This document shows positions 1-64,000 of a DNA stretch of 64,000 nucleotides, in pieces; within the stretch, counting starts at the first letter, position 1, and each line of letters starts with the position of its first letter. Under the pieces are notes generated by a model. It searched no databases. It saw only the letters and a list, made by a program, of their open reading frames with translations, and was not told the DNA's origin. Made by a program: the position numbers and the translations under genes. Source of the stretch: Mesorhizobium sp. SARCC-RB16n (GTDB lineage: Bacteria > Pseudomonadota > Alphaproteobacteria > Rhizobiales > Rhizobiaceae); NCBI RefSeq assembly GCF_008520305.1, contig NZ_ML703306.1:1-64000 (forward strand). The letters are read 5' to 3'.

Positions 1-35
1 TCAACTCCCAAAACGTCATATGCGATTCCCCTGCT

Positions 36-87
36 CCGGAGGGGGGGAGAGGTGGCGCTGCGAAGCAGCGACGGAGTGGGGGAAGCC
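36..87. repeat. RIME-like intergenic repeat, family A (copy 1, partial)
   Basis: A G-rich run (GGAGGGGGGGAGAGGTGG) is followed by GCTGCGAAGCAGCGACGGAG and GTGGGGGAAGCC. The same words recur near 7.3-7.5, 13.1-13.3, 49.1-49.2 and 51.2-51.4 kb, always outside genes. Only half of the composite is present here. Confidence 0.8.
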
Positions 88-143
88 ATTCGCCAAACGC
101 GCATAAGCCGCAAGCCAGGCACAACCTTGCCGGCCGAGATCGG

Positions 144-1378
144 CTAATCATGCCGATGCCCAAAATGCCGGGCCGCCGCCTCGACATGGGTATGCGCGGC
201 TTGCGCTTCGAAACGTTCGGTCTCGCTGACATCGTTCGCCGCCTCGTTCGGCCACCAGGTGCCGCCGATGACGATGCCTTCCGACACCAGCCGCTGGTCG
301 GCGACCAGCGAGGCGCCGACCGCATCGACGAAGGTGAAGCGGCCTGACCGCTGCCGCAGCACGACGACGTCGCCGGCGGTGCCCACCGCCAGCGTGCCAA
401 GATCGGGCCGCGCGATCGCCCGCGCCGGCGCTTGCGTCGCGGCGCGCAAAACCTCGACCAGCGGCATGCCGAGCGCGATCAGCTTCGACATGCACACCAA
501 TATGTCGAAGGCCGGCCCTTCGACGCAGTAGAGATGCACGTCGCTCGAGATGACGTCGGGCGCCAGCCCCTCGGCCAGCATGGCGCGGGCGACGTCGAAA
601 TCGAATGAACCCATGCCATGGCCAAGATCGAAGATGACGCCGCGCTCGCGCGCCAGCCGCATGTCGGGCCGCACCGCGCCGGAAGCGAAGACCGGCGCGT
701 TGGGGAACGGCCGGAAGCAATGGGTGAGGATGTCGCCCCGGCGCAGGCGCGGCAGCACTTCGGAGCGGCCGGGCGGCGGCTCGTCTATATGCGCCATCAG
801 TGGCAGGCCGGCTTTGTCGGCGGCCTCCAGCGCCAGATCGACAGGCGCGATGCCGCTGGTGCCGCCGGCATGCTTGCCGGAGCGGACCTTGACGCCGACC
901 ACGACGTCGGCGTGCTCGCGCACCGCCGCCACCACCTCGCGCGGTTCGCAAAGCCGGAGATCGCTGCATTCGCCAACCGACACCGTCTGCGAGAAGCCGA
1001 AAATGCCGGCAAAGGAAATGTTGACATAGGCCAGGATGCGCACCTTCGAGCGTTCCATGACATGGCGGCGGAAGCCGAGGAAATTGCCCGCGCCGGCGCT
1101 GCCGGCATCGATGAAGGTGGTGGTGCCGCTCTTGGCGGCGAGCCGGTCGGCATCGACGCCGAGTGACGTGCCGCCCCAATAGACGTGGCTGTGCAGGTCG
1201 ACGAGACCGGGCGCGACGATGCAGCCGGTCGCGTCGACCACCTGCGCGGCGCCGGTCAGGGGGTCTCGGCGTCGACGGCGGCGACGCGGCCATTGGCGAT
1301 GGCGACGTCGCGCGGCGCGTCGATGCCGGACGCCGGATCGATCAGCCGTCCGCCCTTCAGTAGGAGGTCGAATTGCAT
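144..1378 (-). pseudogene. Amidohydrolase/deacetylase (dihydroorotase-like) metallohydrolase, apparent -1 frameshift
   Basis: An amidohydrolase-superfamily enzyme of the dihydroorotase-like deacetylase type, probably a cytosolic hydrolase of a cyclic or acylated amide. Metal-site motifs are visible: DLHSH near the start, GVKVRSGK, LMAHIDEP, ILTHC and ISSDVH. The natural start is ATG at 1378, preceded by GGAGG and giving MQFDLLLKGGRLIDPASG. That frame stops at the run of five G (1259-1263, + strand). The downstream frame resumes as LTGAAQVVDATG and runs to 144. One extra base in the run would restore a protein of about 411 residues. It lies 25 bases downstream of a RidA gene, probably in one transcript. 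The break may be a real mutation or a homopolymer error. The catalytic part remains open from ATG 1241. Confidence 0.8.
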
Positions 1379-1403
1379 GGAGATGCCTCCGCCTTGTTGC
1401 GTC

Positions 1404-1769
1404 TCAGACCGGCCTGTACGCGACGGCCTCGACTTCGATCTTGATGTCGATCATCAGCCGCGATTCGACCGTGGTGCGGGCCGGCGGATTCTTGGGGAAG
1501 TGCCTGGCATAGACAGCGTTGAAGCCGCCGAAGTCGCGCGCGTCCTCAAGCCAGACGGTGGTCTTGACAACGTCGTCCATCGTGCAGCCGGCGAGCGCCA
1601 GCGCGGCCTTCACATTGGCGAGCACCTGTTCGGTCTGTTCCGTGATCCCGCCCTTGACCACGATGCCGTCGCCGCCGACCGGAACCTGGCCCGAGACAAA
1701 AACGAAATCGCCGGCCCGCACGGCGGGCGACAGCGGCACGTGGGACGTTCCAAAAGTCTGCTTGGGCAA
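1404..1769 (-). CDS. RidA family (YjgF/YER057c/UK114) protein
   Basis: A 121-residue protein with the RidA layout: VFVSGQVPV in the first third, VLANVKAALALAG in the middle, and a C-terminal FPKNPPARTTVE carrying the conserved arginine that binds substrate carboxylates. RidA proteins hydrolyse reactive enamine/imine intermediates from PLP enzymes; relatives deaminate other imines. The start is a TTG at 1769 with GGAG about eight bases upstream; no ATG is better placed. It is first in a probable two-gene transcript with the amidohydrolase, so this copy may serve that catabolic step rather than general housekeeping. The pathway itself is inference. Confidence 0.88.
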   Translation of the reverse strand: MPKQTFGTSHVPLSPAVRAGDFVFVSGQVPVGGDGIVVKGGITEQTEQVLANVKAALALAGCTMDDVVKTTVWLEDARDFGGFNAVYARHFPKNPPARTTVESRLMIDIKIEVEAVAYRPV

Positions 1770-1987
1770 GGGATGATCTCCTCTGATGGCGCGCAGGACA
1801 CCGAGGCGGCGCCCGCTTCGGGCGAGATTTACCGCGATCGGGGCGATCCCGATAGAGGCCCTTGTTGGAAAGCAACATTCTTCGAAATCCGTGTTGCTTT
1901 ATTACAGAAGCGCTTGCATCGTGCGCTTGCCGGACGGGCTCGACGCCATGACGGACAGACGCCCTTGCGAGACCGGAGACCCCGACG

Positions 1988-2473
1988 ATGACCTTCGACA
2001 AGAACCCGTTTCCTTCTGGGGACGCCGACCGCCATGCGCTATGGGAGATGCTGGTGCGACGCGACATCGACGCCTTCATCGGCCAGGACTGGTCGATGGT
2101 CGAGGACGACTTCGTCGCCGAAAGCTTCTTCGGCATGCATGCGCATTTCCTGGCCAACGCCGATGCCTGGCGGCTGCAATTCCCGCGGCTGGAGATCTAT
2201 CGCGACGAATGGCTGCGCCAGGCCAAGGAGACGGCCGCGACCAAATTCGCCGAGCCGTTGCGCGAGGCTCTGTTTCGCGTCACCAATCTGCGCGACATCG
2301 ATGTCGACGGCGACCGCGCCGTGCTGCACAAGAAGTTCGACGGCAGCGTCGCCAAGGCGGATGGCAGCGTCGACCGGCTGAAATGGCAGACGCTGTATTT
2401 TTGCCGGAAGATCGGGGCGAGCTGGAAGATAGCCGGCTTCGTCGGCTACATGCCCTATCCACTGGGCGGCTAG
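1988..2473 (+). CDS. SnoaL/NTF2-like hypothetical protein
   Basis: A 161-residue soluble protein with no signal peptide. It begins with a helical stretch typical of NTF2-fold proteins (RRDIDAFIGQDWSMVEDDF) and ends with strands that include WQTLYFCRKIGASWKIAGF, the usual closing pattern of SnoaL-like domains. No catalytic residues can be assigned. It stands alone, divergent from the RidA gene. The ATG at 1988 agrees with where the fold begins. Function unknown. Confidence 0.72.
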   Translation: MTFDKNPFPSGDADRHALWEMLVRRDIDAFIGQDWSMVEDDFVAESFFGMHAHFLANADAWRLQFPRLEIYRDEWLRQAKETAATKFAEPLREALFRVTNLRDIDVDGDRAVLHKKFDGSVAKADGSVDRLKWQTLYFCRKIGASWKIAGFVGYMPYPLGG

Positions 2474-2519
2474 CCGAGGCACCGGCTGAGCGATTAGCCT
2501 CGCATTTGCCGTGCGACGC

Positions 2520-3152
2520 TCAGTAGAGCGTGAAGAAAGTCGGCAGCAGTCCGCTTTCCCGGAAATACTCGACGAGTTCGATGATCGGGAAGATGGCGAG
2601 GAAATAAAGCCCATCGAAAAAGGTGCGCCTTAGCGCGCGGGTCGAGAACTGCAGCTCGTCATTGTCGCGGTAGAGCAGCGGGTTCGGCCAGAACCGGGGC
2701 GTCGCCTTGATATAGGCGGTATAGGCCGGGCCGAACTTGCCGAGGAGATATTCGGCCTCCTTGCGCGCCGTGACGCGGAAGATGAGGAAGCTGGCAAGGC
2801 CAAGGGCAGCGGCGGCCACCAGCGAGCCATAGAGCAGACCGATACCGACTGCTCCGACCGTCGAGAAGAAGTAGAGCGGGTTCTGGCTCATCGAGAACGG
2901 CCCGGTCGAAACCAGCTCCTCATTCTTCTTGCCGCCGACATAGAGAATACTCCACAGCCGGCCGGCGACGCAGGCTAGCACCAGGCAGAAGCCGAGGAAT
3001 TCGAGCATCTCGTGCCCGTTCGAGCCTTCGGCGAGCGCCGGTTTGGTCAGGAACAGCAGCAGCACCGCCAGCGCTGCCGCGACGCGGATGAAAATCAGCC
3101 GCTTGCGCTGGACAAAAGCCTTTGAAACCGGCTTGAGGGAGGCGTAGCTCAT
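2520..3152 (-). CDS. Isoprenylcysteine carboxyl methyltransferase-like membrane methyltransferase
   Basis: An integral membrane protein of about 210 residues. The N-terminus is basic, followed by a hydrophobic segment (residues about 20-40), a second near 50-65, then the cofactor-side motif with TGPFSMSQNPLYFFS, as in the ICMT/PEMT-like family. A later hydrophobic pair and an aromatic C-terminus follow. I chose ATG 3152 because AGGA lies upstream and the sequence before it (to 3218) is arginine/proline-rich and non-coding in character. Members methylate lipids or prenylated/thiol substrates; the substrate here is unknown. Confidence 0.75.
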   Translation of the reverse strand: MSYASLKPVSKAFVQRKRLIFIRVAAALAVLLLFLTKPALAEGSNGHEMLEFLGFCLVLACVAGRLWSILYVGGKKNEELVSTGPFSMSQNPLYFFSTVGAVGIGLLYGSLVAAAALGLASFLIFRVTARKEAEYLLGKFGPAYTAYIKATPRFWPNPLLYRDNDELQFSTRALRRTFFDGLYFLAIFPIIELVEYFRESGLLPTFFTLY

Positions 3153-3523
3153 TCGTGTTTTCCTGGGGCGCTCTGTGCGAGCCCGGCCACTGGGGCACGC
3201 CATTGATGGCGGATACAAGGCGACCCCCTTCTATCAGCGCACCACGAGGCATTCGTAAAGGCCTTTTGCGCCAAGCAGAACCATCCTTACGGATTTGTAT
3301 GCTGCCGTACAGGCTGGAGTGAAGTCGCTTGCCTATCGTTTGGATGCCGACCCGCCATTTAAGGGCGGCATAGGTTGCGGCGGCCGATGAGCTGGACGAA
3401 AAGTTGCTGGAAACGGATTGAGCCTTCCGCGCGCCGCTGGCCTGGCCAGCAGGTGACCATGCTAGGAACGGACCCGTGCCGGTGGTAGCCTGCCCGTGAT
3501 ATCGGCAATCAACCGGAACAGCG
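3153..3523. other. Intergenic region between divergent genes
   Basis: About 370 bases separating the membrane methyltransferase from the response regulator. It should hold both promoters. I see no convincing -35/-10 pair, repeat or short gene. Confidence 0.4.
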
Positions 3524-4207
3524 ATGCGACTACTTCTCGTCGAGGACGACCAAAGGACGGCGGACTATATCGTCAGGGGCCTGACCGAGGCCGGCCATGT
3601 CTGCGACCTCCTGCGCAACGGGCATGACGCGCTTTTCGCAGCGACCAGCGGCGGCTACGACGTGATCGTCGCCGACCGGATGATCCCGGGTCTCGACGGC
3701 CTGTCGATGGTGAAGGCTATCCGCGCGGCGGGCGTGCGCACGCCAGCGATCTTCCTCACATCCGTCGGCGGCATCGACGACCGTGTCGAGGGGCTCGAGG
3801 CCGGCGGTGACGACTATCTGGTCAAGCCCTTCGCCTTTTCCGAACTGCTCGCCCGTATCAACGCGCTCGGCCGACGGCCGGCCGCGCAGGAGCAGAAGAC
3901 CGTTCTGCGGGTTGGCGACCTCGAAATGGACCTGATCATGCGGCGCGTCGTCAGACAGGGCCAGCCGATCGACCTGCAGCCGAGGGAGTTCAGCCTGCTC
4001 GAGGTGCTGATGCGCGGCGAGGGCCGCGTGATCACCCGCACCATGCTTCTGGAACGTGTCTGGGATTTTCATTTCGATCCCAAGACCAGCGTTGTCGAGA
4101 CCCATATCAGCCGGCTGCGGGCCAAGGTCGACAAGCCGTTCGAAACCCAGCTCATCCACACGATCCGAAACACCGGCTACAGCCTGCACGCGCCGCTCGC
4201 ACCATGA
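3524..4207 (+). CDS. OmpR/PhoB-type response regulator
   Basis: A 227-residue two-component regulator. The receiver domain (1-115) has the acidic pair ED at 7-9, the phospho-acceptor Asp51 in VIVADRMIPG, a switch Thr/Ser in FLTS, and Lys in DDYLVKPF. The C-terminal winged helix (about 130-224) has the family pattern LQPREFSLLEVLMR and VVETHISRLRAKVD. It overlaps the following kinase gene by four bases (ATGA), so the pair is co-translated. It most resembles the CusR/QseB class, but no target genes are recognisable next to it and the signal is unknown. Confidence 0.95.
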   Translation: MRLLLVEDDQRTADYIVRGLTEAGHVCDLLRNGHDALFAATSGGYDVIVADRMIPGLDGLSMVKAIRAAGVRTPAIFLTSVGGIDDRVEGLEAGGDDYLVKPFAFSELLARINALGRRPAAQEQKTVLRVGDLEMDLIMRRVVRQGQPIDLQPREFSLLEVLMRGEGRVITRTMLLERVWDFHFDPKTSVVETHISRLRAKVDKPFETQLIHTIRNTGYSLHAPLAP

Positions 4208-5574
4208 CCGGAACCTGGACCAGCCTGCTGCGCAGCACGCCGTTCCGGCTTGCCCTGACATTCGCCTTCCTGTTCATGCTGGCCTTCATCCTGTCGGGCG
4301 CGATCGTCTACCAGATGATGAGCGCCGATCTTGCCGAGCGACTCGACGAGACCATCAAGGAGACCTATTCAATCGTCGCCGCGACCTATGCCGATAACGA
4401 TCTGGAGGACCTGGTCGCCACGATCGAAAGCCATGCAAAGCTCAGCCCCAAGAAGGATCAGCTGTTTTCGCTGACCGACGCAGCCGGAAACCGCCTGGCG
4501 GGCAACTTCACCGCCGCGGGACTGCCCGACGGGTTCTCGGCATTCAACGCTGTGTTGCCCGGCGTGCCGCCGGACACCGAATACCGGGCCTATTCCGGCT
4601 CCATCGGCGGCAACAATCTGACAGTTGCTTTTAGCCTTTCCGAGACGGAAGAGCTGGAAACGGTAGCGATGATGAGCTTCGGCTGGGCTACCCTGATCAT
4701 CACCGGCCTGGCCGTCGCCGGCGGCGCCCTGCTCGCCTCGCGCGTCCAGCACCGCCTCGACGGCATTGCCGCCACGATGGTCGATGTCTCGCATGGCCGG
4801 CTGGATACCCGCATCCCGCTGACCGGCAAGGACGACGACATCGACATCGTCTCCAGCCAAGTCAACGCCGCGCTCGACCGCCTTTCGGCGCTGGTCGAAG
4901 GCATGAAGCAGGTCAGCGCCAACATCGCGCATGATTTGAAGACGCCGCTCAATCGGCTGCAGATGATCCTGGAGGGCGCCGCGGACAAGGCCGCGCGGCA
5001 TCAGGACGTCTCCGACGATCTGGCCGACGCGCGTTCCGAGGGCCACCAGATCAACGAGACCTTCGATGCGCTGCTGCGGATCGCGCAGATCGAGGCCGGC
5101 GCGCGCAAGGCGCGCTTCACCGATGTCGATCTCGGCGAGATCCTGCAGACCATCGCCGAGATCTATACCGATGTGGCCGAGGACGACGGCAAGTCGCTAT
5201 CACCGCCGCGGCTGGAGCAAACGGCCGACCGTATCCATGGCGACCGCGAACTGTTGACGCAGATGTTCGCCAATCTGGTGGAGAATGCGCTGCGCCATTG
5301 TCCGCCACGCACCACCATAAGACTGTCGGTGACGCGTCGGGTTGACCGCGTCCTTGCCAGCGTCGCCGACAACGGCCCCGGCATTCCCGCCGACGAGCGC
5401 GAAAAAGTGTTTCAGCGGCTCTACCGGCTGGACCACAGCCGATCGACGCCAGGCAGCGGCCTCGGCCTCAGTCTCGTCCGGGCCATTGCCGACCTGCACG
5501 GCGCGACCATCGCGCTCGAGGACTGCCGGCCTGGGCTGGCCGTGGTGGTGAGCTTTCCGTTGGCGACCGGTTAA
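4204..5574 (+). CDS. Sensor histidine kinase of the two-component pair
   Basis: A 456-residue membrane kinase. TM1 is about residues 14-36 and TM2 about 157-178, enclosing a roughly 120-residue periplasmic sensor. HAMP follows (180-232). The dimerisation box ANIAHDLKTPLNRLQ contains the phospho-accepting His243. ATP-binding boxes: N (NLVENALRHCP), G1 (VADNGPGIP), F (VFQRLYRLD) and G2 (GSGLGLSLV). Its start overlaps the response regulator stop. The ligand is unknown; the compact sensor has no recognisable PAS or metal-binding cluster. Confidence 0.95.
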   Translation: MTGTWTSLLRSTPFRLALTFAFLFMLAFILSGAIVYQMMSADLAERLDETIKETYSIVAATYADNDLEDLVATIESHAKLSPKKDQLFSLTDAAGNRLAGNFTAAGLPDGFSAFNAVLPGVPPDTEYRAYSGSIGGNNLTVAFSLSETEELETVAMMSFGWATLIITGLAVAGGALLASRVQHRLDGIAATMVDVSHGRLDTRIPLTGKDDDIDIVSSQVNAALDRLSALVEGMKQVSANIAHDLKTPLNRLQMILEGAADKAARHQDVSDDLADARSEGHQINETFDALLRIAQIEAGARKARFTDVDLGEILQTIAEIYTDVAEDDGKSLSPPRLEQTADRIHGDRELLTQMFANLVENALRHCPPRTTIRLSVTRRVDRVLASVADNGPGIPADEREKVFQRLYRLDHSRSTPGSGLGLSLVRAIADLHGATIALEDCRPGLAVVVSFPLATG

Positions 5575-5638
5575 CTTCGGAGGTTGGGGAAACCCGGTGT
5601 AACGTCCGATCCCCCTTGCGAGGAGATCGGCTGTAACG

Positions 5639-6067
5639 TCACCGATCTATCCGCGTCGACAGGATGATCGATGACGCGGTCCGTTCGACCCCCTCCATGG
5701 CGCCGATCTGGTCGAGCAGCGTGTCGAGGTCGCGGATCGACGGCGCGTCGACGATGACGATCATGTCGAAATTGCCGCTGACGGAGTGCAGTGTCCTGAC
5801 CGGCGGCAGCGCCTGCAGCGCGCGCACCACTTTGTCGGCGAGCTTGGGCGTGACGGTAAGCAGCACATGCGCCCTGACCAGCCCCTGCTCATAGTCCGGC
5901 GCCAGCCTGACGCCATAACCTGTAATGATGCCGCGCTGTTCCAGCCGCTCGATCCGGCTTTGCACCGTCGTGCGCGACACGCCGAGCTGCCGTGCCAGTT
6001 CGGCCGTCGAAGCGCGCGCGTTGGCGCGCAGCAGGGAAAGCAGGGCCTGTTCGGCTTCACTGAGCAT
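5639..6067 (-). CDS. Lrp/AsnC family transcriptional regulator
   Basis: A 142-residue one-component regulator. The N-terminal winged helix has LARQLGVSRTTVQSRIERLE (residues about 22-41); the C-terminal RAM domain has VRAHVLLTV and LHSVSGNFDMIVIVD, which bind amino acids and build octamers. It is transcribed divergently from a lysine-6-dehydrogenase-like gene, so it probably regulates that gene in response to lysine or a related amino acid. That link is inferred from position. The 120-base gap between the genes would contain the operator. Confidence 0.93.
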   Translation of the reverse strand: MLSEAEQALLSLLRANARASTAELARQLGVSRTTVQSRIERLEQRGIITGYGVRLAPDYEQGLVRAHVLLTVTPKLADKVVRALQALPPVRTLHSVSGNFDMIVIVDAPSIRDLDTLLDQIGAMEGVERTASSIILSTRIDR

Positions 6068-6187
6068 TTCGACGAATCACTTCGGCAAATCGACAAAAGA
6101 TAGGGTTCGTTTTGCAGGATTCCACGCTTCCTTTCGACAGGCAAGCTGCGATGAATCCGGCAACGCAGATCGCAGGGGAATTTGACC

Positions 6188-7291
6188 ATGAACAACATCG
6201 TTATCGTCGGGGCCGGCAAGATCGGCTCGACCATCGCCGAAATGCTTGCCGTGACAGGCGACTACCGCGTCACCCTCGTCGACCGTTCGGCGGCGCAACT
6301 CGCAGCGGCGGAGGTCCCTGCTGGTGTCGAGACGCTCGAACTCGACATCGCGGCGGCTGGCGAGCTTGAAGCCGCGCTCGCCGGCAAGTTCGCGGCGCTG
6401 AGCGCCGCCCCCTTCCATCTCACCACGCGCATCGCCGAGGCGGCGGCCAGCGCCGGCGTGCATTATCTCGATCTCACCGAGGATGTCGTCTCGACCAGGC
6501 GCGTCAAGGAGCTGGCCCGTTCCGCCAAGAGCGCCTTCATCCCGCAATGCGGGCTGGCGCCGGGCTTCATCTCGATCGTCGCCAACGATCTCGCCAGCCG
6601 CTTCGATACGCTGGAAAGTGTGCGCATGCGCGTCGGCGCGCTGCCGCAATACCCGTCCAACGCGCTGAACTACAATCTGACCTGGAGCACCGACGGGGTC
6701 ATCAACGAATATTGCGAGCCCTGCGAGGCGATCGTCGAGGGCGAGCTGGTCGAAGTGCCGCCGCTGGAAGAGCGCGAGGAATTCTCGCTCGACGGCGTCA
6801 CCTACGAGGCCTTCAACACCTCCGGCGGTCTCGGCACCTTGGCGGAGACGCTGAAAGGCAAGGTGCGCACGCTGAACTACCGCACCATCCGTTATCCCGG
6901 ACATGCCACGATCATGAAGGCGCTGCTCAACGACCTTGGCCTGCGCCACCGCCGCGACGTGCTGAAGGACATTTTCGAAAGCGCCCTGCCGGCGACGCTG
7001 CAGGACGTGGTCATCGTCTTCGTCACCGTTTCGGGACGCAAGAACGGCCGTCTGCTGCAGGAGACCTACGCCAACAAGATCTATTCCCGGCGCGTCGGCC
7101 AGACGGTGCGCAGCGCCATCCAGATCACCACCGCCTCCGGCATCTGCGCCGTGCTGGACATGCTGGCCGATGGCAGCTTGCCGGCGACCGGCTTCGTCAA
7201 ACAGGAGGAGATCGCGCTCGACGCCTTCCTCGCCAACCGTTTCGGCCGCGCCTACGCCCAGCACGAGATGGTGAGCCGGCTGGCGGGGTGA
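6188..7291 (+). CDS. Saccharopine dehydrogenase family protein, lysine 6-dehydrogenase-like
   Basis: A 367-residue NAD(P)-dependent oxidoreductase. The Rossmann motif VGAGKIG sits at the N-terminus, then a family-typical GVHYLDLTED and QCGLAPGF. The central region (NYNLTWSTDGVINEY) resembles lysine 6-dehydrogenases, which oxidise the epsilon amino group of L-lysine to a semialdehyde that cyclises to piperideine-6-carboxylate. I chose ATG 6188 with AGGGGAA seven bases upstream over a TTG two codons earlier. An Lrp-type regulator is divergent, consistent with amino acid catabolism. Saccharopine reductase is the main alternative. Confidence 0.82.
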   Translation: MNNIVIVGAGKIGSTIAEMLAVTGDYRVTLVDRSAAQLAAAEVPAGVETLELDIAAAGELEAALAGKFAALSAAPFHLTTRIAEAAASAGVHYLDLTEDVVSTRRVKELARSAKSAFIPQCGLAPGFISIVANDLASRFDTLESVRMRVGALPQYPSNALNYNLTWSTDGVINEYCEPCEAIVEGELVEVPPLEEREEFSLDGVTYEAFNTSGGLGTLAETLKGKVRTLNYRTIRYPGHATIMKALLNDLGLRHRRDVLKDIFESALPATLQDVVIVFVTVSGRKNGRLLQETYANKIYSRRVGQTVRSAIQITTASGICAVLDMLADGSLPATGFVKQEEIALDAFLANRFGRAYAQHEMVSRLAG

Positions 7292-7324
7292 GGAGACGTC
7301 GCCTTCGGCGATGGGTTCGCGCCC

Positions 7325-7540
7325 TTCCTCTCCCCCGTCGATCGGGGGAGAGGTGTCGAGCGAAGCTCGACGGAGTGGGGGTCGACTTGGCTCGGACGGT
7401 GTAAAGCAAGCCGGGGCGATGCATCGCACTGACTGAGGCTCTGTGATGGGCTTTCGGCGGCGGTGCGTTCGAGGACTGGCTTCCCCCACTCCGTCGCTGC
7501 TTCGCAGCGCCACCTCTCCCCCCTCCGGAGGAAGAGGAAA
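7325..7540. repeat. RIME-like composite repeat, family A (copy 2)
   Basis: Two palindromic modules of opposite orientation surround about 100 bases of spacer. The left module has CTCTCCCCCGTCGATCGGGG and CGAAGCTCGACGGAGTGGGG. The right module ends in CCCCCACTCCGTCGC and CCTCTCCCCCCTCCGGAGG. It fills the convergent gap between the lysine-dehydrogenase-like gene and lpdV, where it may act as a transcript end. Confidence 0.85.
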
Positions 7541-7552
7541 GGGGCGGTAACC

Positions 7553-8950
7553 TCAAATATGCAGCGCGTGCCCCAGCGCCTTCAGCGCGGCTTCCTGAAA
7601 ACCCTCGCCTTGCGTCGGGTGGGCATGGATGGTGCCGGCGATGTCCTCCAGCCTTGCGCCCATTTCCAGCGCCAGCCCGAACGCCGCCGACAGTTCCGAC
7701 ACGCCCTGACCGACCGCCTGGATGCCGAGCACCAGATGATTGTCGGCGCGCGCCACGACGCGGACGAACCCATCCTCGCCGAGCTTCGTCATGGCGCGGC
7801 CGTTGGCGGCGAAGGGGAACAGGCCGATCTTGATCTCGCCGCCAAGTGCTTTGGCTTCTTCGGGCGACAGCCCCGCCGTCACCAGCTCGGGATCGGTGAA
7901 GCAGACGGCGGGGATCGAGCGCTTGTCCCAGCTGCGCTTGTGGCCGGCGACGATCTCGGCGACCATTTCGCCTTGCGCCATTGCCCGGTGCGCCAGCATC
8001 GGCTCGCCGGTGACGTCGCCGATGGCGAAGACGCCGCGCATCGAGGTCCGGCACTGGTCGTCGATCCTGATGAATTTTCCGGCCCTGTCGAGATCGATCT
8101 GGTCGAACCCCCAGCCCTCGGTCACCGGCTTGCGGCCGACCGTCACCAGGACCTTGTCGGCGGCGACCTTGGCGCTCTTGCCGTTAGATGTCTCGATGAG
8201 CAGCGCATCGCCACTCGTCGACAGGCCCTTGGCCTTGGCTCCTGCCATCACCTCGATGCCGAGCGCGGAGAGCCGCTTGACCACCGGCCGGGTCAGTTCG
8301 GCATCATACTGCGCCAGCACGCGCGGCAAGGCTTCGACGACGGTCACCTTAGCGCCCATCTTGGCAAAGGCCATGCCGAGCTCCAGTCCGATATAGCCGC
8401 CACCGACGACCGCGAGTTTTTCGGGCACGTCGCTCAGCGCCAGGGCCTCGGTGGACGAGATCACCGGCCCGCCGAACGGCAGGAACGGCAATTCGACCGG
8501 CGCCGAGCCGGTGGCGATGACGATCGTCTCGGCCCGGATCACCTGGCTTCCGGTCTCGGTCTCGACCTCGACGGTCTTGCCGTCGCGGAACGTCGCCCAG
8601 CCATGCACGGTCTTCACCCTAGCCTTCTTGAGCAGGCCGGCGACGCCGCTGTTGAGCCGGCTGACGATCCCGTCCTTCCACGCGACGGTCCTGGCCAGAT
8701 CGAGCACCGGCGCCGTGACCGAAATGCCGAGCGGGCTGTTGCCGCTGGCCATATGCGACACCTTCTCGAATTCCTCCGCCGCATGGATGAGCGCTTTTGA
8801 GGGGATGCAGCCGACATTGAGACAGGTGCCGCCGGGTTTGCCGGCCTCGACGATGACCGTATCGACGCCGAGCTGCCCGGCACGGATGGCGCAAACATAA
8901 CCGCCAGGCCCGGCGCCGATGACGAGCAGCTTGCAGGAGATTTCTTTCAT
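7553..8950 (-). CDS. lpdV: Dihydrolipoyl dehydrogenase (E3) of the branched-chain 2-oxoacid dehydrogenase operon
   Basis: A 465-residue flavoprotein that reoxidises dihydrolipoamide on E2 with NAD+. Visible features: FAD-binding [16 protein letters not shown] at the N-terminus, redox disulfide [20 protein letters not shown]-binding [12 protein letters not shown] mid-protein, the second FAD site [15 protein letters not shown], and the C-terminal [13 protein letters not shown] with the catalytic His-Glu pair. It is the last gene of the bkd operon but is separated from bkdB by a 280-base gap holding a REP-type repeat. An AGGAAG box precedes ATG 8950. Confidence 0.95.
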
Positions 8951-9003
8951 GATGTCGGCTTCCTCGTCGTGTGAGCTGCCGACGCCCTCCTATCCAGCCC
9001 AGC

Positions 9004-9182
9004 GCTGCCCCTCATCCGCCTGCCGGCACCTTCTCCCCGTATAGTGACCGGGAGGAGGGATTGGCCGTGATGTTGGCGCCCTCGTTTGCAACGCTGCCGA
9101 TTGGCGAAACCGTCGATGTCAGCCTCTTTCTCCCCGTCACTATACGGGGAGAAATGCCCGGCAGGGCAATGAGGGGCGGCGC
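9004..9182. repeat. REP-like composite repeat, family B (copy 1)
   Basis: Opposed copies of GCCCCTCAT..CTGCCGGCACC and CTTCTCCCCGTATAGTGACC / GTCACTATACGGGGAGAA flank a spacer of about 70 bases that contains TTGGCGAAA. It lies inside the bkd operon between bkdB and lpdV, so it could tune mRNA processing there. Confidence 0.88.
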
Positions 9183-9229
9183 GAAGCTCAAAGTAAAGCT
9201 GCTGAGGAATACGCTGAAGACCCATTCCG

Positions 9230-10549
9230 TCACCCCTCCACGAAAAGCAGCGCCGGTGTCTCCAGCAGCGTCTTTATCCGTTGCACGAACACCGCCGCAT
9301 CCCAGCCGTCGATGACGCGGTGGTCGAAGCTCGAAGACAGGTTCATCATCTTGCGCGGGATAAACTGGGTCCCGTCCCATAGCGGCCGCACCATCATCTT
9401 GTTGACGCCGATGATCGCCACTTCCGGGTGGTTGATCACAGGCGTGGTCGCGACACCCCCCATGGCGCCGAGCGAGGTGATGGTGATGGTCGATCCGGAC
9501 AGCTCGTCACGCGTCGCCGTGCCCGACTTGGCTGCCTCGGCAAGCCTGGCGACCTCGGCGCCGCAATCCCAGATGTCGCGCGCCTCGGCATGCTTGACCA
9601 CCGGCACCACCAGCCCCGACGGCGTCTGCGCGGCGATGCCGATATGGATGCCGCCATGCTGGTGGATGATGCCGGCCTCGTCGTCGAACAGCGAATTGAG
9701 TTGGGGCTGATCCGCGATCGCCTTGACCATCGCCCGCATCAGGAACGGCAACAATGTGAGTTTTGGCCTGTCCGCGCGCTTTTCTTTGTTGAGCGCGGCG
9801 CGCAATTCCTCGAGCGCCGTGACGTCGATCTCCTCGACATAGGTGATGTGCGGGATGCGCGACTTCGACAGCGTCATCTTCTCGGCGATCTTGCGCCTGA
9901 GACCAACCACCTTGATGTCCTCGACCGCATCGTTGCGGGCGAGACCCGATGCCTTGGCCAATTGCGGCCCGCGCGCCAGGAACGCTTCGATGTCTTCGTG
10001 GCCGATGCGGCCGGCGGGACCGGTTCCCGTAACCTGCCTGAGATCGATGCCCGCCTCTTTCGCGCGCAAGCGGACGGCCGGCGACGCCAGTGGCTTTTCG
10101 CCTTCCGGACGCGGCGCGCCGGAGACCGAGGTCCGTGTCGTGGTCTTCGCCGCAGCAACCGGCGACGGTGCGGGTTTCGCCGGTGCCTCGGCGAGTTTTG
10201 CCTTCGGGACCGGTGCGGTTTCGGGTTTTGGGCTTGCCGGCTTGGAGGGAGCTTGGGTCTCAACCGCTGGTTCAGCCGCTTTGCTTCCGGCCTTCACATT
10301 GCCCTCGCCCGCCACCTTCAGCCGCACGATCGGCGATCCGATCGCCACCGTGTCGCCGATCTCGGCGCCCAGCCACAGGATCTCGCCATCGACGGGCGAC
10401 GGGATCTCGACCGTCGCCTTGTCGGTCATCACGGCGGCCAGCACCGTGTCCTCACGCACGATGTCGCCGATCTTCACATGCCATTCGACGAGTTCGGCTT
10501 CGGCGACACCCTCGCCGACATCGGGCAGCTTGATGATATGTTCGCCCAT
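9230..10549 (-). CDS. bkdB: Branched-chain 2-oxoacid dehydrogenase E2 (lipoamide acyltransferase)
   Basis: A 439-residue acyltransferase core. The N-terminal lipoyl domain has the lipoylated lysine in MTDKATVEIPSP. An Ala/Pro/Lys-rich linker follows (about 85-135), then the peripheral-subunit-binding domain (SPAVRLRAKEAGIDLRQV), and the catalytic domain with the family C-terminal motif SSSFDHRVIDGWDAA. It moves branched acyl groups from E1 to CoA. I chose ATG 10549 (GGGGGAGGCCTGAG upstream) because the 75 codons upstream in the same frame are out-of-register E1-beta sequence. It begins 17 bases after bkdA2. Confidence 0.95.
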   Translation of the reverse strand: MGEHIIKLPDVGEGVAEAELVEWHVKIGDIVREDTVLAAVMTDKATVEIPSPVDGEILWLGAEIGDTVAIGSPIVRLKVAGEGNVKAGSKAAEPAVETQAPSKPASPKPETAPVPKAKLAEAPAKPAPSPVAAAKTTTRTSVSGAPRPEGEKPLASPAVRLRAKEAGIDLRQVTGTGPAGRIGHEDIEAFLARGPQLAKASGLARNDAVEDIKVVGLRRKIAEKMTLSKSRIPHITYVEEIDVTALEELRAALNKEKRADRPKLTLLPFLMRAMVKAIADQPQLNSLFDDEAGIIHQHGGIHIGIAAQTPSGLVVPVVKHAEARDIWDCGAEVARLAEAAKSGTATRDELSGSTITITSLGAMGGVATTPVINHPEVAIIGVNKMMVRPLWDGTQFIPRKMMNLSSSFDHRVIDGWDAAVFVQRIKTLLETPALLFVEG

Positions 10550-10566
10550 CTCAGGCCTCCCCCACT

Positions 10567-11580
10567 CTAGGCTTCCATTGTTTCGATGAGGGCACGGCCG
10601 ACACGGGCCGGCCCCGGAAAATACTCCCATTCCTGCGCATGCGGATAGGGCGTGTCCCAGCCGGCGACGCGGGCCACCGGCGCCTCCAAATGGTAGAAGC
10701 AGTTTTCCTGCACCAGCGCCGACAGTTCGGCGCCGAAACCGGAAGTCAGCGTCGCCTCGTGCACGACGACGCAACGCCCGGTCTTCTTCACCGAAGCCAC
10801 GATCGTGTCGAGGTCGAGCGGCAGCAACGTCCTCAGGTCGATGACCTCGGCGTCGATGCCGGTCTCCTCGGCCGCGGCCTGGGCGACATAGACCATGGTG
10901 CCGTAGGCCAGCACCGTGACGGCCGAGCCCGCCCTGCGGATCGCCGCCTTGCCGAGCGGTACCGTGTAATGGCCGTCGGCGACCTCGCCGAGCTCGTGCT
11001 TCGACCAGGGTGTCACCGGCCGGTCGTGATGGCCGTCGAACGGGCCGTTATAGAGCCGCTTCGGTTCCAAGAAGATCACCGGGTCGGGATCCTCGATCGC
11101 CGCGATCAGCAGCCCCTTGGCGTCATGCGGGTTGGACGGCACCACCGTCTTCAGGCCGGACACATGGGTGAACAGCGCTTCCGGGCTCTGGCTGTGCGTC
11201 TGGCCGCCGAAGATGCCGCCGCCGGTCGGCATGCGCACCACGATCGGGCAGGTGAAATCGCCATTCGACCGGTAGCGCAGCCTTGCGGCTTCCTGCGTCA
11301 GCTGGTCGTAAGCCGGATACATATAGTCGGCAAACTGAATCTCCACGCAGGGCTTCAAGCCGTAGGCGGCCATGCCGATGGCCGAGCCGACAATGCCGGA
11401 TTCGTTGATCGGCGCGTCGAAGCAGCGGCTCTTGCCGTACTTGGCCTGCAGCCCGTGCGTGACGCGAAAAACGCCACCGAAGAAGCCGACATCCTCGCCG
11501 AACACGACGACTTTGTCGTCGCGCTCCATCGACACGTCCATGGCGTCCCGAATGGCCTCGATCATGGTCCGTCTTGGCAT
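10567..11580 (-). CDS. bkdA2: Branched-chain 2-oxoacid dehydrogenase E1 beta
   Basis: A 337-residue transketolase-like subunit that completes the thiamine diphosphate site with E1 alpha. Typical features: VFGEDVGFFGGVFRVT near the N-terminus, PINESGIVGSAIGMAA, QFADYMYPAYDQL, and a C-terminal transketolase domain with VIDLRTLLPLD and the YPHAQEWEYFPGP tail. It begins two bases after the bkdA1 stop, so translation is coupled. The complex decarboxylates 2-oxo acids from valine, leucine and isoleucine and feeds branched acyl-CoA to fatty acid synthesis or catabolism. Confidence 0.95.
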   Translation of the reverse strand: MPRRTMIEAIRDAMDVSMERDDKVVVFGEDVGFFGGVFRVTHGLQAKYGKSRCFDAPINESGIVGSAIGMAAYGLKPCVEIQFADYMYPAYDQLTQEAARLRYRSNGDFTCPIVVRMPTGGGIFGGQTHSQSPEALFTHVSGLKTVVPSNPHDAKGLLIAAIEDPDPVIFLEPKRLYNGPFDGHHDRPVTPWSKHELGEVADGHYTVPLGKAAIRRAGSAVTVLAYGTMVYVAQAAAEETGIDAEVIDLRTLLPLDLDTIVASVKKTGRCVVVHEATLTSGFGAELSALVQENCFYHLEAPVARVAGWDTPYPHAQEWEYFPGPARVGRALIETMEA

Positions 11581-11582
11581 GG

Positions 11583-12995
<1,413 letters not shown>

Positions 12996-13066
12996 CTAGC
13001 GCCGTGTTTGTCGCCAGATAAGGTGATTGGTTGGCTAGACTTGGTTCCTCACCCTACTAGGCGCCC

Positions 13067-13280
13067 TTCCTCTCCCCCGTCGTTCGGGGGAGAGGTGGCG
13101 AGCGAAGCTCGACGGAGTGGGGGCCGGCCTGGCTCGGCGTTGTTCTTTCGAGCCGGGACGACGCCTCGCCTGATTGAGGTTCTGTGATGAGTGCCAGCGA
13201 CAGCGGATTTGAGGACCGGCTTCCCCCACTCCGTCCCGGCTTCGCCGGGCCACCTCTCCCCCCTCCGGAGGGAGAGGAAA
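13067..13280. repeat. RIME-like composite repeat, family A (copy 3)
   Basis: Same two-module structure as at 7.3-7.5 kb, including CTCTCCCCCGTCGTTCGGGG on the left and CTTCCCCCACTCCGTCCCGG on the right. It occupies most of the 580-base gap between the bkd promoter region and holA. I see no gene in the rest of that gap. Confidence 0.85.
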
Positions 13281-13396
13281 GCGCCAGGCTTGGGTGACCC
13301 CACGCTTTTTCCTTGTCCGCGATCGGACCCCTCCCGAGAGAGAAACCCAAGCTGGAGAACGTTCACTCCATCCCCGCATCATGCTAACCACTCTTC

Positions 13397-14440
13397 ATGG
13401 CACAGAAGAAAGCATTCGAGGTCGATTCGTGGCTCGCGAAGCCTGATCCGCGCATCTCGATCGTCCTGCTTTATGGCCCCGATCGCGGTCTCGTCTCGGA
13501 GCGGGCGAAGGCCTTTGCCGAAAAGACCGGCCTGCCGCTTGACGATCCGTTCTCGGTGGTGAGGCTCGAGGGTTCGGAGGTCGATCGCGACGAGGGGCGG
13601 CTGCTCGACGAGGCCCGCACCGTGCCGATGTTTTCCGACCGGCGGCTGCTCTGGGTGCGCAATGCCGGCGGCCAGAAGGCACTGGCCGACGACGTCAAGG
13701 CGTTGACGGTCGAACCGGCACGGGACGCCATCATCCTGATCGAGGCCGGCGATTTGAAGAAAGGCGTCGGGCTGCGCGCGGTGGTCGAGGGCGCGGACAA
13801 TGCCATGGCCTTGCCCTGCTATGCCGATGAAGCCCGAGACATCGACACGGTCATCGACGACGAGCTGCGCAAGGCCGGCATGTCGATGACGCTGGAGGCG
13901 AGACAAGCCTTGCGCCGCAATCTCGGCGGCGACCGGCTGGCCTCGCGCGGCGAGATCGAAAAACTCGTCCTCTACGCCCACGGGCAGAAGGAAATCGGGC
14001 TGGAAGAGGTGCGAGCCATGTCCGGCGACGTGTCCGGCGCCTCTTTCGACGACGCCGTCGACGCGCTGCTCGAAGGCAAGGTCGGCGACTTCGACACCGC
14101 CTTCACCCGCCATTGCCAGGGTGGCGGCCCGCCCTTCCTGGTGCTGTCCTCGGCGATGCGGCAGATACAGCAGATCCAGGTCATGCGCGGCCAGATGGAC
14201 TCAGGCGGCCGCAACGCCGCTTCCGTTGTTGCCGCTGCCCGTCCGCCGGTCTTTTTCTCGCGCCGCAAGCTGGTGGAGAAGACGCTGGAGCGCTGGAACA
14301 GCGAAGCACTCGGCCGCGCGCTGACCCGCCTGCAGTCGGCCGTGCTGCAGACCCGGCGCAGGCCGGACCTGTCGGTAGCACTGGCAAGACAGGCGCTGCT
14401 GGGAATCGCGGTGGAAAGTGCGCGGCTGGGGCAAAGGTAG
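13397..14440 (+). CDS. holA: DNA polymerase III subunit delta
   Basis: A 347-residue clamp-loader subunit that opens the sliding clamp. The N-terminal AAA+-like region has LLYGPDRGLVSERAKAF, then MFSDRRLLWVRNAG, and a helical C-terminal collar domain ending ARQALLGIAVESARLGQR. Delta lacks a functional Walker A, as expected here. In many Rhizobiales holA faces parB directly. Here a two-gene insert separates them, and a diverged second copy of the last holA codons lies at about 16111-16174. Confidence 0.92.
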   Translation: MAQKKAFEVDSWLAKPDPRISIVLLYGPDRGLVSERAKAFAEKTGLPLDDPFSVVRLEGSEVDRDEGRLLDEARTVPMFSDRRLLWVRNAGGQKALADDVKALTVEPARDAIILIEAGDLKKGVGLRAVVEGADNAMALPCYADEARDIDTVIDDELRKAGMSMTLEARQALRRNLGGDRLASRGEIEKLVLYAHGQKEIGLEEVRAMSGDVSGASFDDAVDALLEGKVGDFDTAFTRHCQGGGPPFLVLSSAMRQIQQIQVMRGQMDSGGRNAASVVAAARPPVFFSRRKLVEKTLERWNSEALGRALTRLQSAVLQTRRRPDLSVALARQALLGIAVESARLGQR

Positions 14441-14441
14441 G
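14424..14441. repeat. Direct repeat at the holA 3' end (left copy)
   Basis: GGCTGGGGCAAAGGTAGG includes the holA stop codon. An identical 18-mer occurs at 16157-16174, on the other side of the DUF2182/DUF1326 pair. This is the layout left when an element inserts at a gene's 3' end. Confidence 0.75.
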
Positions 14442-14483
14442 AGAGCGATCTTCCCTTTCGGCGCCGAGCGCTGCCTCCATTGG

Positions 14484-15278
14484 TCAATTCATTATCATGG
14501 CGCCCGCCGGCTGGAAGGTTGGCAGCGCCTGTGGAAAGACCAGCACCGCCGCGCCATAAAGGAGCAGGGCGACACCCGACATCTTGGCGATCCGATCTCC
14601 CGACGGAAGGGTCTTTTCCGCAAAGACGAGCAAGGTGACCACGACCATTGCGGCGACGTTCATGATCCCGAGAGGAAAGAGGGCGAGAAACAAGAGCCAG
14701 CAGCAGCCCAGGCAAAAAAGTCCGTGCTCCAGGCCCATGCGAACCGCGCCCCAGTAACCATCGCGCCATGAGGTCAGGATGAAGCCGATCGGCGTGCGGC
14801 ATTTGGCCAGACATAGATCTTTCAGCGGGGAGAGTTGATAGGCGCCCGCAATCATCAGCAGCGCGCCGCCGATACGCGCGGCCGTCGCCGTGGATAATCC
14901 CACATGTCCGGCAAGCATCTCAGCACCCGCCGCGCCGGCAAAGGCGATAACGCCCATCACGCCCCAAACCAGCATGTACCCGGCCACGAACACCCAGCTC
15001 GAGACAAAGGTCTCCCCCCGGCCCTGTTTGCCGGCCTGGACCTTGTGAAATGTCAGGATCATGGGCGCGGCCGTCGGAAACATCATGGCAATCATCATGA
15101 TCATCCAGACGGCAAGAAACAGCGGCGCCTTCATACCCATGGTGAGTGAGTACATTTCCATGCGCATGTCCGCGTCCATGCCCATCTGCTGCCAGACAAG
15201 CAGGGTCCACGCCGCCGCGGCGATAGCGATCAGCAGCGCGAGAATGATGTATCGCTGGGACGTCGGCGCCATGGACAA
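14484..15278 (-). CDS. DUF2182 integral membrane protein
   Basis: A 264-residue polytopic protein with about six or seven hydrophobic segments, starting at residues 9-30 and continuing near 50-75, 95-120, 130-150 and 190-225. Met-rich and His-containing stretches (MGMDADMRMEM, MIMMIAMMFPTAAP) fit the annotation of this family as a putative metal-binding membrane protein. It lies 27 bases downstream of a DUF1326 gene, a recurring pairing. TTG 15278 has GGA upstream; ATG 15272 is an alternative start. The pair is bracketed by holA-end repeats and was probably acquired. Function not established. Confidence 0.85.
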   Translation of the reverse strand: MSMAPTSQRYIILALLIAIAAAAWTLLVWQQMGMDADMRMEMYSLTMGMKAPLFLAVWMIMMIAMMFPTAAPMILTFHKVQAGKQGRGETFVSSWVFVAGYMLVWGVMGVIAFAGAAGAEMLAGHVGLSTATAARIGGALLMIAGAYQLSPLKDLCLAKCRTPIGFILTSWRDGYWGAVRMGLEHGLFCLGCCWLLFLALFPLGIMNVAAMVVVTLLVFAEKTLPSGDRIAKMSGVALLLYGAAVLVFPQALPTFQPAGAMIMN

Positions 15279-15305
15279 GTACGTTCCGTACTATGCGGCC
15301 AGCGG

Positions 15306-15932
15306 CTACTGCTGGCCAGACCAATTGATCGGGGCGTAATGTCCGTTTCGGCGGGAATTGTCCCAGCTCATGCCATGGTCGCTGAATGTGCTGCCTTCCG
15401 CCCCCATCGCCATCGCGAGCCAGTCGGGATTGACAGGATGGCCGGTGGCCGCCCACATCTGCCCGTCCTCGCGCATTGTCGGCAGTGGTTCGACAGCCAT
15501 CCGCATGATACCCGCAATCTCAGCCGACCGCTTCTTGCCGTCTATCCGGTAGTCTATCGGCACCTTCTTGGCGCCGAGGTTCGTGCCAATCATGGGTGCC
15601 AACACCGCCATGGGGCCGCCCGCTGCGCCAGTGAAGATGGCACCTAGCGCCTCCGTTTGCCTGTCATCGGCCCGTTCGTCGATATAGGCGGCGGCCGTCC
15701 AGTCGCCGTCTGCCATCGGACCCGGCGTGTGAGCAACCATCGCGACACTCAGCCCATCCAATCGAACGTCACCGTAATTGCCCGTATCGATATGAAAGAC
15801 CAAACCAACGTCGCAAACGCCTCTCGTCGGCTTCGATGTCAGCTGCGCGTTGGTGGACAGCAGGCAGGGACACACGACATCGCAGTTACAATTTTCGAAG
15901 TAACTTCCGGACAATTGCCAGCGGACTGCCAT
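15306..15932 (-). CDS. DUF1326 family protein
   Basis: A 208-residue soluble protein. Near the N-terminus is a dense cysteine cluster, YFENCNCDVVCPCL, which looks like a metal or thiol site; a further Cys follows in GVCDVGLVF. No signal peptide or membrane segment is seen. I chose ATG 15932 with GGGAGG upstream over the longer frame to 15992. It is upstream of, and probably co-transcribed with, the DUF2182 membrane protein. The cysteines and Met-rich partner suggest a metal-related role, which is inference only. Confidence 0.85.
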   Translation of the reverse strand: MAVRWQLSGSYFENCNCDVVCPCLLSTNAQLTSKPTRGVCDVGLVFHIDTGNYGDVRLDGLSVAMVAHTPGPMADGDWTAAAYIDERADDRQTEALGAIFTGAAGGPMAVLAPMIGTNLGAKKVPIDYRIDGKKRSAEIAGIMRMAVEPLPTMREDGQMWAATGHPVNPDWLAMAMGAEGSTFSDHGMSWDNSRRNGHYAPINWSGQQ

Positions 15933-16110
15933 TTGCACCTCCCATGCGTCAGGCGCGTCGGCATATCGTTTTGGCGAGGCGGTGCCATTCATGACTATGT
16001 AGGAATGGCAAATAGCCCTCGCCGCGACTGACCGGCACGCTAGGGCAGATAATGTAAGCCATCTCTAATTTAGGTTATACCGTTGCCCGGCACAGTCAAG
16101 CCGCGAGCGC

Positions 16111-16174
16111 CAGAGCTGGCGACAGGCGCGGCAGGGGATCGCTGTGGAGAGCACGAGGCTGGGGCAAAGGTAGG
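16111..16174 (+). pseudogene. Diverged duplicate of the holA 3' end
   Basis: The last codons here read QARQGIAVESTRLGQR-stop, against QALLGIAVESARLGQR-stop in holA. The final 18 bases are identical (16157-16174). The copy lacks the rest of the gene. Together with the intact holA end it brackets the DUF2182/DUF1326 pair, which points to an insertion that brought its own holA tail. Confidence 0.8.
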
Positions 16175-16268
16175 CGATTGGCCCCCACTGCAAGATGGCT
16201 GGCAAGCCAGAGGCCGCCACCATCTCCACTGTGCCCGCCCCTTGGTGCCAAACTGATGTTCCGTTGGC

Positions 16269-16443
16269 GCTGCCCCTCACCTCCCTGCCGGCATCCTCTC
16301 TCCGTAAACGGGGCGAGGGACACTCTTGTCGCTGCTTTCGCCAATCGCCAGCGTCGCAAGAAAGGGCGCCGGCACCTCACTTAGCCTCTTCTCCCCGTCA
16401 CTATACGGGGAGAAGGTCCCGGCAGCGGGATGAGGGGCGGCGC
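16269..16443. repeat. REP-like composite repeat, family B (copy 2)
   Basis: Begins with CTGCCCCTCACCTCCCTGCC, contains CTCCGTAAACGGGG in the left arm and CGTCACTATACGGGGAGAAG in the right arm, and ends with GATGAGGGGCGGCGCC. It lies between the holA-end remnant and the parB stop. Confidence 0.88.
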
Positions 16444-16482
16444 CGACGCATCAAATCAACAGCAATATTTGCCGACTAACTA

Positions 16483-17367
16483 TCAGTCCTGCTTCAACCT
16501 CCGGCACAGTTCATCCAGCTGTTCCAGGCTCCGATACGCAACCCGCAGCACACCGCCCTTGCCCTTGTGGTCGACCGTGACGATCATGCCGGTCGTATCG
16601 GTGAGCAGCTTCTCCAGCGCCAGCGTGTCGGCGTCCTTTTCGGCGGCGGGCGCGGCGGGCTTGGTGCCGTTGGAGCTGGTGCCGGCCGGCATTTGCGCCA
16701 GCGCCTCGGCCTGGCGCACGGAAAGGCCTTCCTCGACGATGCGCTTGGCAAGGCCGGCAGGATCTTCCGCCGTCACCAGCGTGCGGGCGTGGCCCGCCGA
16801 CAATGCGCCGTCGACCAGCATGTCGCGGATCACGTCGGGCAGCTTCAACAGTCTCAACGTGTTGGCGACATGACTGCGGCTCTTGCCGATCACCTGGCCG
16901 AGATCGGCCTGGGTATAGCCATGGTCGTCGATGAGTTGCTGGTAACCCTGCGCCTCTTCGACCGGATTGAGGTCGGCGCGCTGGACGTTCTCGATGATCG
17001 CCAGCTCCAGCGCCGTGCGGTCGTTGACATCGCGGATGATGACCGGGATCTCGGTCAGCCCGGCGCGCTGCGCCGCCCGCCAGCGGCGCTCGCCGGCGAT
17101 GATCTCGTAGCGGCCCGCCTGCGTCGGCGAGGGCCGCGCCACCACCGGCTGCACCACGCCGTGCTCACGGATCGACTGGGCCAGATCGGTCAGTTCGGCA
17201 TCGCCGAAATGCCGGCGCGGATTTTTCGGATTGGCGCTGATGAACTCGATCGGCACCTTGCCGTCGGCGCTCATGCCGGGCTTTTCCGGTGCGGCCGGGC
17301 GATCGATCTCGCCGATCAATGCTGCCAGCCCGCGACCCAGTCTTTTCCTCGAGAGATCTTCGCTCAT
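16483..17367 (-). CDS. parB: Chromosome partitioning protein ParB
   Basis: A 294-residue CTP-dependent parS-binding clamp. The N-terminal ParB/Srx domain has the CTP motif GERRWRAAQRAGL (about residues 92-104) and ENVQRADLNPVEEAQGY. The central HTH is VIGKSRSHVANTLRLLKLP. The C-terminal dimerisation segment ends ELCRRLKQD. The parA gene is immediately upstream in the same direction, and matching parS sites lie 1.5-3.6 kb away inside rsmG and between mnmG and mnmE. It loads SMC and anchors the origin region for segregation. Confidence 0.96.
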   Translation of the reverse strand: MSEDLSRKRLGRGLAALIGEIDRPAAPEKPGMSADGKVPIEFISANPKNPRRHFGDAELTDLAQSIREHGVVQPVVARPSPTQAGRYEIIAGERRWRAAQRAGLTEIPVIIRDVNDRTALELAIIENVQRADLNPVEEAQGYQQLIDDHGYTQADLGQVIGKSRSHVANTLRLLKLPDVIRDMLVDGALSAGHARTLVTAEDPAGLAKRIVEEGLSVRQAEALAQMPAGTSSNGTKPAAPAAEKDADTLALEKLLTDTTGMIVTVDHKGKGGVLRVAYRSLEQLDELCRRLKQD

Positions 17368-17433
17368 CTTTATTCCAAGTCTATTTCAGATGGTTTCGGT
17401 ACCGAATCGGCTATTAATATGCATCCGATCTAA

Positions 17434-18255
17434 TCAAGCGGCGCGCAATTTGCGCTCGCGGCGGATCACTTCCGACGCCAACTGCAGATAGGCCTGGCTG
17501 CCGGAGCATTTCAGGTCGTATAGGATCGCCGGCTTGCCATAGGACGGCGCTTCGGACACGCGCACATTGCGTGGAATGATGGTCTCATAGACCTTGTCGC
17601 CCATATGCTCGCGCACGTCCTGCACCACCTGGTTGGCGAGATTGTTGCGGCCGTCATACATGGTCAGCACGATTCCCTGGATGGTGAGGTCCGGATTGAT
17701 CGAGCGGCGCACCTGCTCGACGGTTTCGAGCAGCTGGCTGAGACCTTCGAGCGCGAAGAACTCGCATTGCAGCGGTACGAGAACGGAATCGGCTGCCGCC
17801 ATTGAATTCAAGGTCAAAAGATTGAGCGAGGGTGGGCAATCGATCAGCACATAGCCGAAAGGCGCCCCGCGCTCGGTCGCCGCCCGCAGCGCATTACGCA
17901 GTTTGAGTACCCGGTCGGGCGCCGAGGCGATCTCCATCTCGATGCCGAGCAGGTCGAGCGTCGAGGGCACGATGGACAGGCCGGGTACCGCGGTCGGAAT
18001 GGCCGCGGCTTCCAGCTCCAGTTCGCCCGTCAGCACGTCATAGGACGAGACCGTCCGGTCCTTGCGGTCGATGCCGAGGCCGGTGCTCGCATTGCCTTGC
18101 GGGTCCAAGTCGACGATCAGCACTTTTTCGCCGATTGCCGCCAGCGCGGTGGCCAGGTTGATGGCGGTGGTCGTCTTGCCGACACCGCCCTTCTGGTTGG
18201 CTACGGTGATGATTCGAGGGCCGTTCTTCATCATGGGTTTATGCCAGAAATTCAT
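17434..18255 (-). CDS. parA: Chromosome partitioning ATPase ParA
   Basis: A 273-residue deviant Walker ATPase. Motifs: VANQKGGVGKTTTAINLATA (deviant Walker A with signature lysine), IVDLDPQGNASTGLG, and VLIDCPPSLNLLT. It moves ParB-parS complexes on nucleoid-bound gradients. ATG 18255 is the longest start; a pair of ATG codons seven to eight codons later is an alternative, and neither has a strong ribosome site. It follows rsmG by 34 bases in the conserved gid-par arrangement. Confidence 0.96.
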   Translation of the reverse strand: MNFWHKPMMKNGPRIITVANQKGGVGKTTTAINLATALAAIGEKVLIVDLDPQGNASTGLGIDRKDRTVSSYDVLTGELELEAAAIPTAVPGLSIVPSTLDLLGIEMEIASAPDRVLKLRNALRAATERGAPFGYVLIDCPPSLNLLTLNSMAAADSVLVPLQCEFFALEGLSQLLETVEQVRRSINPDLTIQGIVLTMYDGRNNLANQVVQDVREHMGDKVYETIIPRNVRVSEAPSYGKPAILYDLKCSGSQAYLQLASEVIRRERKLRAA

Positions 18256-18289
18256 CTTGGGGTCGCCGAATAATCAGACCAGTCGCGGT

Positions 18290-18922
18290 TCAGACAGGTC
18301 GCACATGGGACAATTCGAGGATGACGCCGCTGGCGTCGGTCACGCTTGGATGTTCTACCAGATCGAACGTCCACCGGTTAACGCTTTCTTGCACTTCGGC
18401 ACGGTAATCCCGGCCTTTGTGGAACAGCGCCCGCGCCCCCGAGGCCAGCCATGGCGCGGACAAGTCGAGCAGAACCGACAGCGGGGCCAGCGCCCGCGCC
18501 GTGACGATCTGCGGCTTCGAAACAAGCACATGGCTGTCCTCGATACGACGCGCCACGACCCGCGCCGGCAGGCTGAACTGACCGATGACGGTCTGCAGGA
18601 ACGAGGCCTTCTTGCGGTTGCTTTCGACCAGATCGATGCTGGCCCCCGGGCGCTCGGCAAGCAAAAAGGCCATCACAAGCCCAGGAAACCCGCCGCCCGA
18701 CCCGATGTCGACCCAATGCCTGGCTTCAGGCTCTATCCGTGCGAGCTGGGCGCTGTCCAGGATGTGGCGATGCCAGACGTCGGCCGAGGTCGATTGCGCC
18801 ACGAGATTGATGCTGCGGTTCCACTTCTGGAACAGTTCCTCGAACGCCACCAGGCACTCGAATGTTTCACGTGAAACCGGGCCGGCGGCGTCCTGCAGGC
18901 TCTTCAGGGAAAAAGAGCTCAC
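18290..18922 (-). CDS. rsmG: 16S rRNA (guanine-N7) methyltransferase G
   Basis: A 210-residue SAM-dependent methyltransferase that modifies G527 of 16S rRNA (E. coli numbering). The SAM site is [40 protein letters not shown] is typical of the GidB family. It overlaps the mnmG stop by four bases. A parS site lies inside its 5' coding region (18863-18878), where it encodes part of [10 protein letters not shown], so protein and centromere sequence are superimposed. Confidence 0.95.
18863..18878. other. parS site 1, inside rsmG
   Basis: TGTTTCACGTGAAACC differs from the perfect palindrome TGTTTCACGTGAAACA only at the last base. It is the closest match in the window together with the one at 20883. 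Confidence 0.92.
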
Positions 18923-20802
18923 GCAACGTCCCTCTGCTCGGCCTTTTCAGCGGATTCCCAATGACGGACATGCGCGACGATGACCGCCAGCGCCGCCGGC
19001 GTCATGCCTTCCATGCGCTGTGCATCGGCGATGGAGCGCGGCCGCCGCGCCTGCATCTTCTGCTTCAATTCATTGGACAATCCGGGCACGCCGGCAAAAT
19101 CGACCGTCTCCGGGATCAGCCGGCTTTCTTCATGCCGGATCTGCGCCACATCCGTGCTCTGGCGATCTAGGTAGACCGAATATTTCGCTTCCGTTTCGAG
19201 GCGCTCCGCAGTCCTGGCATCGATGTCGTGAAATTTCGGTTCGACCCGGGCCAGCCAGGCAATGTCGACACCGGGATAGGCCAACAATTCGAAGCCGGAG
19301 CGGCGCACGCCGTCGCGATTGATCTCCAGGCCATGCCGCGCCGCCTCGTTCGGCGTCATGGCCAGCGAAAGTGCCAGCTGGCGCGCTTCGTCGAGCCGCC
19401 GCGTGACATCGCCAAACCGCTGCATCCGCCGGGCCGAGGCGATCCGCAGCGTCTGCGCCAGTGGGGTCAATCGCTCATCGGCATTGTCGGCTCGCAGCGA
19501 CAGCCGGAATTCTGCCCGCGAGGTGAACATCCGGTACGGCTCGCTGATGCCGCGGCTGGTCAAATCGTCGACCATCACGCCGATGTAGGCCTGGGTGCGG
19601 CTGAGCACGATCTGCTCGCCGCCCGCGGCGCGGCGCGCCGCGTTGATGCCGGCGAGCAGGCCCTGCGCTGCGGCCTCTTCATAGCCGGTCGTGCCGTTGA
19701 TCTGCCCGGCGAGAAAAAGTCCGGCAACGCGCCTGGTCTCGAGTGTCTGATGCAGTTCGCGCGGATCGACATGATCATATTCGATGGCATAGCCGGGCTG
19801 CAGCATGACGGCACGCTCCAGCCCGGGAATGGTCTTCAGAATGTCGAGCTGAACGTCTTCCGGCAGCGAGGTGGAAATGCCGTTGGGATAGACGGTGTGG
19901 TCGTCGAGCCCTTCCGGCTCCAGAAAGATCTGGTGCCCGTCCCGGTCGCCGAACTTGACGATCTTGTCCTCGATCGAGGGGCAGTAACGCGGCCCAACCC
20001 CCTCGATCGAGCCGGAATACATAGCGGAACGGCCAAGATTGGTGCGGATCAGCTCATGCGTGGCCGTGGTCGTGCGGGTGATGCCGCACTCGATCTGCGG
20101 CGTCACGATGCGGTCGGTCATCAGCGAGAACGGCACGGGATGCTCGTCCGCCGCCTGGCCTTCCAGCGCAGACCAGTCGATGGTTCGTCCATCCAGCCGC
20201 GGCGGCGTGCCGGTCTTGAGCCGCCCGAGCTTGAAGCCGGCGCGATCCATCGTCGCCGACAGTCCCATGCTGGCCTTCTCGTTCATGCGGCCGGCGACGA
20301 TCTTCTTCTCACCGATGTGGATGAGCCCGCGCAGGAAGGTTCCCGTCGTCAGCACCACGGCGCCGCAGGCAAGCCGCCGGCCGTCCGCCAGCAGAACCGC
20401 GGCGATCTTTCCATCGGAGATCTCGAAATCGAGCACTTCGCCCTCGACAACGTCGAGATCGTTCTGCTGCCGAATCGCTTCCTGCATGGCAAGGCGATAG
20501 AGCTTCCTGTCGGCCTGTGTGCGCGGACCGCGCACCGCCGGGCCCTTGCGGCGGTTCAGCAGACGGAACTGGATGCCGGCGGCATCCGCCACACGGCCCA
20601 TCAGCCCGTCCATGGCGTCGATCTCGCGCACAAGATGGCCCTTGCCAAGCCCACCGATCGCCGGGTTGCACGACATGACGCCGATCGTGTCGAAACGCAG
20701 CGTCACGAGCGCGGTCCTGGCGCCGCCGCGCGCTGACGCACTGGCCGCCTCGCAGCCGGCATGGCCGCCCCCCACCACAACCACATCATAGTGATCGGTC
20801 AT
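18919..20802 (-). CDS. mnmG: tRNA uridine-5-carboxymethylaminomethyl modification enzyme, MnmG subunit
   Basis: A 627-residue FAD enzyme that acts with MnmE to modify wobble U34 of tRNAs. The FAD dinucleotide-binding motif [13 protein letters not shown] is at residues 8-20; [33 protein letters not shown] and [16 protein letters not shown] are family signatures. The C-terminal helical domain ends near [13 protein letters not shown]. The rsmG start overlaps its stop. The 200 bases upstream carry four parS-like sites. Confidence 0.96.
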
Positions 20803-20882
20803 TTTATTTTGGTCCCGGACTCAAAGAAGATGAGCGACACATGTCCCCGCAAGGCGGGAGTGTCAAGAAAACTTCCTCACGA

Positions 20883-20898
20883 CGTTTCACGTGAAACA
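20883..20898. other. parS site 2
   Basis: CGTTTCACGTGAAACA, one mismatch to TGTTTCACGTGAAACA, in the mnmG-mnmE gap. Confidence 0.92.
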
Positions 20899-20920
20899 GG
20901 GGAAACCCTGCTTCTGCCCG

Positions 20921-20936
20921 CGTTTCACGTGAATCA
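20921..20936. other. parS-like site 3
   Basis: CGTTTCACGTGAATCA, two mismatches to the palindrome, with an intact TTTCACGTGA core. Confidence 0.85.
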
Positions 20937-20946
20937 CGGCCCAAGA

Positions 20947-20962
20947 TGTTTCACGTGAGTCA
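20947..20962. other. parS-like site 4
   Basis: TGTTTCACGTGAGTCA, two mismatches, both in the right half-site. Confidence 0.85.
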
Positions 20963-20989
20963 GCCGGAGCCTCTGCCATCGACCGTGCG

Positions 20990-21005
20990 TGTTTCACGTG
21001 AGTCA
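20990..21005. other. parS-like site 5, overlapping the mnmE 3' end
   Basis: TGTTTCACGTGAGTCA, identical to site 4. Its last bases overlap the mnmE stop codon at 21003-21005 (TCA on the + strand). Confidence 0.85.
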
Positions 21006-22331
21006 TTTCCCGATGCAGAATTGGGAAAAGATCACGTCGAGCAAATCTTCTACATCCGCCGCACCCACGATCCGCCCCAGTCGATCCGCTGCCAGACGCA
21101 GCTCTTCAGCGCGCAATTCCTGGGCCGCCCGCTCATCGATGGCGCGCTGCAGATGCCGGTTCGCCGCACCGAGCAACTCGACATGGCGCAGACGTGACGG
21201 CAGAATTTCCCCGGCGTCGCCGGCCGCTTGACTGGCGCGGCGCCCTATCTCTGTCAGCAATTCCTCCACCCCCGTCCCGTCCATCACCGATATGCCAAAC
21301 TCATAGCGCCCAGCCACATTGCGGACGGCTCTCCTATCGAGCAGGTCGAATTTGGTGCCGACACGCAATGCCGGCGGCGGCGTCGGCAGCGGACCGGCGT
21401 CCCTTGGGTGCGTGGCGTCCTCGAGCAGCAGCAGTAGATCGGCGTGGTCGGCTTTAGCTCTCGCCTTCTCGATGCCGATCGCCTCGACCTTCCCCGGTGC
21501 TTCCCGGAGCCCGGCAGTATCGGTCAGTGTGACACGCAAGCCCTCAAGATCCAGCACGACCTCCAGCAGGTCACGGGTGGTACCGGGTTCATCCGTTACA
21601 ATAGCAGCATCGCGCCGCGCCAAGGCGTTGAACAGACTGGACTTGCCGGCGTTGGGCGCACCGAGGATGACGACTTCAAAGCCGTCGCGGATGATCTCGG
21701 CCGCATGGAATCCGCCGATGTGACCGTCGATCTCGGCGATCATCGACCTTACGTCTGACCAAACCGTATCCGAAACGGAACCCGGCACATCGTCCTCGTC
21801 GGCGAAATCGATCTCGGCCTCGATCATGGCCCGCGCATGAATCAGGCGCCGACGCCAGTTGAGGTAGAGTTCACTCTGCGCGCCCTCGGCATTCCGGACC
21901 GCGAAGCGCCGCTGCGCTTCGGTCTCGGCGTTGACGAGATCCGCCAGCGCCTCCGTCTCGACCAGATCGACCTTGCCGTTGAGAAAGGCCCGGCGCGTGA
22001 ATTCTCCGGGTTCCGCATGCCTTACCCCGTGAAAGCCAGCGATCGTTTCCAGCATCCTGGCCACCACGGCGCGTCCGCCATGAACATGGAATTCGGCGAC
22101 ATCCTCGCCGGTAAAACTGGCCGGACTTGGGAAGAAGACAATCAAGCCGTTATCGAGCACCGTCCCATCTGGAGCCCTGAATTTACGCAGGACCGCCGCG
22201 CGCTCCTTAACCATGCCGCCGGCAATCGTTTCGACCACGAATCGAGTCCGTGGGCCGGAGAGACGCAGCACCGCCACCCCAGCCGGAAGCCGGCCGCTCG
22301 ACAGTGCCACGATCGAATCGCCTGAAATCAT
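21003..22331 (-). CDS. mnmE: tRNA modification GTPase MnmE
   Basis: A 442-residue GTPase partner of MnmG. The N-terminal tetrahydrofolate-binding domain has ALSSGRLPAGVAVLRLSGP. The GTPase domain inserted in the helical part has G1 GAPNAGKSSL, G2 EPGTTRDLLEV, G3 DTAGLRE and G4 GTKFDL. The protein ends in the invariant CIGK, whose cysteine is required for modification. The C-terminal coding end meets a parS-like site. Start at 22331; the following gene is divergent. Confidence 0.95.
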   Translation of the reverse strand: MISGDSIVALSSGRLPAGVAVLRLSGPRTRFVVETIAGGMVKERAAVLRKFRAPDGTVLDNGLIVFFPSPASFTGEDVAEFHVHGGRAVVARMLETIAGFHGVRHAEPGEFTRRAFLNGKVDLVETEALADLVNAETEAQRRFAVRNAEGAQSELYLNWRRRLIHARAMIEAEIDFADEDDVPGSVSDTVWSDVRSMIAEIDGHIGGFHAAEIIRDGFEVVILGAPNAGKSSLFNALARRDAAIVTDEPGTTRDLLEVVLDLEGLRVTLTDTAGLREAPGKVEAIGIEKARAKADHADLLLLLEDATHPRDAGPLPTPPPALRVGTKFDLLDRRAVRNVAGRYEFGISVMDGTGVEELLTEIGRRASQAAGDAGEILPSRLRHVELLGAANRHLQRAIDERAAQELRAEELRLAADRLGRIVGAADVEDLLDVIFSQFCIGK

Positions 22332-22403
22332 TTGCCCGCTCTACCGAACCGCCCTAGCTTTCGTCCCATCACCGACCCCGAGTTGCCCCGAAAGTTGGCC
22401 ATC

Positions 22404-24476
<2,073 letters not shown>

Positions 24477-24589
24477 CATCGCAAGGTCACTACGGCCAAG
24501 TTCTGCACCGCCACCTTGTTCGCAACGTCGCGGAATGGATCCTCGGGTCAAGCCCGAGGATGACGAAGAGAAAGCCTGCCTCGCTTCGA

Positions 24590-25855
<1,266 letters not shown>

Positions 25856-26020
25856 TAGATAGACTCTGGGTAGGCTTTGGGGAAAAGATCGGCGGGATGC
25901 GACAAATGCCGGGCGCGGCCGAAAGCAATGACGGGCGGCGCATGACGGGAAGGAAGACCCGTCTTGTATCGTCGGTCGGCTGAAAGAGCAAGCCGCCTTT
26001 TGACGGGGCCGGATGAAGCC

Positions 26021-26557
26021 TCAGAAGGGCTTCACGACGACCAGGATCACGATTGCGATCATCAACAATGTGGGGATCTCGTTGACGATCCGCCAGTGCC
26101 TTGCCGGTTTTTCGTTGCGGTCCTCGGCGAACTTGCGCACCGCGCCGGCCAGGTAGCCGTGAATGCCCGACAAAATCAGCACCAGGCCGATCTTGGCATG
26201 CAGCCAGCCGCCGTGGAACGCAAAGATCTTCCAGGCCAGCCACAGCCCGAACACCCAGGTGAGGATCATCGCCGGATTGATGATGCCGCGCAGCAGACGC
26301 CGCTCCATCACCTTGAACGTCTCGGATTGAACGGAGCCCTTCTCCGCGTCGGCGTGATAGACAAACAGCCGCGGCAGATAAAGCATGCCGGCCATCCAGG
26401 AGATGACGGCGAGGATATGGATCGCCTTTGCCCAGGGGTAGAAGCTTTCCGGCGCGAAGAAAAACAAAAGCGCGGTAAGAACGATCAGGACAGCGATGCC
26501 GATGACCATGCGCTTCATCGCCTGGCCGGTGCTGTTGGTGCTATCTCTGTCAGCCAT
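26021..26557 (-). CDS. hemJ: Protoporphyrinogen oxidase HemJ
   Basis: A 178-residue membrane protein that oxidises protoporphyrinogen IX in bacteria lacking HemG/HemY. About four transmembrane helices are seen. AKAIHILAVISWMAGMLYLPRLFVYH carries the conserved histidines; WLHAKIGLVLILSGIHGYLAG is the other family segment. Its first base coincides with the last base of hemE, so the two haem genes are translationally coupled. The order hemE-hemJ-rho is common in Rhizobiales. The first 14 residues may be optional, with ATG at codon 14. Confidence 0.92.
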   Translation of the reverse strand: MADRDSTNSTGQAMKRMVIGIAVLIVLTALLFFFAPESFYPWAKAIHILAVISWMAGMLYLPRLFVYHADAEKGSVQSETFKVMERRLLRGIINPAMILTWVFGLWLAWKIFAFHGGWLHAKIGLVLILSGIHGYLAGAVRKFAEDRNEKPARHWRIVNEIPTLLMIAIVILVVVKPF

Positions 26558-27588
26558 CAGCGTGCCGCGCTCCGAACCTGTTTCACCATTGCCTCGACAT
26601 GCGCCACCAGCGTCTCCGGCGTGATGCCATGGCCGAGATTGAAGATCAGCGGCCCGTTCCCCAGTGACCGAAGGATCGCCCCGACGCCGTCGGCCAACGC
26701 CTGCCCGCCGGCCACCAGCCGCAACGGATCGAGATTGCCCTGGACGGCCCCTTGCCGCTGCAACGCCCTCGCTGCCTCCAGCGGCACCGTCCAGTCGATA
26801 CCCAGGCCCGTCACGCCGGTCTTCTCGCGATAACCCTGGTAGCGGGCTCCGGCACCCTTGGGAAAGCCGATGATCGGGACGTCGGGATAGACGGTCCGAA
26901 CCTGCCTGACGATCTCGGCTACCGGCTCGATGCAGAACTGTTCGAACGAGGCATCGTCGAGCACCCCCGACCAGGAATCGAAAATCTGCACGACATCCGC
27001 GCCGGCCTCGATCTGGCGGATCAGGTAGGAGGCCGAATGATCGGCGAGCACTTTCAGCAGTCGTCGAAACGCCTCCGGCTCGCGATAGGCGAACAGCCGC
27101 GCCGGCGCCTGGTCCGGCGTCCCGTGGCCGGCGATCATATAGGTCGCCACTGTCCAGGGCGCGCCGCAGAAGCCGATCAGCGTCGTCTCGTCGGGCAATT
27201 TCACCCGCAGCCGGCGAAGCGTCTCGTAGACCGGTTCGAGATTCACGTGAAACATCTCGCTTCCCAGCACCGCGATCTCGGCCACCGAAATCGGCGTCAG
27301 CAGCGGCCCGCGCCCTTCCTCGAAGCGAACGTCGCGGCCAAGCGCATGGGGAACGACAAGGATGTCCGAGAACACGATCGAAGCGTCGAAGCCGAAGCGC
27401 TCGATCGGCTGCAGCGTCACTTCGACGGCAAGGTCGGGGTCGTAGCAGAGATCGAGGAACGAACCGGCGCGTCTTCGCGTCTCACGGTATTCCGGCAGAT
27501 AGCGCCCGGCCTGGCGCATCATCCAGAGCGGAGGAGGAAACACCGTCTTGCCCTTCAGGACATCCAGCATGATCCGTCTTGCAGGCAT
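26557..27588 (-). CDS. hemE: Uroporphyrinogen decarboxylase
   Basis: A 343-residue cytosolic enzyme that converts uroporphyrinogen III to coproporphyrinogen III. The N-terminal signature [14 protein letters not shown] holds the substrate-binding arginines; [12 protein letters not shown] follows, and [16 protein letters not shown] is the second signature. hemE next to the origin is a hallmark of alphaproteobacterial chromosomes. A near-parS palindrome lies within the gene at 27239-27254. The origin-like region begins right behind its start codon. Confidence 0.96.
27239..27254. other. Possible degenerate parS inside hemE
   Basis: AGATTCACGTGAAACA matches 14 of 16 positions of TGTTTCACGTGAAACA, with an intact right half. 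It is 0.4 kb from the putative origin. It could be a chance coding match. Confidence 0.45.
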
Positions 27589-27755
27589 CGAGCGCTCGCC
27601 TCTCCCGGCTTCCCTTTAATCAAATATCTTATTTTAAAAGAGTCTTCTGATTCTAAGAGTCTGTTGGTTGTGGTGATTGCCACCTGTCCCGCTTTGGCCC
27701 CAAAAACGCCAGCAAGCATATTGTCGCGCATTCAGGGTCGCGGCTTGCAGGGTTC

Positions 27756-27764
27756 TGGGGACAA
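27756..27764 (-). promoter_or_regulatory. Weak DnaA box
   Basis: TGGGGACAA, the complement of TTGTCCCCA, which has one central mismatch to TTNTNCACA. Confidence 0.4.
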
Positions 27765-27820
27765 TCAGGAATCTCGCTGGCAAGTCAAGGCGCTAGATCG
27801 ACCGCCCTCGAGACCCGCCC

Positions 27821-27829
27821 TGTGGACAG
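27821..27829 (-). promoter_or_regulatory. DnaA box, near-consensus
   Basis: TGTGGACAG, the complement of CTGTCCACA: one mismatch to TTNTNCACA at the first base. Confidence 0.6.
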
Positions 27830-27898
27830 GCGAAAGGCAAAACGCGTCGTCCACGGACTTGTCCCCAGCCGTCCGGCGAAGCTGACAGCGCATCGAAT

Positions 27899-27907
27899 TG
27901 TGGACAA
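27899..27907 (-). promoter_or_regulatory. DnaA box
   Basis: TGTGGACAA, the complement of TTGTCCACA, a full match to TTNTNCACA. Confidence 0.8.
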
Positions 27908-27957
27908 ACCGCCATCTGATACAGTCGCCCCTGGTCAGCACGTCCGCCTGTCAGACC

Positions 27958-27966
27958 TTATCCACA
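27958..27966 (+). promoter_or_regulatory. DnaA box, perfect consensus
   Basis: TTATCCACA, the strongest DnaA box in the region. Confidence 0.88.
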
Positions 27967-27992
27967 TCCGCCCACAGCCCCAGGTGACCCCC

Positions 27993-28001
27993 TGTGAACA
28001 A
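27993..28001 (-). promoter_or_regulatory. DnaA box overlapping the PPSR start codon
   Basis: TGTGAACAA, the complement of TTGTTCACA, matches TTNTNCACA. It covers the GTG start of the PPSR gene, so DnaA binding could affect that gene. Confidence 0.65.
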
Positions 28002-28815
28002 ACCTCAGAGCTTCTTCCACCTGCATCTGATTTCCGACGCCACGGGGGAAACGCTGCTCGCCGCTGGCCGCGCCGCTTCGGCGCAGTACAAGGACGCGCG
28101 CGCCATCGAACACATCTACCCGCTCATCCGCACCGAAAAACAGATAGCCAAGGTGTTCGAGGACATTGAGGAGGAGCCGGGCATCATCCTCTACACGGTG
28201 GTCGACCAGAAGCTGGCGCGCGGCATCGACGAACGCTGCGCGGCCATGGGGCTTCCCTGCGTGTCGGTGCTGGAGCCCGTGCTGACCGTCTTCCAGTCCT
28301 ATCTCGGGACGCCGGCCGGTCGCCGCGTCGGCGCCCAGCATGTTCTCGACGCCGAATATTTCCGGCGCATCGATGCGCTCAATTTCACCATGGACCATGA
28401 TGACGGCCAGCTGCCGGCCAACATGGATGATGCGGATGTCGTGCTGATCGGCATATCGCGGACGTCGAAGACGCCGACCAGCATCTATCTCGCCAACCGC
28501 GGCATCAAGACCGCCAACATCCCGATCGTGCTCGGCGTGCCGGTACCCGAGAGCCTGATCAATGCCAGGACACCGCTGGTCGTCGGACTGATCGCCACCG
28601 CCGAGCGCATTTCGCATGTGCGCCAAAACCGCATTCTGGGCAATTCGAACTCCTATGTCGCGACCGACTATGTCGACCGTGCCGCCATCAACGAGGAGCT
28701 CGCCTACGCCCGCCAGATCTGCACCCGCCATGGCTGGCCGATGATCGACGTCAGCCGCCGTTCGATCGAGGAGACGGCGGCGGCGATCGTTGCCCTCAGG
28801 GGGAAGAACAGATAG
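27994..28815 (+). CDS. ppsR: Pyruvate, water dikinase regulatory protein (PPSR, DUF299)
   Basis: A 273-residue bifunctional kinase/pyrophosphorylase family protein that controls PEP synthase or pyruvate phosphate dikinase by ADP-dependent phosphorylation. Family motifs: [18 protein letters not shown] at the N-terminus and the P-loop-like [21 protein letters not shown] mid-protein, followed by [10 protein letters not shown]. The start is GTG 27994, overlapping a DnaA box. It is the first gene rightward from the origin and would be among the earliest replicated. Which dikinase it controls is not shown here. Confidence 0.93.
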
Positions 28816-28858
28816 ATGGCGAAAAGTGAGTTTCTTGAGTCTTCCTATGGGAAAGTCG

Positions 28859-29023
28859 GCGCCGCCCCTCACCTGCCTGCCGGCATCCTCTCCCCGTATA
28901 GTGACGGGGAGAGGGGCGCCGTTATGGGTGGTTTCGCCGATTGGCGCCGACGTTGCGGCCAACTTCTTTCTCCCCGTCACTATACGGGGAAAAATGTCCG
29001 GCAGGACAATGAGGGGCGGCGCC
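28859..29023. repeat. REP-like composite repeat, family B (copy 3)
   Basis: GCCGCCCCTCACCTGCCTGC and CTCCCCGTATAGTGACGGGG on the left; CCCGTCACTATACGGGGAAA and AATGAGGGGCGGCGCC on the right. Between PPSR and maf. Confidence 0.9.
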
Positions 29024-29052
29024 AACGTTGCAGATAAAACTCATCCCTGTAT

Positions 29053-29670
29053 TTGCGCCCGGGAGCAAAAATGACAGAAAAAATCATCCTCGCCTCCGGC
29101 AGCGCGTTCCGCAAGGCGATGCTGGTCGATGCGGGCGTCGACATCGAGGCGGTTCCAGCGATGCTCGACGAGCGGGCGCTGGAAGCGCCGTTGCAGGACA
29201 GCGGCGCATCGCCCGAGGACGTCGCCCTGGTGCTCGCCGAAGCCAAGGCAACCGAAGTCAGCGAGCGCCGGCCCGGCGCGCTGGTGCTCGGCTGCGACCA
29301 GACCTTGTCGCTCGGCGACGAGGTGTTCCACAAGCCGGCCGACATGGAAGGTGCGCGCCGCCATCTCCTGGCGCTGTCGGGCAAGACCCATCAGCTCAAC
29401 AGCGCCGCCGTGCTGGTGCGCGACGGCAAGGTGCTGTGGCGCCATGTCGGCATCGCCTCGATGACCATGCGCAGGCTCGACCCCGCCTTCATCGGCCGGC
29501 ATCTCGCCCGCGTCGGCGCCAAGGCATTGTCGAGCGTCGGCGCCTATCAGGTCGAGGGCGAAGGCATCCAGCTGTTCGCTGAAATAGAAGGCGACCATTT
29601 TACCATTGTCGGCCTGCCGCTGCTGCCTCTGCTGGCGGAACTGCGTATGCTGGGAGCCATCGATGGCTGA
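29053..29670 (+). CDS. maf: Maf-like nucleoside triphosphate pyrophosphatase
   Basis: A 205-residue Maf/HAM1-fold enzyme that hydrolyses non-canonical or modified nucleoside triphosphates. It begins [14 protein letters not shown], has [20 protein letters not shown] with the catalytic acidic residue, then [15 protein letters not shown], and a C-terminal [21 protein letters not shown]. It overlaps aroE by eight bases, and maf-aroE-coaE form one transcript. Confidence 0.93.
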
Positions 29671-30505
29671 TATCTTCAAGAAAGCCTTCGTCACCGGCCA
29701 TCCCATAAAACATTCGCGCTCGCCGATGATCCACGGCCACTGGCTGGCCAAGCATGGCATTGACGGCAGCTACCAGGCGATCGACGTGGCGCCGCGAGAC
29801 TTCGCCGATTTCCTGGCAAGCTTGCAGGCCAATGGCTACCGCGGCGGCAATGTCACCATCCCGCACAAGGAGGCAGCCTTTGCCGGGGTCGCGCGCCGCG
29901 ACCATGCGGCGGACGAGATCGGCGCCGTCAACACGCTGTGGCTCGAAGACGGCACATTGTGGGGCGGCAACACCGACGGCCATGGCTTTGCCGCCAATCT
30001 CGACGATTACGCCGCGGGCTGGGCGTCCAATGGCCCGGCCGTGGTGCTGGGCGCTGGCGGTGCCTCCCGTGCCGTCGTCCACGCGCTGAAAGAGCGCGGC
30101 CTCGGTGACATCCGCATCGTCAACCGCACGCTCGCCCGGGCGATTGAATTGCGTGACCGCTTTGGCGCCGGTGTCTCGGCGCACGAAGTGGCCGCGACCG
30201 CCGAACTCCTGGGCGACGCCGGGCTGCTGGTCAACACCACCGCGCTTGGCATGCAGGGCAATGAGGGCCTGCCCGTCGACCCCGCGCTGCTGCCCGACCA
30301 CGCCGTCGTCAACGACATCGTCTATGTACCGCTCGAAACCCCGCTGCTCGCCGCCGCGCGGGCACGAGGGCTGAAGACGGTCGACGGGCTCGGCATGCTG
30401 CTTAACCAGGCGGTGCCCGGCTTCGAGCGCTGGTTCGGCGTCAGGCCGAAGGTTACGCCGGAACTGCGCGCGATCATCGTTGCCGATCTGGTGCCAAAAT
30501 CATGA
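29663..30505 (+). CDS. aroE: Shikimate dehydrogenase
   Basis: A 280-residue NADPH-dependent enzyme that reduces 3-dehydroshikimate to shikimate. The substrate-side motif [17 protein letters not shown] is at the N-terminus, catalytic Lys in [15 protein letters not shown]-binding [16 protein letters not shown], and the C-terminal [21 protein letters not shown] 29663 starts inside the end of maf. Its stop overlaps coaE by four bases, so the three genes are coupled. Confidence 0.96.
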
Positions 30506-31083
30506 TCGTGCTCGGCCTCACGGGCTCGATCGGCATGGGCAAGTCGACGACGGCGAAGATGTTCGCCGAAGCCGATGTGCCGGTACATGATTCCGACGAG
30601 GCGGTGCATCGCCTCTATGCGGGCAAGGCGGCCCCGTTGGTCGAAGCCGCCTTTCCCGGCACCACCGTCGGCGGAAGCGTCGACCGCGCAAAACTCGGCG
30701 CCCGTGTGCTCGGCGATACGGCGGCCCTGAAAAAGCTCGAGGCCATCATCCACCCGCTGGTCCGGGCCGACGCCGAAGCCTTCCTGGCCAAGCATCGTAA
30801 CGCGGGCGAATCGATCGTGCTCCTCGACATCCCGCTGTTGTTCGAAACCGGTGGCCGTAGCCGGGTCGACAAGGTCGTCGTCGTCACCGCGCCGGCCGAA
30901 GTCCAGCGCCAGCGCGTGCTGGCGCGACCAGGCATGACGGAAGAAAAACTGGCATCGATTCTGGCCAGGCAGGTGCCGGATGCCGAAAAACGAAGGCTTG
31001 CCGATTTCGTCATCGACACCGGCGAGGGGCTGGACGCCGCGCGCGTCGCGGTCGCAGCGATTATTGCCGAAATCAAGGGATAA
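30502..31083 (+). CDS. coaE: Dephospho-CoA kinase
   Basis: A 193-residue kinase that catalyses the last step of coenzyme A synthesis. The P-loop [19 protein letters not shown] is at residues 4-22. [13 protein letters not shown] carries the catalytic Asp, and [14 protein letters not shown] is the CoA-domain motif. Its start overlaps aroE (ATGA). Confidence 0.96.
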
Positions 31084-31171
31084 GTCGGGCTCCTGACGGC
31101 AGGCCGTCAGCATTGCCCATTGCCATTTTGTTCCGGTCTGACGATCCTGCTCCCAGGAGCGACCTGATTCG

Positions 31172-31900
31172 ATGCGTGAGATCATCTTCGATACGGAAAC
31201 CACCGGCCTCGATTCGCGCGATGACCGCGTGATCGAGCTTGGCGGCGTCGAACTGGTCAATCGTTTTCCGACCGGCAGGACCTTCCATCATTATATCAAC
31301 CCGCAAGGGCGCGCGATCCACGCCGAGGCGCAGTCCGTGCATGGCATCAGCGCGGCCGATCTCGCGGGCAAGCCGACCTTCGCCGAAATCGCCGAGGAAT
31401 GGCTGAGGTTCACGGAAGGCGCCAAGCTGGTCGCCCACAACGCCACATTCGATATCGGCTTCCTCAATGTCGAATTCGGCCGGCTCGGTCACCCGCCTGT
31501 CGATAACGGGCTTGTCGTCGACACGCTGGCCCTGGCGCGCCGCAAGCACCCGATGGGTCCCAATTCGCTCGACGCGCTGTGCCGGCGCTATGGCATCGAC
31601 AATACGAAGCGCACCAAGCACGGCGCCCTGCTCGATTCCGAATTGCTGGCAGAGGTCTATATCGAGCTGATCGGTGGCAAGCAGGCCGCTCTCATTCTCG
31701 ACAGCGCTGCCGGGCCGGCCCAGCGCGGCGACAATGTCCGCCAGATCGAGATCATCGTTGCCGAACGGCCGGCGCCGCTCGTGCCGCGGCTGACCGAAGC
31801 AGAGCGCGCGGCCCATGCGGCCATGGTCGCCACGCTTGGCGAAAAGGCGCTGTGGCTGAAAGCCTCCCCGCAGGAAGCAGCCCAGGCGCTGTCCTCATAA
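31172..31900 (+). CDS. dnaQ: DNA polymerase III subunit epsilon
   Basis: A 242-residue 3'-5' proofreading exonuclease of the DEDDh class. ExoI FDTETTGLD is at residues 6-14, ExoII VAHNATFDIGFLN mid-domain, and ExoIII HGALLDSELLAEVY with the catalytic His and Asp. The C-terminal tail after residue 190 would contact the alpha subunit. In related rhizobia secB is the usual next gene; here an unrelated hydrolase follows in the opposite direction. Confidence 0.96.
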   Translation: MREIIFDTETTGLDSRDDRVIELGGVELVNRFPTGRTFHHYINPQGRAIHAEAQSVHGISAADLAGKPTFAEIAEEWLRFTEGAKLVAHNATFDIGFLNVEFGRLGHPPVDNGLVVDTLALARRKHPMGPNSLDALCRRYGIDNTKRTKHGALLDSELLAEVYIELIGGKQAALILDSAAGPAQRGDNVRQIEIIVAERPAPLVPRLTEAERAAHAAMVATLGEKALWLKASPQEAAQALSS

Positions 31901-31922
31901 AAGCCGTCCGGGAAAAGTTGCC

Positions 31923-32873
31923 TCAGTAGGGCCACTGCCCTCGGCCCAGCGCGGCAACCGCCGCGATGATGCGCGCAAAGGCTTCCGCCGCGGCCGGCAC
32001 TGTCGTGCGGGCGCGCAGGAAACTGTGTACGAGGCGAGGTTCCTCATGCCACCACGCCTTGCCGCCGGCTTTCAGGATACGGTTGCGATAGACCTCGCCG
32101 TCCGACGATAGCGGGTCGCACTCGGCCGTGACGATCACGGTCGGCGGCAGGCCGGAGAAGTCGGTGTCGCGCAGCGGCGAGAAGGTCGGATCGTCGGGCG
32201 ATTGCTTCCTGGTTGACCTGACGTCGCGGTAGAAGGCGACATCGCCTGTCGACAGCAGCGGCGCATCGGCGTGCTCGACATAGGAGCCAGTGGCCTCGTT
32301 GCCGCCGAGACCGGGATAGATCAGCACCTGGCCGATCGCGGCGCGTGGATGGTGACGCGTGGCTTGTGCCACCGCCGCCGCCAGATTGCCGCCCGCACTT
32401 TCGCCGCACAGCACCAGCGGCAGGTCGCTGGCCGCCGCCGCCCATTCGAAAGCCGCCAGCGCATCGTCGAAGGCGGCAGGGTGGAGGTGCTCGGGCGCCA
32501 GCCGGTAGTCGATCGACAGCACGTCGAAGCCGGTGCCGGCGCAGATGTCGGCGCAGATGTCATCATGGCTTTCGAGTCCGCCGAGGATGAAGCCACCGCC
32601 GTGGAAATAGAGCACTGTCGCACGCGGCGTCGCGCCGGCGAGCCGGTAGCGGCGGACCGGGATGTCATGCTTGGAAGCGGCAACCAGGCTGTCGCTGGCC
32701 TTGACCCCGGGCGGGCGGCCCTGGTGGAAGGCCCGGCACATCCTGGCATAGACCGCGCGCTGCTTGTCGACCGGCAGGCCGACGATCTCGGGCGGGTACC
32801 AGGCGTTGATGCTGTCGATATAGGCCCAGAGCGTCGGGTCGAGCCATGGTCCGTATTTGCCGCGGCTGGTCAT
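31923..32873 (-). CDS. Alpha/beta hydrolase, hormone-sensitive-lipase-like esterase
   Basis: A 316-residue esterase of the HSL (bacterial family IV) type. The oxyanion motif is LYFHGGGFILGGL; the nucleophile elbow LCGESAGGNLA holds the catalytic Ser; the acid is in VTAECDPLSSDG; the His is in RLVHSFLRAR. No signal peptide, so cytosolic. It lies 18 bases downstream of the isochorismatase-like gene on the same strand, so the two are co-transcribed. Substrate unknown. Confidence 0.92.
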   Translation of the reverse strand: MTSRGKYGPWLDPTLWAYIDSINAWYPPEIVGLPVDKQRAVYARMCRAFHQGRPPGVKASDSLVAASKHDIPVRRYRLAGATPRATVLYFHGGGFILGGLESHDDICADICAGTGFDVLSIDYRLAPEHLHPAAFDDALAAFEWAAAASDLPLVLCGESAGGNLAAAVAQATRHHPRAAIGQVLIYPGLGGNEATGSYVEHADAPLLSTGDVAFYRDVRSTRKQSPDDPTFSPLRDTDFSGLPPTVIVTAECDPLSSDGEVYRNRILKAGGKAWWHEEPRLVHSFLRARTTVPAAAEAFARIIAAVAALGRGQWPY

Positions 32874-32891
32874 TTCAATCTGAGGGGCACG

Positions 32892-33572
32892 TCAAAGCTC
32901 GGCATAGAGACGGGCAGCGTTCTCGAAGGTGAAGCGCAGCGGTACCGAGCCTTCGACCTGCCAGACGGTGACCGTCTCGCCGGCCAGCAGCCGGCAGGCG
33001 CCGTCGCTGTCGGTGACGGCGCCGCCATAGAGCCGGTTGGCAAGATTGAGGATGGCGGTCTGGTGCATGGCCGCGCTGCCGCTGCCGCAGGCGTCCTTGA
33101 CCAACAGCACGCGAAAGCCCTTCGTCACCGCGTCCTTTACGGTGGCGTCGATGCACGCTTCGGTCCACACGCCCGCGACAACCAGCCATTCGATGCCGGA
33201 AGCCTTGAGCCGGTCAGCGGCCGGACCCGAACGGAAGGCGCTGGCCTCGGCCTTGATCAGCAGCGCCTCGCCATTCGCCGGCGCCACCTCACGGCAGATT
33301 TCGGTCAGCGGGTCGCTCTTGTCGGAAAAGGCCGACTTGCCGTCTTCGCCGACCGGATGAAAGGGCCGGTCCTGGCTGTCGAGATCGACAATATAGGCCC
33401 AGTGATGGAGCGGCACATGGTTTTGCCGCGCCGCCGCCTGCAGGCGCTGGACGTTGGCGAGGATTTCTTCGTAGCCCTCGACAAGATAGCGCGGGTCCTG
33501 CCGGTGCTCTTCCTGCAGGTCGATGAACACGGCGGCCACGGTGCCGCGCTTGATGGAGATGGGGGCTTTCAT
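32892..33572 (-). CDS. Isochorismatase-like cysteine hydrolase
   Basis: A 226-residue member of the cysteine hydrolase family that includes nicotinamidase and N-carbamoylsarcosine amidase. The triad is visible: Asp in AVFIDLQEEH, Lys in LLIKAEASAF, Cys in VVAGVWTEACIDATVKDA. I chose ATG 33572; the longer frame to 33920 reads through a repeat element. It is followed by an esterase and preceded, across that repeat, by an M24 protein. A role on a small amide or carbamoyl substrate is inference. Confidence 0.88.
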   Translation of the reverse strand: MKAPISIKRGTVAAVFIDLQEEHRQDPRYLVEGYEEILANVQRLQAAARQNHVPLHHWAYIVDLDSQDRPFHPVGEDGKSAFSDKSDPLTEICREVAPANGEALLIKAEASAFRSGPAADRLKASGIEWLVVAGVWTEACIDATVKDAVTKGFRVLLVKDACGSGSAAMHQTAILNLANRLYGGAVTDSDGACRLLAGETVTVWQVEGSVPLRFTFENAARLYAEL

Positions 33573-33654
33573 GCGGACGGGCCTGGGCAGCGGTCGGCCA
33601 ACGCCGTTCCGTTCAGAGAGTTGGCGCAGCCGGTGGCGATTGGCCGGTGCCTCC

Positions 33655-33851
33655 CGACCTTCGTCATCCACGGGCGAAGCAGGAGCGAAGCTCCGTCGCG
33701 GAGACCCGAGGATCCATGCCGTGACATTGGCCAGAGGACGGAGCGGGGCAGAATCTGCCCTGTGGTGACACGTCTGGGTCGCGGCATGGATCCTAGGGTC
33801 TGCGCCGCGTCGCTGCGCTCCTTGCTCCGCCCTAGGATGACGAAGAGAGGG
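33655..33851. repeat. RIME-like composite repeat, family C (copy 2)
   Basis: TTCGTCATCCACGGGCGAAG and GAGGATCCATGCCGTGACAT on the left; GCATGGATCCTAGGGTCTGC and CCTAGGATGACGAAGAG on the right. It is a mirror-type pair filling most of the 316-base gap between the M24 gene and the isochorismatase-like gene. Confidence 0.85.
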
Positions 33852-33888
33852 GCGTTCGCGATGATTGCCAACGGATGCGTAACGGGAA

Positions 33889-35193
33889 TCAAACCTCTTT
33901 CTCCAGAAACTCGTCCTCATAGGGGAAGCGCGACAGAAGCTCCGTGCCGGTCTCGGTGATCAGGATCTCGTCTTCCAGCTTGACGCCCTCCCGGCCGCCC
34001 TTCTCACCGATGTAGCTTTCTACGCTCACCACCATGCCTGGCACGATATGGCCGTCGCGGCCATAGGTCTCGTAATCCATGGCATGCGCGATGAACGGTG
34101 TCTCGCCATGCATGCCGACGCCGTGCATGACCGAGGTATAGCGCTGGTCGACGAAGCGGTCCGGGATCTTCCAGGCCTTCTCGGCGATCTCGCGGAAAGC
34201 CATGCATGGTTTGACGATCGAAATGTTGTGCTGAACCTGGTCGTGCGCCATGCGGTAGAGCGATTTCTGGTAAGGGGTCGGCTTGCCCGGCCCGCAGCGG
34301 AAGGTGCGCGAAAAATCGGAATAATAGCCATAGCAGCCGATCGTGTCGGTATCGAGCGCCAGCAATTCGCCGGGCCTGATCTTGCGGCCGCTGGCCTCGT
34401 TGAACCACGGATTGGTGCGCTGTCCCGAGGTCAGCAGCCGTGTCTCGATGAACTCGCCGCCCTGGCGGATGACCTCGCCATACATGATGGCGAACAGATC
34501 GTTTTCGGAGACGCCCGGCTTGATCGCCTCGCGCACGGCATAGACGGCGGCCTCGGCCCCGGCCATCGACACCAGCAGGCATTTGACTTCTTCCGGTGTC
34601 TTGACGGCGCGCACCGCCAGGATCTCGCCCTGGCAATCGCGGACCTCGCAGCCGCGCTTTTCCAGCGCCAGCGCCTGCAGATGGCTGCAGCGGTCGAGTC
34701 CGAGCTTCATCGAGCCGCCACCATGTTTTTTCAGCAGCTCGGCGATCTCGTCGGCGAACGGGCCGGCGGTTTCGTCGTCGCGGCCGGAGACCGACGACCA
34801 GACGAGTTTGGAAGGACGCGCCTCGTCGATCGTGTCGAGCACCATGGAGACATGGTAGCTCTGCGGATATTCGAACAGCACGATCGGCCCGTCGGTCGGA
34901 ATGAAGAAATAGCGCGTCGAGTTGCGCAGGAAATAGCCGAACATGTTGCGCGAGCCGGTGGCGTAGCGCTGGTTGTAGGGGTCGAACAGCACGACGCCGC
35001 CATAGCCCGCTTCGCGCATCCAGCCGCGCAGTTTGTTGAGCCGGCCTTTGCGGAGCGCGTCGGCGTCGATGAAGGACGGCTCCGTGTCGGACAACCACAT
35101 GCCGCCGGCCGGATCGGCGGCGGCGGGGTGGCGCATGCGGTCCTTGAAGTCAACGTCCTCGGTGCTGTCGGGGTCGAATACGACGATGCTCAT
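33889..35193 (-). CDS. M24 family metallopeptidase-fold protein, DddP-like
   Basis: A 434-residue creatinase/aminopeptidase P-fold protein. The N-terminal segment VVLFDPYNQRYATGSRNM and the central GGEFIETRLLTSGQRTNPWF are closer to the DMSP lyase DddP than to ordinary Xaa-Pro peptidases. All six metal-binding positions of that family are present: ALDTDTIG (two Asp), YSDFSRTF (Asp), MHGVGMHGETP (His), SVESYIG (Glu) and KLEDEILI (Glu). ATG 35193 is used; the earlier frame lacks similarity. Rhizobial homologues may act on other substrates, so DMSP cleavage is not claimed. Neighbouring hydrolases suggest a small catabolic set. Confidence 0.87.
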   Translation of the reverse strand: MSIVVFDPDSTEDVDFKDRMRHPAAADPAGGMWLSDTEPSFIDADALRKGRLNKLRGWMREAGYGGVVLFDPYNQRYATGSRNMFGYFLRNSTRYFFIPTDGPIVLFEYPQSYHVSMVLDTIDEARPSKLVWSSVSGRDDETAGPFADEIAELLKKHGGGSMKLGLDRCSHLQALALEKRGCEVRDCQGEILAVRAVKTPEEVKCLLVSMAGAEAAVYAVREAIKPGVSENDLFAIMYGEVIRQGGEFIETRLLTSGQRTNPWFNEASGRKIRPGELLALDTDTIGCYGYYSDFSRTFRCGPGKPTPYQKSLYRMAHDQVQHNISIVKPCMAFREIAEKAWKIPDRFVDQRYTSVMHGVGMHGETPFIAHAMDYETYGRDGHIVPGMVVSVESYIGEKGGREGVKLEDEILITETGTELLSRFPYEDEFLEKEV

Positions 35194-35443
35194 GGGTCTG
35201 GCCTTGGGTCGGTTGCAAGGTGTGACCATGGCGCAGGCGGGGCGGAGGGATTGTGCGGAAAACCGCGTGTGTTGTGCGGGATGCCGCTGAACCTCATTCA
35301 ACTCAAGCGTGGCCGTCGAGTGGCCCAGGAACAACGATGCGTCCTTTTGCGGAACCTCCCAACCGCGTTATTCTGGCCGGGTAATGGAGCACCGGCACGT
35401 CAGGTCACGTGCTGGCGAACTTGAAAAGGAGAAGCCAGCTCCA

Positions 35444-35611
35444 ATGAGCAGACAAGTAGCCGTTGCGCTTTACGTGGTGGCGATGGTGGTGGTCATAGTC
35501 GGTGTGGATTTCCTGTTCTTCAGAGGTCAATTCTGGGGGCGGCTGGCTGCAAATATTGGGATAGTTTTTATGTTCATGGCTTTCTACCTGCTATTCCTTC
35601 GGCGCGGCTGA
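35444..35611 (+). CDS. Small two-helix membrane protein
   Basis: A 55-residue protein with two hydrophobic segments: VALYVVAMVVVIVGVDFLFF (about 5-24) and IGIVFMFMAFYLLFL (about 38-52), with basic ends (RR near the C-terminus). AAGGAGA lies upstream of ATG 35444. It is convergent with the GlxA-type regulator gene. No function can be assigned. Confidence 0.7.
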   Translation: MSRQVAVALYVVAMVVVIVGVDFLFFRGQFWGRLAANIGIVFMFMAFYLLFLRRG

Positions 35612-35633
35612 AACGGCCGCCCGCTGACTGCGC

Positions 35634-36605
35634 CTAATGCCTCCTCGCCATCTTCGGCGCATGCCCGTGTTCCTCGCGAAAAGCCCGGGCAAAGCTCGAC
35701 ATCGAGGCAAAGCCGCAGGCCAGCGCGACGTCGCGCACGGCGAGCGTCGAGTGCGCCAGGAGGTCGGCGGCGCGCCTCAGCCTGAGCCGCCGGTAGTAGC
35801 CGTTGGGCGAGATGGCGAGTTCGGAGCGGAAGGAGCGTTCGAGCTTGTCGGAGGAAACGCCGAGCTTCGCCGTCAGCTCGGCCATGCCGAGCCGTTCCTC
35901 CACCGCGTCCTCCATGATCGCGATCGCCGACAGCACCAGTTCGTTCTGGACGCCGGTGCGCAGGCGCAACGGCATCAGCTTGCGGTCGATGCTCGATCGC
36001 AAGGGACTGTGCACGAACCACTCGGCGACTCCGGCGGCAAGCTCGGGGCCGTAGTCGCGGGTGATGATCTCCAGCATCATGTCGAGGCTGCCGACGCCGC
36101 CGGCCGACGTGAAGCGCTTGCGGTCGATGACATAGAGGTCGCGTCTAAGCTCGATGTTGGGAAAGGCCTCGGTGAAGGCGGCCTGGCTGGTCCAGTGCAA
36201 GGTACAGGCATGGCCGTCGAGCAGGCCCGCACGCGCCAGGAAGAACGCCGCGTCCGCCACCGCGCCGATATGGGCGCCGGCGCGCAGGCTGCGGCGGATC
36301 CAGCTCGCCGCATCCTCGGCGACGAGATGATCGGCGTCGCCGCCCGAACAGACCACGATGCGGTCGACCCTGGGCGCGGCCTCGGCGTAAAACCCCGGTT
36401 GGATGACGACGCCGTTCGACGCTTCGACCGGGCCCTCCGTTGCCCCGACGATGATCCAGCGGTAGCATTCCCGCTTCGCCAGCACATTGACCGCGCGCAA
36501 CGGCTCGATGACGGAGCTGAACGCCATCATCGGAAAGCCGGGGAAGACCAGCACCGCGAAGGTGAGGGGAGCGTCTGTGGGTTTTGGTGGTTCGCGCGTG
36601 GCCAT
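35634..36605 (-). CDS. GlxA/AraC-type regulator with DJ-1/PfpI-like sensor domain
   Basis: A 323-residue regulator. The N-terminal class I glutamine-amidotransferase-like domain (about 14-185) has FAVLVFPGFPMMAFSSVIEP and VCSGGDADHL; the nucleophile position looks altered, as is usual in regulators. The C-terminal AraC HTH pair (about 225-320) has LAVRDVALACGFASMSSFAR and the closing FREEHGHAP. Relatives such as CdhR and GbdR control carnitine and glycine betaine catabolism. The nearest same-strand genes are the M24/isochorismatase/esterase set 0.4 kb away, a likely target by position. Confidence 0.92.
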   Translation of the reverse strand: MATREPPKPTDAPLTFAVLVFPGFPMMAFSSVIEPLRAVNVLAKRECYRWIIVGATEGPVEASNGVVIQPGFYAEAAPRVDRIVVCSGGDADHLVAEDAASWIRRSLRAGAHIGAVADAAFFLARAGLLDGHACTLHWTSQAAFTEAFPNIELRRDLYVIDRKRFTSAGGVGSLDMMLEIITRDYGPELAAGVAEWFVHSPLRSSIDRKLMPLRLRTGVQNELVLSAIAIMEDAVEERLGMAELTAKLGVSSDKLERSFRSELAISPNGYYRRLRLRRAADLLAHSTLAVRDVALACGFASMSSFARAFREEHGHAPKMARRH

Positions 36606-36679
36606 GGGCGCTACATCTCGGGCGAATGGCGGCTGGGGTCAATCGGACTGTTGGCTAACTGCTGATTTGTGAGGCGTCA

Positions 36680-36859
36680 GCGCTGCCCCTCACCTGCCTG
36701 CCGGCATCCTCTCCCCGTATAGGGACGGGGAGAGGGACGCTGTCACCGCGTGCTTCGCCAATCACCAACGTCGCAAAGAGGTCGCCGAGGTCGCGGCCGC
36801 CCCTTCTCCCCGTCACTATACGGGGAGAAGTGCCCGGCAGGGCGATGAGGGGCGGCGCC
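36680..36859. repeat. REP-like composite repeat, family B (copy 4)
   Basis: CGCTGCCCCTCACCTGCCTG and CTCCCCGTATAGGGACGGGG on the left; CGTCACTATACGGGGAGAAG and GCGATGAGGGGCGGCGCC on the right. Between the transsulfuration genes and the GlxA-type regulator. Confidence 0.9.
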
Positions 36860-36893
36860 AGCTTTGGCGATTGGCTCGCCTCGGCGGAGTGGC

Positions 36894-38063
36894 TCAGCCC
36901 CCAAGCGCCTGATCCAGGTCCGCGATCAGGTCATCGCCATCCTCGATTCCCGCCGACAGCCGCACCAGCGAATCCGATATGCCGATCTCGTCCCGCTTTT
37001 CGGCGGGAATGGAGCCATGCGTCATCAGCGCCGGGTGTTCGATCAGGCTCTCCACCCCGCCGAGGCTTTCGGCCAGCGTGAACAGCTGCGTGCGTTCGAG
37101 GAAGCGTTTGGTGCCGGCGAGATCGCGGTCGAGCACGACGGAAATCATGCCGCCGAAGGCGTGCATCTGCTGGACAGCGATGCCATGCTGCGGATGGCTG
37201 GCGAGGCCGGGATAGATGACACGGCGCACATCCCTGCGGGCTTCCAGCCACTGCGCGATCTTCAGGCCGTTGGCGGAATGACGCTCCATCCTGAGCGCCA
37301 GGGTCTTCAGCCCGCGCAGCGCCAGAAAACTGTCGAATGGGCCCGATATGGCGCCGATGGCGTTCTGCAGGAATTTCAGCCGGTCGGCGAGATCCTTGTT
37401 GTTGCCGACAACCGCGACGCCGCCGACCATGTCGGAATGGCCGTTGAGATATTTGGTCGTCGAGTGGACCACGATGTCGATGCCGAGCTCCAGCGGCCGC
37501 TGGATATAGGGACTGCAGAAGGTGTTGTCGGCGACCGAGAGGATGCCTCTGTGCCTGCCCAGGGCTGCGACGCCCTCGAGATCGACGATGCGCAACAGCG
37601 GGTTGGTCGGCGTCTCGACCCAGAGCATTTTTGTTTCCGGGCGGATCGCGGCCTCTACCGCCGCAAGGTCGGTGAAGTCGACGAAGCTCACCTGCAGGTT
37701 GGCTGAGCGCTTGCGAACCCGCTCCATCAGCCGGAACGAGCCGCCATAGATGTCGTCGGTGGCGACGATATGCGCGCCGGAATCGAGCAGCTCCAACACC
37801 GTGGCGATCGACGCCAGCCCGGAAGCGAAAGCGAAGGCCGCCGAGCCGCTTTCCAGGTCGGCCACCGCGCGCTCGAAGGCAAAGCGCGTCGGGTTCTGGC
37901 TGCGGGCATATTCGAACCCTTTGTGCACGCCGGGCGACTGCTGGCCATAGGTCGAGGTGGCGTAGATCGGCACCATCACCGCACCGGTCAGCGGGTCGTG
38001 GCTTTGGCCGCCATGGATGGTGCGGGTGGAGAAGGCCAGGCGATTCTTGCCGGATGTGGTCAT
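36894..38063 (-). CDS. Cystathionine gamma-lyase / gamma-synthase family PLP enzyme
   Basis: A 389-residue Cys/Met-metabolism PLP enzyme. TRFAFERAVADLESG and ALRGLKTLALRMERH are family motifs; the PLP lysine is in VHSTTKYLNGHSDMVGG; the C-terminus has LVRLSAGIEDGDDLIADL. It overlaps the CBS gene by four bases, so the pair performs reverse transsulfuration (homocysteine to cystathionine to cysteine). This pairing favours gamma-lyase over gamma-synthase; sequence alone does not settle it. Confidence 0.9.
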   Translation of the reverse strand: MTTSGKNRLAFSTRTIHGGQSHDPLTGAVMVPIYATSTYGQQSPGVHKGFEYARSQNPTRFAFERAVADLESGSAAFAFASGLASIATVLELLDSGAHIVATDDIYGGSFRLMERVRKRSANLQVSFVDFTDLAAVEAAIRPETKMLWVETPTNPLLRIVDLEGVAALGRHRGILSVADNTFCSPYIQRPLELGIDIVVHSTTKYLNGHSDMVGGVAVVGNNKDLADRLKFLQNAIGAISGPFDSFLALRGLKTLALRMERHSANGLKIAQWLEARRDVRRVIYPGLASHPQHGIAVQQMHAFGGMISVVLDRDLAGTKRFLERTQLFTLAESLGGVESLIEHPALMTHGSIPAEKRDEIGISDSLVRLSAGIEDGDDLIADLDQALGG

Positions 38064-39517
38064 TTTGCGCGGCGCCTCAGATGGTTGATCAGGTCGATGC
38101 GGGTGATCAGGCCGACGAACTCGTCGCCGTCGAAGACGATGGCGACCTCGTTGCGGTCGAACACCGGCAGCAGCGCGTCCAGCGTCTGGCTGGCCTGCAG
38201 CGTGTGCAGGTTGGAGGTCATGGCCGAGCGCACCGGACCGTTGAAGCGTTCCCAGCGGCCGTCATAGGGACCGTCGACATGCGCAAGAATATCGCTCTCG
38301 TCGACGATGCCGACCAGCTTGCCCTCATCCAGCACAGGCAGTTGCGAGACATCGGAGCGGCGCATGCGTCCATAGGCGTTGAGCAGGCTTTCGTCAGGAC
38401 CGACATAGACGATGTCGCCGGTGCGGGGCGAGCGCATCACGAGGTCGCGCAGATCGCCATGCTGTTCGTGGTCGGCCAGACCCTGCTCGGCCAGCCAGAT
38501 ATCGTCGAAGACTTTCGACAGGTATTTGTTGCCGCTGTCGCAGACGAAGGTGACGACGCGCTTCGGCACCGTCTGCTCGCGGCAATAGCGCAACGCAGCC
38601 GACAACAACGTGCCCGACGAGGAGCCGGCCAGGATGCCCTCGCGTGACAGGAGATCACGCACGGCCAGCATGCTCTGCTTGTCGCTGATGGAATAAGCCT
38701 TCTTGACCAGCGACAGATCGGCATTGGGCGGTACGAAATCCTCGCCGATGCCTTCCACGGTCCAGCTTCCCGCCTCTTCCATCTTGCCGGTCTTGATCAG
38801 CGGCGCCAGCACGGAGCCGACCGGATCGGCCAGCACCATCTCCGTCTTCGGCGACGCCTTGGCGAAAAAGCGGCCAAGCCCGGTCAGCGTGCCGCCCGAG
38901 CCGACGCCGACCACCACAGCGTCGACATCACCGTCAAGCTGCGAGAAAATCTCCGGACCGGTCGTGGTTTCATGCGCCAGCGGGTTGGCGGGGTTGGCGA
39001 ACTGGTTGGCATAGAAGGCGCCAGGCAGTTCGGCGGCAATCTTCTCGGCCATGTCCTGATAGTATTCGGCATGGCCCTTGCCGACATCGGAGCGCGTCAG
39101 GCGCACTTCCGCGCCGAGCGCGCGCAGGTGCTGGATTTTTTCGCGCGACATCTTGTCGGGCACGACGAGGATGATCCGGTAGCCCTTGGGGATGCCGACC
39201 TGGGCGAGGCCGAGCCCGGTATTGCCGGCGGTCGCCTCGACGATTGTGCCGCCGGGCTTCAGCCTGCCCTCTTTCTCGGCCGCCGCGATCATCGACAGCG
39301 CGATGCGGTCCTTGATCGAGCCGCCCGGGTTCTGGCTCTCGAGCTTGATGAACAGCCGGCATTTTCCCGTGTCGAACTTGGTCAGCTCGACGATGGGGGT
39401 CTGTCCGATCAGGGCGAGCACCGACGCATAGGGCGGGCGCAGGCGCGACATGGCGCTGTCCGAGGGGTCGCTCTTCGAGGCGGCACTATCGGCCGTGGCT
39501 TTTCTGTGCTCGTTCAT
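38060..39517 (-). CDS. cbs: Cystathionine beta-synthase
   Basis: A 485-residue PLP enzyme. The catalytic fold-type II domain has QNPGGSIKDRIALSMI (PLP lysine), VEATAGNTGLGLAQVG and the glycine-rich VGVGSGGTLTGLG. A C-terminal pair of CBS domains (about 355-480), with VGIVDESDILAHVDG and FVGLITRIDLINHLR, could bind an adenosyl ligand. ATG 39517 follows GGAGG; the upstream frame is not family-like. Serine or O-acetylserine plus homocysteine gives cystathionine. It is first in an operon with the gamma-family enzyme. Confidence 0.93.
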   Translation of the reverse strand: MNEHRKATADSAASKSDPSDSAMSRLRPPYASVLALIGQTPIVELTKFDTGKCRLFIKLESQNPGGSIKDRIALSMIAAAEKEGRLKPGGTIVEATAGNTGLGLAQVGIPKGYRIILVVPDKMSREKIQHLRALGAEVRLTRSDVGKGHAEYYQDMAEKIAAELPGAFYANQFANPANPLAHETTTGPEIFSQLDGDVDAVVVGVGSGGTLTGLGRFFAKASPKTEMVLADPVGSVLAPLIKTGKMEEAGSWTVEGIGEDFVPPNADLSLVKKAYSISDKQSMLAVRDLLSREGILAGSSSGTLLSAALRYCREQTVPKRVVTFVCDSGNKYLSKVFDDIWLAEQGLADHEQHGDLRDLVMRSPRTGDIVYVGPDESLLNAYGRMRRSDVSQLPVLDEGKLVGIVDESDILAHVDGPYDGRWERFNGPVRSAMTSNLHTLQASQTLDALLPVFDRNEVAIVFDGDEFVGLITRIDLINHLRRRAK

Positions 39518-39623
39518 GTCGGAGCCTCCATGGGTCAACCTAGCGTCTTTTCCAGCCGATCGCAGTTGGAAAGAAGATAGATCGTGCCAATCCGGTGGCC
39601 AGACGGGGAATGAAATTCCAGCG

Positions 39624-39806
39624 GTGAATGTCGTTAACGACGAAGGTGAGCGGGGCAGCGCCCCCGAACGATCCGAGCTGGCGCACCGTCTCCAGGCCGG
39701 CCTGTGGCGCGGCTTTGCGGTGCGCGATGGCAACCTGATCACCGGCCAGCAGAACTTTTCCGGCGCCGAGACCGCGCGCGCCGTGTCTGAGGCGTTGGGC
39801 GGCTGA
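39624..39806 (+). pseudogene. Possible 3' remnant of a DJ-1/PfpI family gene
   Basis: An open frame of 60 codons from GTG 39624 ends with VRDGNLITGQQNFSGAETARAVSEALGG in pieces; the segment DGNLITGQ plus a short amphipathic tail matches the usual C-terminus of DJ-1/PfpI proteins. No upstream catalytic part is present. It may be a relic or a chance open frame. Confidence 0.4.
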
Positions 39807-39919
39807 ACGCCGTCCCTCCGGCTGGCAGCGGGAGGGACTTCAGTCTTAGTTGAGCAATAGCTAATATACATATAGCTTGGTCATGCGGGGGACGATCCCA
39901 AATCGAAGCCTAAACCCGC

Positions 39920-39969
39920 AATGGCCGGTGCGACCCGCTTTCAACCCAAGCATCCCCGCACCGGCCATT
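39920..39969. terminator. Large inverted repeat, candidate terminator or structured RNA
   Basis: AATGGCCGGTGCG (39920-39932) pairs perfectly with CGCACCGGCCATT (39957-39969) across a 24-base loop, and CTTTTCCCG follows. The 13-base stem is far stronger than chance in this gap. It stands between the remnant gene and a hypothetical gene. It could end transcription from the left or be the 3' hairpin of a small RNA starting in the AT-rich stretch at about 39850-39880. Confidence 0.55.
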
Positions 39970-40054
39970 CTTTTCCCGCTGGGTAGCTTATGGCCAACTT
40001 GAAATCGTAACCTGGGCGCGCGAATGTCGCGGCTTGGGGGAGAGCAGGTGATCC

Positions 40055-40441
40055 ATGCGCCGAACCGTCAAGGCTCTGCCTTTCGTGCCGACCGAGATCC
40101 ACGTCAGCACGGTCGAGGATGAGAAGGGCCTTCTGGGCATCCTTTCGATCTGGACAACGGAGTGCATTTTGGACTTGGCCCTCGACTTCTCGACCGCTGA
40201 CGCCATCGCAAACGCCGTCAATGAAATCCGGTCGAAATTGGCCCTGGGAGTTAAAGAGAAAGCCCGGCTCGAAATCCGTGGCAAATTGGAGACACCGAAG
40301 GCTGGAGCACGCGCCTCTTTGCAACGGGTCTGCGTCAGGCCACATATATCTCAATTGACTAAAGTACGGAACGTCCAATGGACAAGTACGGAACGTTTGA
40401 GGGCCCCTCAGACCAAGGCCTACCTGCGCGCAAGACTTTAG
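40055..40441 (+). CDS. Hypothetical protein
   Basis: A 128-residue frame. The first 75 residues look like a real domain (FVPTEIHVSTVEDEKGLLGI, then helix ALDFSTADAIANAVNEIRSKL), with no signal peptide or membrane segment. The last 50 residues are low in order and rich in Arg/Lys. No family recognised, no operon partner, and no strong ribosome site. The base composition is less GC-rich than its neighbours. Confidence 0.45.
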   Translation: MRRTVKALPFVPTEIHVSTVEDEKGLLGILSIWTTECILDLALDFSTADAIANAVNEIRSKLALGVKEKARLEIRGKLETPKAGARASLQRVCVRPHISQLTKVRNVQWTSTERLRAPQTKAYLRARL

Positions 40442-40660
40442 TCCTGCCGTCTTATAGTTAAGAACGGAAGTTCTTCGGCCCCAGATAGGGACGCTCCGGA
40501 TAAATTACCAGACTGCACCCAGCCGACTATGGTGTGATCGCGGAAGGCGCTTTCGATCGCCCGCGTAAGTGCTCCACCCGAGCAAGCGCTTGCTCAACCT
40601 GGCGCACGGAGCGCGGATATCGGGAACGGCGGCGAACGTTCGCCACCGTCTGTTCGAAGC

Positions 40661-40846
40661 TTACCCGCGCGGACGGTTCGCCCACACCAGCCCGGCCAGG
40701 CCGACCAGCATGACGGCGAGGCCGATATAGAGCCATTGCGACTGGCCGGTCATGAAGCTGCCGGCAATCACACCAATGCCTTGCAGCGACCACAGCGCAC
40801 CGATGGCCAGCACAATCAACGCCAGCAGATTTTTGATCAGTCTCAT
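40661..40846 (-). CDS. Small two-helix membrane protein
   Basis: A 61-residue protein: basic start MRLIKN, TM1 LLALIVLAIGALWSLQGIGV (about 7-27), TM2 YIGLAVMLVGLAGLVWANR (about 40-58). The pattern is common among conserved rhizobial small inner-membrane proteins. Function unknown; it is monocistronic as far as can be seen. Confidence 0.72.
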   Translation of the reverse strand: MRLIKNLLALIVLAIGALWSLQGIGVIAGSFMTGQSQWLYIGLAVMLVGLAGLVWANRPRG

Positions 40847-41155
40847 TGTCGAATCCCGCTTTTCAAGTCGATCGATTGCGGCGCTATCGCCGTGATGAAA
40901 GAGCCGAAGGAAGTGGCCAGATCGTGCAGACTTCTATTTGAAGATCAACGCCAGATCTTATCGCGAAAGTCCATCATGGCGCTCAAAACATGATCGAAAA
41001 CTGGTCCTGGCGCGCCAAAAAGTCCCTGACAGACTGTTACCCTGTGACTCCAAACGTGTGATCTCGCCATGGAACCGCCAGATCACTGCCGCATTTCCTG
41101 CCTTATTCTCGACCTAACGGCTGGGGTCTGTCAAAAACGGAGCCATCCCCCAAAT

Positions 41156-41524
41156 ATGAAGACCCCAAAACAGACTGCGCTTGTCGCGGTAACGATCGCT
41201 GCTGGCCTGATGGTCGGAGCCTCCGCCACTTCGGCAACCGCCGCCGCCGGCCAGTGTGGCCGCGCTTCCTGGTACGCACTGCACTCGAGGACCGCATCGG
41301 GCGAGCGCATGAACCCCTTGGCGCTGACCGCCGCCCACCGCACGCTGCCTTTCGGCACCAAATTGCGGGTCACCAACAAGAACAACGGCCGCAGCGTCGT
41401 CGTGCGCATCAACGATCGCGGTCCCTTTATCAAGGGCCGCGTGCTCGACCTGTCGAAAGGTGCCGCCGGCCAGCTCGGCTTCATCGGCTCCGGTCAGACT
41501 TCGGTCTGCATGGCGCGCGTCTGA
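41156..41524 (+). CDS. RlpA-like double-psi beta-barrel protein, secreted
   Basis: A 122-residue protein with a Sec signal peptide (about 1-31, ending ATAAAG). The RlpA core follows: [54 protein letters not shown]. The barrel carries the Asp of the DRGPF motif used by lytic transglycosylases. No SPOR domain is present, so septal targeting is less certain. ATG 41156 starts a good signal peptide; an ATG at 41069 would add 29 unlikely residues. Confidence 0.88.
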
Positions 41525-41820
41525 TTTGATCGCCTCCTGACCATGATCTCTTCCGGGCCGCAGTCAACGGCGCAAAGCGGAACGTTCAGGGGGGCATGGT
41601 CAGGGGTCCGGCGCGAAGGCCTGACACATATCCTACACATTTCGGCGCTGCACATTGAGCCGGCTGTGCCGTCCGGCGCCGGTTTTCAAGGCTCTTGGAC
41701 GAAAGAAGCATTGGTCACGCCACGTGACGTATTGCATCGCAGCAATTAGTTGTTAACCTCCCCGCGAGACATCTAGGGCTCGGCGCTACTCGTCGTGCCT
41801 TCGGTCGCGGGGGGTAACGG
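41525..41820. other. Intergenic region upstream of phaZ
   Basis: About 300 bases with no convincing gene or repeat. It should hold the phaZ promoter; I see no clear element. Confidence 0.35.
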
Positions 41821-43098
41821 ATGTTCTACCAGCTCTACGAAATGAACCACGCCGCCTTGCAGCCGGCGCGGCTCTATGCCGATGCGGTGCGGATGTTCTA
41901 CTCCAACCCGCTCAATCCGGTTTCGCATACCCCCTGGGGCCGATCGATCGCGGCGGGTGCCGAACTGTTCGAGCGCACCACGCGCCGCTACGGCAAGCCG
42001 CAATTCGGCCTCGCCAAGACCGTGGTGGATTGGAAGAGCGTCGCGGTCACCGAAAAGACCGTCTGGTCGAAGCCGTTCTGCAATCTCGTCCGGTTCGAGC
42101 GCGCCGTTCCCGCCGGGCGCAAGGCCGACCCGAAGCTGCTGATCGTGGCGCCGATGTCGGGCCATTACGCGACGCTGCTGCGCGGCACGGTGGAAGCCAT
42201 GCTGCCCTATGCCGATGTCCACATCACCGACTGGGTCGACGCCCGCATGGTGCCCATGGCCGAAGGCAGCTTCGATCTCGACGACTATATCGACTACGTC
42301 ATCGACATGCTGCACACGCTGGGTCCGGACACGCATGTGATGGCGGTATGCCAGCCTTCCGTGCCGGTGCTTGCCGCCGTGGCATTGATGGAGGCAAAGG
42401 GCGACCCCTTCGTCCCTTCGACGATGACGCTGATGGGCGGGCCGATCGACACCCGCCGCAACCCGACCGCCGTCAATCTGCTCGCCGAGGAAAAGGGCAT
42501 CGACTGGTTCCGCGACAACGTGGTCATGCGCGCGCCCTGGCCGGTGCCGGGCTTCGGCCGCGAGGTCTACCCCGGCTTCCTGCAGCTTTCGGGTTTCATG
42601 AGCATGAACCTCGACCGCCACATCGTCGCCCACAAGGAATTCTTCATGCACCTTGTGAAGCACGATGGCGACAACGCCGAAAAGCACCGCGACTTCTATG
42701 ACGAATACCTGGCGGTGATGGACCTGACGGCGGAATTCTACCTGCAGACCGTCGACACCGTCTTCGTGCGCCATGCGCTGCCCAAGGGCGAAATGATGCA
42801 TCGCGGCACCAGGATCGATCCGTCCGCCATCCGCAACGTCGCCCTGTTCACGGTCGAGGGCGAGAACGACGATATTTCGGGCCTTGGCCAGACCAGGGCG
42901 GCCCAGGACCTGTGCGTCAACATCCCGGCGGACAAGAAGGCGCATTACATGCAGCCGGCGGTCGGCCATTACGGCGTCTTCAACGGCTCGCGCTTCCGCT
43001 CCGAGATCGTGCCGCGCATCGTCGACTTCATCACCAGCTATGGCCGCCAGGACCGGGTGGCAGTGAAGCCGAAGCTGGTCCGCACCGCCAGGCGGTAG
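41821..43098 (+). CDS. phaZ: Intracellular polyhydroxyalkanoate depolymerase
   Basis: A 425-residue intracellular PHB depolymerase of the PhaZ1 type, which mobilises stored poly-3-hydroxybutyrate. The N-terminus MFYQLYEMNHAAL is typical. The nucleophile box is VCQPSVPVL, in which cysteine replaces the usual lipase serine, a hallmark of this class. MSGHYATLLRGTVEAMLP precedes it, and GHYGVFNGSRFR near the end holds the catalytic His. No signal peptide, fitting an intracellular enzyme. A terminator-like hairpin follows. Confidence 0.93.
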   Translation: MFYQLYEMNHAALQPARLYADAVRMFYSNPLNPVSHTPWGRSIAAGAELFERTTRRYGKPQFGLAKTVVDWKSVAVTEKTVWSKPFCNLVRFERAVPAGRKADPKLLIVAPMSGHYATLLRGTVEAMLPYADVHITDWVDARMVPMAEGSFDLDDYIDYVIDMLHTLGPDTHVMAVCQPSVPVLAAVALMEAKGDPFVPSTMTLMGGPIDTRRNPTAVNLLAEEKGIDWFRDNVVMRAPWPVPGFGREVYPGFLQLSGFMSMNLDRHIVAHKEFFMHLVKHDGDNAEKHRDFYDEYLAVMDLTAEFYLQTVDTVFVRHALPKGEMMHRGTRIDPSAIRNVALFTVEGENDDISGLGQTRAAQDLCVNIPADKKAHYMQPAVGHYGVFNGSRFRSEIVPRIVDFITSYGRQDRVAVKPKLVRTARR

Positions 43099-43124
43099 GC
43101 ATTTGAAAACGAACCGGGCGGCAG

Positions 43125-43156
43125 GTCCGGTTTTGTTGCACAAGGGCCGCTGTCCC
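43125..43156 (+). terminator. Rho-independent terminator after phaZ
   Basis: AACCGG (43132-43137) pairs with CCGGTT (43147-43152) across nine bases, preceded by A-rich and followed by T-rich sequence (TTTTGTTG). Confidence 0.65.
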
Positions 43157-43256
43157 TCCCCGCGGGTAACCATGCTTGAAATCAGCCCGACGCCGTAATT
43201 GACACGGAGTGTAAATCGCCCTTAACGTTTCGTTAACAACAGGGTGAGCGGGGACA

Positions 43257-43871
43257 ATGAATTCCTCTACCATGGGAAGGCTGCGCGTATGCGTGGCAGC
43301 CGGGCTGGCAGTAACGGGAGGCTGGATGGCGCCGGCCTGGGCGTCGGACGCCATGGCCACCGGGGGCCTCACCTCGCAGCCGATCGGCCATTACGATTTC
43401 TGCAAGCAGCATCCGGGCGAATGCTCGATCCGCCCAGCCAACCTCGCGCCGGCGGTCCTGACCGACGGGTTGATGCGCAAGCTGGTCAACGTCACCGCCA
43501 GGGTGAATGCCGCCGTCAAGCCGATGAGCGACATGGACATTTACGGCAAGGACGAGGTCTGGGCCTATCCCGACAAGGGCGTGGGCGACTGCGAGGACTA
43601 TGTGCTGGAGAAGCGGCGCCAGCTGTCCCGCATGGGCATATCGCTCGCCGATCTCTTGATAACCGTGGTGCGCAAGCCCGACGGTGAGGGCCACGCCGTG
43701 CTGACGGTGCGCACCGATGGCGGCGACTACGTGCTCGACAATTTGACCGACAAGGTCAAGCCCTGGGACGAGACCGGCTACCGCTTCCTCAAGCGGCAGG
43801 CGATAGACAACACCGGCCGCTGGGTCTCGATCCGCGGCGGCCAGCAGGTCCTGGTCGGCTCGGTACAGTAG
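43257..43871 (+). CDS. Transglutaminase-like cysteine protease (BTLCP), secreted
   Basis: A 204-residue periplasmic protein with a signal peptide (about 1-30, ending APAWA). The bacterial transglutaminase-like core has the Cys in VGDCEDYVLEKRRQL, the His in GEGHAVLTVRT, and the Asp in DYVLDNLTD. Such proteins often process surface adhesins, as LapG does, but no adhesin or LapD homologue is seen here. ATG 43257 is the start; an ATG six codons on is an alternative. Confidence 0.87.
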   Translation: MNSSTMGRLRVCVAAGLAVTGGWMAPAWASDAMATGGLTSQPIGHYDFCKQHPGECSIRPANLAPAVLTDGLMRKLVNVTARVNAAVKPMSDMDIYGKDEVWAYPDKGVGDCEDYVLEKRRQLSRMGISLADLLITVVRKPDGEGHAVLTVRTDGGDYVLDNLTDKVKPWDETGYRFLKRQAIDNTGRWVSIRGGQQVLVGSVQ

Positions 43872-43946
43872 CAACGAGCGCCGCGCTTCGAGCCGCTGCA
43901 GCTCTCGTGCCCATGAAAGTGTCCGTTTATCTTTAGCAAAGGGCAG

Positions 43947-44123
43947 CGCTGCCCCTCATTGTCCTGCCGGACATTTCTCCCCGTATAGTGACGGGGAGAA
44001 AGACGCCGTTGTCGTTGCTTTCGCAAATCGTCACCGTTGCAGGACAAGCGGCGACGGCGCGGGAAATCCCTTCTCCCCGTTCTACGGGGAGAAGATGCCG
44101 GCAGGCAGATGAGGGGCGGCGCC
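43947..44123. repeat. REP-like composite repeat, family B (copy 5)
   Basis: CGCTGCCCCTCATTGTCCTG and CCCCGTATAGTGACGGGGAG on the left; CTTCTCCCCGTTCTACGGGG and GCAGATGAGGGGCGGCGCC on the right. The right arm has the shortened TTCTACGGGG form. Confidence 0.88.
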
Positions 44124-44241
44124 GGCATTGCCGATCGCACATCTCGCATCGTTATCCGCGACTCTTTCATCCCTCCGTGAACCATTTCGTTCGGACCAGC
44201 GACACATGGCTGTAACCGAACCCAAATCATGGAGACTTCAA

Positions 44242-44478
44242 ATGACTGCTTTTCTGCGCAACACCCTTCTCGCCGCCGCTGCCGTGTCGGCGCTGACCGG
44301 ATCCGCCCTGGCCGATGAGACCAAAAGCTGTGCCAAGACCAACCTCAACGATCTGTGGAGCGGCCGTTGTTGCAGCGCTGGCGCATCGGACTGTCTGGGC
44401 GGCGGCAACGGTGGCCGCGACCATCACGACAATGGCGGCCGGGGAAACAATGGCGGCAGCACGACCGGCAAGAGCTGA
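44242..44478 (+). CDS. Small secreted Gly/His-rich protein
   Basis: A 78-residue precursor with a clear signal peptide (about 1-24, ending GSALA). The mature part begins DETKSCAKTN, has four cysteines (in SCAK, GRCCS and DCLGG) and then a Gly/Asn/His-rich tail (GGRDHHDNGGRGNNGG). No family recognised. The cysteines and histidines could bind metal. A T-rich tract follows at 44520. Confidence 0.7.
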   Translation: MTAFLRNTLLAAAAVSALTGSALADETKSCAKTNLNDLWSGRCCSAGASDCLGGGNGGRDHHDNGGRGNNGGSTTGKS

Positions 44479-44639
44479 TCCCGCCACGGCCACCCGCTGG
44501 CTGCTCGCCGGCGGGCGCCGTTTTTTTGCGCTCGGGCGATCGCTCGGCCGCCGCAAAGTCCGGGCAAAGCCGTTCGAGAGCAATTCCAGGAAAAGTGTGT
44601 AACGGTTTTCCGTCCGGAATTGCGTGAAAACAAAGAGCT

Positions 44640-45008
44640 CTAGGATCGCCGGCCCAACGCCGCATGGATCGACGCTGTGATGCGGCGCAATTCCGCTTCG
44701 TCCAGCTTCTCGATGTTTTCGGCCAGAAGATTGGCGAGTTCGGTGGCGGCAGGGGAAAGGCCCGACGTATCGAGTTTCACGCGTGGGTGCGAGGCTTCGG
44801 CCAGCCGCGCCAGTTCCTCGGCATCGTCCCAGATGATGTTGAAATAGCCGATGATCTTCTGGATCAGCGTCCAGGTCGGCGCGCCGCGCCGGCCATGCTC
44901 CAGCGCCGAGAGATAGGCGGCGCTGACGCCGATCGCCGCGGCCATGTCCTTCTGGCTGACGCCGCGCTCGGCCCTCAGCGCCCGCAGCTTCTCGCCGAAC
45001 GGCGTCAT
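44640..45008 (-). CDS. XRE family helix-turn-helix regulator
   Basis: A 122-residue regulator. The N-terminal HTH is ERGVSQKDMAAAIGVSAAYL with SALEHGRRGAPTW after it (residues about 14-48). The C-terminal half is helical and may oligomerise (ELANLLAENIEKLDEAELRR). ATG 45008; longer forms run through the Smr gene. It follows the smr-like gene by 25 bases and probably belongs to the tim44-mltA-smr-xre operon. Confidence 0.9.
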   Translation of the reverse strand: MTPFGEKLRALRAERGVSQKDMAAAIGVSAAYLSALEHGRRGAPTWTLIQKIIGYFNIIWDDAEELARLAEASHPRVKLDTSGLSPAATELANLLAENIEKLDEAELRRITASIHAALGRRS

Positions 45009-45033
45009 GCGCCTGGACTCATGGGCGAAGTCC

Positions 45034-45564
45034 TCATGAGCGTACCCGCCGCAGCCTGATATAGAGCGCTCCCGAACCGCCATGGTTGCGGGCGGCATGG
45101 TCGTGGCTGGAGACCAGCGGCCGGAACGCCGGCGTCGACAGCCAGGCCGGCACGGCGCGCCGCAAGACGCCATCGCCACCCGAGGACGACCCCTTGCCGG
45201 TGATGACCAGCACATAGCGGACGCCGCCGGCATGCGCCCGGTGCAGGAACGAAAACAGCAGCGAATAGGCCTCGTCCTGCGTCATGCCATGCAAGTCGAC
45301 GCGGCCCTCGATCGGCAGCCGGCCCTTCTGCAACTTGTCCAGCGTCGGTTCGTCGAGCCGCTGCGTCACATGCTGCACCTTCGGCTTTGCCAGGCCGGCC
45401 GGCGCGGCGACGGGCTGGCCCGGTTGCGGCGGCGTTGGCGTGGCATCGACGGCCAAGTCTGGAATGTCGACGGCGGCGCGGCCCTTGAGCGGCTTGGCGG
45501 TGCGCGCCACCAGGTTCCACAGCACCCGGTCGTCCTCGCTGAGTTTATCCCCGCGCTTGCTCAT
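45034..45564 (-). CDS. Smr domain protein (MutS2/Smr-type nuclease family)
   Basis: A 176-residue protein. The N-terminal half is Pro/Ala-rich; the Smr domain (about 85-176) has GRVDLHGMTQDEAYSLLFSF and YVLVITGKGSSSGGDGVLR with the family's LDLHG-like and TGKG motifs. Its start overlaps the mltA stop by four bases. Smr domains nick DNA or RNA; the cellular role of this stand-alone form is unknown. Confidence 0.92.
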   Translation of the reverse strand: MSKRGDKLSEDDRVLWNLVARTAKPLKGRAAVDIPDLAVDATPTPPQPGQPVAAPAGLAKPKVQHVTQRLDEPTLDKLQKGRLPIEGRVDLHGMTQDEAYSLLFSFLHRAHAGGVRYVLVITGKGSSSGGDGVLRRAVPAWLSTPAFRPLVSSHDHAARNHGGSGALYIRLRRVRS

Positions 45565-46661
45565 CTTGCGCCCCTGGCCAGCGCGCGCGGCACCAGCGCA
45601 AAAAAGTCGGCGGCGTTGCGCACCACGCCGGCGATCTCGCCGGCGGCGTCGCCCGAACCGGCGAACAGGTCGCCGCGCGCCGGTCCGGTGATGGCCGAGC
45701 CGGTGTCCTGCGCGATCATCAGCCGCCGGAACGGTCTTTTGTCGAAGGCGGTGAGCGTCGGCGCGTCGATGTAAAAAGGCGTGCCGAACGTGTGCAGCAG
45801 CCGGTCCACGGCCATCGAGCGGCCCGGCGTCAGCGGCACCTTGGCGGCCGCGATCGGTCCCAGCGCGGCGTCATCCCCGGCGGCCTCGCGGAAGAAGATA
45901 TAGGAGCGGTTCCGCCACAGGATCTCGTCGACGCGCTCCGGATGCGCCTTGAACCAGGCGCGGATCGACTGCATCGTCACCTCGGCGAGCGGGATTTCGC
46001 CCGCCTCCCTCAACACCTTCCCGGGTCCGGTGAAACGCTGGCCGGATTTGGCGGCGTAGGTGACGCGGCAAAGCCGGCCGTCGGTCATGGCGAGCCGTGC
46101 CGCGCCTTGCACATGGATGAAGAAGGCATCGACCCTGTCGGCCAGCCAGGCGATCTCCAGCCGCTGGCCGGCGAGCGCGCCGCGCTCGATCGCGCCACGG
46201 TCGGGATATTCGGCCAGCCCGTCGGCGGTCCGGCGCGCGAAGGCGAGATAGGGATCCATCCCGGCGGGCCGGTTGGCGTCGTCGACATCGACGAGGTCGG
46301 CCGGCCGCGACAGCAGCGGCACGACGAAATGCTCCGTCCGCACCGGCGAAGCCTCGACTTCAGGCTCGTAGAAGCCGGTGACAAGGCCAGCGCCGGTCTC
46401 CGGCCGGACCAGCATCGGGACAAAATGGCGCTCGAAGAAGGCGCGGGCCTCGGACCGGTTCGCCGGGGGGGCTTCGCGTGCTTGCGCATAGGCCTCGGCA
46501 AAGGCGCCGAAATCGACGCCCAGCGCGCCGCTGCGATAGGGTTTTACCAGCACGTGGAAGGCGGAACGGCGAAAAGCCTCGAAGGCCGGCAGATGGTCGT
46601 CGTCGTCCCAGCCGGGGAGATCGTCGAAAGACTTTGCCGCAAAGGAAGGCGATAGCGACAC
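45561..46661 (-). CDS. mltA: Membrane-bound lytic murein transglycosylase A
   Basis: A 366-residue MltA enzyme that cleaves peptidoglycan glycan strands to 1,6-anhydro products. LVTGFYEPEVEASPVRT is the family start; the double-psi barrel 3D domain near the end has RLMIAQDTGSAITGPARGDLF with the catalytic Asp. The N-terminus is not an obvious lipoprotein signal, as in several rhizobial MltA proteins. It lies between tim44 and smr on one strand with a four-base overlap to smr. Confidence 0.93.
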   Translation of the reverse strand: MSLSPSFAAKSFDDLPGWDDDDHLPAFEAFRRSAFHVLVKPYRSGALGVDFGAFAEAYAQAREAPPANRSEARAFFERHFVPMLVRPETGAGLVTGFYEPEVEASPVRTEHFVVPLLSRPADLVDVDDANRPAGMDPYLAFARRTADGLAEYPDRGAIERGALAGQRLEIAWLADRVDAFFIHVQGAARLAMTDGRLCRVTYAAKSGQRFTGPGKVLREAGEIPLAEVTMQSIRAWFKAHPERVDEILWRNRSYIFFREAAGDDAALGPIAAAKVPLTPGRSMAVDRLLHTFGTPFYIDAPTLTAFDKRPFRRLMIAQDTGSAITGPARGDLFAGSGDAAGEIAGVVRNAADFFALVPRALARGAR

Positions 46662-46682
46662 CGGAGCCTCGCCTTGCCGGGG

Positions 46683-47390
46683 TCAGTCTTCTTCTTCGGT
46701 GGCGACGAGCTTCCAGTTCGGATCGCGCGAGCGCGTGTCGCGGGCGAAGGTCCAGACATCCTTGACCTCGGCCACCGTTTCGGGGTCGCCGTCGATGACG
46801 GCACCCGCCTTGTCGCGCGTCGCCGAGATCAGCTCGCTGATGATGCGCAGCGTGACATGCGCCTCGCCGCCCTTCATCTCGGCCGAGACGATGTCGGCCT
46901 TGTCGATGCCGACGAAGGAGGACTGGATCTTTTCCGACTTGGCCTCGCGCTCGCCGATCGCGGCGACGAAGCCGTCAAAAACCTCACGCGACAGAAGGTT
47001 CTTCAGCGTTTTGCGGTCGCCGTCGGCATAGGCCATGACGATCATCTCATAGGCCATCTTGGCGCCGTCGACGAACCCCTTGGGGTCGAAGGACGGGTCG
47101 TTGTCCTTGATCGCGCGCAGGCCCTTGTTGAGATCGGTGTCGGGCTTGGCGAAGGCGTCGATGGCGGCATAATTGTCCGCCGGCGCCGGCTCGCCGGGCA
47201 ACCGCTTGCGCGGCAGCGAAACCACGTTTTCGGGCTTCTGCGTGGCGTCCTTGTCGGTGCGCGCGGCCGTATAGGGATCGAAGGGCGGCCGCTCACTACC
47301 GGTCCGACGGCCCAGCACGTTGCGCAGCTGAAAGAAGATCACCACCGCCGCGATCAGGAAGAAAATCGTGCCGAAGTCGAAGAAGCCCAT
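46683..47390 (-). CDS. Tim44/TimA family inner-membrane adaptor
   Basis: A protein of about 235 residues. It begins MGFFDFGTIFFLIAAVVIFF, a single N-terminal transmembrane anchor, then a linker, then a Tim44-like NTF2-fold domain (about 100-235) with KGFVDGAKMAYEMIVMAYADG. I chose ATG 47390, which matches relatives; a TTG at 47402 would add four residues. Tim44-type proteins in alphaproteobacteria are membrane protein adaptors. It starts the operon that includes mltA and smr, and is divergent from fxsA. Confidence 0.88.
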   Translation of the reverse strand: MGFFDFGTIFFLIAAVVIFFQLRNVLGRRTGSERPPFDPYTAARTDKDATQKPENVVSLPRKRLPGEPAPADNYAAIDAFAKPDTDLNKGLRAIKDNDPSFDPKGFVDGAKMAYEMIVMAYADGDRKTLKNLLSREVFDGFVAAIGEREAKSEKIQSSFVGIDKADIVSAEMKGGEAHVTLRIISELISATRDKAGAVIDGDPETVAEVKDVWTFARDTRSRDPNWKLVATEEED

Positions 47391-47574
47391 ATCTTCCGCC
47401 AATCAATCCCTGCCTCTAGGCCGGACCGCGCGGCCTGGAGCCCGCGGTCGCATAGCGTTCAACATTCAAAGCATATAGAACGCAAGGCGCAATCATTCAA
47501 ATCAAAGGCAGGCATACCTATCTAACAGCCTCCATGCCAGCGGCGATTGGTCGCCGGCGGGGCAAAACAATCGA

Positions 47575-48087
47575 ATGGTCGGTAAAGACTTGCGCATTTC
47601 GCTGCTTCCCCTCTTTCTCCTCGCGCTGCCGCTGCTGGAAATCGCCGGTTTCGTCATCGTCGGCCGTGAGATCGGCGCGCTGGCGACGGTCGGCCTGGTG
47701 CTGGCCTCGAGCTTCGCCGGCGTGCTTTTGCTGAGGCACCAGGGTTTCGGCGTCATGACCCGCATCCGCACCGAGATGGACGCCGGCCACGACCCCAGCC
47801 GCCAGCTCGCGCATGGCGCCATGATCGTGGTGGCGGCGATCCTCTTGATCATCCCCGGCTTCATCACCGACATCATCGGCCTGCTCCTGTTCCTGCCGCC
47901 GGTGCGCGACCTTGCCTGGAGCAGGCTGAAGGGCCGCATCGTCGTGGCCACCAATTTCTCCACCGGCGGCTTCCGCCGGCAGCGCGACAAGGTCATCGAC
48001 CTCGACGACGGCGACTATTCGCGCGAGGACGACCTGAAGCGCGGCCCCGACCATAATTCGCCGTGGCGGCGGCTGAAGGACGATTAG
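47575..48087 (+). CDS. fxsA: FxsA family membrane protein
   Basis: A 170-residue cytoplasmic membrane protein. Hydrophobic segments are at about 9-29 and 31-51, with a third near 80-105 (AMIVVAAILLIIPGFITDIIG). The FxsA signature is LEIAGFVIVGREIG plus PGFITDIIGLLLFLPPVR. The C-terminus is charged and cytosolic. In E. coli FxsA counteracts F-exclusion of phage T7; the normal role is unclear. Its neighbour is secB. Confidence 0.9.
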   Translation: MVGKDLRISLLPLFLLALPLLEIAGFVIVGREIGALATVGLVLASSFAGVLLLRHQGFGVMTRIRTEMDAGHDPSRQLAHGAMIVVAAILLIIPGFITDIIGLLLFLPPVRDLAWSRLKGRIVVATNFSTGGFRRQRDKVIDLDDGDYSREDDLKRGPDHNSPWRRLKDD

Positions 48088-48124
48088 GTCGCGATTGCAG
48101 CGTTCTGGTCTGTTTTGACAGGCC

Positions 48125-48303
48125 AGCGCCGCCCCTCATTGCCCTGCCGGGCATTTCTCCCCGTAAACGGGGCGAAAGAAGCTGGCGGCAGGGCTGGCGC
48201 TCAATCCCGCAGGGTTGGCGATTGGCGAAAGCGCCGATGACAGCACCCCTCGCCCCGTTTACGGGGAGAGGATGCCGGCAGGCAGGTGAGGGGCAGCGCT
48301 GCC
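48125..48303. repeat. REP-like composite repeat, family B (copy 6)
   Basis: CGCCGCCCCTCATTGCCCTG and CTCCCCGTAAACGGGGCGAA on the left; CCCGTTTACGGGGAGAGGAT and GCAGGTGAGGGGCAGCGC on the right. Lies between fxsA and secB. Confidence 0.9.
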
Positions 48304-48452
48304 CTTGGCAATCGATCTCCCCCCATAAAAGGTCGGAGCGATCGCCCCAAGGTCACAAGGCGGCAAACCTTGTCTTGTCATGCCGGCCATGGTAGCGAAC
48401 GCCCGATTTCAATTCGGTCAGCAACGCTGCCCAGGGGAAAAGGAAACGGCTC

Positions 48453-48956
48453 ATGGCCAGCAATGATGACGCGCCGACCGGCGCGGCCAACGGAAACGGC
48501 AACGCGGCGGCGCAGCCCTCGCTCAACGTCCTGGCCCAGTATGTCAAGGACCTGTCCTTCGAAAGCCCCGGCGCGCCCAACTCGCTGCGCGGCCGCGACA
48601 AGGCGCCCGGCATCGCCATCAACGTCAACGTCAACGCCAACCCGCTCTCCGACAAGCAGTTCGACGTCAACCTGACGCTGAACGCCAAGGCCTCCTTCGA
48701 CCAGGAAGTGCTGTTCAACGTCGAGCTGGTCTATGGCGGCGTCTTCGCCATTTCGGGCTTCCCGCAGGAGCACATGCTGCCGATCCTGTTCATCGAATGC
48801 CCGCGCCTGCTGTTCCCCTTCGCCCGCCAGATCATCGCCGAGGCGACGCGCAATGGCGGCTTCCCGCCGCTGATGCTCGACCCGATCGACTTCGCCCAGA
48901 TGTTCCAGCAGAAGCTGGCCGAGGACCAGGCCGCCTCGCAGACCAAGGTGAGCTGA
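48453..48956 (+). CDS. secB: Protein-export chaperone SecB
   Basis: A 167-residue tetrameric chaperone that keeps preproteins unfolded and hands them to SecA. After a low-complexity start ([20 protein letters not shown]) the core has [31 protein letters not shown] and [20 protein letters not shown], all SecB signatures. A clear terminator follows. Its usual neighbour in rhizobia, dnaQ, is 17 kb away here. Confidence 0.96.
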
Positions 48957-48980
48957 GGCCCGCCTGACTGGGATCGTTTG

Positions 48981-49008
48981 AAAACCCGGCCTCGTGCCGG
49001 GTTTTTTG
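48981..49008 (+). terminator. Rho-independent terminator after secB
   Basis: AACCCGGC (48983-48990) and GCCGGGTT (48996-49003) form an eight-base stem with a five-base loop, followed by TTTTT. Confidence 0.92.
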
Positions 49009-49101
49009 TTGCCTTGATGACCCTTGGCAACGCTGGTGGGACAGCACCCATAGGCGCCACATTAACGGTTCTGGTCGATTGAAATACAACGATCGAGCCA
49101 T

Positions 49102-49250
49102 GGGTCGACCCCCACTCCGTCGAGCTCCGCTCGACACCTCTCCCCCGATCGACGGGGGAGAGGAAAGGCGCGACCTCGCCAAGCGCGTCCCCCTCCTCTC
49201 CCTCCGGAGGGAGAGGTGGCTCGGCGAAGCCGAGACGGAGTGGGGGAAGC
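49102..49250. repeat. RIME-like composite repeat, family A (copy 4)
   Basis: GGGTCGACCCCCACTCCGTC and CTCCCCCGATCGACGGGGGA on the left, CTCTCCCTCCGGAGGGAGAG and ACGGAGTGGGGGAAGC on the right. It lies in the 530-base gap between the secB terminator and the solute-binding protein gene. The rest of the gap (49251-49543) shows nothing recognisable. Confidence 0.85.
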
Positions 49251-49543
49251 CGCTGGTGAAACGCGAAGCCGCAGGCCAGAGTGTGATGGAACTCGGCGGC
49301 CACCAGGGCTGGATCCCTCACAGGCCACGGCCGGTCATCCCCCTGCGGAGCGCCGCACAAGTCCTGCGGATTCCAGAACATTTCCCTACGTCACCCGGCT
49401 TTATCATTCCGGCAATGGCCCGGCGGTCGCAGCCGCCCCCCGCGTTGGCGATCTGTCGGGGCGAGCCTGTTTTCGTGCATGCCGTTGTCCCGAAACCGCC
49501 GGGCACTTTTGGGCGGCATGCGCCAACAAAAGAGGGAACGACG

Positions 49544-51184
49544 ATGAAATTCATGCTGACCGACCGCAAGCTCCACCCGCGCGCCAAACCCGTCGCCGAC
49601 GATTTCAGGAAGGGCGGCATCAGCCGCCGCGAATATCTGGCGCTGATGGCCGGGCTCGGCGTCAGCGCCGCCGGCGCCTTTACCCTGGGCGGTCTGACCG
49701 CGACCCCAGTCCGCGCCGCCGAGCCGAAGAAGGGCGGAACCTTGCGCGTCGCCATGAACGTCAAGGGCTTCAAGGACCCGCGCACCTTCGACGGCGTCGA
49801 AATGTCCAACGTCGCCCGCCACTGCAACGAATACCTGGTGCGCTGGAACACCGATTTTACATTCGAGCCCTGGCTCCTGGAAAAATGGGAGATGAGCGAC
49901 GACGCCAAAACCCTGACGCTGCACGTGCGCAAGGGCATTTCGTGGTCGAACGGCGATGCCTTCAACGCCGACGACGTCGTCCACAACCTCACCCGCTGGT
50001 GCGAGGCCGGCGTTGCCGGCAATTCGGTCGCCGCGCGCATGGGCGCTCTGGTCAATGCCGACACCAAGAAGGTGGTCGATGGCGGCATCGAGAAGGTCGA
50101 TGACTTCACCATCAAGCTCAATTTGCCAAAACCCGACATTTCGCTGATCGCCGGCATGGCCGACTATCCCGCGCTGATCATGCATCGCTCCTATGACGGC
50201 AACGGCGACCCGCTGAAGGCGCTGGCCATCACCACCGGCCCCTGCGAGCTGGTCAAATGGGACGCCGAGACCGGCGCCGAGGTCAAGCGCAAGGACAAGC
50301 CGTGGTGGAAGGGCGAGTTCTACCTCGATGGCATCCAGTGGATCGACTACGGCTCCGACCCCAACGCCATGCTGTCGGCGTTCGAATCCGGCGAGATCGA
50401 CACCGACCACGAAACCGCCTCCGACGCCGTCTCGCAGACGGAAAAGATGGGGCTGAAGAATTCCGAGATCGCCACCGGCTCGACCATCGTCGCCCGCTTC
50501 AATGTCGGCAATCTGCCCTATGACGACGTCAAGGTGCGCCGCGCCGCGCAGCTCGCCGTCGACAATTCCGCCGTGCTGAAGCTCGGCCTCGATGGCCGCG
50601 GCAAGCCCGCCGACAACCACCATGTCGGCCCCATGCACCCCGAATATGCCGATATCGGCCCCGCCAAACGCGACGTCGAGCAGGCCAGGAAGCTGCTCGC
50701 CGAATCCGGCAAGGCGGACCATGAATACGAGCTGATCTCGGTCGACGTCGAATGGCAGAAGAACACGGCGGACGCCATCGCCGCTCAGATCCGCGAGGCC
50801 GGCCTCAAGATCAAGCGCACCGTGCTGCCCGCCGCCACCTTCTGGAACGACTGGAGCAAGTTCCCCTACTCCTGCACCGAATGGCTCGGCCGCCCGCTCG
50901 GCGTCCAGGTGCTGGCGCTGGCGTACAAATCCGGCGCCGCCTGGAACGAAAGCGCCTACGCCAACAAGGAGTTCGACGAGCTGCTCGACAAGGCGCTGGC
51001 CATGCCGGATCCTGCAGCCCGCAAGGAGATCATGGCCAAGATCGAACAGAATTTGCGCGACTCCGGCATCATCATCCAGCCCTACTGGCGCTCGGTCTAC
51101 CGCACCTACCGCAAAGGCATCGAAGGCTGCGAACAGCACCAGGCGCTGGAACAGCATTTCGAAAAGGTCTGGATTGAGAGTTGA
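49544..51184 (+). CDS. Extracytoplasmic solute-binding protein, peptide/opine ABC type, Tat-exported
   Basis: A 546-residue family 5 (DppA/OppA-like) binding protein. Residues about 27-60 form a twin-arginine signal ([20 protein letters not shown]), so it is probably exported folded. The mature protein begins [13 protein letters not shown], and family features include [24 protein letters not shown] in pieces and DSKKFD-like middle segments. ATG 49544 follows GAGGGAACG. No permease or ATPase gene is adjacent, which is unusual; it must share a transporter elsewhere. Substrate unknown. Confidence 0.9.
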
Positions 51185-51200
51185 GGTTCGCCAGTCTTGG

Positions 51201-51383
51201 CTTCCTCTCCCTCCGGAGGGGGGAGAGGTGGCGCTGCGAAGCAGCGACGGAGTGGGGGAACCCACCTGGCAACCGCGAACGGACATAGCGCAAGCATCGC
51301 CTCGCCGTGCGTCCAAGGGTCGACCCCCACTCCGTCGAGCTTCGCTCGACACCTCTCCCCCGATCGACGGGGGAGAGGAAAGG
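51201..51383. repeat. RIME-like composite repeat, family A (copy 5)
   Basis: CTTCCTCTCCCTCCGGAGGG and GCTGCGAAGCAGCGACGGAG on the left, CCCACTCCGTCGAGCTTCGC and CTCCCCCGATCGACGGGGGA on the right. A half-unit of family B (GGCAGGCAGGTGAGGGGCAG) follows near 51410-51437. The rest up to 51583 shows no gene. Confidence 0.85.
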
Positions 51384-51583
51384 CCCCCTTCCTCAACTGC
51401 TGCGAAGGGTGGGCAGGCAGGTGAGGGGCAGCGCCAACGCTCATCGTTTGGGGAAAATGGCCGGCGCGCATGCCGGTGAGACAATTGCCTGAGCCCCGCG
51501 CCGGCCACTAGCGACCTTATAAAGGTCCGCCGCCCGATTTATGTACCGGCACCGTGCTGCGCGATCAACCAAGTCGGGAGATT

Positions 51584-51599
51584 GGTACGAATTCGTACC
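51584..51599. promoter_or_regulatory. Perfect 16-base palindrome, candidate operator
   Basis: GGTACGAATTCGTACC is a perfect 16-base palindrome outside the repeat families. It lies about 90 bases beyond the 3' end of the RiPP-like gene. It could be a regulator binding site for an unannotated transcript; no cognate regulator is adjacent. Confidence 0.5.
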
Positions 51600-51685
51600 G
51601 ACCCTCACGGGAGGCTTCGGATCGCAGTCGGCGACACGCTGGAAAAAGTCGCCGTTCAGCGCCAGCGCGGGCCTTGCAGCGGAAG

Positions 51686-51781
51686 CTATCCGCAGGGTTG
51701 CGATACCGGACAGGCTATGGCCGTCACGGCCGAAAGCTTCTCGCGCTTGCTCAGCGTCGGCTTTGCATAGGTCTTTTTCAT
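51686..51781 (-). CDS. Putative RiPP precursor peptide (lasso-leader-like), 31 residues
   Basis: A 31-codon gene with a strong ribosome site (AGGGGGA about seven bases before ATG 51781). The peptide begins MKKTYAKPTLSKREKL and ends AIACPVSQPCG. The Y-x-x-P-x-L leader pattern followed by a T-A boundary resembles leaders of lasso-type and related short RiPP precursors seen in alphaproteobacteria. The putative core has two cysteines six residues apart. No cyclase, protease, PqqD-like protein or exporter is nearby, so any maturation enzymes must be elsewhere. The GGGGGA ribosome site and leader make chance unlikely; the product is unknown. Confidence 0.68.
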   Translation of the reverse strand: MKKTYAKPTLSKREKLSAVTAIACPVSQPCG

Positions 51782-51889
51782 GAAAATTCCCCCTGGCCCC
51801 CAATGGCTGAGGTCCAAAGGCGCCGGTATTCGCCCGATGTCAATGCGGGGCGGCCGTGGTTCGGGGCGCACTGTACAATTGCCAAGGTC

Positions 51890-52119
51890 GGCGCTGCCCC
51901 TCACTGTCCTGCCGGACATCTCTCCCCGTAAACGGGGCGAGAGGGCTGGGCGCAACGCCGACGCCTTTCTTGCAACGCCGACAATTGCCGAAAGCAGGTG
52001 CAATAAGCGTCCCTCGCCCCGTATACGGGGAGTTGAGGAGCGGTCCGCATAGCGGACGAAAAGCCAACTGCTTGGCTTTTCGAGCGACGAACGCCGGCAG
52101 GCAGGTGAGGGGCGGCGCC
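51890..52119. repeat. REP-like composite repeat, family B (copy 7), with a nested insert
   Basis: Left arm CTGCCCCTCACTGTCCTGCC and CCCGTAAACGGGGCGAGAG; right arm CCCCGTATACGGGGAG, then a foreign stretch of about 60 bases (52031-52091), and finally GCCGGCAGGCAGGTGAGGGG. The insert carries two hairpins. The copy lies upstream of the RiPP-like gene. Confidence 0.85.
52031..52091. repeat. Nested double-hairpin insert within a REP element
   Basis: GTCCGC-ATA-GCGGAC (52043-52057) is followed at once by AAAAGCCAA-CTGC-TTGGCTTTT (52059-52080). Both stems are perfect. The surrounding family B arm is interrupted by this insert, so it entered after the REP formed. Confidence 0.6.
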
Positions 52120-52144
52120 GACGCAGGAAACAAGGCGGCCCCGC

Positions 52145-52657
52145 TCACCGCGCCGGCCTCAGCAGCGTCCAGATCCAGCCGGCGAAGGTCAGCACCAGGA
52201 AGGGATAGCCTGCCGCTGGCAGCGGCGCCGAGGTCGGCAGCAGGGGCGCGCCCCACAGCACCATGCCCACCGACACCAGGAACAGCACGGCGGCAATGAG
52301 CGCGGTGATCCGCATCCACAGCGCGAAAATGTTCGGCACGCTGACCAGGATCAGCGCCGCCGCCCACAGCGAAATGCCGCCGACATAGGAAGGCACGCTG
52401 GCCTGCAACCCCGCCGCATTGCCGGCCAGAAGCAGGCTCTCGCCGGCCAGGAAGGTCAGGAAGCCAGCCGCCACGCAATCATTGCCGAGCCGCTGGTATT
52501 TCATCGTCAGCAGCGCGGTGGCCACCACCAGCGCCACGCCGTCGATCGCCCAGAGCGTTTCGCGCAGCGGCGCGCTGGCGACGAAGGTGCCGGCGAGGCC
52601 AAAGGCACCGCCGATGGCGAGGCCGAGAGAGGCGATGATGTCTGAGGTGGTGCGCAT
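52145..52657 (-). CDS. Polytopic membrane protein of unknown function
   Basis: A 170-residue protein with about five hydrophobic segments: IIASLGLAIGGAFGLAGTFV (8-27), a second near 36-50, CVAAGFLTFLAGESLLLAG, LWAAALILVSVPNIFALW and ITALIAAVLFLVSVGMVLWG. No family recognised. A truncated second copy of its middle part lies 0.4 kb upstream at 52998-53135. Confidence 0.72.
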   Translation of the reverse strand: MRTTSDIIASLGLAIGGAFGLAGTFVASAPLRETLWAIDGVALVVATALLTMKYQRLGNDCVAAGFLTFLAGESLLLAGNAAGLQASVPSYVGGISLWAAALILVSVPNIFALWMRITALIAAVLFLVSVGMVLWGAPLLPTSAPLPAAGYPFLVLTFAGWIWTLLRPAR

Positions 52658-52700
52658 GTGGTGTGTCTCTGAGAGCAGGATACGTCAGGGGGGAGCGTTC

Positions 52701-52988
52701 TCAAAGGTGATCCGGTGTCTCGGGCATCGGCCCGGTCAGCTCGAAATTCACCAATGTCGGCCCGCCATGGTTGCCATGCACGCGGGCCCTACGCACCGTC
52801 TGCCACGGCATCAGCGCGTCGCCGGCGCGCTTGTCGCGAAAGCCCTTGGCATCCACCGTCACCTGAACCCTGCTGTCGAACCCGCTGCTCGCTTTGAACA
52901 GCCCCCAGTCAAGGCAGCCCAAGGCAAAGACAAAAAGCGGGAACACCCGCCCGTGCGCACCATCCGACGACAGCGCCCGGAACCCCAA
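52701..52988 (-). pseudogene. Truncated PH-like (STM3941-type) protein fragment
   Basis: A 95-codon frame. FVFALGCLDWGLFKASSGF looks like a membrane segment running into a bacterial PH-like domain: VQVTVDAKGFRDKRAGDALM then PWQTVRRARVHGNHG. The domain is cut short at about half the usual length (ends TGPMPETPDHL). It lies between an intact membrane gene and a fragment of the same gene, so this zone is likely decaying. Confidence 0.5.
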
Positions 52989-52997
52989 CCCCGTCGC

Positions 52998-53135
52998 TCA
53001 CGGCGCAATGCCGGCATAGGAAGGCACGCCCGCCTGCAGCCCGGCCGCATTGCCGGCCAGAAGCAAGCTTTTGCCAGCGAGGAAAGCCAGGAAGCCGGCC
53101 GCGACGAGGTCATTGCCGAGCCGCCGGTATTGCAT
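52998..53135 (-). pseudogene. Fragment duplicate of the neighbouring membrane protein gene
   Basis: A 45-codon frame from ATG 53135 matches the middle of the 52145-52657 protein at most positions: RLGNDLVAAGFLAFLAGKS here against RLGNDCVAAGFLTFLAGES there, then LLLAGNAAGLQAGVPSY against LLLAGNAAGLQASVPSY. It lacks the rest of the gene. Confidence 0.82.
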
Positions 53136-53196
53136 CTAGCCTCCCAGACAGCAACGAAGTCTTGATCCGTGAGCTTAAATATCCACATCTTCGCTG

Positions 53197-55604
53197 CTAC
53201 CCGAGCATCGCCAGTAATTCTCCAAGATTGGCAACGCATTGCTCTACATGATGATGTTTCTTGGTGCCCCTTGGTATAAGCTTGGCTCGAGATATGACCT
53301 CTTCAGCACTCTTTCTAATAACATTCTTCTGATTTTCATCGTAGCTAGACCCGCGCGCTATAAAAAAAGGCAGATAGCCAGACGCCACCCTGAATGGATA
53401 GTACGCATCCTCTTCCTTTACCGCCTGCTTTATTAAAAGAGCGTGTGCTTCCAAGAACACCTTAAAATCGTCCCTATACGACATATCCTTGGTTCTGCTC
53501 TCTAGTAGGAAGCGCGCGTAATGATTATCAATCTGGAACGTATCAAAATTTCCTTTCCTGCTCGCATGGCTATAGGCTGTCCGAAAATGAATTTCGCAGG
53601 CCGGATAATTACCATCCTCAAGTCTGGATATTGCAAACTGCAGCCAGAACAATGGATTCCTAGCCATTGATGGAAGTTCTTTCAGGCGATCATAAATTAC
53701 CTTATATTTGTCGCCCATCTTTCTACGAGCAAATATCCGGTCTATAAAGCTGAATCGAATAAGCTCCTTCTGTAGTTCAAAGAACAGCCTATTTCTGCCA
53801 GCATTCTCACACTTCTTTACAACATTTACTATTAAATCGACGACGTAGTCCACATCCACAACATGCTGTAAAACATATTCGCCGAATATAGAAGATTTTA
53901 GGCGAATTGTCCCATGGCGCCTCTCTATCAATTCCATTGAGAACTGATTATTAATCAATTCCCTCTTGGTGAAGACGTCAATATCTGACAGTTGCCCCAC
54001 AAGCATTATGTCAGGATTGAAGCCCGCGATGTCCAAGAAAAGTGTTATGCAAACTATACGAAGAGATTCGCTACTTGGGTTCTCATTGAACGCCTTAATA
54101 ATCTTCTCTCGTATAGACGGCGATTGGAATAGTGAGACGAGTAAGTTACGGGCCTCTCCCTTGCACTCCTTGCTTACAAAATATTCTTCGTCGCTTTGAC
54201 TTTTGTTCGAGAAATCTGCCCAAAGGCCATTATCGTCAATAACTTTTACGAAAGCAGCTATATCATTTCTAGTCAATTTGTTGACGTCGTATTCTGTGTA
54301 ACCGTCTCCAAGAATCTCCGCCACCCGATATGACCTCAATTCATAAATCGATGAGCGAGTCATAGCGACAATAGATGCCCTGGGAACTTCAGACAAGATC
54401 ACTTTGACTGTTTGGGAAAATCGAAAAACATCATCGATAAAAAATATTGGCTCAACAAAGTGGCGCGATACAACCGACAAGTCTTGGCCGAGCGTCTCAT
54501 CGGAGGCATTCACGTGAAGAACTGTGCGGCCCTGCTGGAGTAGCCGCATTTTGAGCGATTCTGCCAAAACTGACTTGCCGTTACCCAAGTCTGAGTGAAG
54601 CAATATGCGGCATGGGCCCTCTGACAAACGGTCGAGTATTGCTTCCTCAACCTCCCTACGCACCACATAGGGAGTGCTCTGGACTCCTTGCCCCAATAGA
54701 GCAGCGCCCTCGATGCTGCCATACAAAAGCAATTTTAAAACGTCATCGCCGGTAGGTCGGCGAGAGTCGGTCGGCATTGCTTCCAACCTGAATGAAATTA
54801 GCTCTTTCGTAGTCCGATCCACATGCTTGGCTTGCCTGACAATCTCGGCAAACTGCTCGACTCCGATGTTTAGTACGGTTCCATACTGCTCAAGCTCTCT
54901 CTTCAGGACTGGGTCAATATCATCTACTTCGATAAAGAAAAGTCTCGATTTCAGCACCGGATCGGAGTATAATATTCGCGCAATATCGATATCATAAACA
55001 CTGTAACCTATTATGACGACGCATCCAGCGATCGATAGGTCTGTCTTAAACTTCCAATACCAAGGCGATTCGATGAATGTATTGGTTAGATAGCTTGCCT
55101 TCGTCAATTTAATTCGAGTCGCGAAATCGGGGAAGGCCACGCCATCCAAAATTCCGTTTATATGTACAACTGACGTTGTATTATTCTTTTCCAGAAAATA
55201 TTGGGAAGCTGTACAATCTATAGGGGTTGAATTGATCTTCTTCTTAGACCTAGCAATCTCGATTACATTGTCGTAGTTTGTAGTGTATATTCTCTTCCAT
55301 GCAAAGCCGGTTATATCCTCGATATATGGAGGTATTTCGTCAGGCGTCAGCTTTTCTTTTAAAAGTTCGAATAGATCGAGCTCACCAATCTGATGTATGT
55401 ACTCTCTGGATATGGTATCGAGTTCGTACTTTAGAGGCATTTTCAGCCGCTCATGAAGCAGCCTCACCAAAGCTCTCCCCGTCGGCAGCGGGTCTTTGTT
55501 TTTGTCTAACGCATTTGCTGAGAAACCAGAGCCAACAAAGAGAAGGGGAAACGAAGATGATAACCCTCGATGAGCGCAGCTAAAGCATCCCGATCACCAC
55601 TCAT
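53197..55604 (-). pseudogene. SIR2-STAND protein (probable antiphage NADase/NTPase), apparent N-terminal frameshift
   Basis: An AT-rich gene in a GC-rich region, so probably acquired. Numbered on the frame-corrected protein of about 802 residues. The SIR2-like domain has LLFVGSGFSANA (about 21-32), TTNYDN (108), HINGILDG with catalytic His148, and GYSVYDIDIARIL. The STAND-type NTPase follows: Walker A SDLGNGKS (338-345), Walker B IFFIDD (about 387-392). A long helical C-terminus resembles repeat sensors. The good start ATG 55604 (MSGDRDALAALIEGYHLRFP) is one frame away from LLFVGSG; one more C in the run at 55545-55548 would join them. Without it the frame opens only at TTG 55470, past the glycine motif. 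Relatives deplete NAD on phage sensing. Confidence 0.8.
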
Positions 55605-55730
55605 TCCCCACCACCCTCGTCTGGCGTATCCGTCATTCCGCCGTTTGCTAGTGGAAGTTAATTGATTTTTGCATCTTAACGCAAGGCAGCAGTAACTTGC
55701 GCCTGAGGTATGCATCGCGCGAAAGTGTCC

Positions 55731-57536
55731 TCAATCGCCCATCTTCAGCGCCTGGATAAACGCCTCCTGCGGGATATCCACTTTCCCAAACTGCCGCATC
55801 CGCTTCTTGCCCTCTTTCTGCTTGTCGAGCAGCTTGCGTTTGCGGCTTACGTCGCCGCCGTAGCATTTGGCGGTGACGTCCTTGCGCAGCGCCGAGATGG
55901 TTTCGCGGGCGATGACCTTGCCGCCGATCGCGGCCTGGATCGGGATCTTGAAGAGGTGGTGCGGGATCAGCTCCTTCAGCTTCTCGCACATCTGCCGGCC
56001 GCGCTTTTCCGCCGCCGTGCGGTGGACCAGCATCGACAGCGCGTCGACCGGCTCCTCGTTGACCAGGATCGACATCTTCACCAGGTCGCCTTCGCGGTAG
56101 TCGGTCAGGTGATAGTCGAAGGAGGCATAGCCTTTTGAAATCGACTTCAGCCGGTCGTAGAAATCGAAGACGACTTCGTTGAGCGGCAGATCGTAGGTCA
56201 ACATGGCACGCTTGCCGACATAGGACAGGTCGGCCTGGATGCCGCGCCGGTCCTGGCAGAGTTTCAATATGCCGCCGAGATAGTCGTCGGGGGTCAGGAT
56301 CGTGGCGCGGATCCACGGCTCCTCGATGGCCGAGATTTTCACCACGTCGGGCATGTCGGCCGGGTTGTGCAGTTCCTTCACCGAGCCGTCATTGAGCAGC
56401 AGCCGGTAGACGACCGATGGCGCGGTGGCGATCAGGTCGAGGTTGAACTCGCGCTCCAGCCGCTCCTGGATGATTTCGAGATGCAGCAGGCCAAGGAAGC
56501 CGCAGCGATAGCCGAAGCCGAGCGCGGCACTGGTTTCCATCTCATAAGAGAAGGAAGCGTCGTTGAGGCGCAGCTTGCCGACGGCGGCGCGCAGATCCTC
56601 GAAGTCGGCGGCGTCGACCGGGAACAGGCCGCAGAACACCACCGGCTGCGCCGGCTTGAAGCCGGGCAGGGCGTGCGCCGTCTGGCGCTTGTCCTCGGTG
56701 ATGGTGTCGCCGACGCGGGTGTCGGCCACTTCCTTGATCGAGCCGGTGAAGAAACCGAACTCGCCGGGGCCGAGCTCGTCGACATTGATGCGGGCGGGCG
56801 TGAACACGCCGGTGCGCTCGACCAGGTATTTGGCACCCGTGCCCATCATGCGGATGGTCTGGCCCTTTTTCAGCACGCCGTCGATGATGCGCACCAGCAC
56901 GATGACGCCGAGATAGGCATCGTACCAGCTGTCGACCAGCATGGCTTTGAGCGGCGCCGTGGCATCGCCTTCGCGCGGCGGCGGCAATTGGTGGACGATG
57001 GCTTCGAGCACGTCGGGAATGCCAAGCCCGGTCTTGGCCGAGATCAGCACGGCGTTGGAAGCGTCGATGCCGATCACCTCCTCGACCTGCTCGCGGATGC
57101 GCTCGGGCTCGGCGGCCGGCAGATCGACCTTGTTCAGCACCACCACGATCTCGTGGTTGTTGTCGATCGCCTGGTAGACATTGGCCAGCGTCTGCGCCTC
57201 GACGCCCTGGGAAGCGTCGACCACCAGCAGCGAGCCCTCGCAGGCGGCCAGCGAGCGCGACACTTCATAGGCGAAGTCGACATGGCCGGGCGTGTCGATG
57301 AGGTTGAGGATATAGTCCTCGCCATTGTTGGCGCGGTATTTCAGCCGCACCGTCTGTGCCTTGATGGTGATGCCGCGCTCGCGCTCGATGTCCATCGAGT
57401 CCAGCACCTGTTCCTTCATGTCGCGCAACTCCAGCCCGCCGGTGGACTGGATCAGGCGGTCGGCAAGCGTGGATTTGCCATGGTCGATATGGGCGACAAT
57501 GGAGAAATTTCTGATGTGGTCGAGGGGCGTGCTCAT
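55731..57536 (-). CDS. lepA: Elongation factor 4 (LepA)
   Basis: A 601-residue ribosome-associated GTPase that back-translocates or assists 30S assembly. G1 [15 protein letters not shown]2 [14 protein letters not shown]3 DTPGHVDF, G4 NKVDLP, then EF4-specific C-terminus [26 protein letters not shown] in its usual place. ATG 57536 gives the standard [20 protein letters not shown]; a longer frame to 57605 is Ala/Pro-rich and unlikely. The SIR2-STAND gene and the debris zone lie downstream of it. Confidence 0.97.
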
Positions 57537-57744
57537 GCCGCGCGCTTTAGCAGGGGCGGCAAGCGGCGGCAAGGCTTGCGGCGCAAGGGCTCCCTTGCCG
57601 CTCACAAAGCGGTGACATCAGCCAAAAAACCGCGAAAACCGCCCCGTGGGCGAAGAATGCGTAAACTTTGATCGATCACATTAGACCTTGGTTTGCCGGC
57701 CGTGTGGTAAGTGCACGAACGCTAATGTCTGTCGGGGGTTGGAA

Positions 57745-58824
57745 ATGTTCAGGATTTTGCTCGGCTTTGCCCGTTCCCGCAGCGGGTCGATGATGCCGCT
57801 CTTCCTGGTGAGCCTGATGCCGCTGATCGCGGTCATCGGCTTTTCGGTCGACTATACCAGCGCGGTCCAGACCAGGTCCAACCAGCAGCAGGCGCTGGAT
57901 GCCGCGATCCTGACGATCACCACAATGGACACCACGTCGACGTTGGCGCAGCGCCAGACGCTGCTGCAGAATTCCTTCATAGCCAACGGCGGACAAGGCA
58001 CCGCGACGCTGACCAATTTCGTGGCCGGCACCACCGCCACCGCCACCACCGCGCAGGCCACGGCAAGTTTCGCCATGCCGACCGTGTTCATGAGCATCGC
58101 CAGGATCAACACCGTGCCGATCGCCGTGGGCGCAGCGGTCAGCAAGCCGCCAGCGCTGGTCCAGGCCACCTTCAAGGTCTCCGGCGTGTCGGGTTACTGG
58201 AACAAGACGATGACGCTTTACGGCACGCAATTCGGCGCGACGACGGCCAAGGCGCTGATGACGATCGACTATAAATATGGCGGCACCGGAGATCCGAAGG
58301 GCTATGGCACCACCAATGTCAACGTCCTCACCACCGATTCAGCTGGCAGAACCGTCACCACGCTGGTCCAGACGCAGGTCTGCAGCCTTGGCAGAAACCC
58401 ACCCGCCGGTGTGACGCTCCAGAAAGATGCGAATGGCACGTACTATTACTGCGTCGACACGATGTATCCCGCCAACGGCCCCGGCGCATCGATCGACGTC
58501 AGCCAGATGGGTGGCCTCAGTCTGCAGATGTATGTGCCATCAGGGAACCCGCAGTACCTCAAGTCGAATGATCCGACCACCTCCAACCGACTCTACAGCG
58601 GGGTCAAGGATCCGGTGACCAACGCTGTCACTTATAATGAGACCGCGACCGGCCAGGTCGTCGATATCTTCGGCCTCGTGCCTTGCGGCTCGACAGCCTA
58701 TCAGGCCTGGGAAGACGGCGGCAACCCGGTCCCGGCGCCTGTCACCAACGCCGACTTCTTCTACAACGTCACCGGCAAATGCGACTTCAACAAGCGGCCC
58801 TCGGACACCGCGCTGACGCAGTGA
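57745..58824 (+). CDS. TadG-like pilus assembly/TadE-type membrane protein
   Basis: A 359-residue protein with the TadE/TadG N-terminus: SRSGSMMPLFLVSLMPLIAV (about 12-31), one transmembrane helix, then DYTSAVQTRSNQQQALDAA. The remainder is extracytoplasmic, Thr/Ala-rich, with four cysteines. Full TadG proteins are often longer and carry a von Willebrand domain, which I do not see. No other tad genes are near, so it is an isolated paralogue. Confidence 0.82.
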   Translation: MFRILLGFARSRSGSMMPLFLVSLMPLIAVIGFSVDYTSAVQTRSNQQQALDAAILTITTMDTTSTLAQRQTLLQNSFIANGGQGTATLTNFVAGTTATATTAQATASFAMPTVFMSIARINTVPIAVGAAVSKPPALVQATFKVSGVSGYWNKTMTLYGTQFGATTAKALMTIDYKYGGTGDPKGYGTTNVNVLTTDSAGRTVTTLVQTQVCSLGRNPPAGVTLQKDANGTYYYCVDTMYPANGPGASIDVSQMGGLSLQMYVPSGNPQYLKSNDPTTSNRLYSGVKDPVTNAVTYNETATGQVVDIFGLVPCGSTAYQAWEDGGNPVPAPVTNADFFYNVTGKCDFNKRPSDTALTQ

Positions 58825-58842
58825 CGCTGGCGATCTCCCCAC

Positions 58843-59025
58843 TTGTGGGGGAGATGGCCGGCAGGCCAGAGGGGGGCGCTGCCCCACCGACCTTGCCAGA
58901 TCCACGATATCCGCCCGGCTTTTCCCGGCAATTTCCCGTCGTCTGTTTAAACGCACCGGCGTAGCCGCTCTACGACGCCCTCTCTGTCCTGCCGGACATC
59001 TCCCCCACGAGGGGGGAGATTGGAT
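58843..59025. repeat. REP-like repeat, diverged family B variant (copy 8)
   Basis: GATCTCCCCACTTGTGGGGG and GGCCGGCAGGCCAGAGGGGG on the left; CTCTGTCCTGCCGGACATCT and CCCCCACGAGGGGGGAGATT on the right. It keeps the layout but replaces the TATAC core, so it is a sister family. Confidence 0.78.
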
Positions 59026-59171
59026 GCGGCGACCGTTTTCGCCAATCTCCGACGCCCGCAAAGAAAAGGGCGCCCCAATCACAAACCGGTGAGCGTTGTA
59101 ACGAAGTTCGTAGCGGCGGCGAAGTGGGGACATGACGGGCGCATCGTGGCGCCCTCCCAGGGAGCAAGCCG

Positions 59172-59876
59172 ATGTCGCCAGTCATGTCTAGCAGGTTCCT
59201 CGCACTGTCCGGCCTCGCCGCGCTGGCGCTCGCCGGCTCGCTCGCCGGCGCCGTCGCCCAGCCACTCACCGTGGTCGAGCTTTTCACCAGCCAGGGCTGT
59301 TCGTCCTGCCCGCCGGCCAATGCCAACCTCATCAAGGTCAAGGACCGGCCCGGCGTGCTGGCGCTGTCCTTCAACGTCACCTACTGGGACTATCTCGGCT
59401 GGAAGGACACGTTCGGAAAGCAGGAATTCACCCAGCGCCAGGTTTCCTACGAGCCGCAGCTCGGCCATGACGGGCCGTTCACGCCGCAGGTGGTGGTCAA
59501 CGGCCATGCCGATGTCGTCGGCGCCGCACCCGGCCAGATCGAACATCTGATCGCCGCCACGGGCAAGACCGGCGGCCCGTCGCTGTCGCTCGAGGGCGGC
59601 AAGGTCGCGATCGGCGCCGGCTCGGCGCCGGGCGGCCACGCCGATGTCTGGCTGGTGCGCTACACCAAGGGCGTCGTCGAGGTGCCGGTGGCGCGCGGCG
59701 AAAACACCGGCCGCACCTTGCCGCACGCCAATGTCGTGCATGCACTGACAAAACTCGGCAGCTGGACCGGCGAGGCCAAGACGCTTGGCCTGCCGGCGGC
59801 CTCGGGCGGCCTCAGCACCGCCGTGCTGGTGCAGTCGCCCGGCGGCGGGCCGATCCTGGCCGCCGCCGCCAACTAA
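59172..59876 (+). CDS. DUF1223 family thioredoxin-fold secreted protein
   Basis: A 234-residue protein with a signal peptide (about 1-30, ending GAVAQ). The core has ELFTSQGCSSCPPANANL, a thioredoxin-fold CxxC (CSSC), and YWDYLGWKDTFGKQEFTQRQ, which is diagnostic for DUF1223. GQIEHLIAATGKTG follows. Likely a periplasmic thiol protein; its partner is unknown. Confidence 0.9.
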   Translation: MSPVMSSRFLALSGLAALALAGSLAGAVAQPLTVVELFTSQGCSSCPPANANLIKVKDRPGVLALSFNVTYWDYLGWKDTFGKQEFTQRQVSYEPQLGHDGPFTPQVVVNGHADVVGAAPGQIEHLIAATGKTGGPSLSLEGGKVAIGAGSAPGGHADVWLVRYTKGVVEVPVARGENTGRTLPHANVVHALTKLGSWTGEAKTLGLPAASGGLSTAVLVQSPGGGPILAAAAN

Positions 59877-60045
59877 TGCATGTCGCCCAAAAGTGACCTC
59901 GGTTTTGCGACGACGACATGCATCAAGCAGCAATCACGTTCAGGCGCAGATTTGCCAAGCAGAAATTTGCCCCGCCGCATGGGCAGCGGTGCAAGAGCCC
60001 GGCCGCCCAAAAGGGCGTGCCACCAACCCCACAAGGAAACCTATC

Positions 60046-60342
60046 ATGACCAATTTCTCCCGCCTGACGCTGCCTGCGCTCGCTTTGGCCCTCTGCTCGA
60101 CCGCGCTGTTTGCCGGCGGCATCGCGCGCGCCGACGACGCCACCAATGCGATGAAGCCCGCCGCCAACGCGATGGCGCCGGCAGCGGATGCCATGAAGCC
60201 GGCAACCGAGGCGATGAAGCCGGCGGACCCGATGGCCACCAACGCCATGAAGCCCGCTACGGATGCCATGAAGCCCGCCACGGATGCGATGAAACCGGCG
60301 ACCGATGCCATGAAGCCGGCAACGGATGCCACGGCCAATTGA
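60046..60342 (+). CDS. Secreted MKPAT-repeat (MXKDX-like) protein
   Basis: A 98-residue precursor with a signal peptide (about 1-29, ending GIARA). The mature part is a heptad array of AMKPATD/AMKPAAN units, about ten in tandem with small variations. Short tandem repeats of this kind are known as MXKDX-type repeat proteins. The repeat unit of 21 bases invites slippage and length variation. An AAGGAAAC site precedes ATG 60046. No function known. Confidence 0.78.
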   Translation: MTNFSRLTLPALALALCSTALFAGGIARADDATNAMKPAANAMAPAADAMKPATEAMKPADPMATNAMKPATDAMKPATDAMKPATDAMKPATDATAN

Positions 60343-60506
60343 GATTGGTGCGGGGCCTTCTGTCCCTGGCGGGCTCCCTGTCCAGCCGGGGACAGTTGCC
60401 GGAGCAACCCCGGGAAAGGCTTGAGGTCCGGGGGCGCACGCGAATGTGAGCCTCCGCCGCAACTCACGCATCGCGCCACCGTAGCTGATCCAATAGACTG
60501 ATCCCA

Positions 60507-61256
60507 ATGGAAGCCATGAGGAGTGCAACCATGACCAATATCAACAACCGTTCGATGGGCGTTGTCCGGGGTGCGCTCGCCGCACTCGCCCTTGCCGTCG
60601 CGGGCGCAGCCTTCTGGCTGACGCCGGCAATATCCGCCGAGGACGCGGTGAAGATCCCGCCGCCGGCGGTGGACGAAAAGGCAGCCTCGGGCAGCGAAAA
60701 GGCGATCTTCGCCGGCGGCTGCTTCTGGGGCGTGCAGGGCGTGTTCCAGCACGTCAAGGGTGTCAGCAAGGCGGTGTCCGGCTACACCGGCGGATCAAAG
60801 GAGAACGCCGTCTACGAGACGGTCGGCACAGGCCGCACCGGCCACGCGGAATCCGTCGAGATCACCTATGATCCGTCCAAGGTCACCTATGGCCAGCTGC
60901 TGCAGGTCTATTTCTCGGTCGCCCACAATCCGACCCAGCTCAACTACCAAGGGCCGGACTCGGGCACCCAGTACCGCTCGACGATCTTTGCCGAAAACGA
61001 CGCGCAGAAGAAGATCGCGCAGAGCTACATCGCCCAGCTCGACAAGGCCAAGGTGTTTTCCGGACCCATCGTCACCACGCTGGAGACCGGCAAGACCTTC
61101 TACCCGGCCGAGAACTACCACCAGGATTTCCTGACGCTGAACCCGACCTATCCCTACATCGCCTACAACGACCTGCCCAAGGTGGCGAATTTGAAGGCGC
61201 TGTTCCCGGCGCTCTACAGCGAAAAGCCGGTGCTGGTGCTGTCGGCTTCGAACTGA
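60507..61256 (+). CDS. msrA: Peptide-methionine (S)-S-oxide reductase, exported
   Basis: A 249-residue enzyme that reduces methionine-S-sulfoxide. The catalytic motif FAGGCFWGVQGVFQ holds the active Cys; TGRTGHAESVEITYDPSKV and YRSTIFAENDAQKKIAQ are family signatures. An N-terminal signal or anchor (residues about 17-40, ALAALALAVAGAAFWLTPAI) places it in the periplasm. ATG 60507 or ATG 60531. No MsrB is adjacent. Confidence 0.94.
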   Translation: MEAMRSATMTNINNRSMGVVRGALAALALAVAGAAFWLTPAISAEDAVKIPPPAVDEKAASGSEKAIFAGGCFWGVQGVFQHVKGVSKAVSGYTGGSKENAVYETVGTGRTGHAESVEITYDPSKVTYGQLLQVYFSVAHNPTQLNYQGPDSGTQYRSTIFAENDAQKKIAQSYIAQLDKAKVFSGPIVTTLETGKTFYPAENYHQDFLTLNPTYPYIAYNDLPKVANLKALFPALYSEKPVLVLSASN

Positions 61257-61351
61257 CGTTGCCGCGACGTCCGGGGGCGAGTGTCCCCGAGACCAATCGT
61301 CTCCGGCCCGCCCCCGCCTGGGTGGGCAATGGATGCGTTGGCGAAGGCCGG

Positions 61352-61858
61352 CTACATGCCGTCGGCCTTCATGGCATCGCACGACACGTCAGGGTTCATG
61401 TCGGCAAAGGTCCCGGTAGGGTTCTTCTTCCACGCCCAGACATGCAGTTCGTAGAAAGCCCCCAAGCCGTAGCGGTTGGGAGCGCTGTTGAAATTGAACA
61501 GCTGCCCTCCCAGCGAGGCCGGGCCTTTCGAGGTGATGTATTCGACGGCAACAAGCCTGAGCTTGCCATCGGCCATCGGCTCGTACATCACCGCCTCCGG
61601 CTTGGCGAGATCGACGTCATCGTCTTTCAGATAGGCGGCATTGACGTAGTGGATGCCCATGGCACCGCCGGTGATGCCGCTGGCGCAAGGGATCGGCGCA
61701 TAGCCTTCGGCGATGGCCATCGCCACATTTTCGAAGCGGCCATTGGCTGCCCGCACCTTCTCGTCCAGCGCGCCGGTATCATGGGCATTCGCCGCCGTGG
61801 CCGCGATCGACAGGATCGACAGGTTGATGAGATGTTTGGTCCATAGATGGATGTTCAT
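61352..61858 (-). CDS. Conserved secreted hypothetical protein
   Basis: A 168-residue protein with a signal peptide (about 1-26, ending TAANA). The mature part has GYAPIPCASGITGGAMGIHY and AFYELHVWAWKKNPTGTFAD, well-ordered and likely a beta-rich fold. Two Cys, one near CASG and one near VSCDAM, may pair. No family name can be given. ATG 61858 starts the signal peptide. Confidence 0.82.
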   Translation of the reverse strand: MNIHLWTKHLINLSILSIAATAANAHDTGALDEKVRAANGRFENVAMAIAEGYAPIPCASGITGGAMGIHYVNAAYLKDDDVDLAKPEAVMYEPMADGKLRLVAVEYITSKGPASLGGQLFNFNSAPNRYGLGAFYELHVWAWKKNPTGTFADMNPDVSCDAMKADGM

Positions 61859-61934
61859 ATTCTTTCCTCGTTTTTGATGTGCGCCGGAGCAGTCGCTCCC
61901 CCGCGCGAAGCCAGATGTCCGGATGTATCGGTGG

Positions 61935-62147
61935 TTAGAACCGGGTGAAGTCCCAGTAGTGGGGCAGCTCTTCGCGCTCCGGCAATCCGATGTCGCGTCT
62001 CAGATAGTCGCCTTCCGGTGGCCGATGCCTGCCCGCCAATTGTGCGGGAAGCGCCGACACGATCCGCCACAGGCGGCGGGGCAGGCCCCACGCCCGGCGG
62101 CCATCTCCCATGGCAGGAACCGTGTCGCTGGCTGGCATGTCGGACAT
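61935..62147 (-). CDS. Small DUF1127-like protein
   Basis: A 70-residue protein. The C-terminal half (RPPEGDYLRRDIGLPERE) resembles the LxRDIGL motif of DUF1127 proteins; the N-terminal half is basic and helical. Its start is ATG 62147; longer frames overlap the neighbouring DUF4242 gene. Function unknown. Confidence 0.6.
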   Translation of the reverse strand: MSDMPASDTVPAMGDGRRAWGLPRRLWRIVSALPAQLAGRHRPPEGDYLRRDIGLPEREELPHYWDFTRF

Positions 62148-62175
62148 GTCGCCGTTGCGCTGGGCGATCGGACTT

Positions 62176-62451
62176 TCATGGGCGGTAAAAGTAAGGGTCA
62201 AGAACCCGTACCTCCGTGATCTTGTCGACAGGCAGGGAGTTCTTCTGGGCAGTGCTGCGGATCGCCTCCGGCGAAGGCGCGTCATAGATGCAGAAGCTTT
62301 GCTTCTTGTCGGGCGACACGAAGGACTGCACCCAGGTGACACCCTTCTCCGCATTGCGCATGATCACGCCGGCAAGGGCTTCGGCGCCGGCATCGTTCAT
62401 CGGCACGCTGAGACCGGCAGGAAATGTACGTTCAACCACGTAACGGGGCAT
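62176..62451 (-). CDS. DUF4242 family protein
   Basis: A 91-residue ferredoxin-like-fold protein. MPRYVVERTFPAGL starts the family, GVTWVQSFVSPDKKQSFCIY is the central motif with one Cys, and DAPSPEAIRSTAQKNSLP follows. It lies 28 bases upstream of the DUF1127-like gene on the same strand. Function unknown. Confidence 0.88.
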   Translation of the reverse strand: MPRYVVERTFPAGLSVPMNDAGAEALAGVIMRNAEKGVTWVQSFVSPDKKQSFCIYDAPSPEAIRSTAQKNSLPVDKITEVRVLDPYFYRP

Positions 62452-62661
62452 ATCGAGGTTACCTTTTCCGTTGGACGCGCTCGAATTGAGCGCGGCTGGA
62501 CATGACCACGCCCCTGAAGGGCGCGCATCGGAACCTTTCCCTATGTTTGACGGGACGATTCCCCATGTTAACGGCGTTTAGTCCAGGAGCCACAAAGCAG
62601 ATACCGAGCCCGGCTACCCTGGTGTCGAGCTGGGGTGCTTCGGCCGCAGCCACATGAGCCA

Positions 62662-64000
62662 ATGACCATGCTTCTGGAACGGCAGACACAGCTGGCGCAA
62701 TTGGACGGCTTGCTGGTACAGGCCGAGCGCGGCCGCGGTCACGTGGCGGCGTTGTCGGGCGAAGCGGGAGCCGGCAAGTCGGCGCTTGTCGAGGCCTTCA
62801 TCGGCGAAGCCGGCGCGCGTGCGCGCATCTTTCGCAGTGCCTGCGAAGACCTGTCGATTCCCGATCCTCTCGGGCCGCTTTACGATCTTGCGCGCGAGGC
62901 GCAATGGGCTATGCCGCAGGCGGTCGACGCGCGGCGGGGAGAGCGGCTGCCGCTGTTTTCCGACGCATTGGATGTCTTCGAGGCAAGAACGGGCGCGACG
63001 CTTCTGGTGATCGAGGACCTGCACTGGGCCGATGACGCGACGCTCGACTTCGTTCGCTTTCTCGGCCGCCGCATCGCCAACACCCACATCCTGCTGCTGT
63101 TGACGGCGCGCACGGACCGCAGTGAGGGGCAGATGCGCGTGCGTCGCGCGCTGGGCGAAATCCCAGCCGGCAGCGTTGCACGCATCGACGTGCCGCTTTT
63201 GAGCGAAGCGGCGGTGCTGTCGCTTGCCGGTGCCGCCGGTCGAGACGGCGATGCCATCTACCGGGCGACCGCCGGCAACGCCTTTTTCGTCACCGAACTG
63301 TTGAGCTGCGAATGCGAAACGGCGTTGCCGGCCAGTGTGCGCGACGCGGTGCTCGCGCGCGCCGAACGTCTGTCGGCTGGTGCCCGTTCGATGCTCGACG
63401 CCGTCTCGGTATTTCCCAGGCGTGCCGACGCCTGGGCGCTGGCGGGCCTGTGCGGCGTGGCCAGTGCCGGCCAGCTGGCGGAATGTGTCTCCAATGGTTT
63501 GCTGGACGATCTGGGCGACGCTTATGCGTTTCGCCACGAGATCGCCCGTCGCGCCATCGAGACGATGCTGACGAGCAGCCACCGGCGCGCGTTCAACCAG
63601 CGCGCTTTGTCGGCGCTGCTCGAAAGGAGCGACATCGCCACCGCGCGGCTGGTCCATCACGCGGTGGAGGCGCACAATCTGGAGACGGTGCGTGAACTGG
63701 CCCCGGTCGCCGCCCGCGAGGCTTCCCGCGTTGGCGCCCACCGTGACGCCGCCGGGTATTATGAGGTCGCCTTGCGCCAGGCCGACACCTTGCCGGCGCA
63801 AGAGCGCGCCGGGCTTTACGAGCAGTATGCCTTCGAGTGCCATTTGATCGCGCGCATCGACGAGGCCATCAAGGCGCAGGAGCAGGCGCGCGCACTGCAG
63901 CAGGCACTCGGCAACAGGCTGAAGGAAGGCGACAGCCTCAGATGGCTCTCACGCTTCGCCTATCTCCTGGGCGACCGACAGGCCGCCGACCGGTTCGGCG
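62662..64000 (+). CDS. AAA ATPase, MalT/LuxR-type large regulator (partial, runs off the window)
   Basis: An open frame from ATG 62662 to the window end (446 codons, no stop). It starts MTMLLERQTQLAQLDGLLVQ. The Walker A is SGEAGAGKSALVEAF, Walker B LLVIEDLHWADDATLDFV, followed by LLLLTARTDRSEGQ. This order fits STAND-type transcription factors that end in a LuxR helix-turn-helix; that C-terminus would lie beyond 64000. A shorter start at ATG 62668 is possible. Confidence 0.85.
   Translation, partial: MTMLLERQTQLAQLDGLLVQAERGRGHVAALSGEAGAGKSALVEAFIGEAGARARIFRSACEDLSIPDPLGPLYDLAREAQWAMPQAVDARRGERLPLFSDALDVFEARTGATLLVIEDLHWADDATLDFVRFLGRRIANTHILLLLTARTDRSEGQMRVRRALGEIPAGSVARIDVPLLSEAAVLSLAGAAGRDGDAIYRATAGNAFFVTELLSCECETALPASVRDAVLARAERLSAGARSMLDAVSVFPRRADAWALAGLCGVASAGQLAECVSNGLLDDLGDAYAFRHEIARRAIETMLTSSHRRAFNQRALSALLERSDIATARLVHHAVEAHNLETVRELAPVAAREASRVGAHRDAAGYYEVALRQADTLPAQERAGLYEQYAFECHLIARIDEAIKAQEQARALQQALGNRLKEGDSLRWLSRFAYLLGDRQAADRFG

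Follow-up and report, generated by a model that had tools for sequence, protein, structure and literature searches.

The stretch of Mesorhizobium DNA analysed here, 64,000 nucleotides long and referred to below as the window, carries at positions 53197-55604 (minus strand) an AT-rich island that holds a single gene, which is probably a single-gene Avs5-like SIR2-STAND sensor that has lately lost its function through a one-base shift of frame at codon 14/15. The sequence supports the view that this is an acquired SIR2-STAND defence-like gene from which a -1 shift has split off the start. The gene is also cargo: the place it occupies, bounded by lepA and by a small gene that we call mem, is variable and rich in defence-like genes. 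The features of the region are as follows.

52145-52657, minus strand: the small gene mem, right border of the spot and the nearest border in 40 of 43 relatives
53010-53136, minus strand: partial second copy of mem adjoining the cargo gene, matching the mem of genome G167 at 90% and the window's own mem at 83%
53197-55470, minus strand: readable part of the SIR2-STAND gene from TTG 55470 (757 aa), an open frame with SIR2_2, nSTAND and 9jap matches
54379-54672, minus strand: STAND NTPase region (nSTAND_NTPase5, 29.6 bits against a cut-off of 34), with GNGKS (Walker A) at 54571-54585 and FFIDD (Walker B) at 54430-54444
54970-55293, minus strand: SIR2_2 match (PF13289, 39.5 bits against a cut-off of 24.5), with TTNYD at 55270-55284 and HING at 55153-55164
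55471-55563, minus strand: 31 start-less codons upstream of TTG 55470 and sharing its frame, LSSSFPLLFVGSGFSANALDKNKDPLPTGRA, defined by comparison with the orthologue L139
55506-55604, minus strand: the unaltered frame of ATG 55604, 32 codons and then a stop, by translation
55519-55533, minus strand: GSGFS glycine motif of the SIR2 fold, both glycines present in 69 of 70 aligned homologues
55563-55604, minus strand: codons 1-14 from ATG 55604, MSGDRDALAALIEG, in the other frame, with the switch at about 55563, by comparison with the orthologue
55731-57605, minus strand: lepA, the constant left-hand border of the spot, recognized by DNA identity to sampled genomes

In 500-base windows, GC content is 0.41-0.50 across 53250 to 55749 and 0.59-0.71 clear of the gene, in agreement with the original observation, made from the letters alone, of an AT-rich gene in GC-rich surroundings; as was also noted, the gene stands alone, being the sole gene of its island. 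The 757-codon frame from TTG 55470 is stop-free throughout and contains each of the motifs that had first drawn attention to it, TTNYD, HINGILDG, GNGKS and IFFIDD. The proposal that these motifs belong to SIR2 and STAND domains has gained support from profile matches and from a solved relative, which suggest a protein of this composition. In the Pfam scan, the SIR2_2 match (E = 7.7e-10) lies above its cut-off, the nSTAND_NTPase5 match (E = 7e-7) and an nSTAND3 match (E = 0.0015, 18.7 bits against a cut-off of 27.2) both lie below theirs, and the C-terminal part matched no repeat family. The best solved relative is PDB entry 9jap (E = 2.9e-71), which aligns with residues 24-662 of the 757-residue window protein, and a profile of the whole family recovers 9jap at 5.5e-243 across profile positions 5-812 of 814, followed by further SIR2 proteins that include KomC and ThsA. 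The similarity to 9jap extends over all three parts of the protein. Neither PADLOC nor NCBIfam supplied a useful name for the window protein; the PADLOC matches were weak, to TRIP13 for the window protein (E = 0.023) and to Dsr2 for its orthologue (E = 0.0035).

The window gene encodes the N and D of the catalytic site as well as the NG motif and the P-loop. In an alignment of 70 of the 92 intact homologues, the N and D of TTNYD are found in all 70, as are G298 and K299 of the P-loop, the window protein having both GNGKS and FFIDD, and the position of N105 in the NG motif (N105-G106) is occupied by N in 58 homologues, H in 11 and Y in one. In the window, the DNA encodes the glycine motif GSGFS in a frame other than that of the one good start codon, whereas in the orthologue it is in frame.

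Translation agrees with the earlier observation that GSGFSANA lies upstream of TTG 55470 in the same frame and has no start codon of its own, since that frame has no ATG, GTG or TTG between the last stop upstream and TTG 55470. ATG 55604 is the one good start codon, but it belongs to a different frame, which ends after 32 codons, and the start and first 14 codons are one frame off from the remaining 788. The orthologue L139, from genome G511, reads MSDDKDGLAALIEG-LSSSFPLLFVGSGFSANA in one frame; in the window, codons 1-14 are in the ATG frame and LSSSFPLLFVGSGFSANA is already in the downstream frame, and the N-terminus of the orthologue, MSDDKDGLAALIEGLSSSFPLLFVGSGFSANA, matches both window frames, one on each side of the switch. 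This comparison places the switch at codon 14/15, at about 55563, upstream of the run of Cs at 55545-55548. The distance from the ATG to the TTG codon is 134 nt in the window and 135 in the orthologue, giving a net shift of one base. Thus, the idea that one base is missing holds, but its proposed location in the C run does not, the site being codon 14/15.

The orthologue, which was recovered in a search of 146 genomes of the genus of G229 (a relative whose lepA is among those closest to the window's), is 84% identical to the window protein, is 802 aa long and has 803 codons open. Its chromosomal position is that of the window gene, with lepA on one side and the same solute-binding-protein gene on the other, although mem was not found at the G511 locus; a transposase-like ORF, recognized by eye, lies directly downstream of it (L139:4395-5354, plus strand). 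Over 757 aligned codons the two genes differ at 116, 63 and 424 first, second and third positions, respectively, with a dN of 0.107 and saturated synonymous differences, and on this pattern of substitution, selection acted on the encoded protein through the greater part of the gene's past. The codons around the switch have a similar character. Of the first 14 window codons, 6 are identical to those of the orthologue, 5 differ synonymously and 3 non-synonymously; for the next 31, read in the downstream frame, the corresponding figures are 16, 13 and 2, the first synonymous change coming at the third codon after the switch. Because synonymous changes flank the switch on both sides, the frame was intact during most of that time, and because the changes on both sides are mostly silent, the break is likely to be recent, or else a sequence error.

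The second of these possibilities, in which the organism itself has an intact gene and a mistake of one base in sequencing or assembly produced the shift, seems to us improbable. It accords with the involvement of a single base and with the otherwise open frame of the gene. Against it, none of the 38 conserved window genes (12,858 residues, selected by a codon-composition filter) showed a frame switch when compared with G229, although this control is blind to very short 5' shifts where a match starts late: in 25 of the 38 genes the match begins no more than 5 residues from the start of the reference, and in the other 13 it begins after residue 5. Three of the control genes have an in-frame stop 13-24 residues into the match and before a plausible start, and we read these as over-extended 5' ends. 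Also against a sequence error is the finding that interrupted copies are common in the family. Twelve of 110 family loci, a set that includes a few copies of the same gene (e.g., L058 and L101), are interrupted inside the gene; 11 of these were identified by script, after seven loci with stops only at the very ends had been set aside, and the twelfth is L078. The break sites vary, some lying in the rest of the SIR2 part and four in the STAND part or further on. In Sphingobium sp. SYK-6 (L036, 6001-8079), the change of frame follows closely on the glycine motif, and the title of that record calls the sequence complete.

These interrupted relatives also bear on a further alternative, in which translation from TTG 55470 gives a shortened STAND protein that lacks NADase activity but is functional, for example as a decoy or regulator. 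In keeping with it, the 757-codon frame is open, TTG 55470 is directly preceded by a purine-rich stretch (GGGGAGAGC), and the first break falls in the SIR2 third of the gene in 8 of the 12 interrupted relatives, a hint of an excess there (binomial p = 0.028, uncorrected and with detection uncontrolled). We nevertheless think this alternative very unlikely, because the 2 non-synonymous against 13 synonymous changes in the 31 codons upstream of the TTG imply that the full N-terminus was in use until recently, and both motif glycines are retained in all but one of the 70 intact aligned homologues. Homologues that start at the position of TTG 55470 and lack the glycine motif would have spoken against the original interpretation; instead, 92 of 103 family loci have a single uninterrupted frame longer than 740 codons, the other 11 including contig ends and one internal in-frame deletion. 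The latter, L028 from Bradyrhizobium sp. Ai1a-2, is a 537-codon relative with an in-frame loss of the part matching window residues 395-661, and represents either an internal deletion or a short natural form.

Finally, programmed frameshifting or phase variation could make the break a switch, a reading to which we give almost no credence: although on/off switches are usually found close to a start codon, as this shift is, and a -1 slip at the junction would yield the orthologue's peptide, the frame changes away from the C run, no repeat array was found by Tandem Repeats Finder (52000-57000, score 30), the switch site lacks a simple repeat or long homopolymer, no canonical slippery heptamer was seen by eye at the junction, the orthologue and the 92 uninterrupted homologous loci are read in one frame, and other interrupted copies break elsewhere (that of L036 past the glycine motif). 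One of the interpretations originally offered, phase variation at the C run, was rejected, given a run of only four Cs, a switch that lies upstream of it and the missing repeat array, and that reading can now be dropped; a programmed frameshift has no support among the relatives.

Recent inactivation of an intact gene is the reading that we follow here, and the closest described counterpart of that gene is Avs5 (AVAST type 5; PaAvs5, EcAvs5 and EfAvs5). As far as the accessible text of PMC12931631 describes these proteins, they share with the window protein an N-terminal SIR2_2 domain with G-x-G-F-S and TTNxD motifs, an NG in place of HG (a variant of the catalytic motif described in that paper; H-I-N-G in the window), a P-loop with Walker A and B motifs, a long C-terminal part, and a single-gene organization with a product of about 800 aa when intact. 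The window copy differs from them in being frame-broken, in having nSTAND matches below cut-off and in lying on a branch of its own with alphaproteobacterial neighbours, the comparison with Avs5 being one of description. On these sequence features, the window protein appears to be a distant Avs5-like member.

In a quick maximum-likelihood tree of 90 rows, the window protein and the G511 protein form a clade with an SH-aLRT value of 100, which is joined by a protein from Rhizobium sp. 18065 (99) and then by one from a proteobacterial MAG (99). PDB entry 9jap, an 869-aa SIR2-like domain-containing protein that we take to be the structure of an Avs5 filament by Wang et al. (2025), differs from the window protein in being very like, by eye, the plasmid protein L002, whose group is placed elsewhere in the tree, on a branch far from that of the window protein. 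ThsA, KomC and other SIR2 NADase defence proteins align over some 200 positions of the family profile, corresponding to the SIR2 domain, and beyond these there is no alignment, leaving the STAND part unmatched.

PaAvs5-1 is described in the available text of PMC12931631 as sensing a phage protein, requiring its ATPase and hydrolysing NAD+ through its SIR2 domain. By analogy, in the intact form of the window protein a phage protein would be sensed by the C-terminal part, whereupon the STAND ATPase would switch and bring about assembly; NAD+ would then be hydrolysed by the SIR2 domain at the N-terminus, and the infection would stop. In the window copy, a ribosome starting at ATG 55604 would stop after 32 codons. 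A product from TTG 55470 would be without the glycine-rich NAD-binding loop, and for this reason NADase activity is likely to have been lost, so that none is expected from the window copy. The truncated protein from TTG 55470 could nevertheless be made and might retain some role.

The gene is rare. Matches at E <= 1e-20 were found in 9 of 394 sampled genomes of the family and in 4 of the 146 genomes of the genus of G229, and at E <= 1e-60 in none of 385 genomes sampled across the class, a sample that contained no known positive. A single-sequence query retrieved no close relatives from genome, viral or phage collections and 22 plasmid records, and a query with a six-row alignment yielded 12 viral loci and 123 genome loci, of which the best 80 were taken.

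The surroundings of the gene proved to be variable in a consistent way. The lepA gene of the window has 92-93% DNA identity to those of its five closest genomes among the 394 sampled, and in one of these, G283, lepA adjoins a full-length match (684 bits) to the channel Mll3241, which a PDB entry assigns to Mesorhizobium loti; on these grounds Mesorhizobium is the most likely genus. The region downstream of lepA was surveyed in 46 of 142 genomes with a lepA match: 40 from the upper part of the lepA identity list, some near contig ends having been passed over, and 6 others. Two further loci (L134 and L135), from genomes outside that list, which had only lepA from the neighbourhood plus short repeats, were left out. 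A border gene was found in 43 of the 46 regions, mem coming first in 40 and the solute-binding-protein gene in 3, and neither was present in the remaining 3. By eye, mem encodes a hydrophobic protein, and it has no Pfam match. In the window, a short ORF at 52701-52988 (minus strand), between mem and the mem fragment, looks by eye like a membrane-protein remnant, and at 51922-52032 and 58832-59050 there are an inverted repeat and interspersed GC-rich repeats that recur in several of the relatives compared.

In the 43 relatives with a border gene, the distance from lepA to that gene has a minimum of 123 bp and a maximum of 4896 bp; in 37 relatives it is 900 bp or more. Each of these 37 gaps holds at least one ORF of 100 codons, and 34 of them have a GC content of at most 0.56, the maximum being 0.65. 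Among the 36 genomes in which mem is near full length, the median gap is 2475 bp, and the median GC content of gaps longer than 600 bp is 0.52. As a control we used the interval from mem to the solute-binding-protein gene, which in 25 measured cases has a median length of 654 bp and a GC content of 0.64; the lepA-mem gap is significantly longer (Mann-Whitney p = 4e-6). Across related genomes, the same borders enclose a small cargo that differs in almost every genome read and is in many cases defence-like (window 52145-55731; L129-L133 and L139-L179).

Cargo ORFs with a product of 140 aa or more number 73; these were called mechanically and are likely to include some spurious ones, and they fall into 66 families, six of them common to several genomes. 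An alignment set of 69 of 79 cargo ORFs was used for profile searches. In Pfam, SIR2_2 was found in four of the 69, one being the G511 orthologue, and the matches listed, for 25 of 54 families, include DNA methylases, GmrSD, Vsr, a reverse transcriptase and ResIII; among these listed matches there was no integrase and one transposase-like family, DDE_3. PADLOC recognized 386 families among the 69 cargo ORFs and 3 among an equal number of control ORFs picked at random from 149 beyond the border, a contrast inflated by many overlapping methylase and ATPase models, and in which the control ORFs were filtered by codon composition and repeat the same genes from several genomes, whereas the cargo ORFs were unfiltered. 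Named cargo genes include DRT8 (1.8e-148), PDC-S28 (6.4e-295) and a type II restriction enzyme (1.2e-99). Further cargo comprises an OLD/Gabija-like ATPase, a NACHT protein, a ThsA-like SIR2 protein adjoining a ParA-like protein, and restriction-modification genes.

Some findings run against a purely defensive reading of the cargo. Two PADLOC families (PD-T4-9_C) weakly match ten and nine control ORFs, and DpdF matches one. Moreover, one cargo gene encodes an ion channel. Several cargo ORFs that were scanned singly (among them L148:6428-7672, L170:466-1116 and L156:2047-2871) had no family match.

Other SIR2 proteins were also seen in the spot. L160:243-3431 (minus strand) encodes a different one, of 1063 aa, with SIR2_2, NB-ARC and weak TPR matches. 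In L142:624-2595 and L177:1195-3102, a ParA/MinD-like ATPase lies near a SIR2-type protein, which in L142 is ThsA-like and has a relative in the second ORF of L177; the pair is possibly a two-gene defence unit.

Comparison of the window with G511 gives some indication of how cargo arrives. Expressed as a proportion, the synonymous difference is 0.80 for the SIR2-STAND gene against 0.20-0.29 for lepA and the solute-binding-protein gene. We favour the explanation that the two copies are older than the flanks they share and were acquired separately from a common pool, the alternative being that the gene evolves much faster. The mem fragment beside the cargo gene is nearer to the mem of G167 than to the window's own, and other genomes, too, have incomplete copies of mem and of the 3' end of lepA, suggesting recombination in the border genes and pointing to this as the means by which cargo is exchanged. 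The extra copies of the lepA 3' end lie about 0.3 to 2 kb downstream of lepA (L133, 399-533; G477; G487).

Defence genes at set places are also reported for E. coli hotspots (PMC10121019) and for the Listeria immigration control region (PMC10059834), which, in the portions of those papers available, concern other genera and have borders other than lepA and mem. A literature search, covering titles and the openings of abstracts and with subscription papers mostly outside its reach, found no description of the lepA-mem spot. We put forward tentatively, as a possibility that we consider somewhat doubtful, that the lepA-mem gap is an undescribed, genus-wide Mesorhizobium locus for the exchange of defence genes, working by recombination in its borders and without an integrase, and that SIR2-type defence proteins, at this locus and at others, are preferentially disarmed in the effector third, the sensor remaining.

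The gene itself is a broken instance of an already known class, and the greater importance lies in what surrounds it. The genus is most likely a nitrogen-fixing one, and a constant location in its chromosomes with a different small cargo in almost every genome read provides a list of candidate defence systems, and the spot offers a natural test of defence-gene swapping without an obvious integrase.
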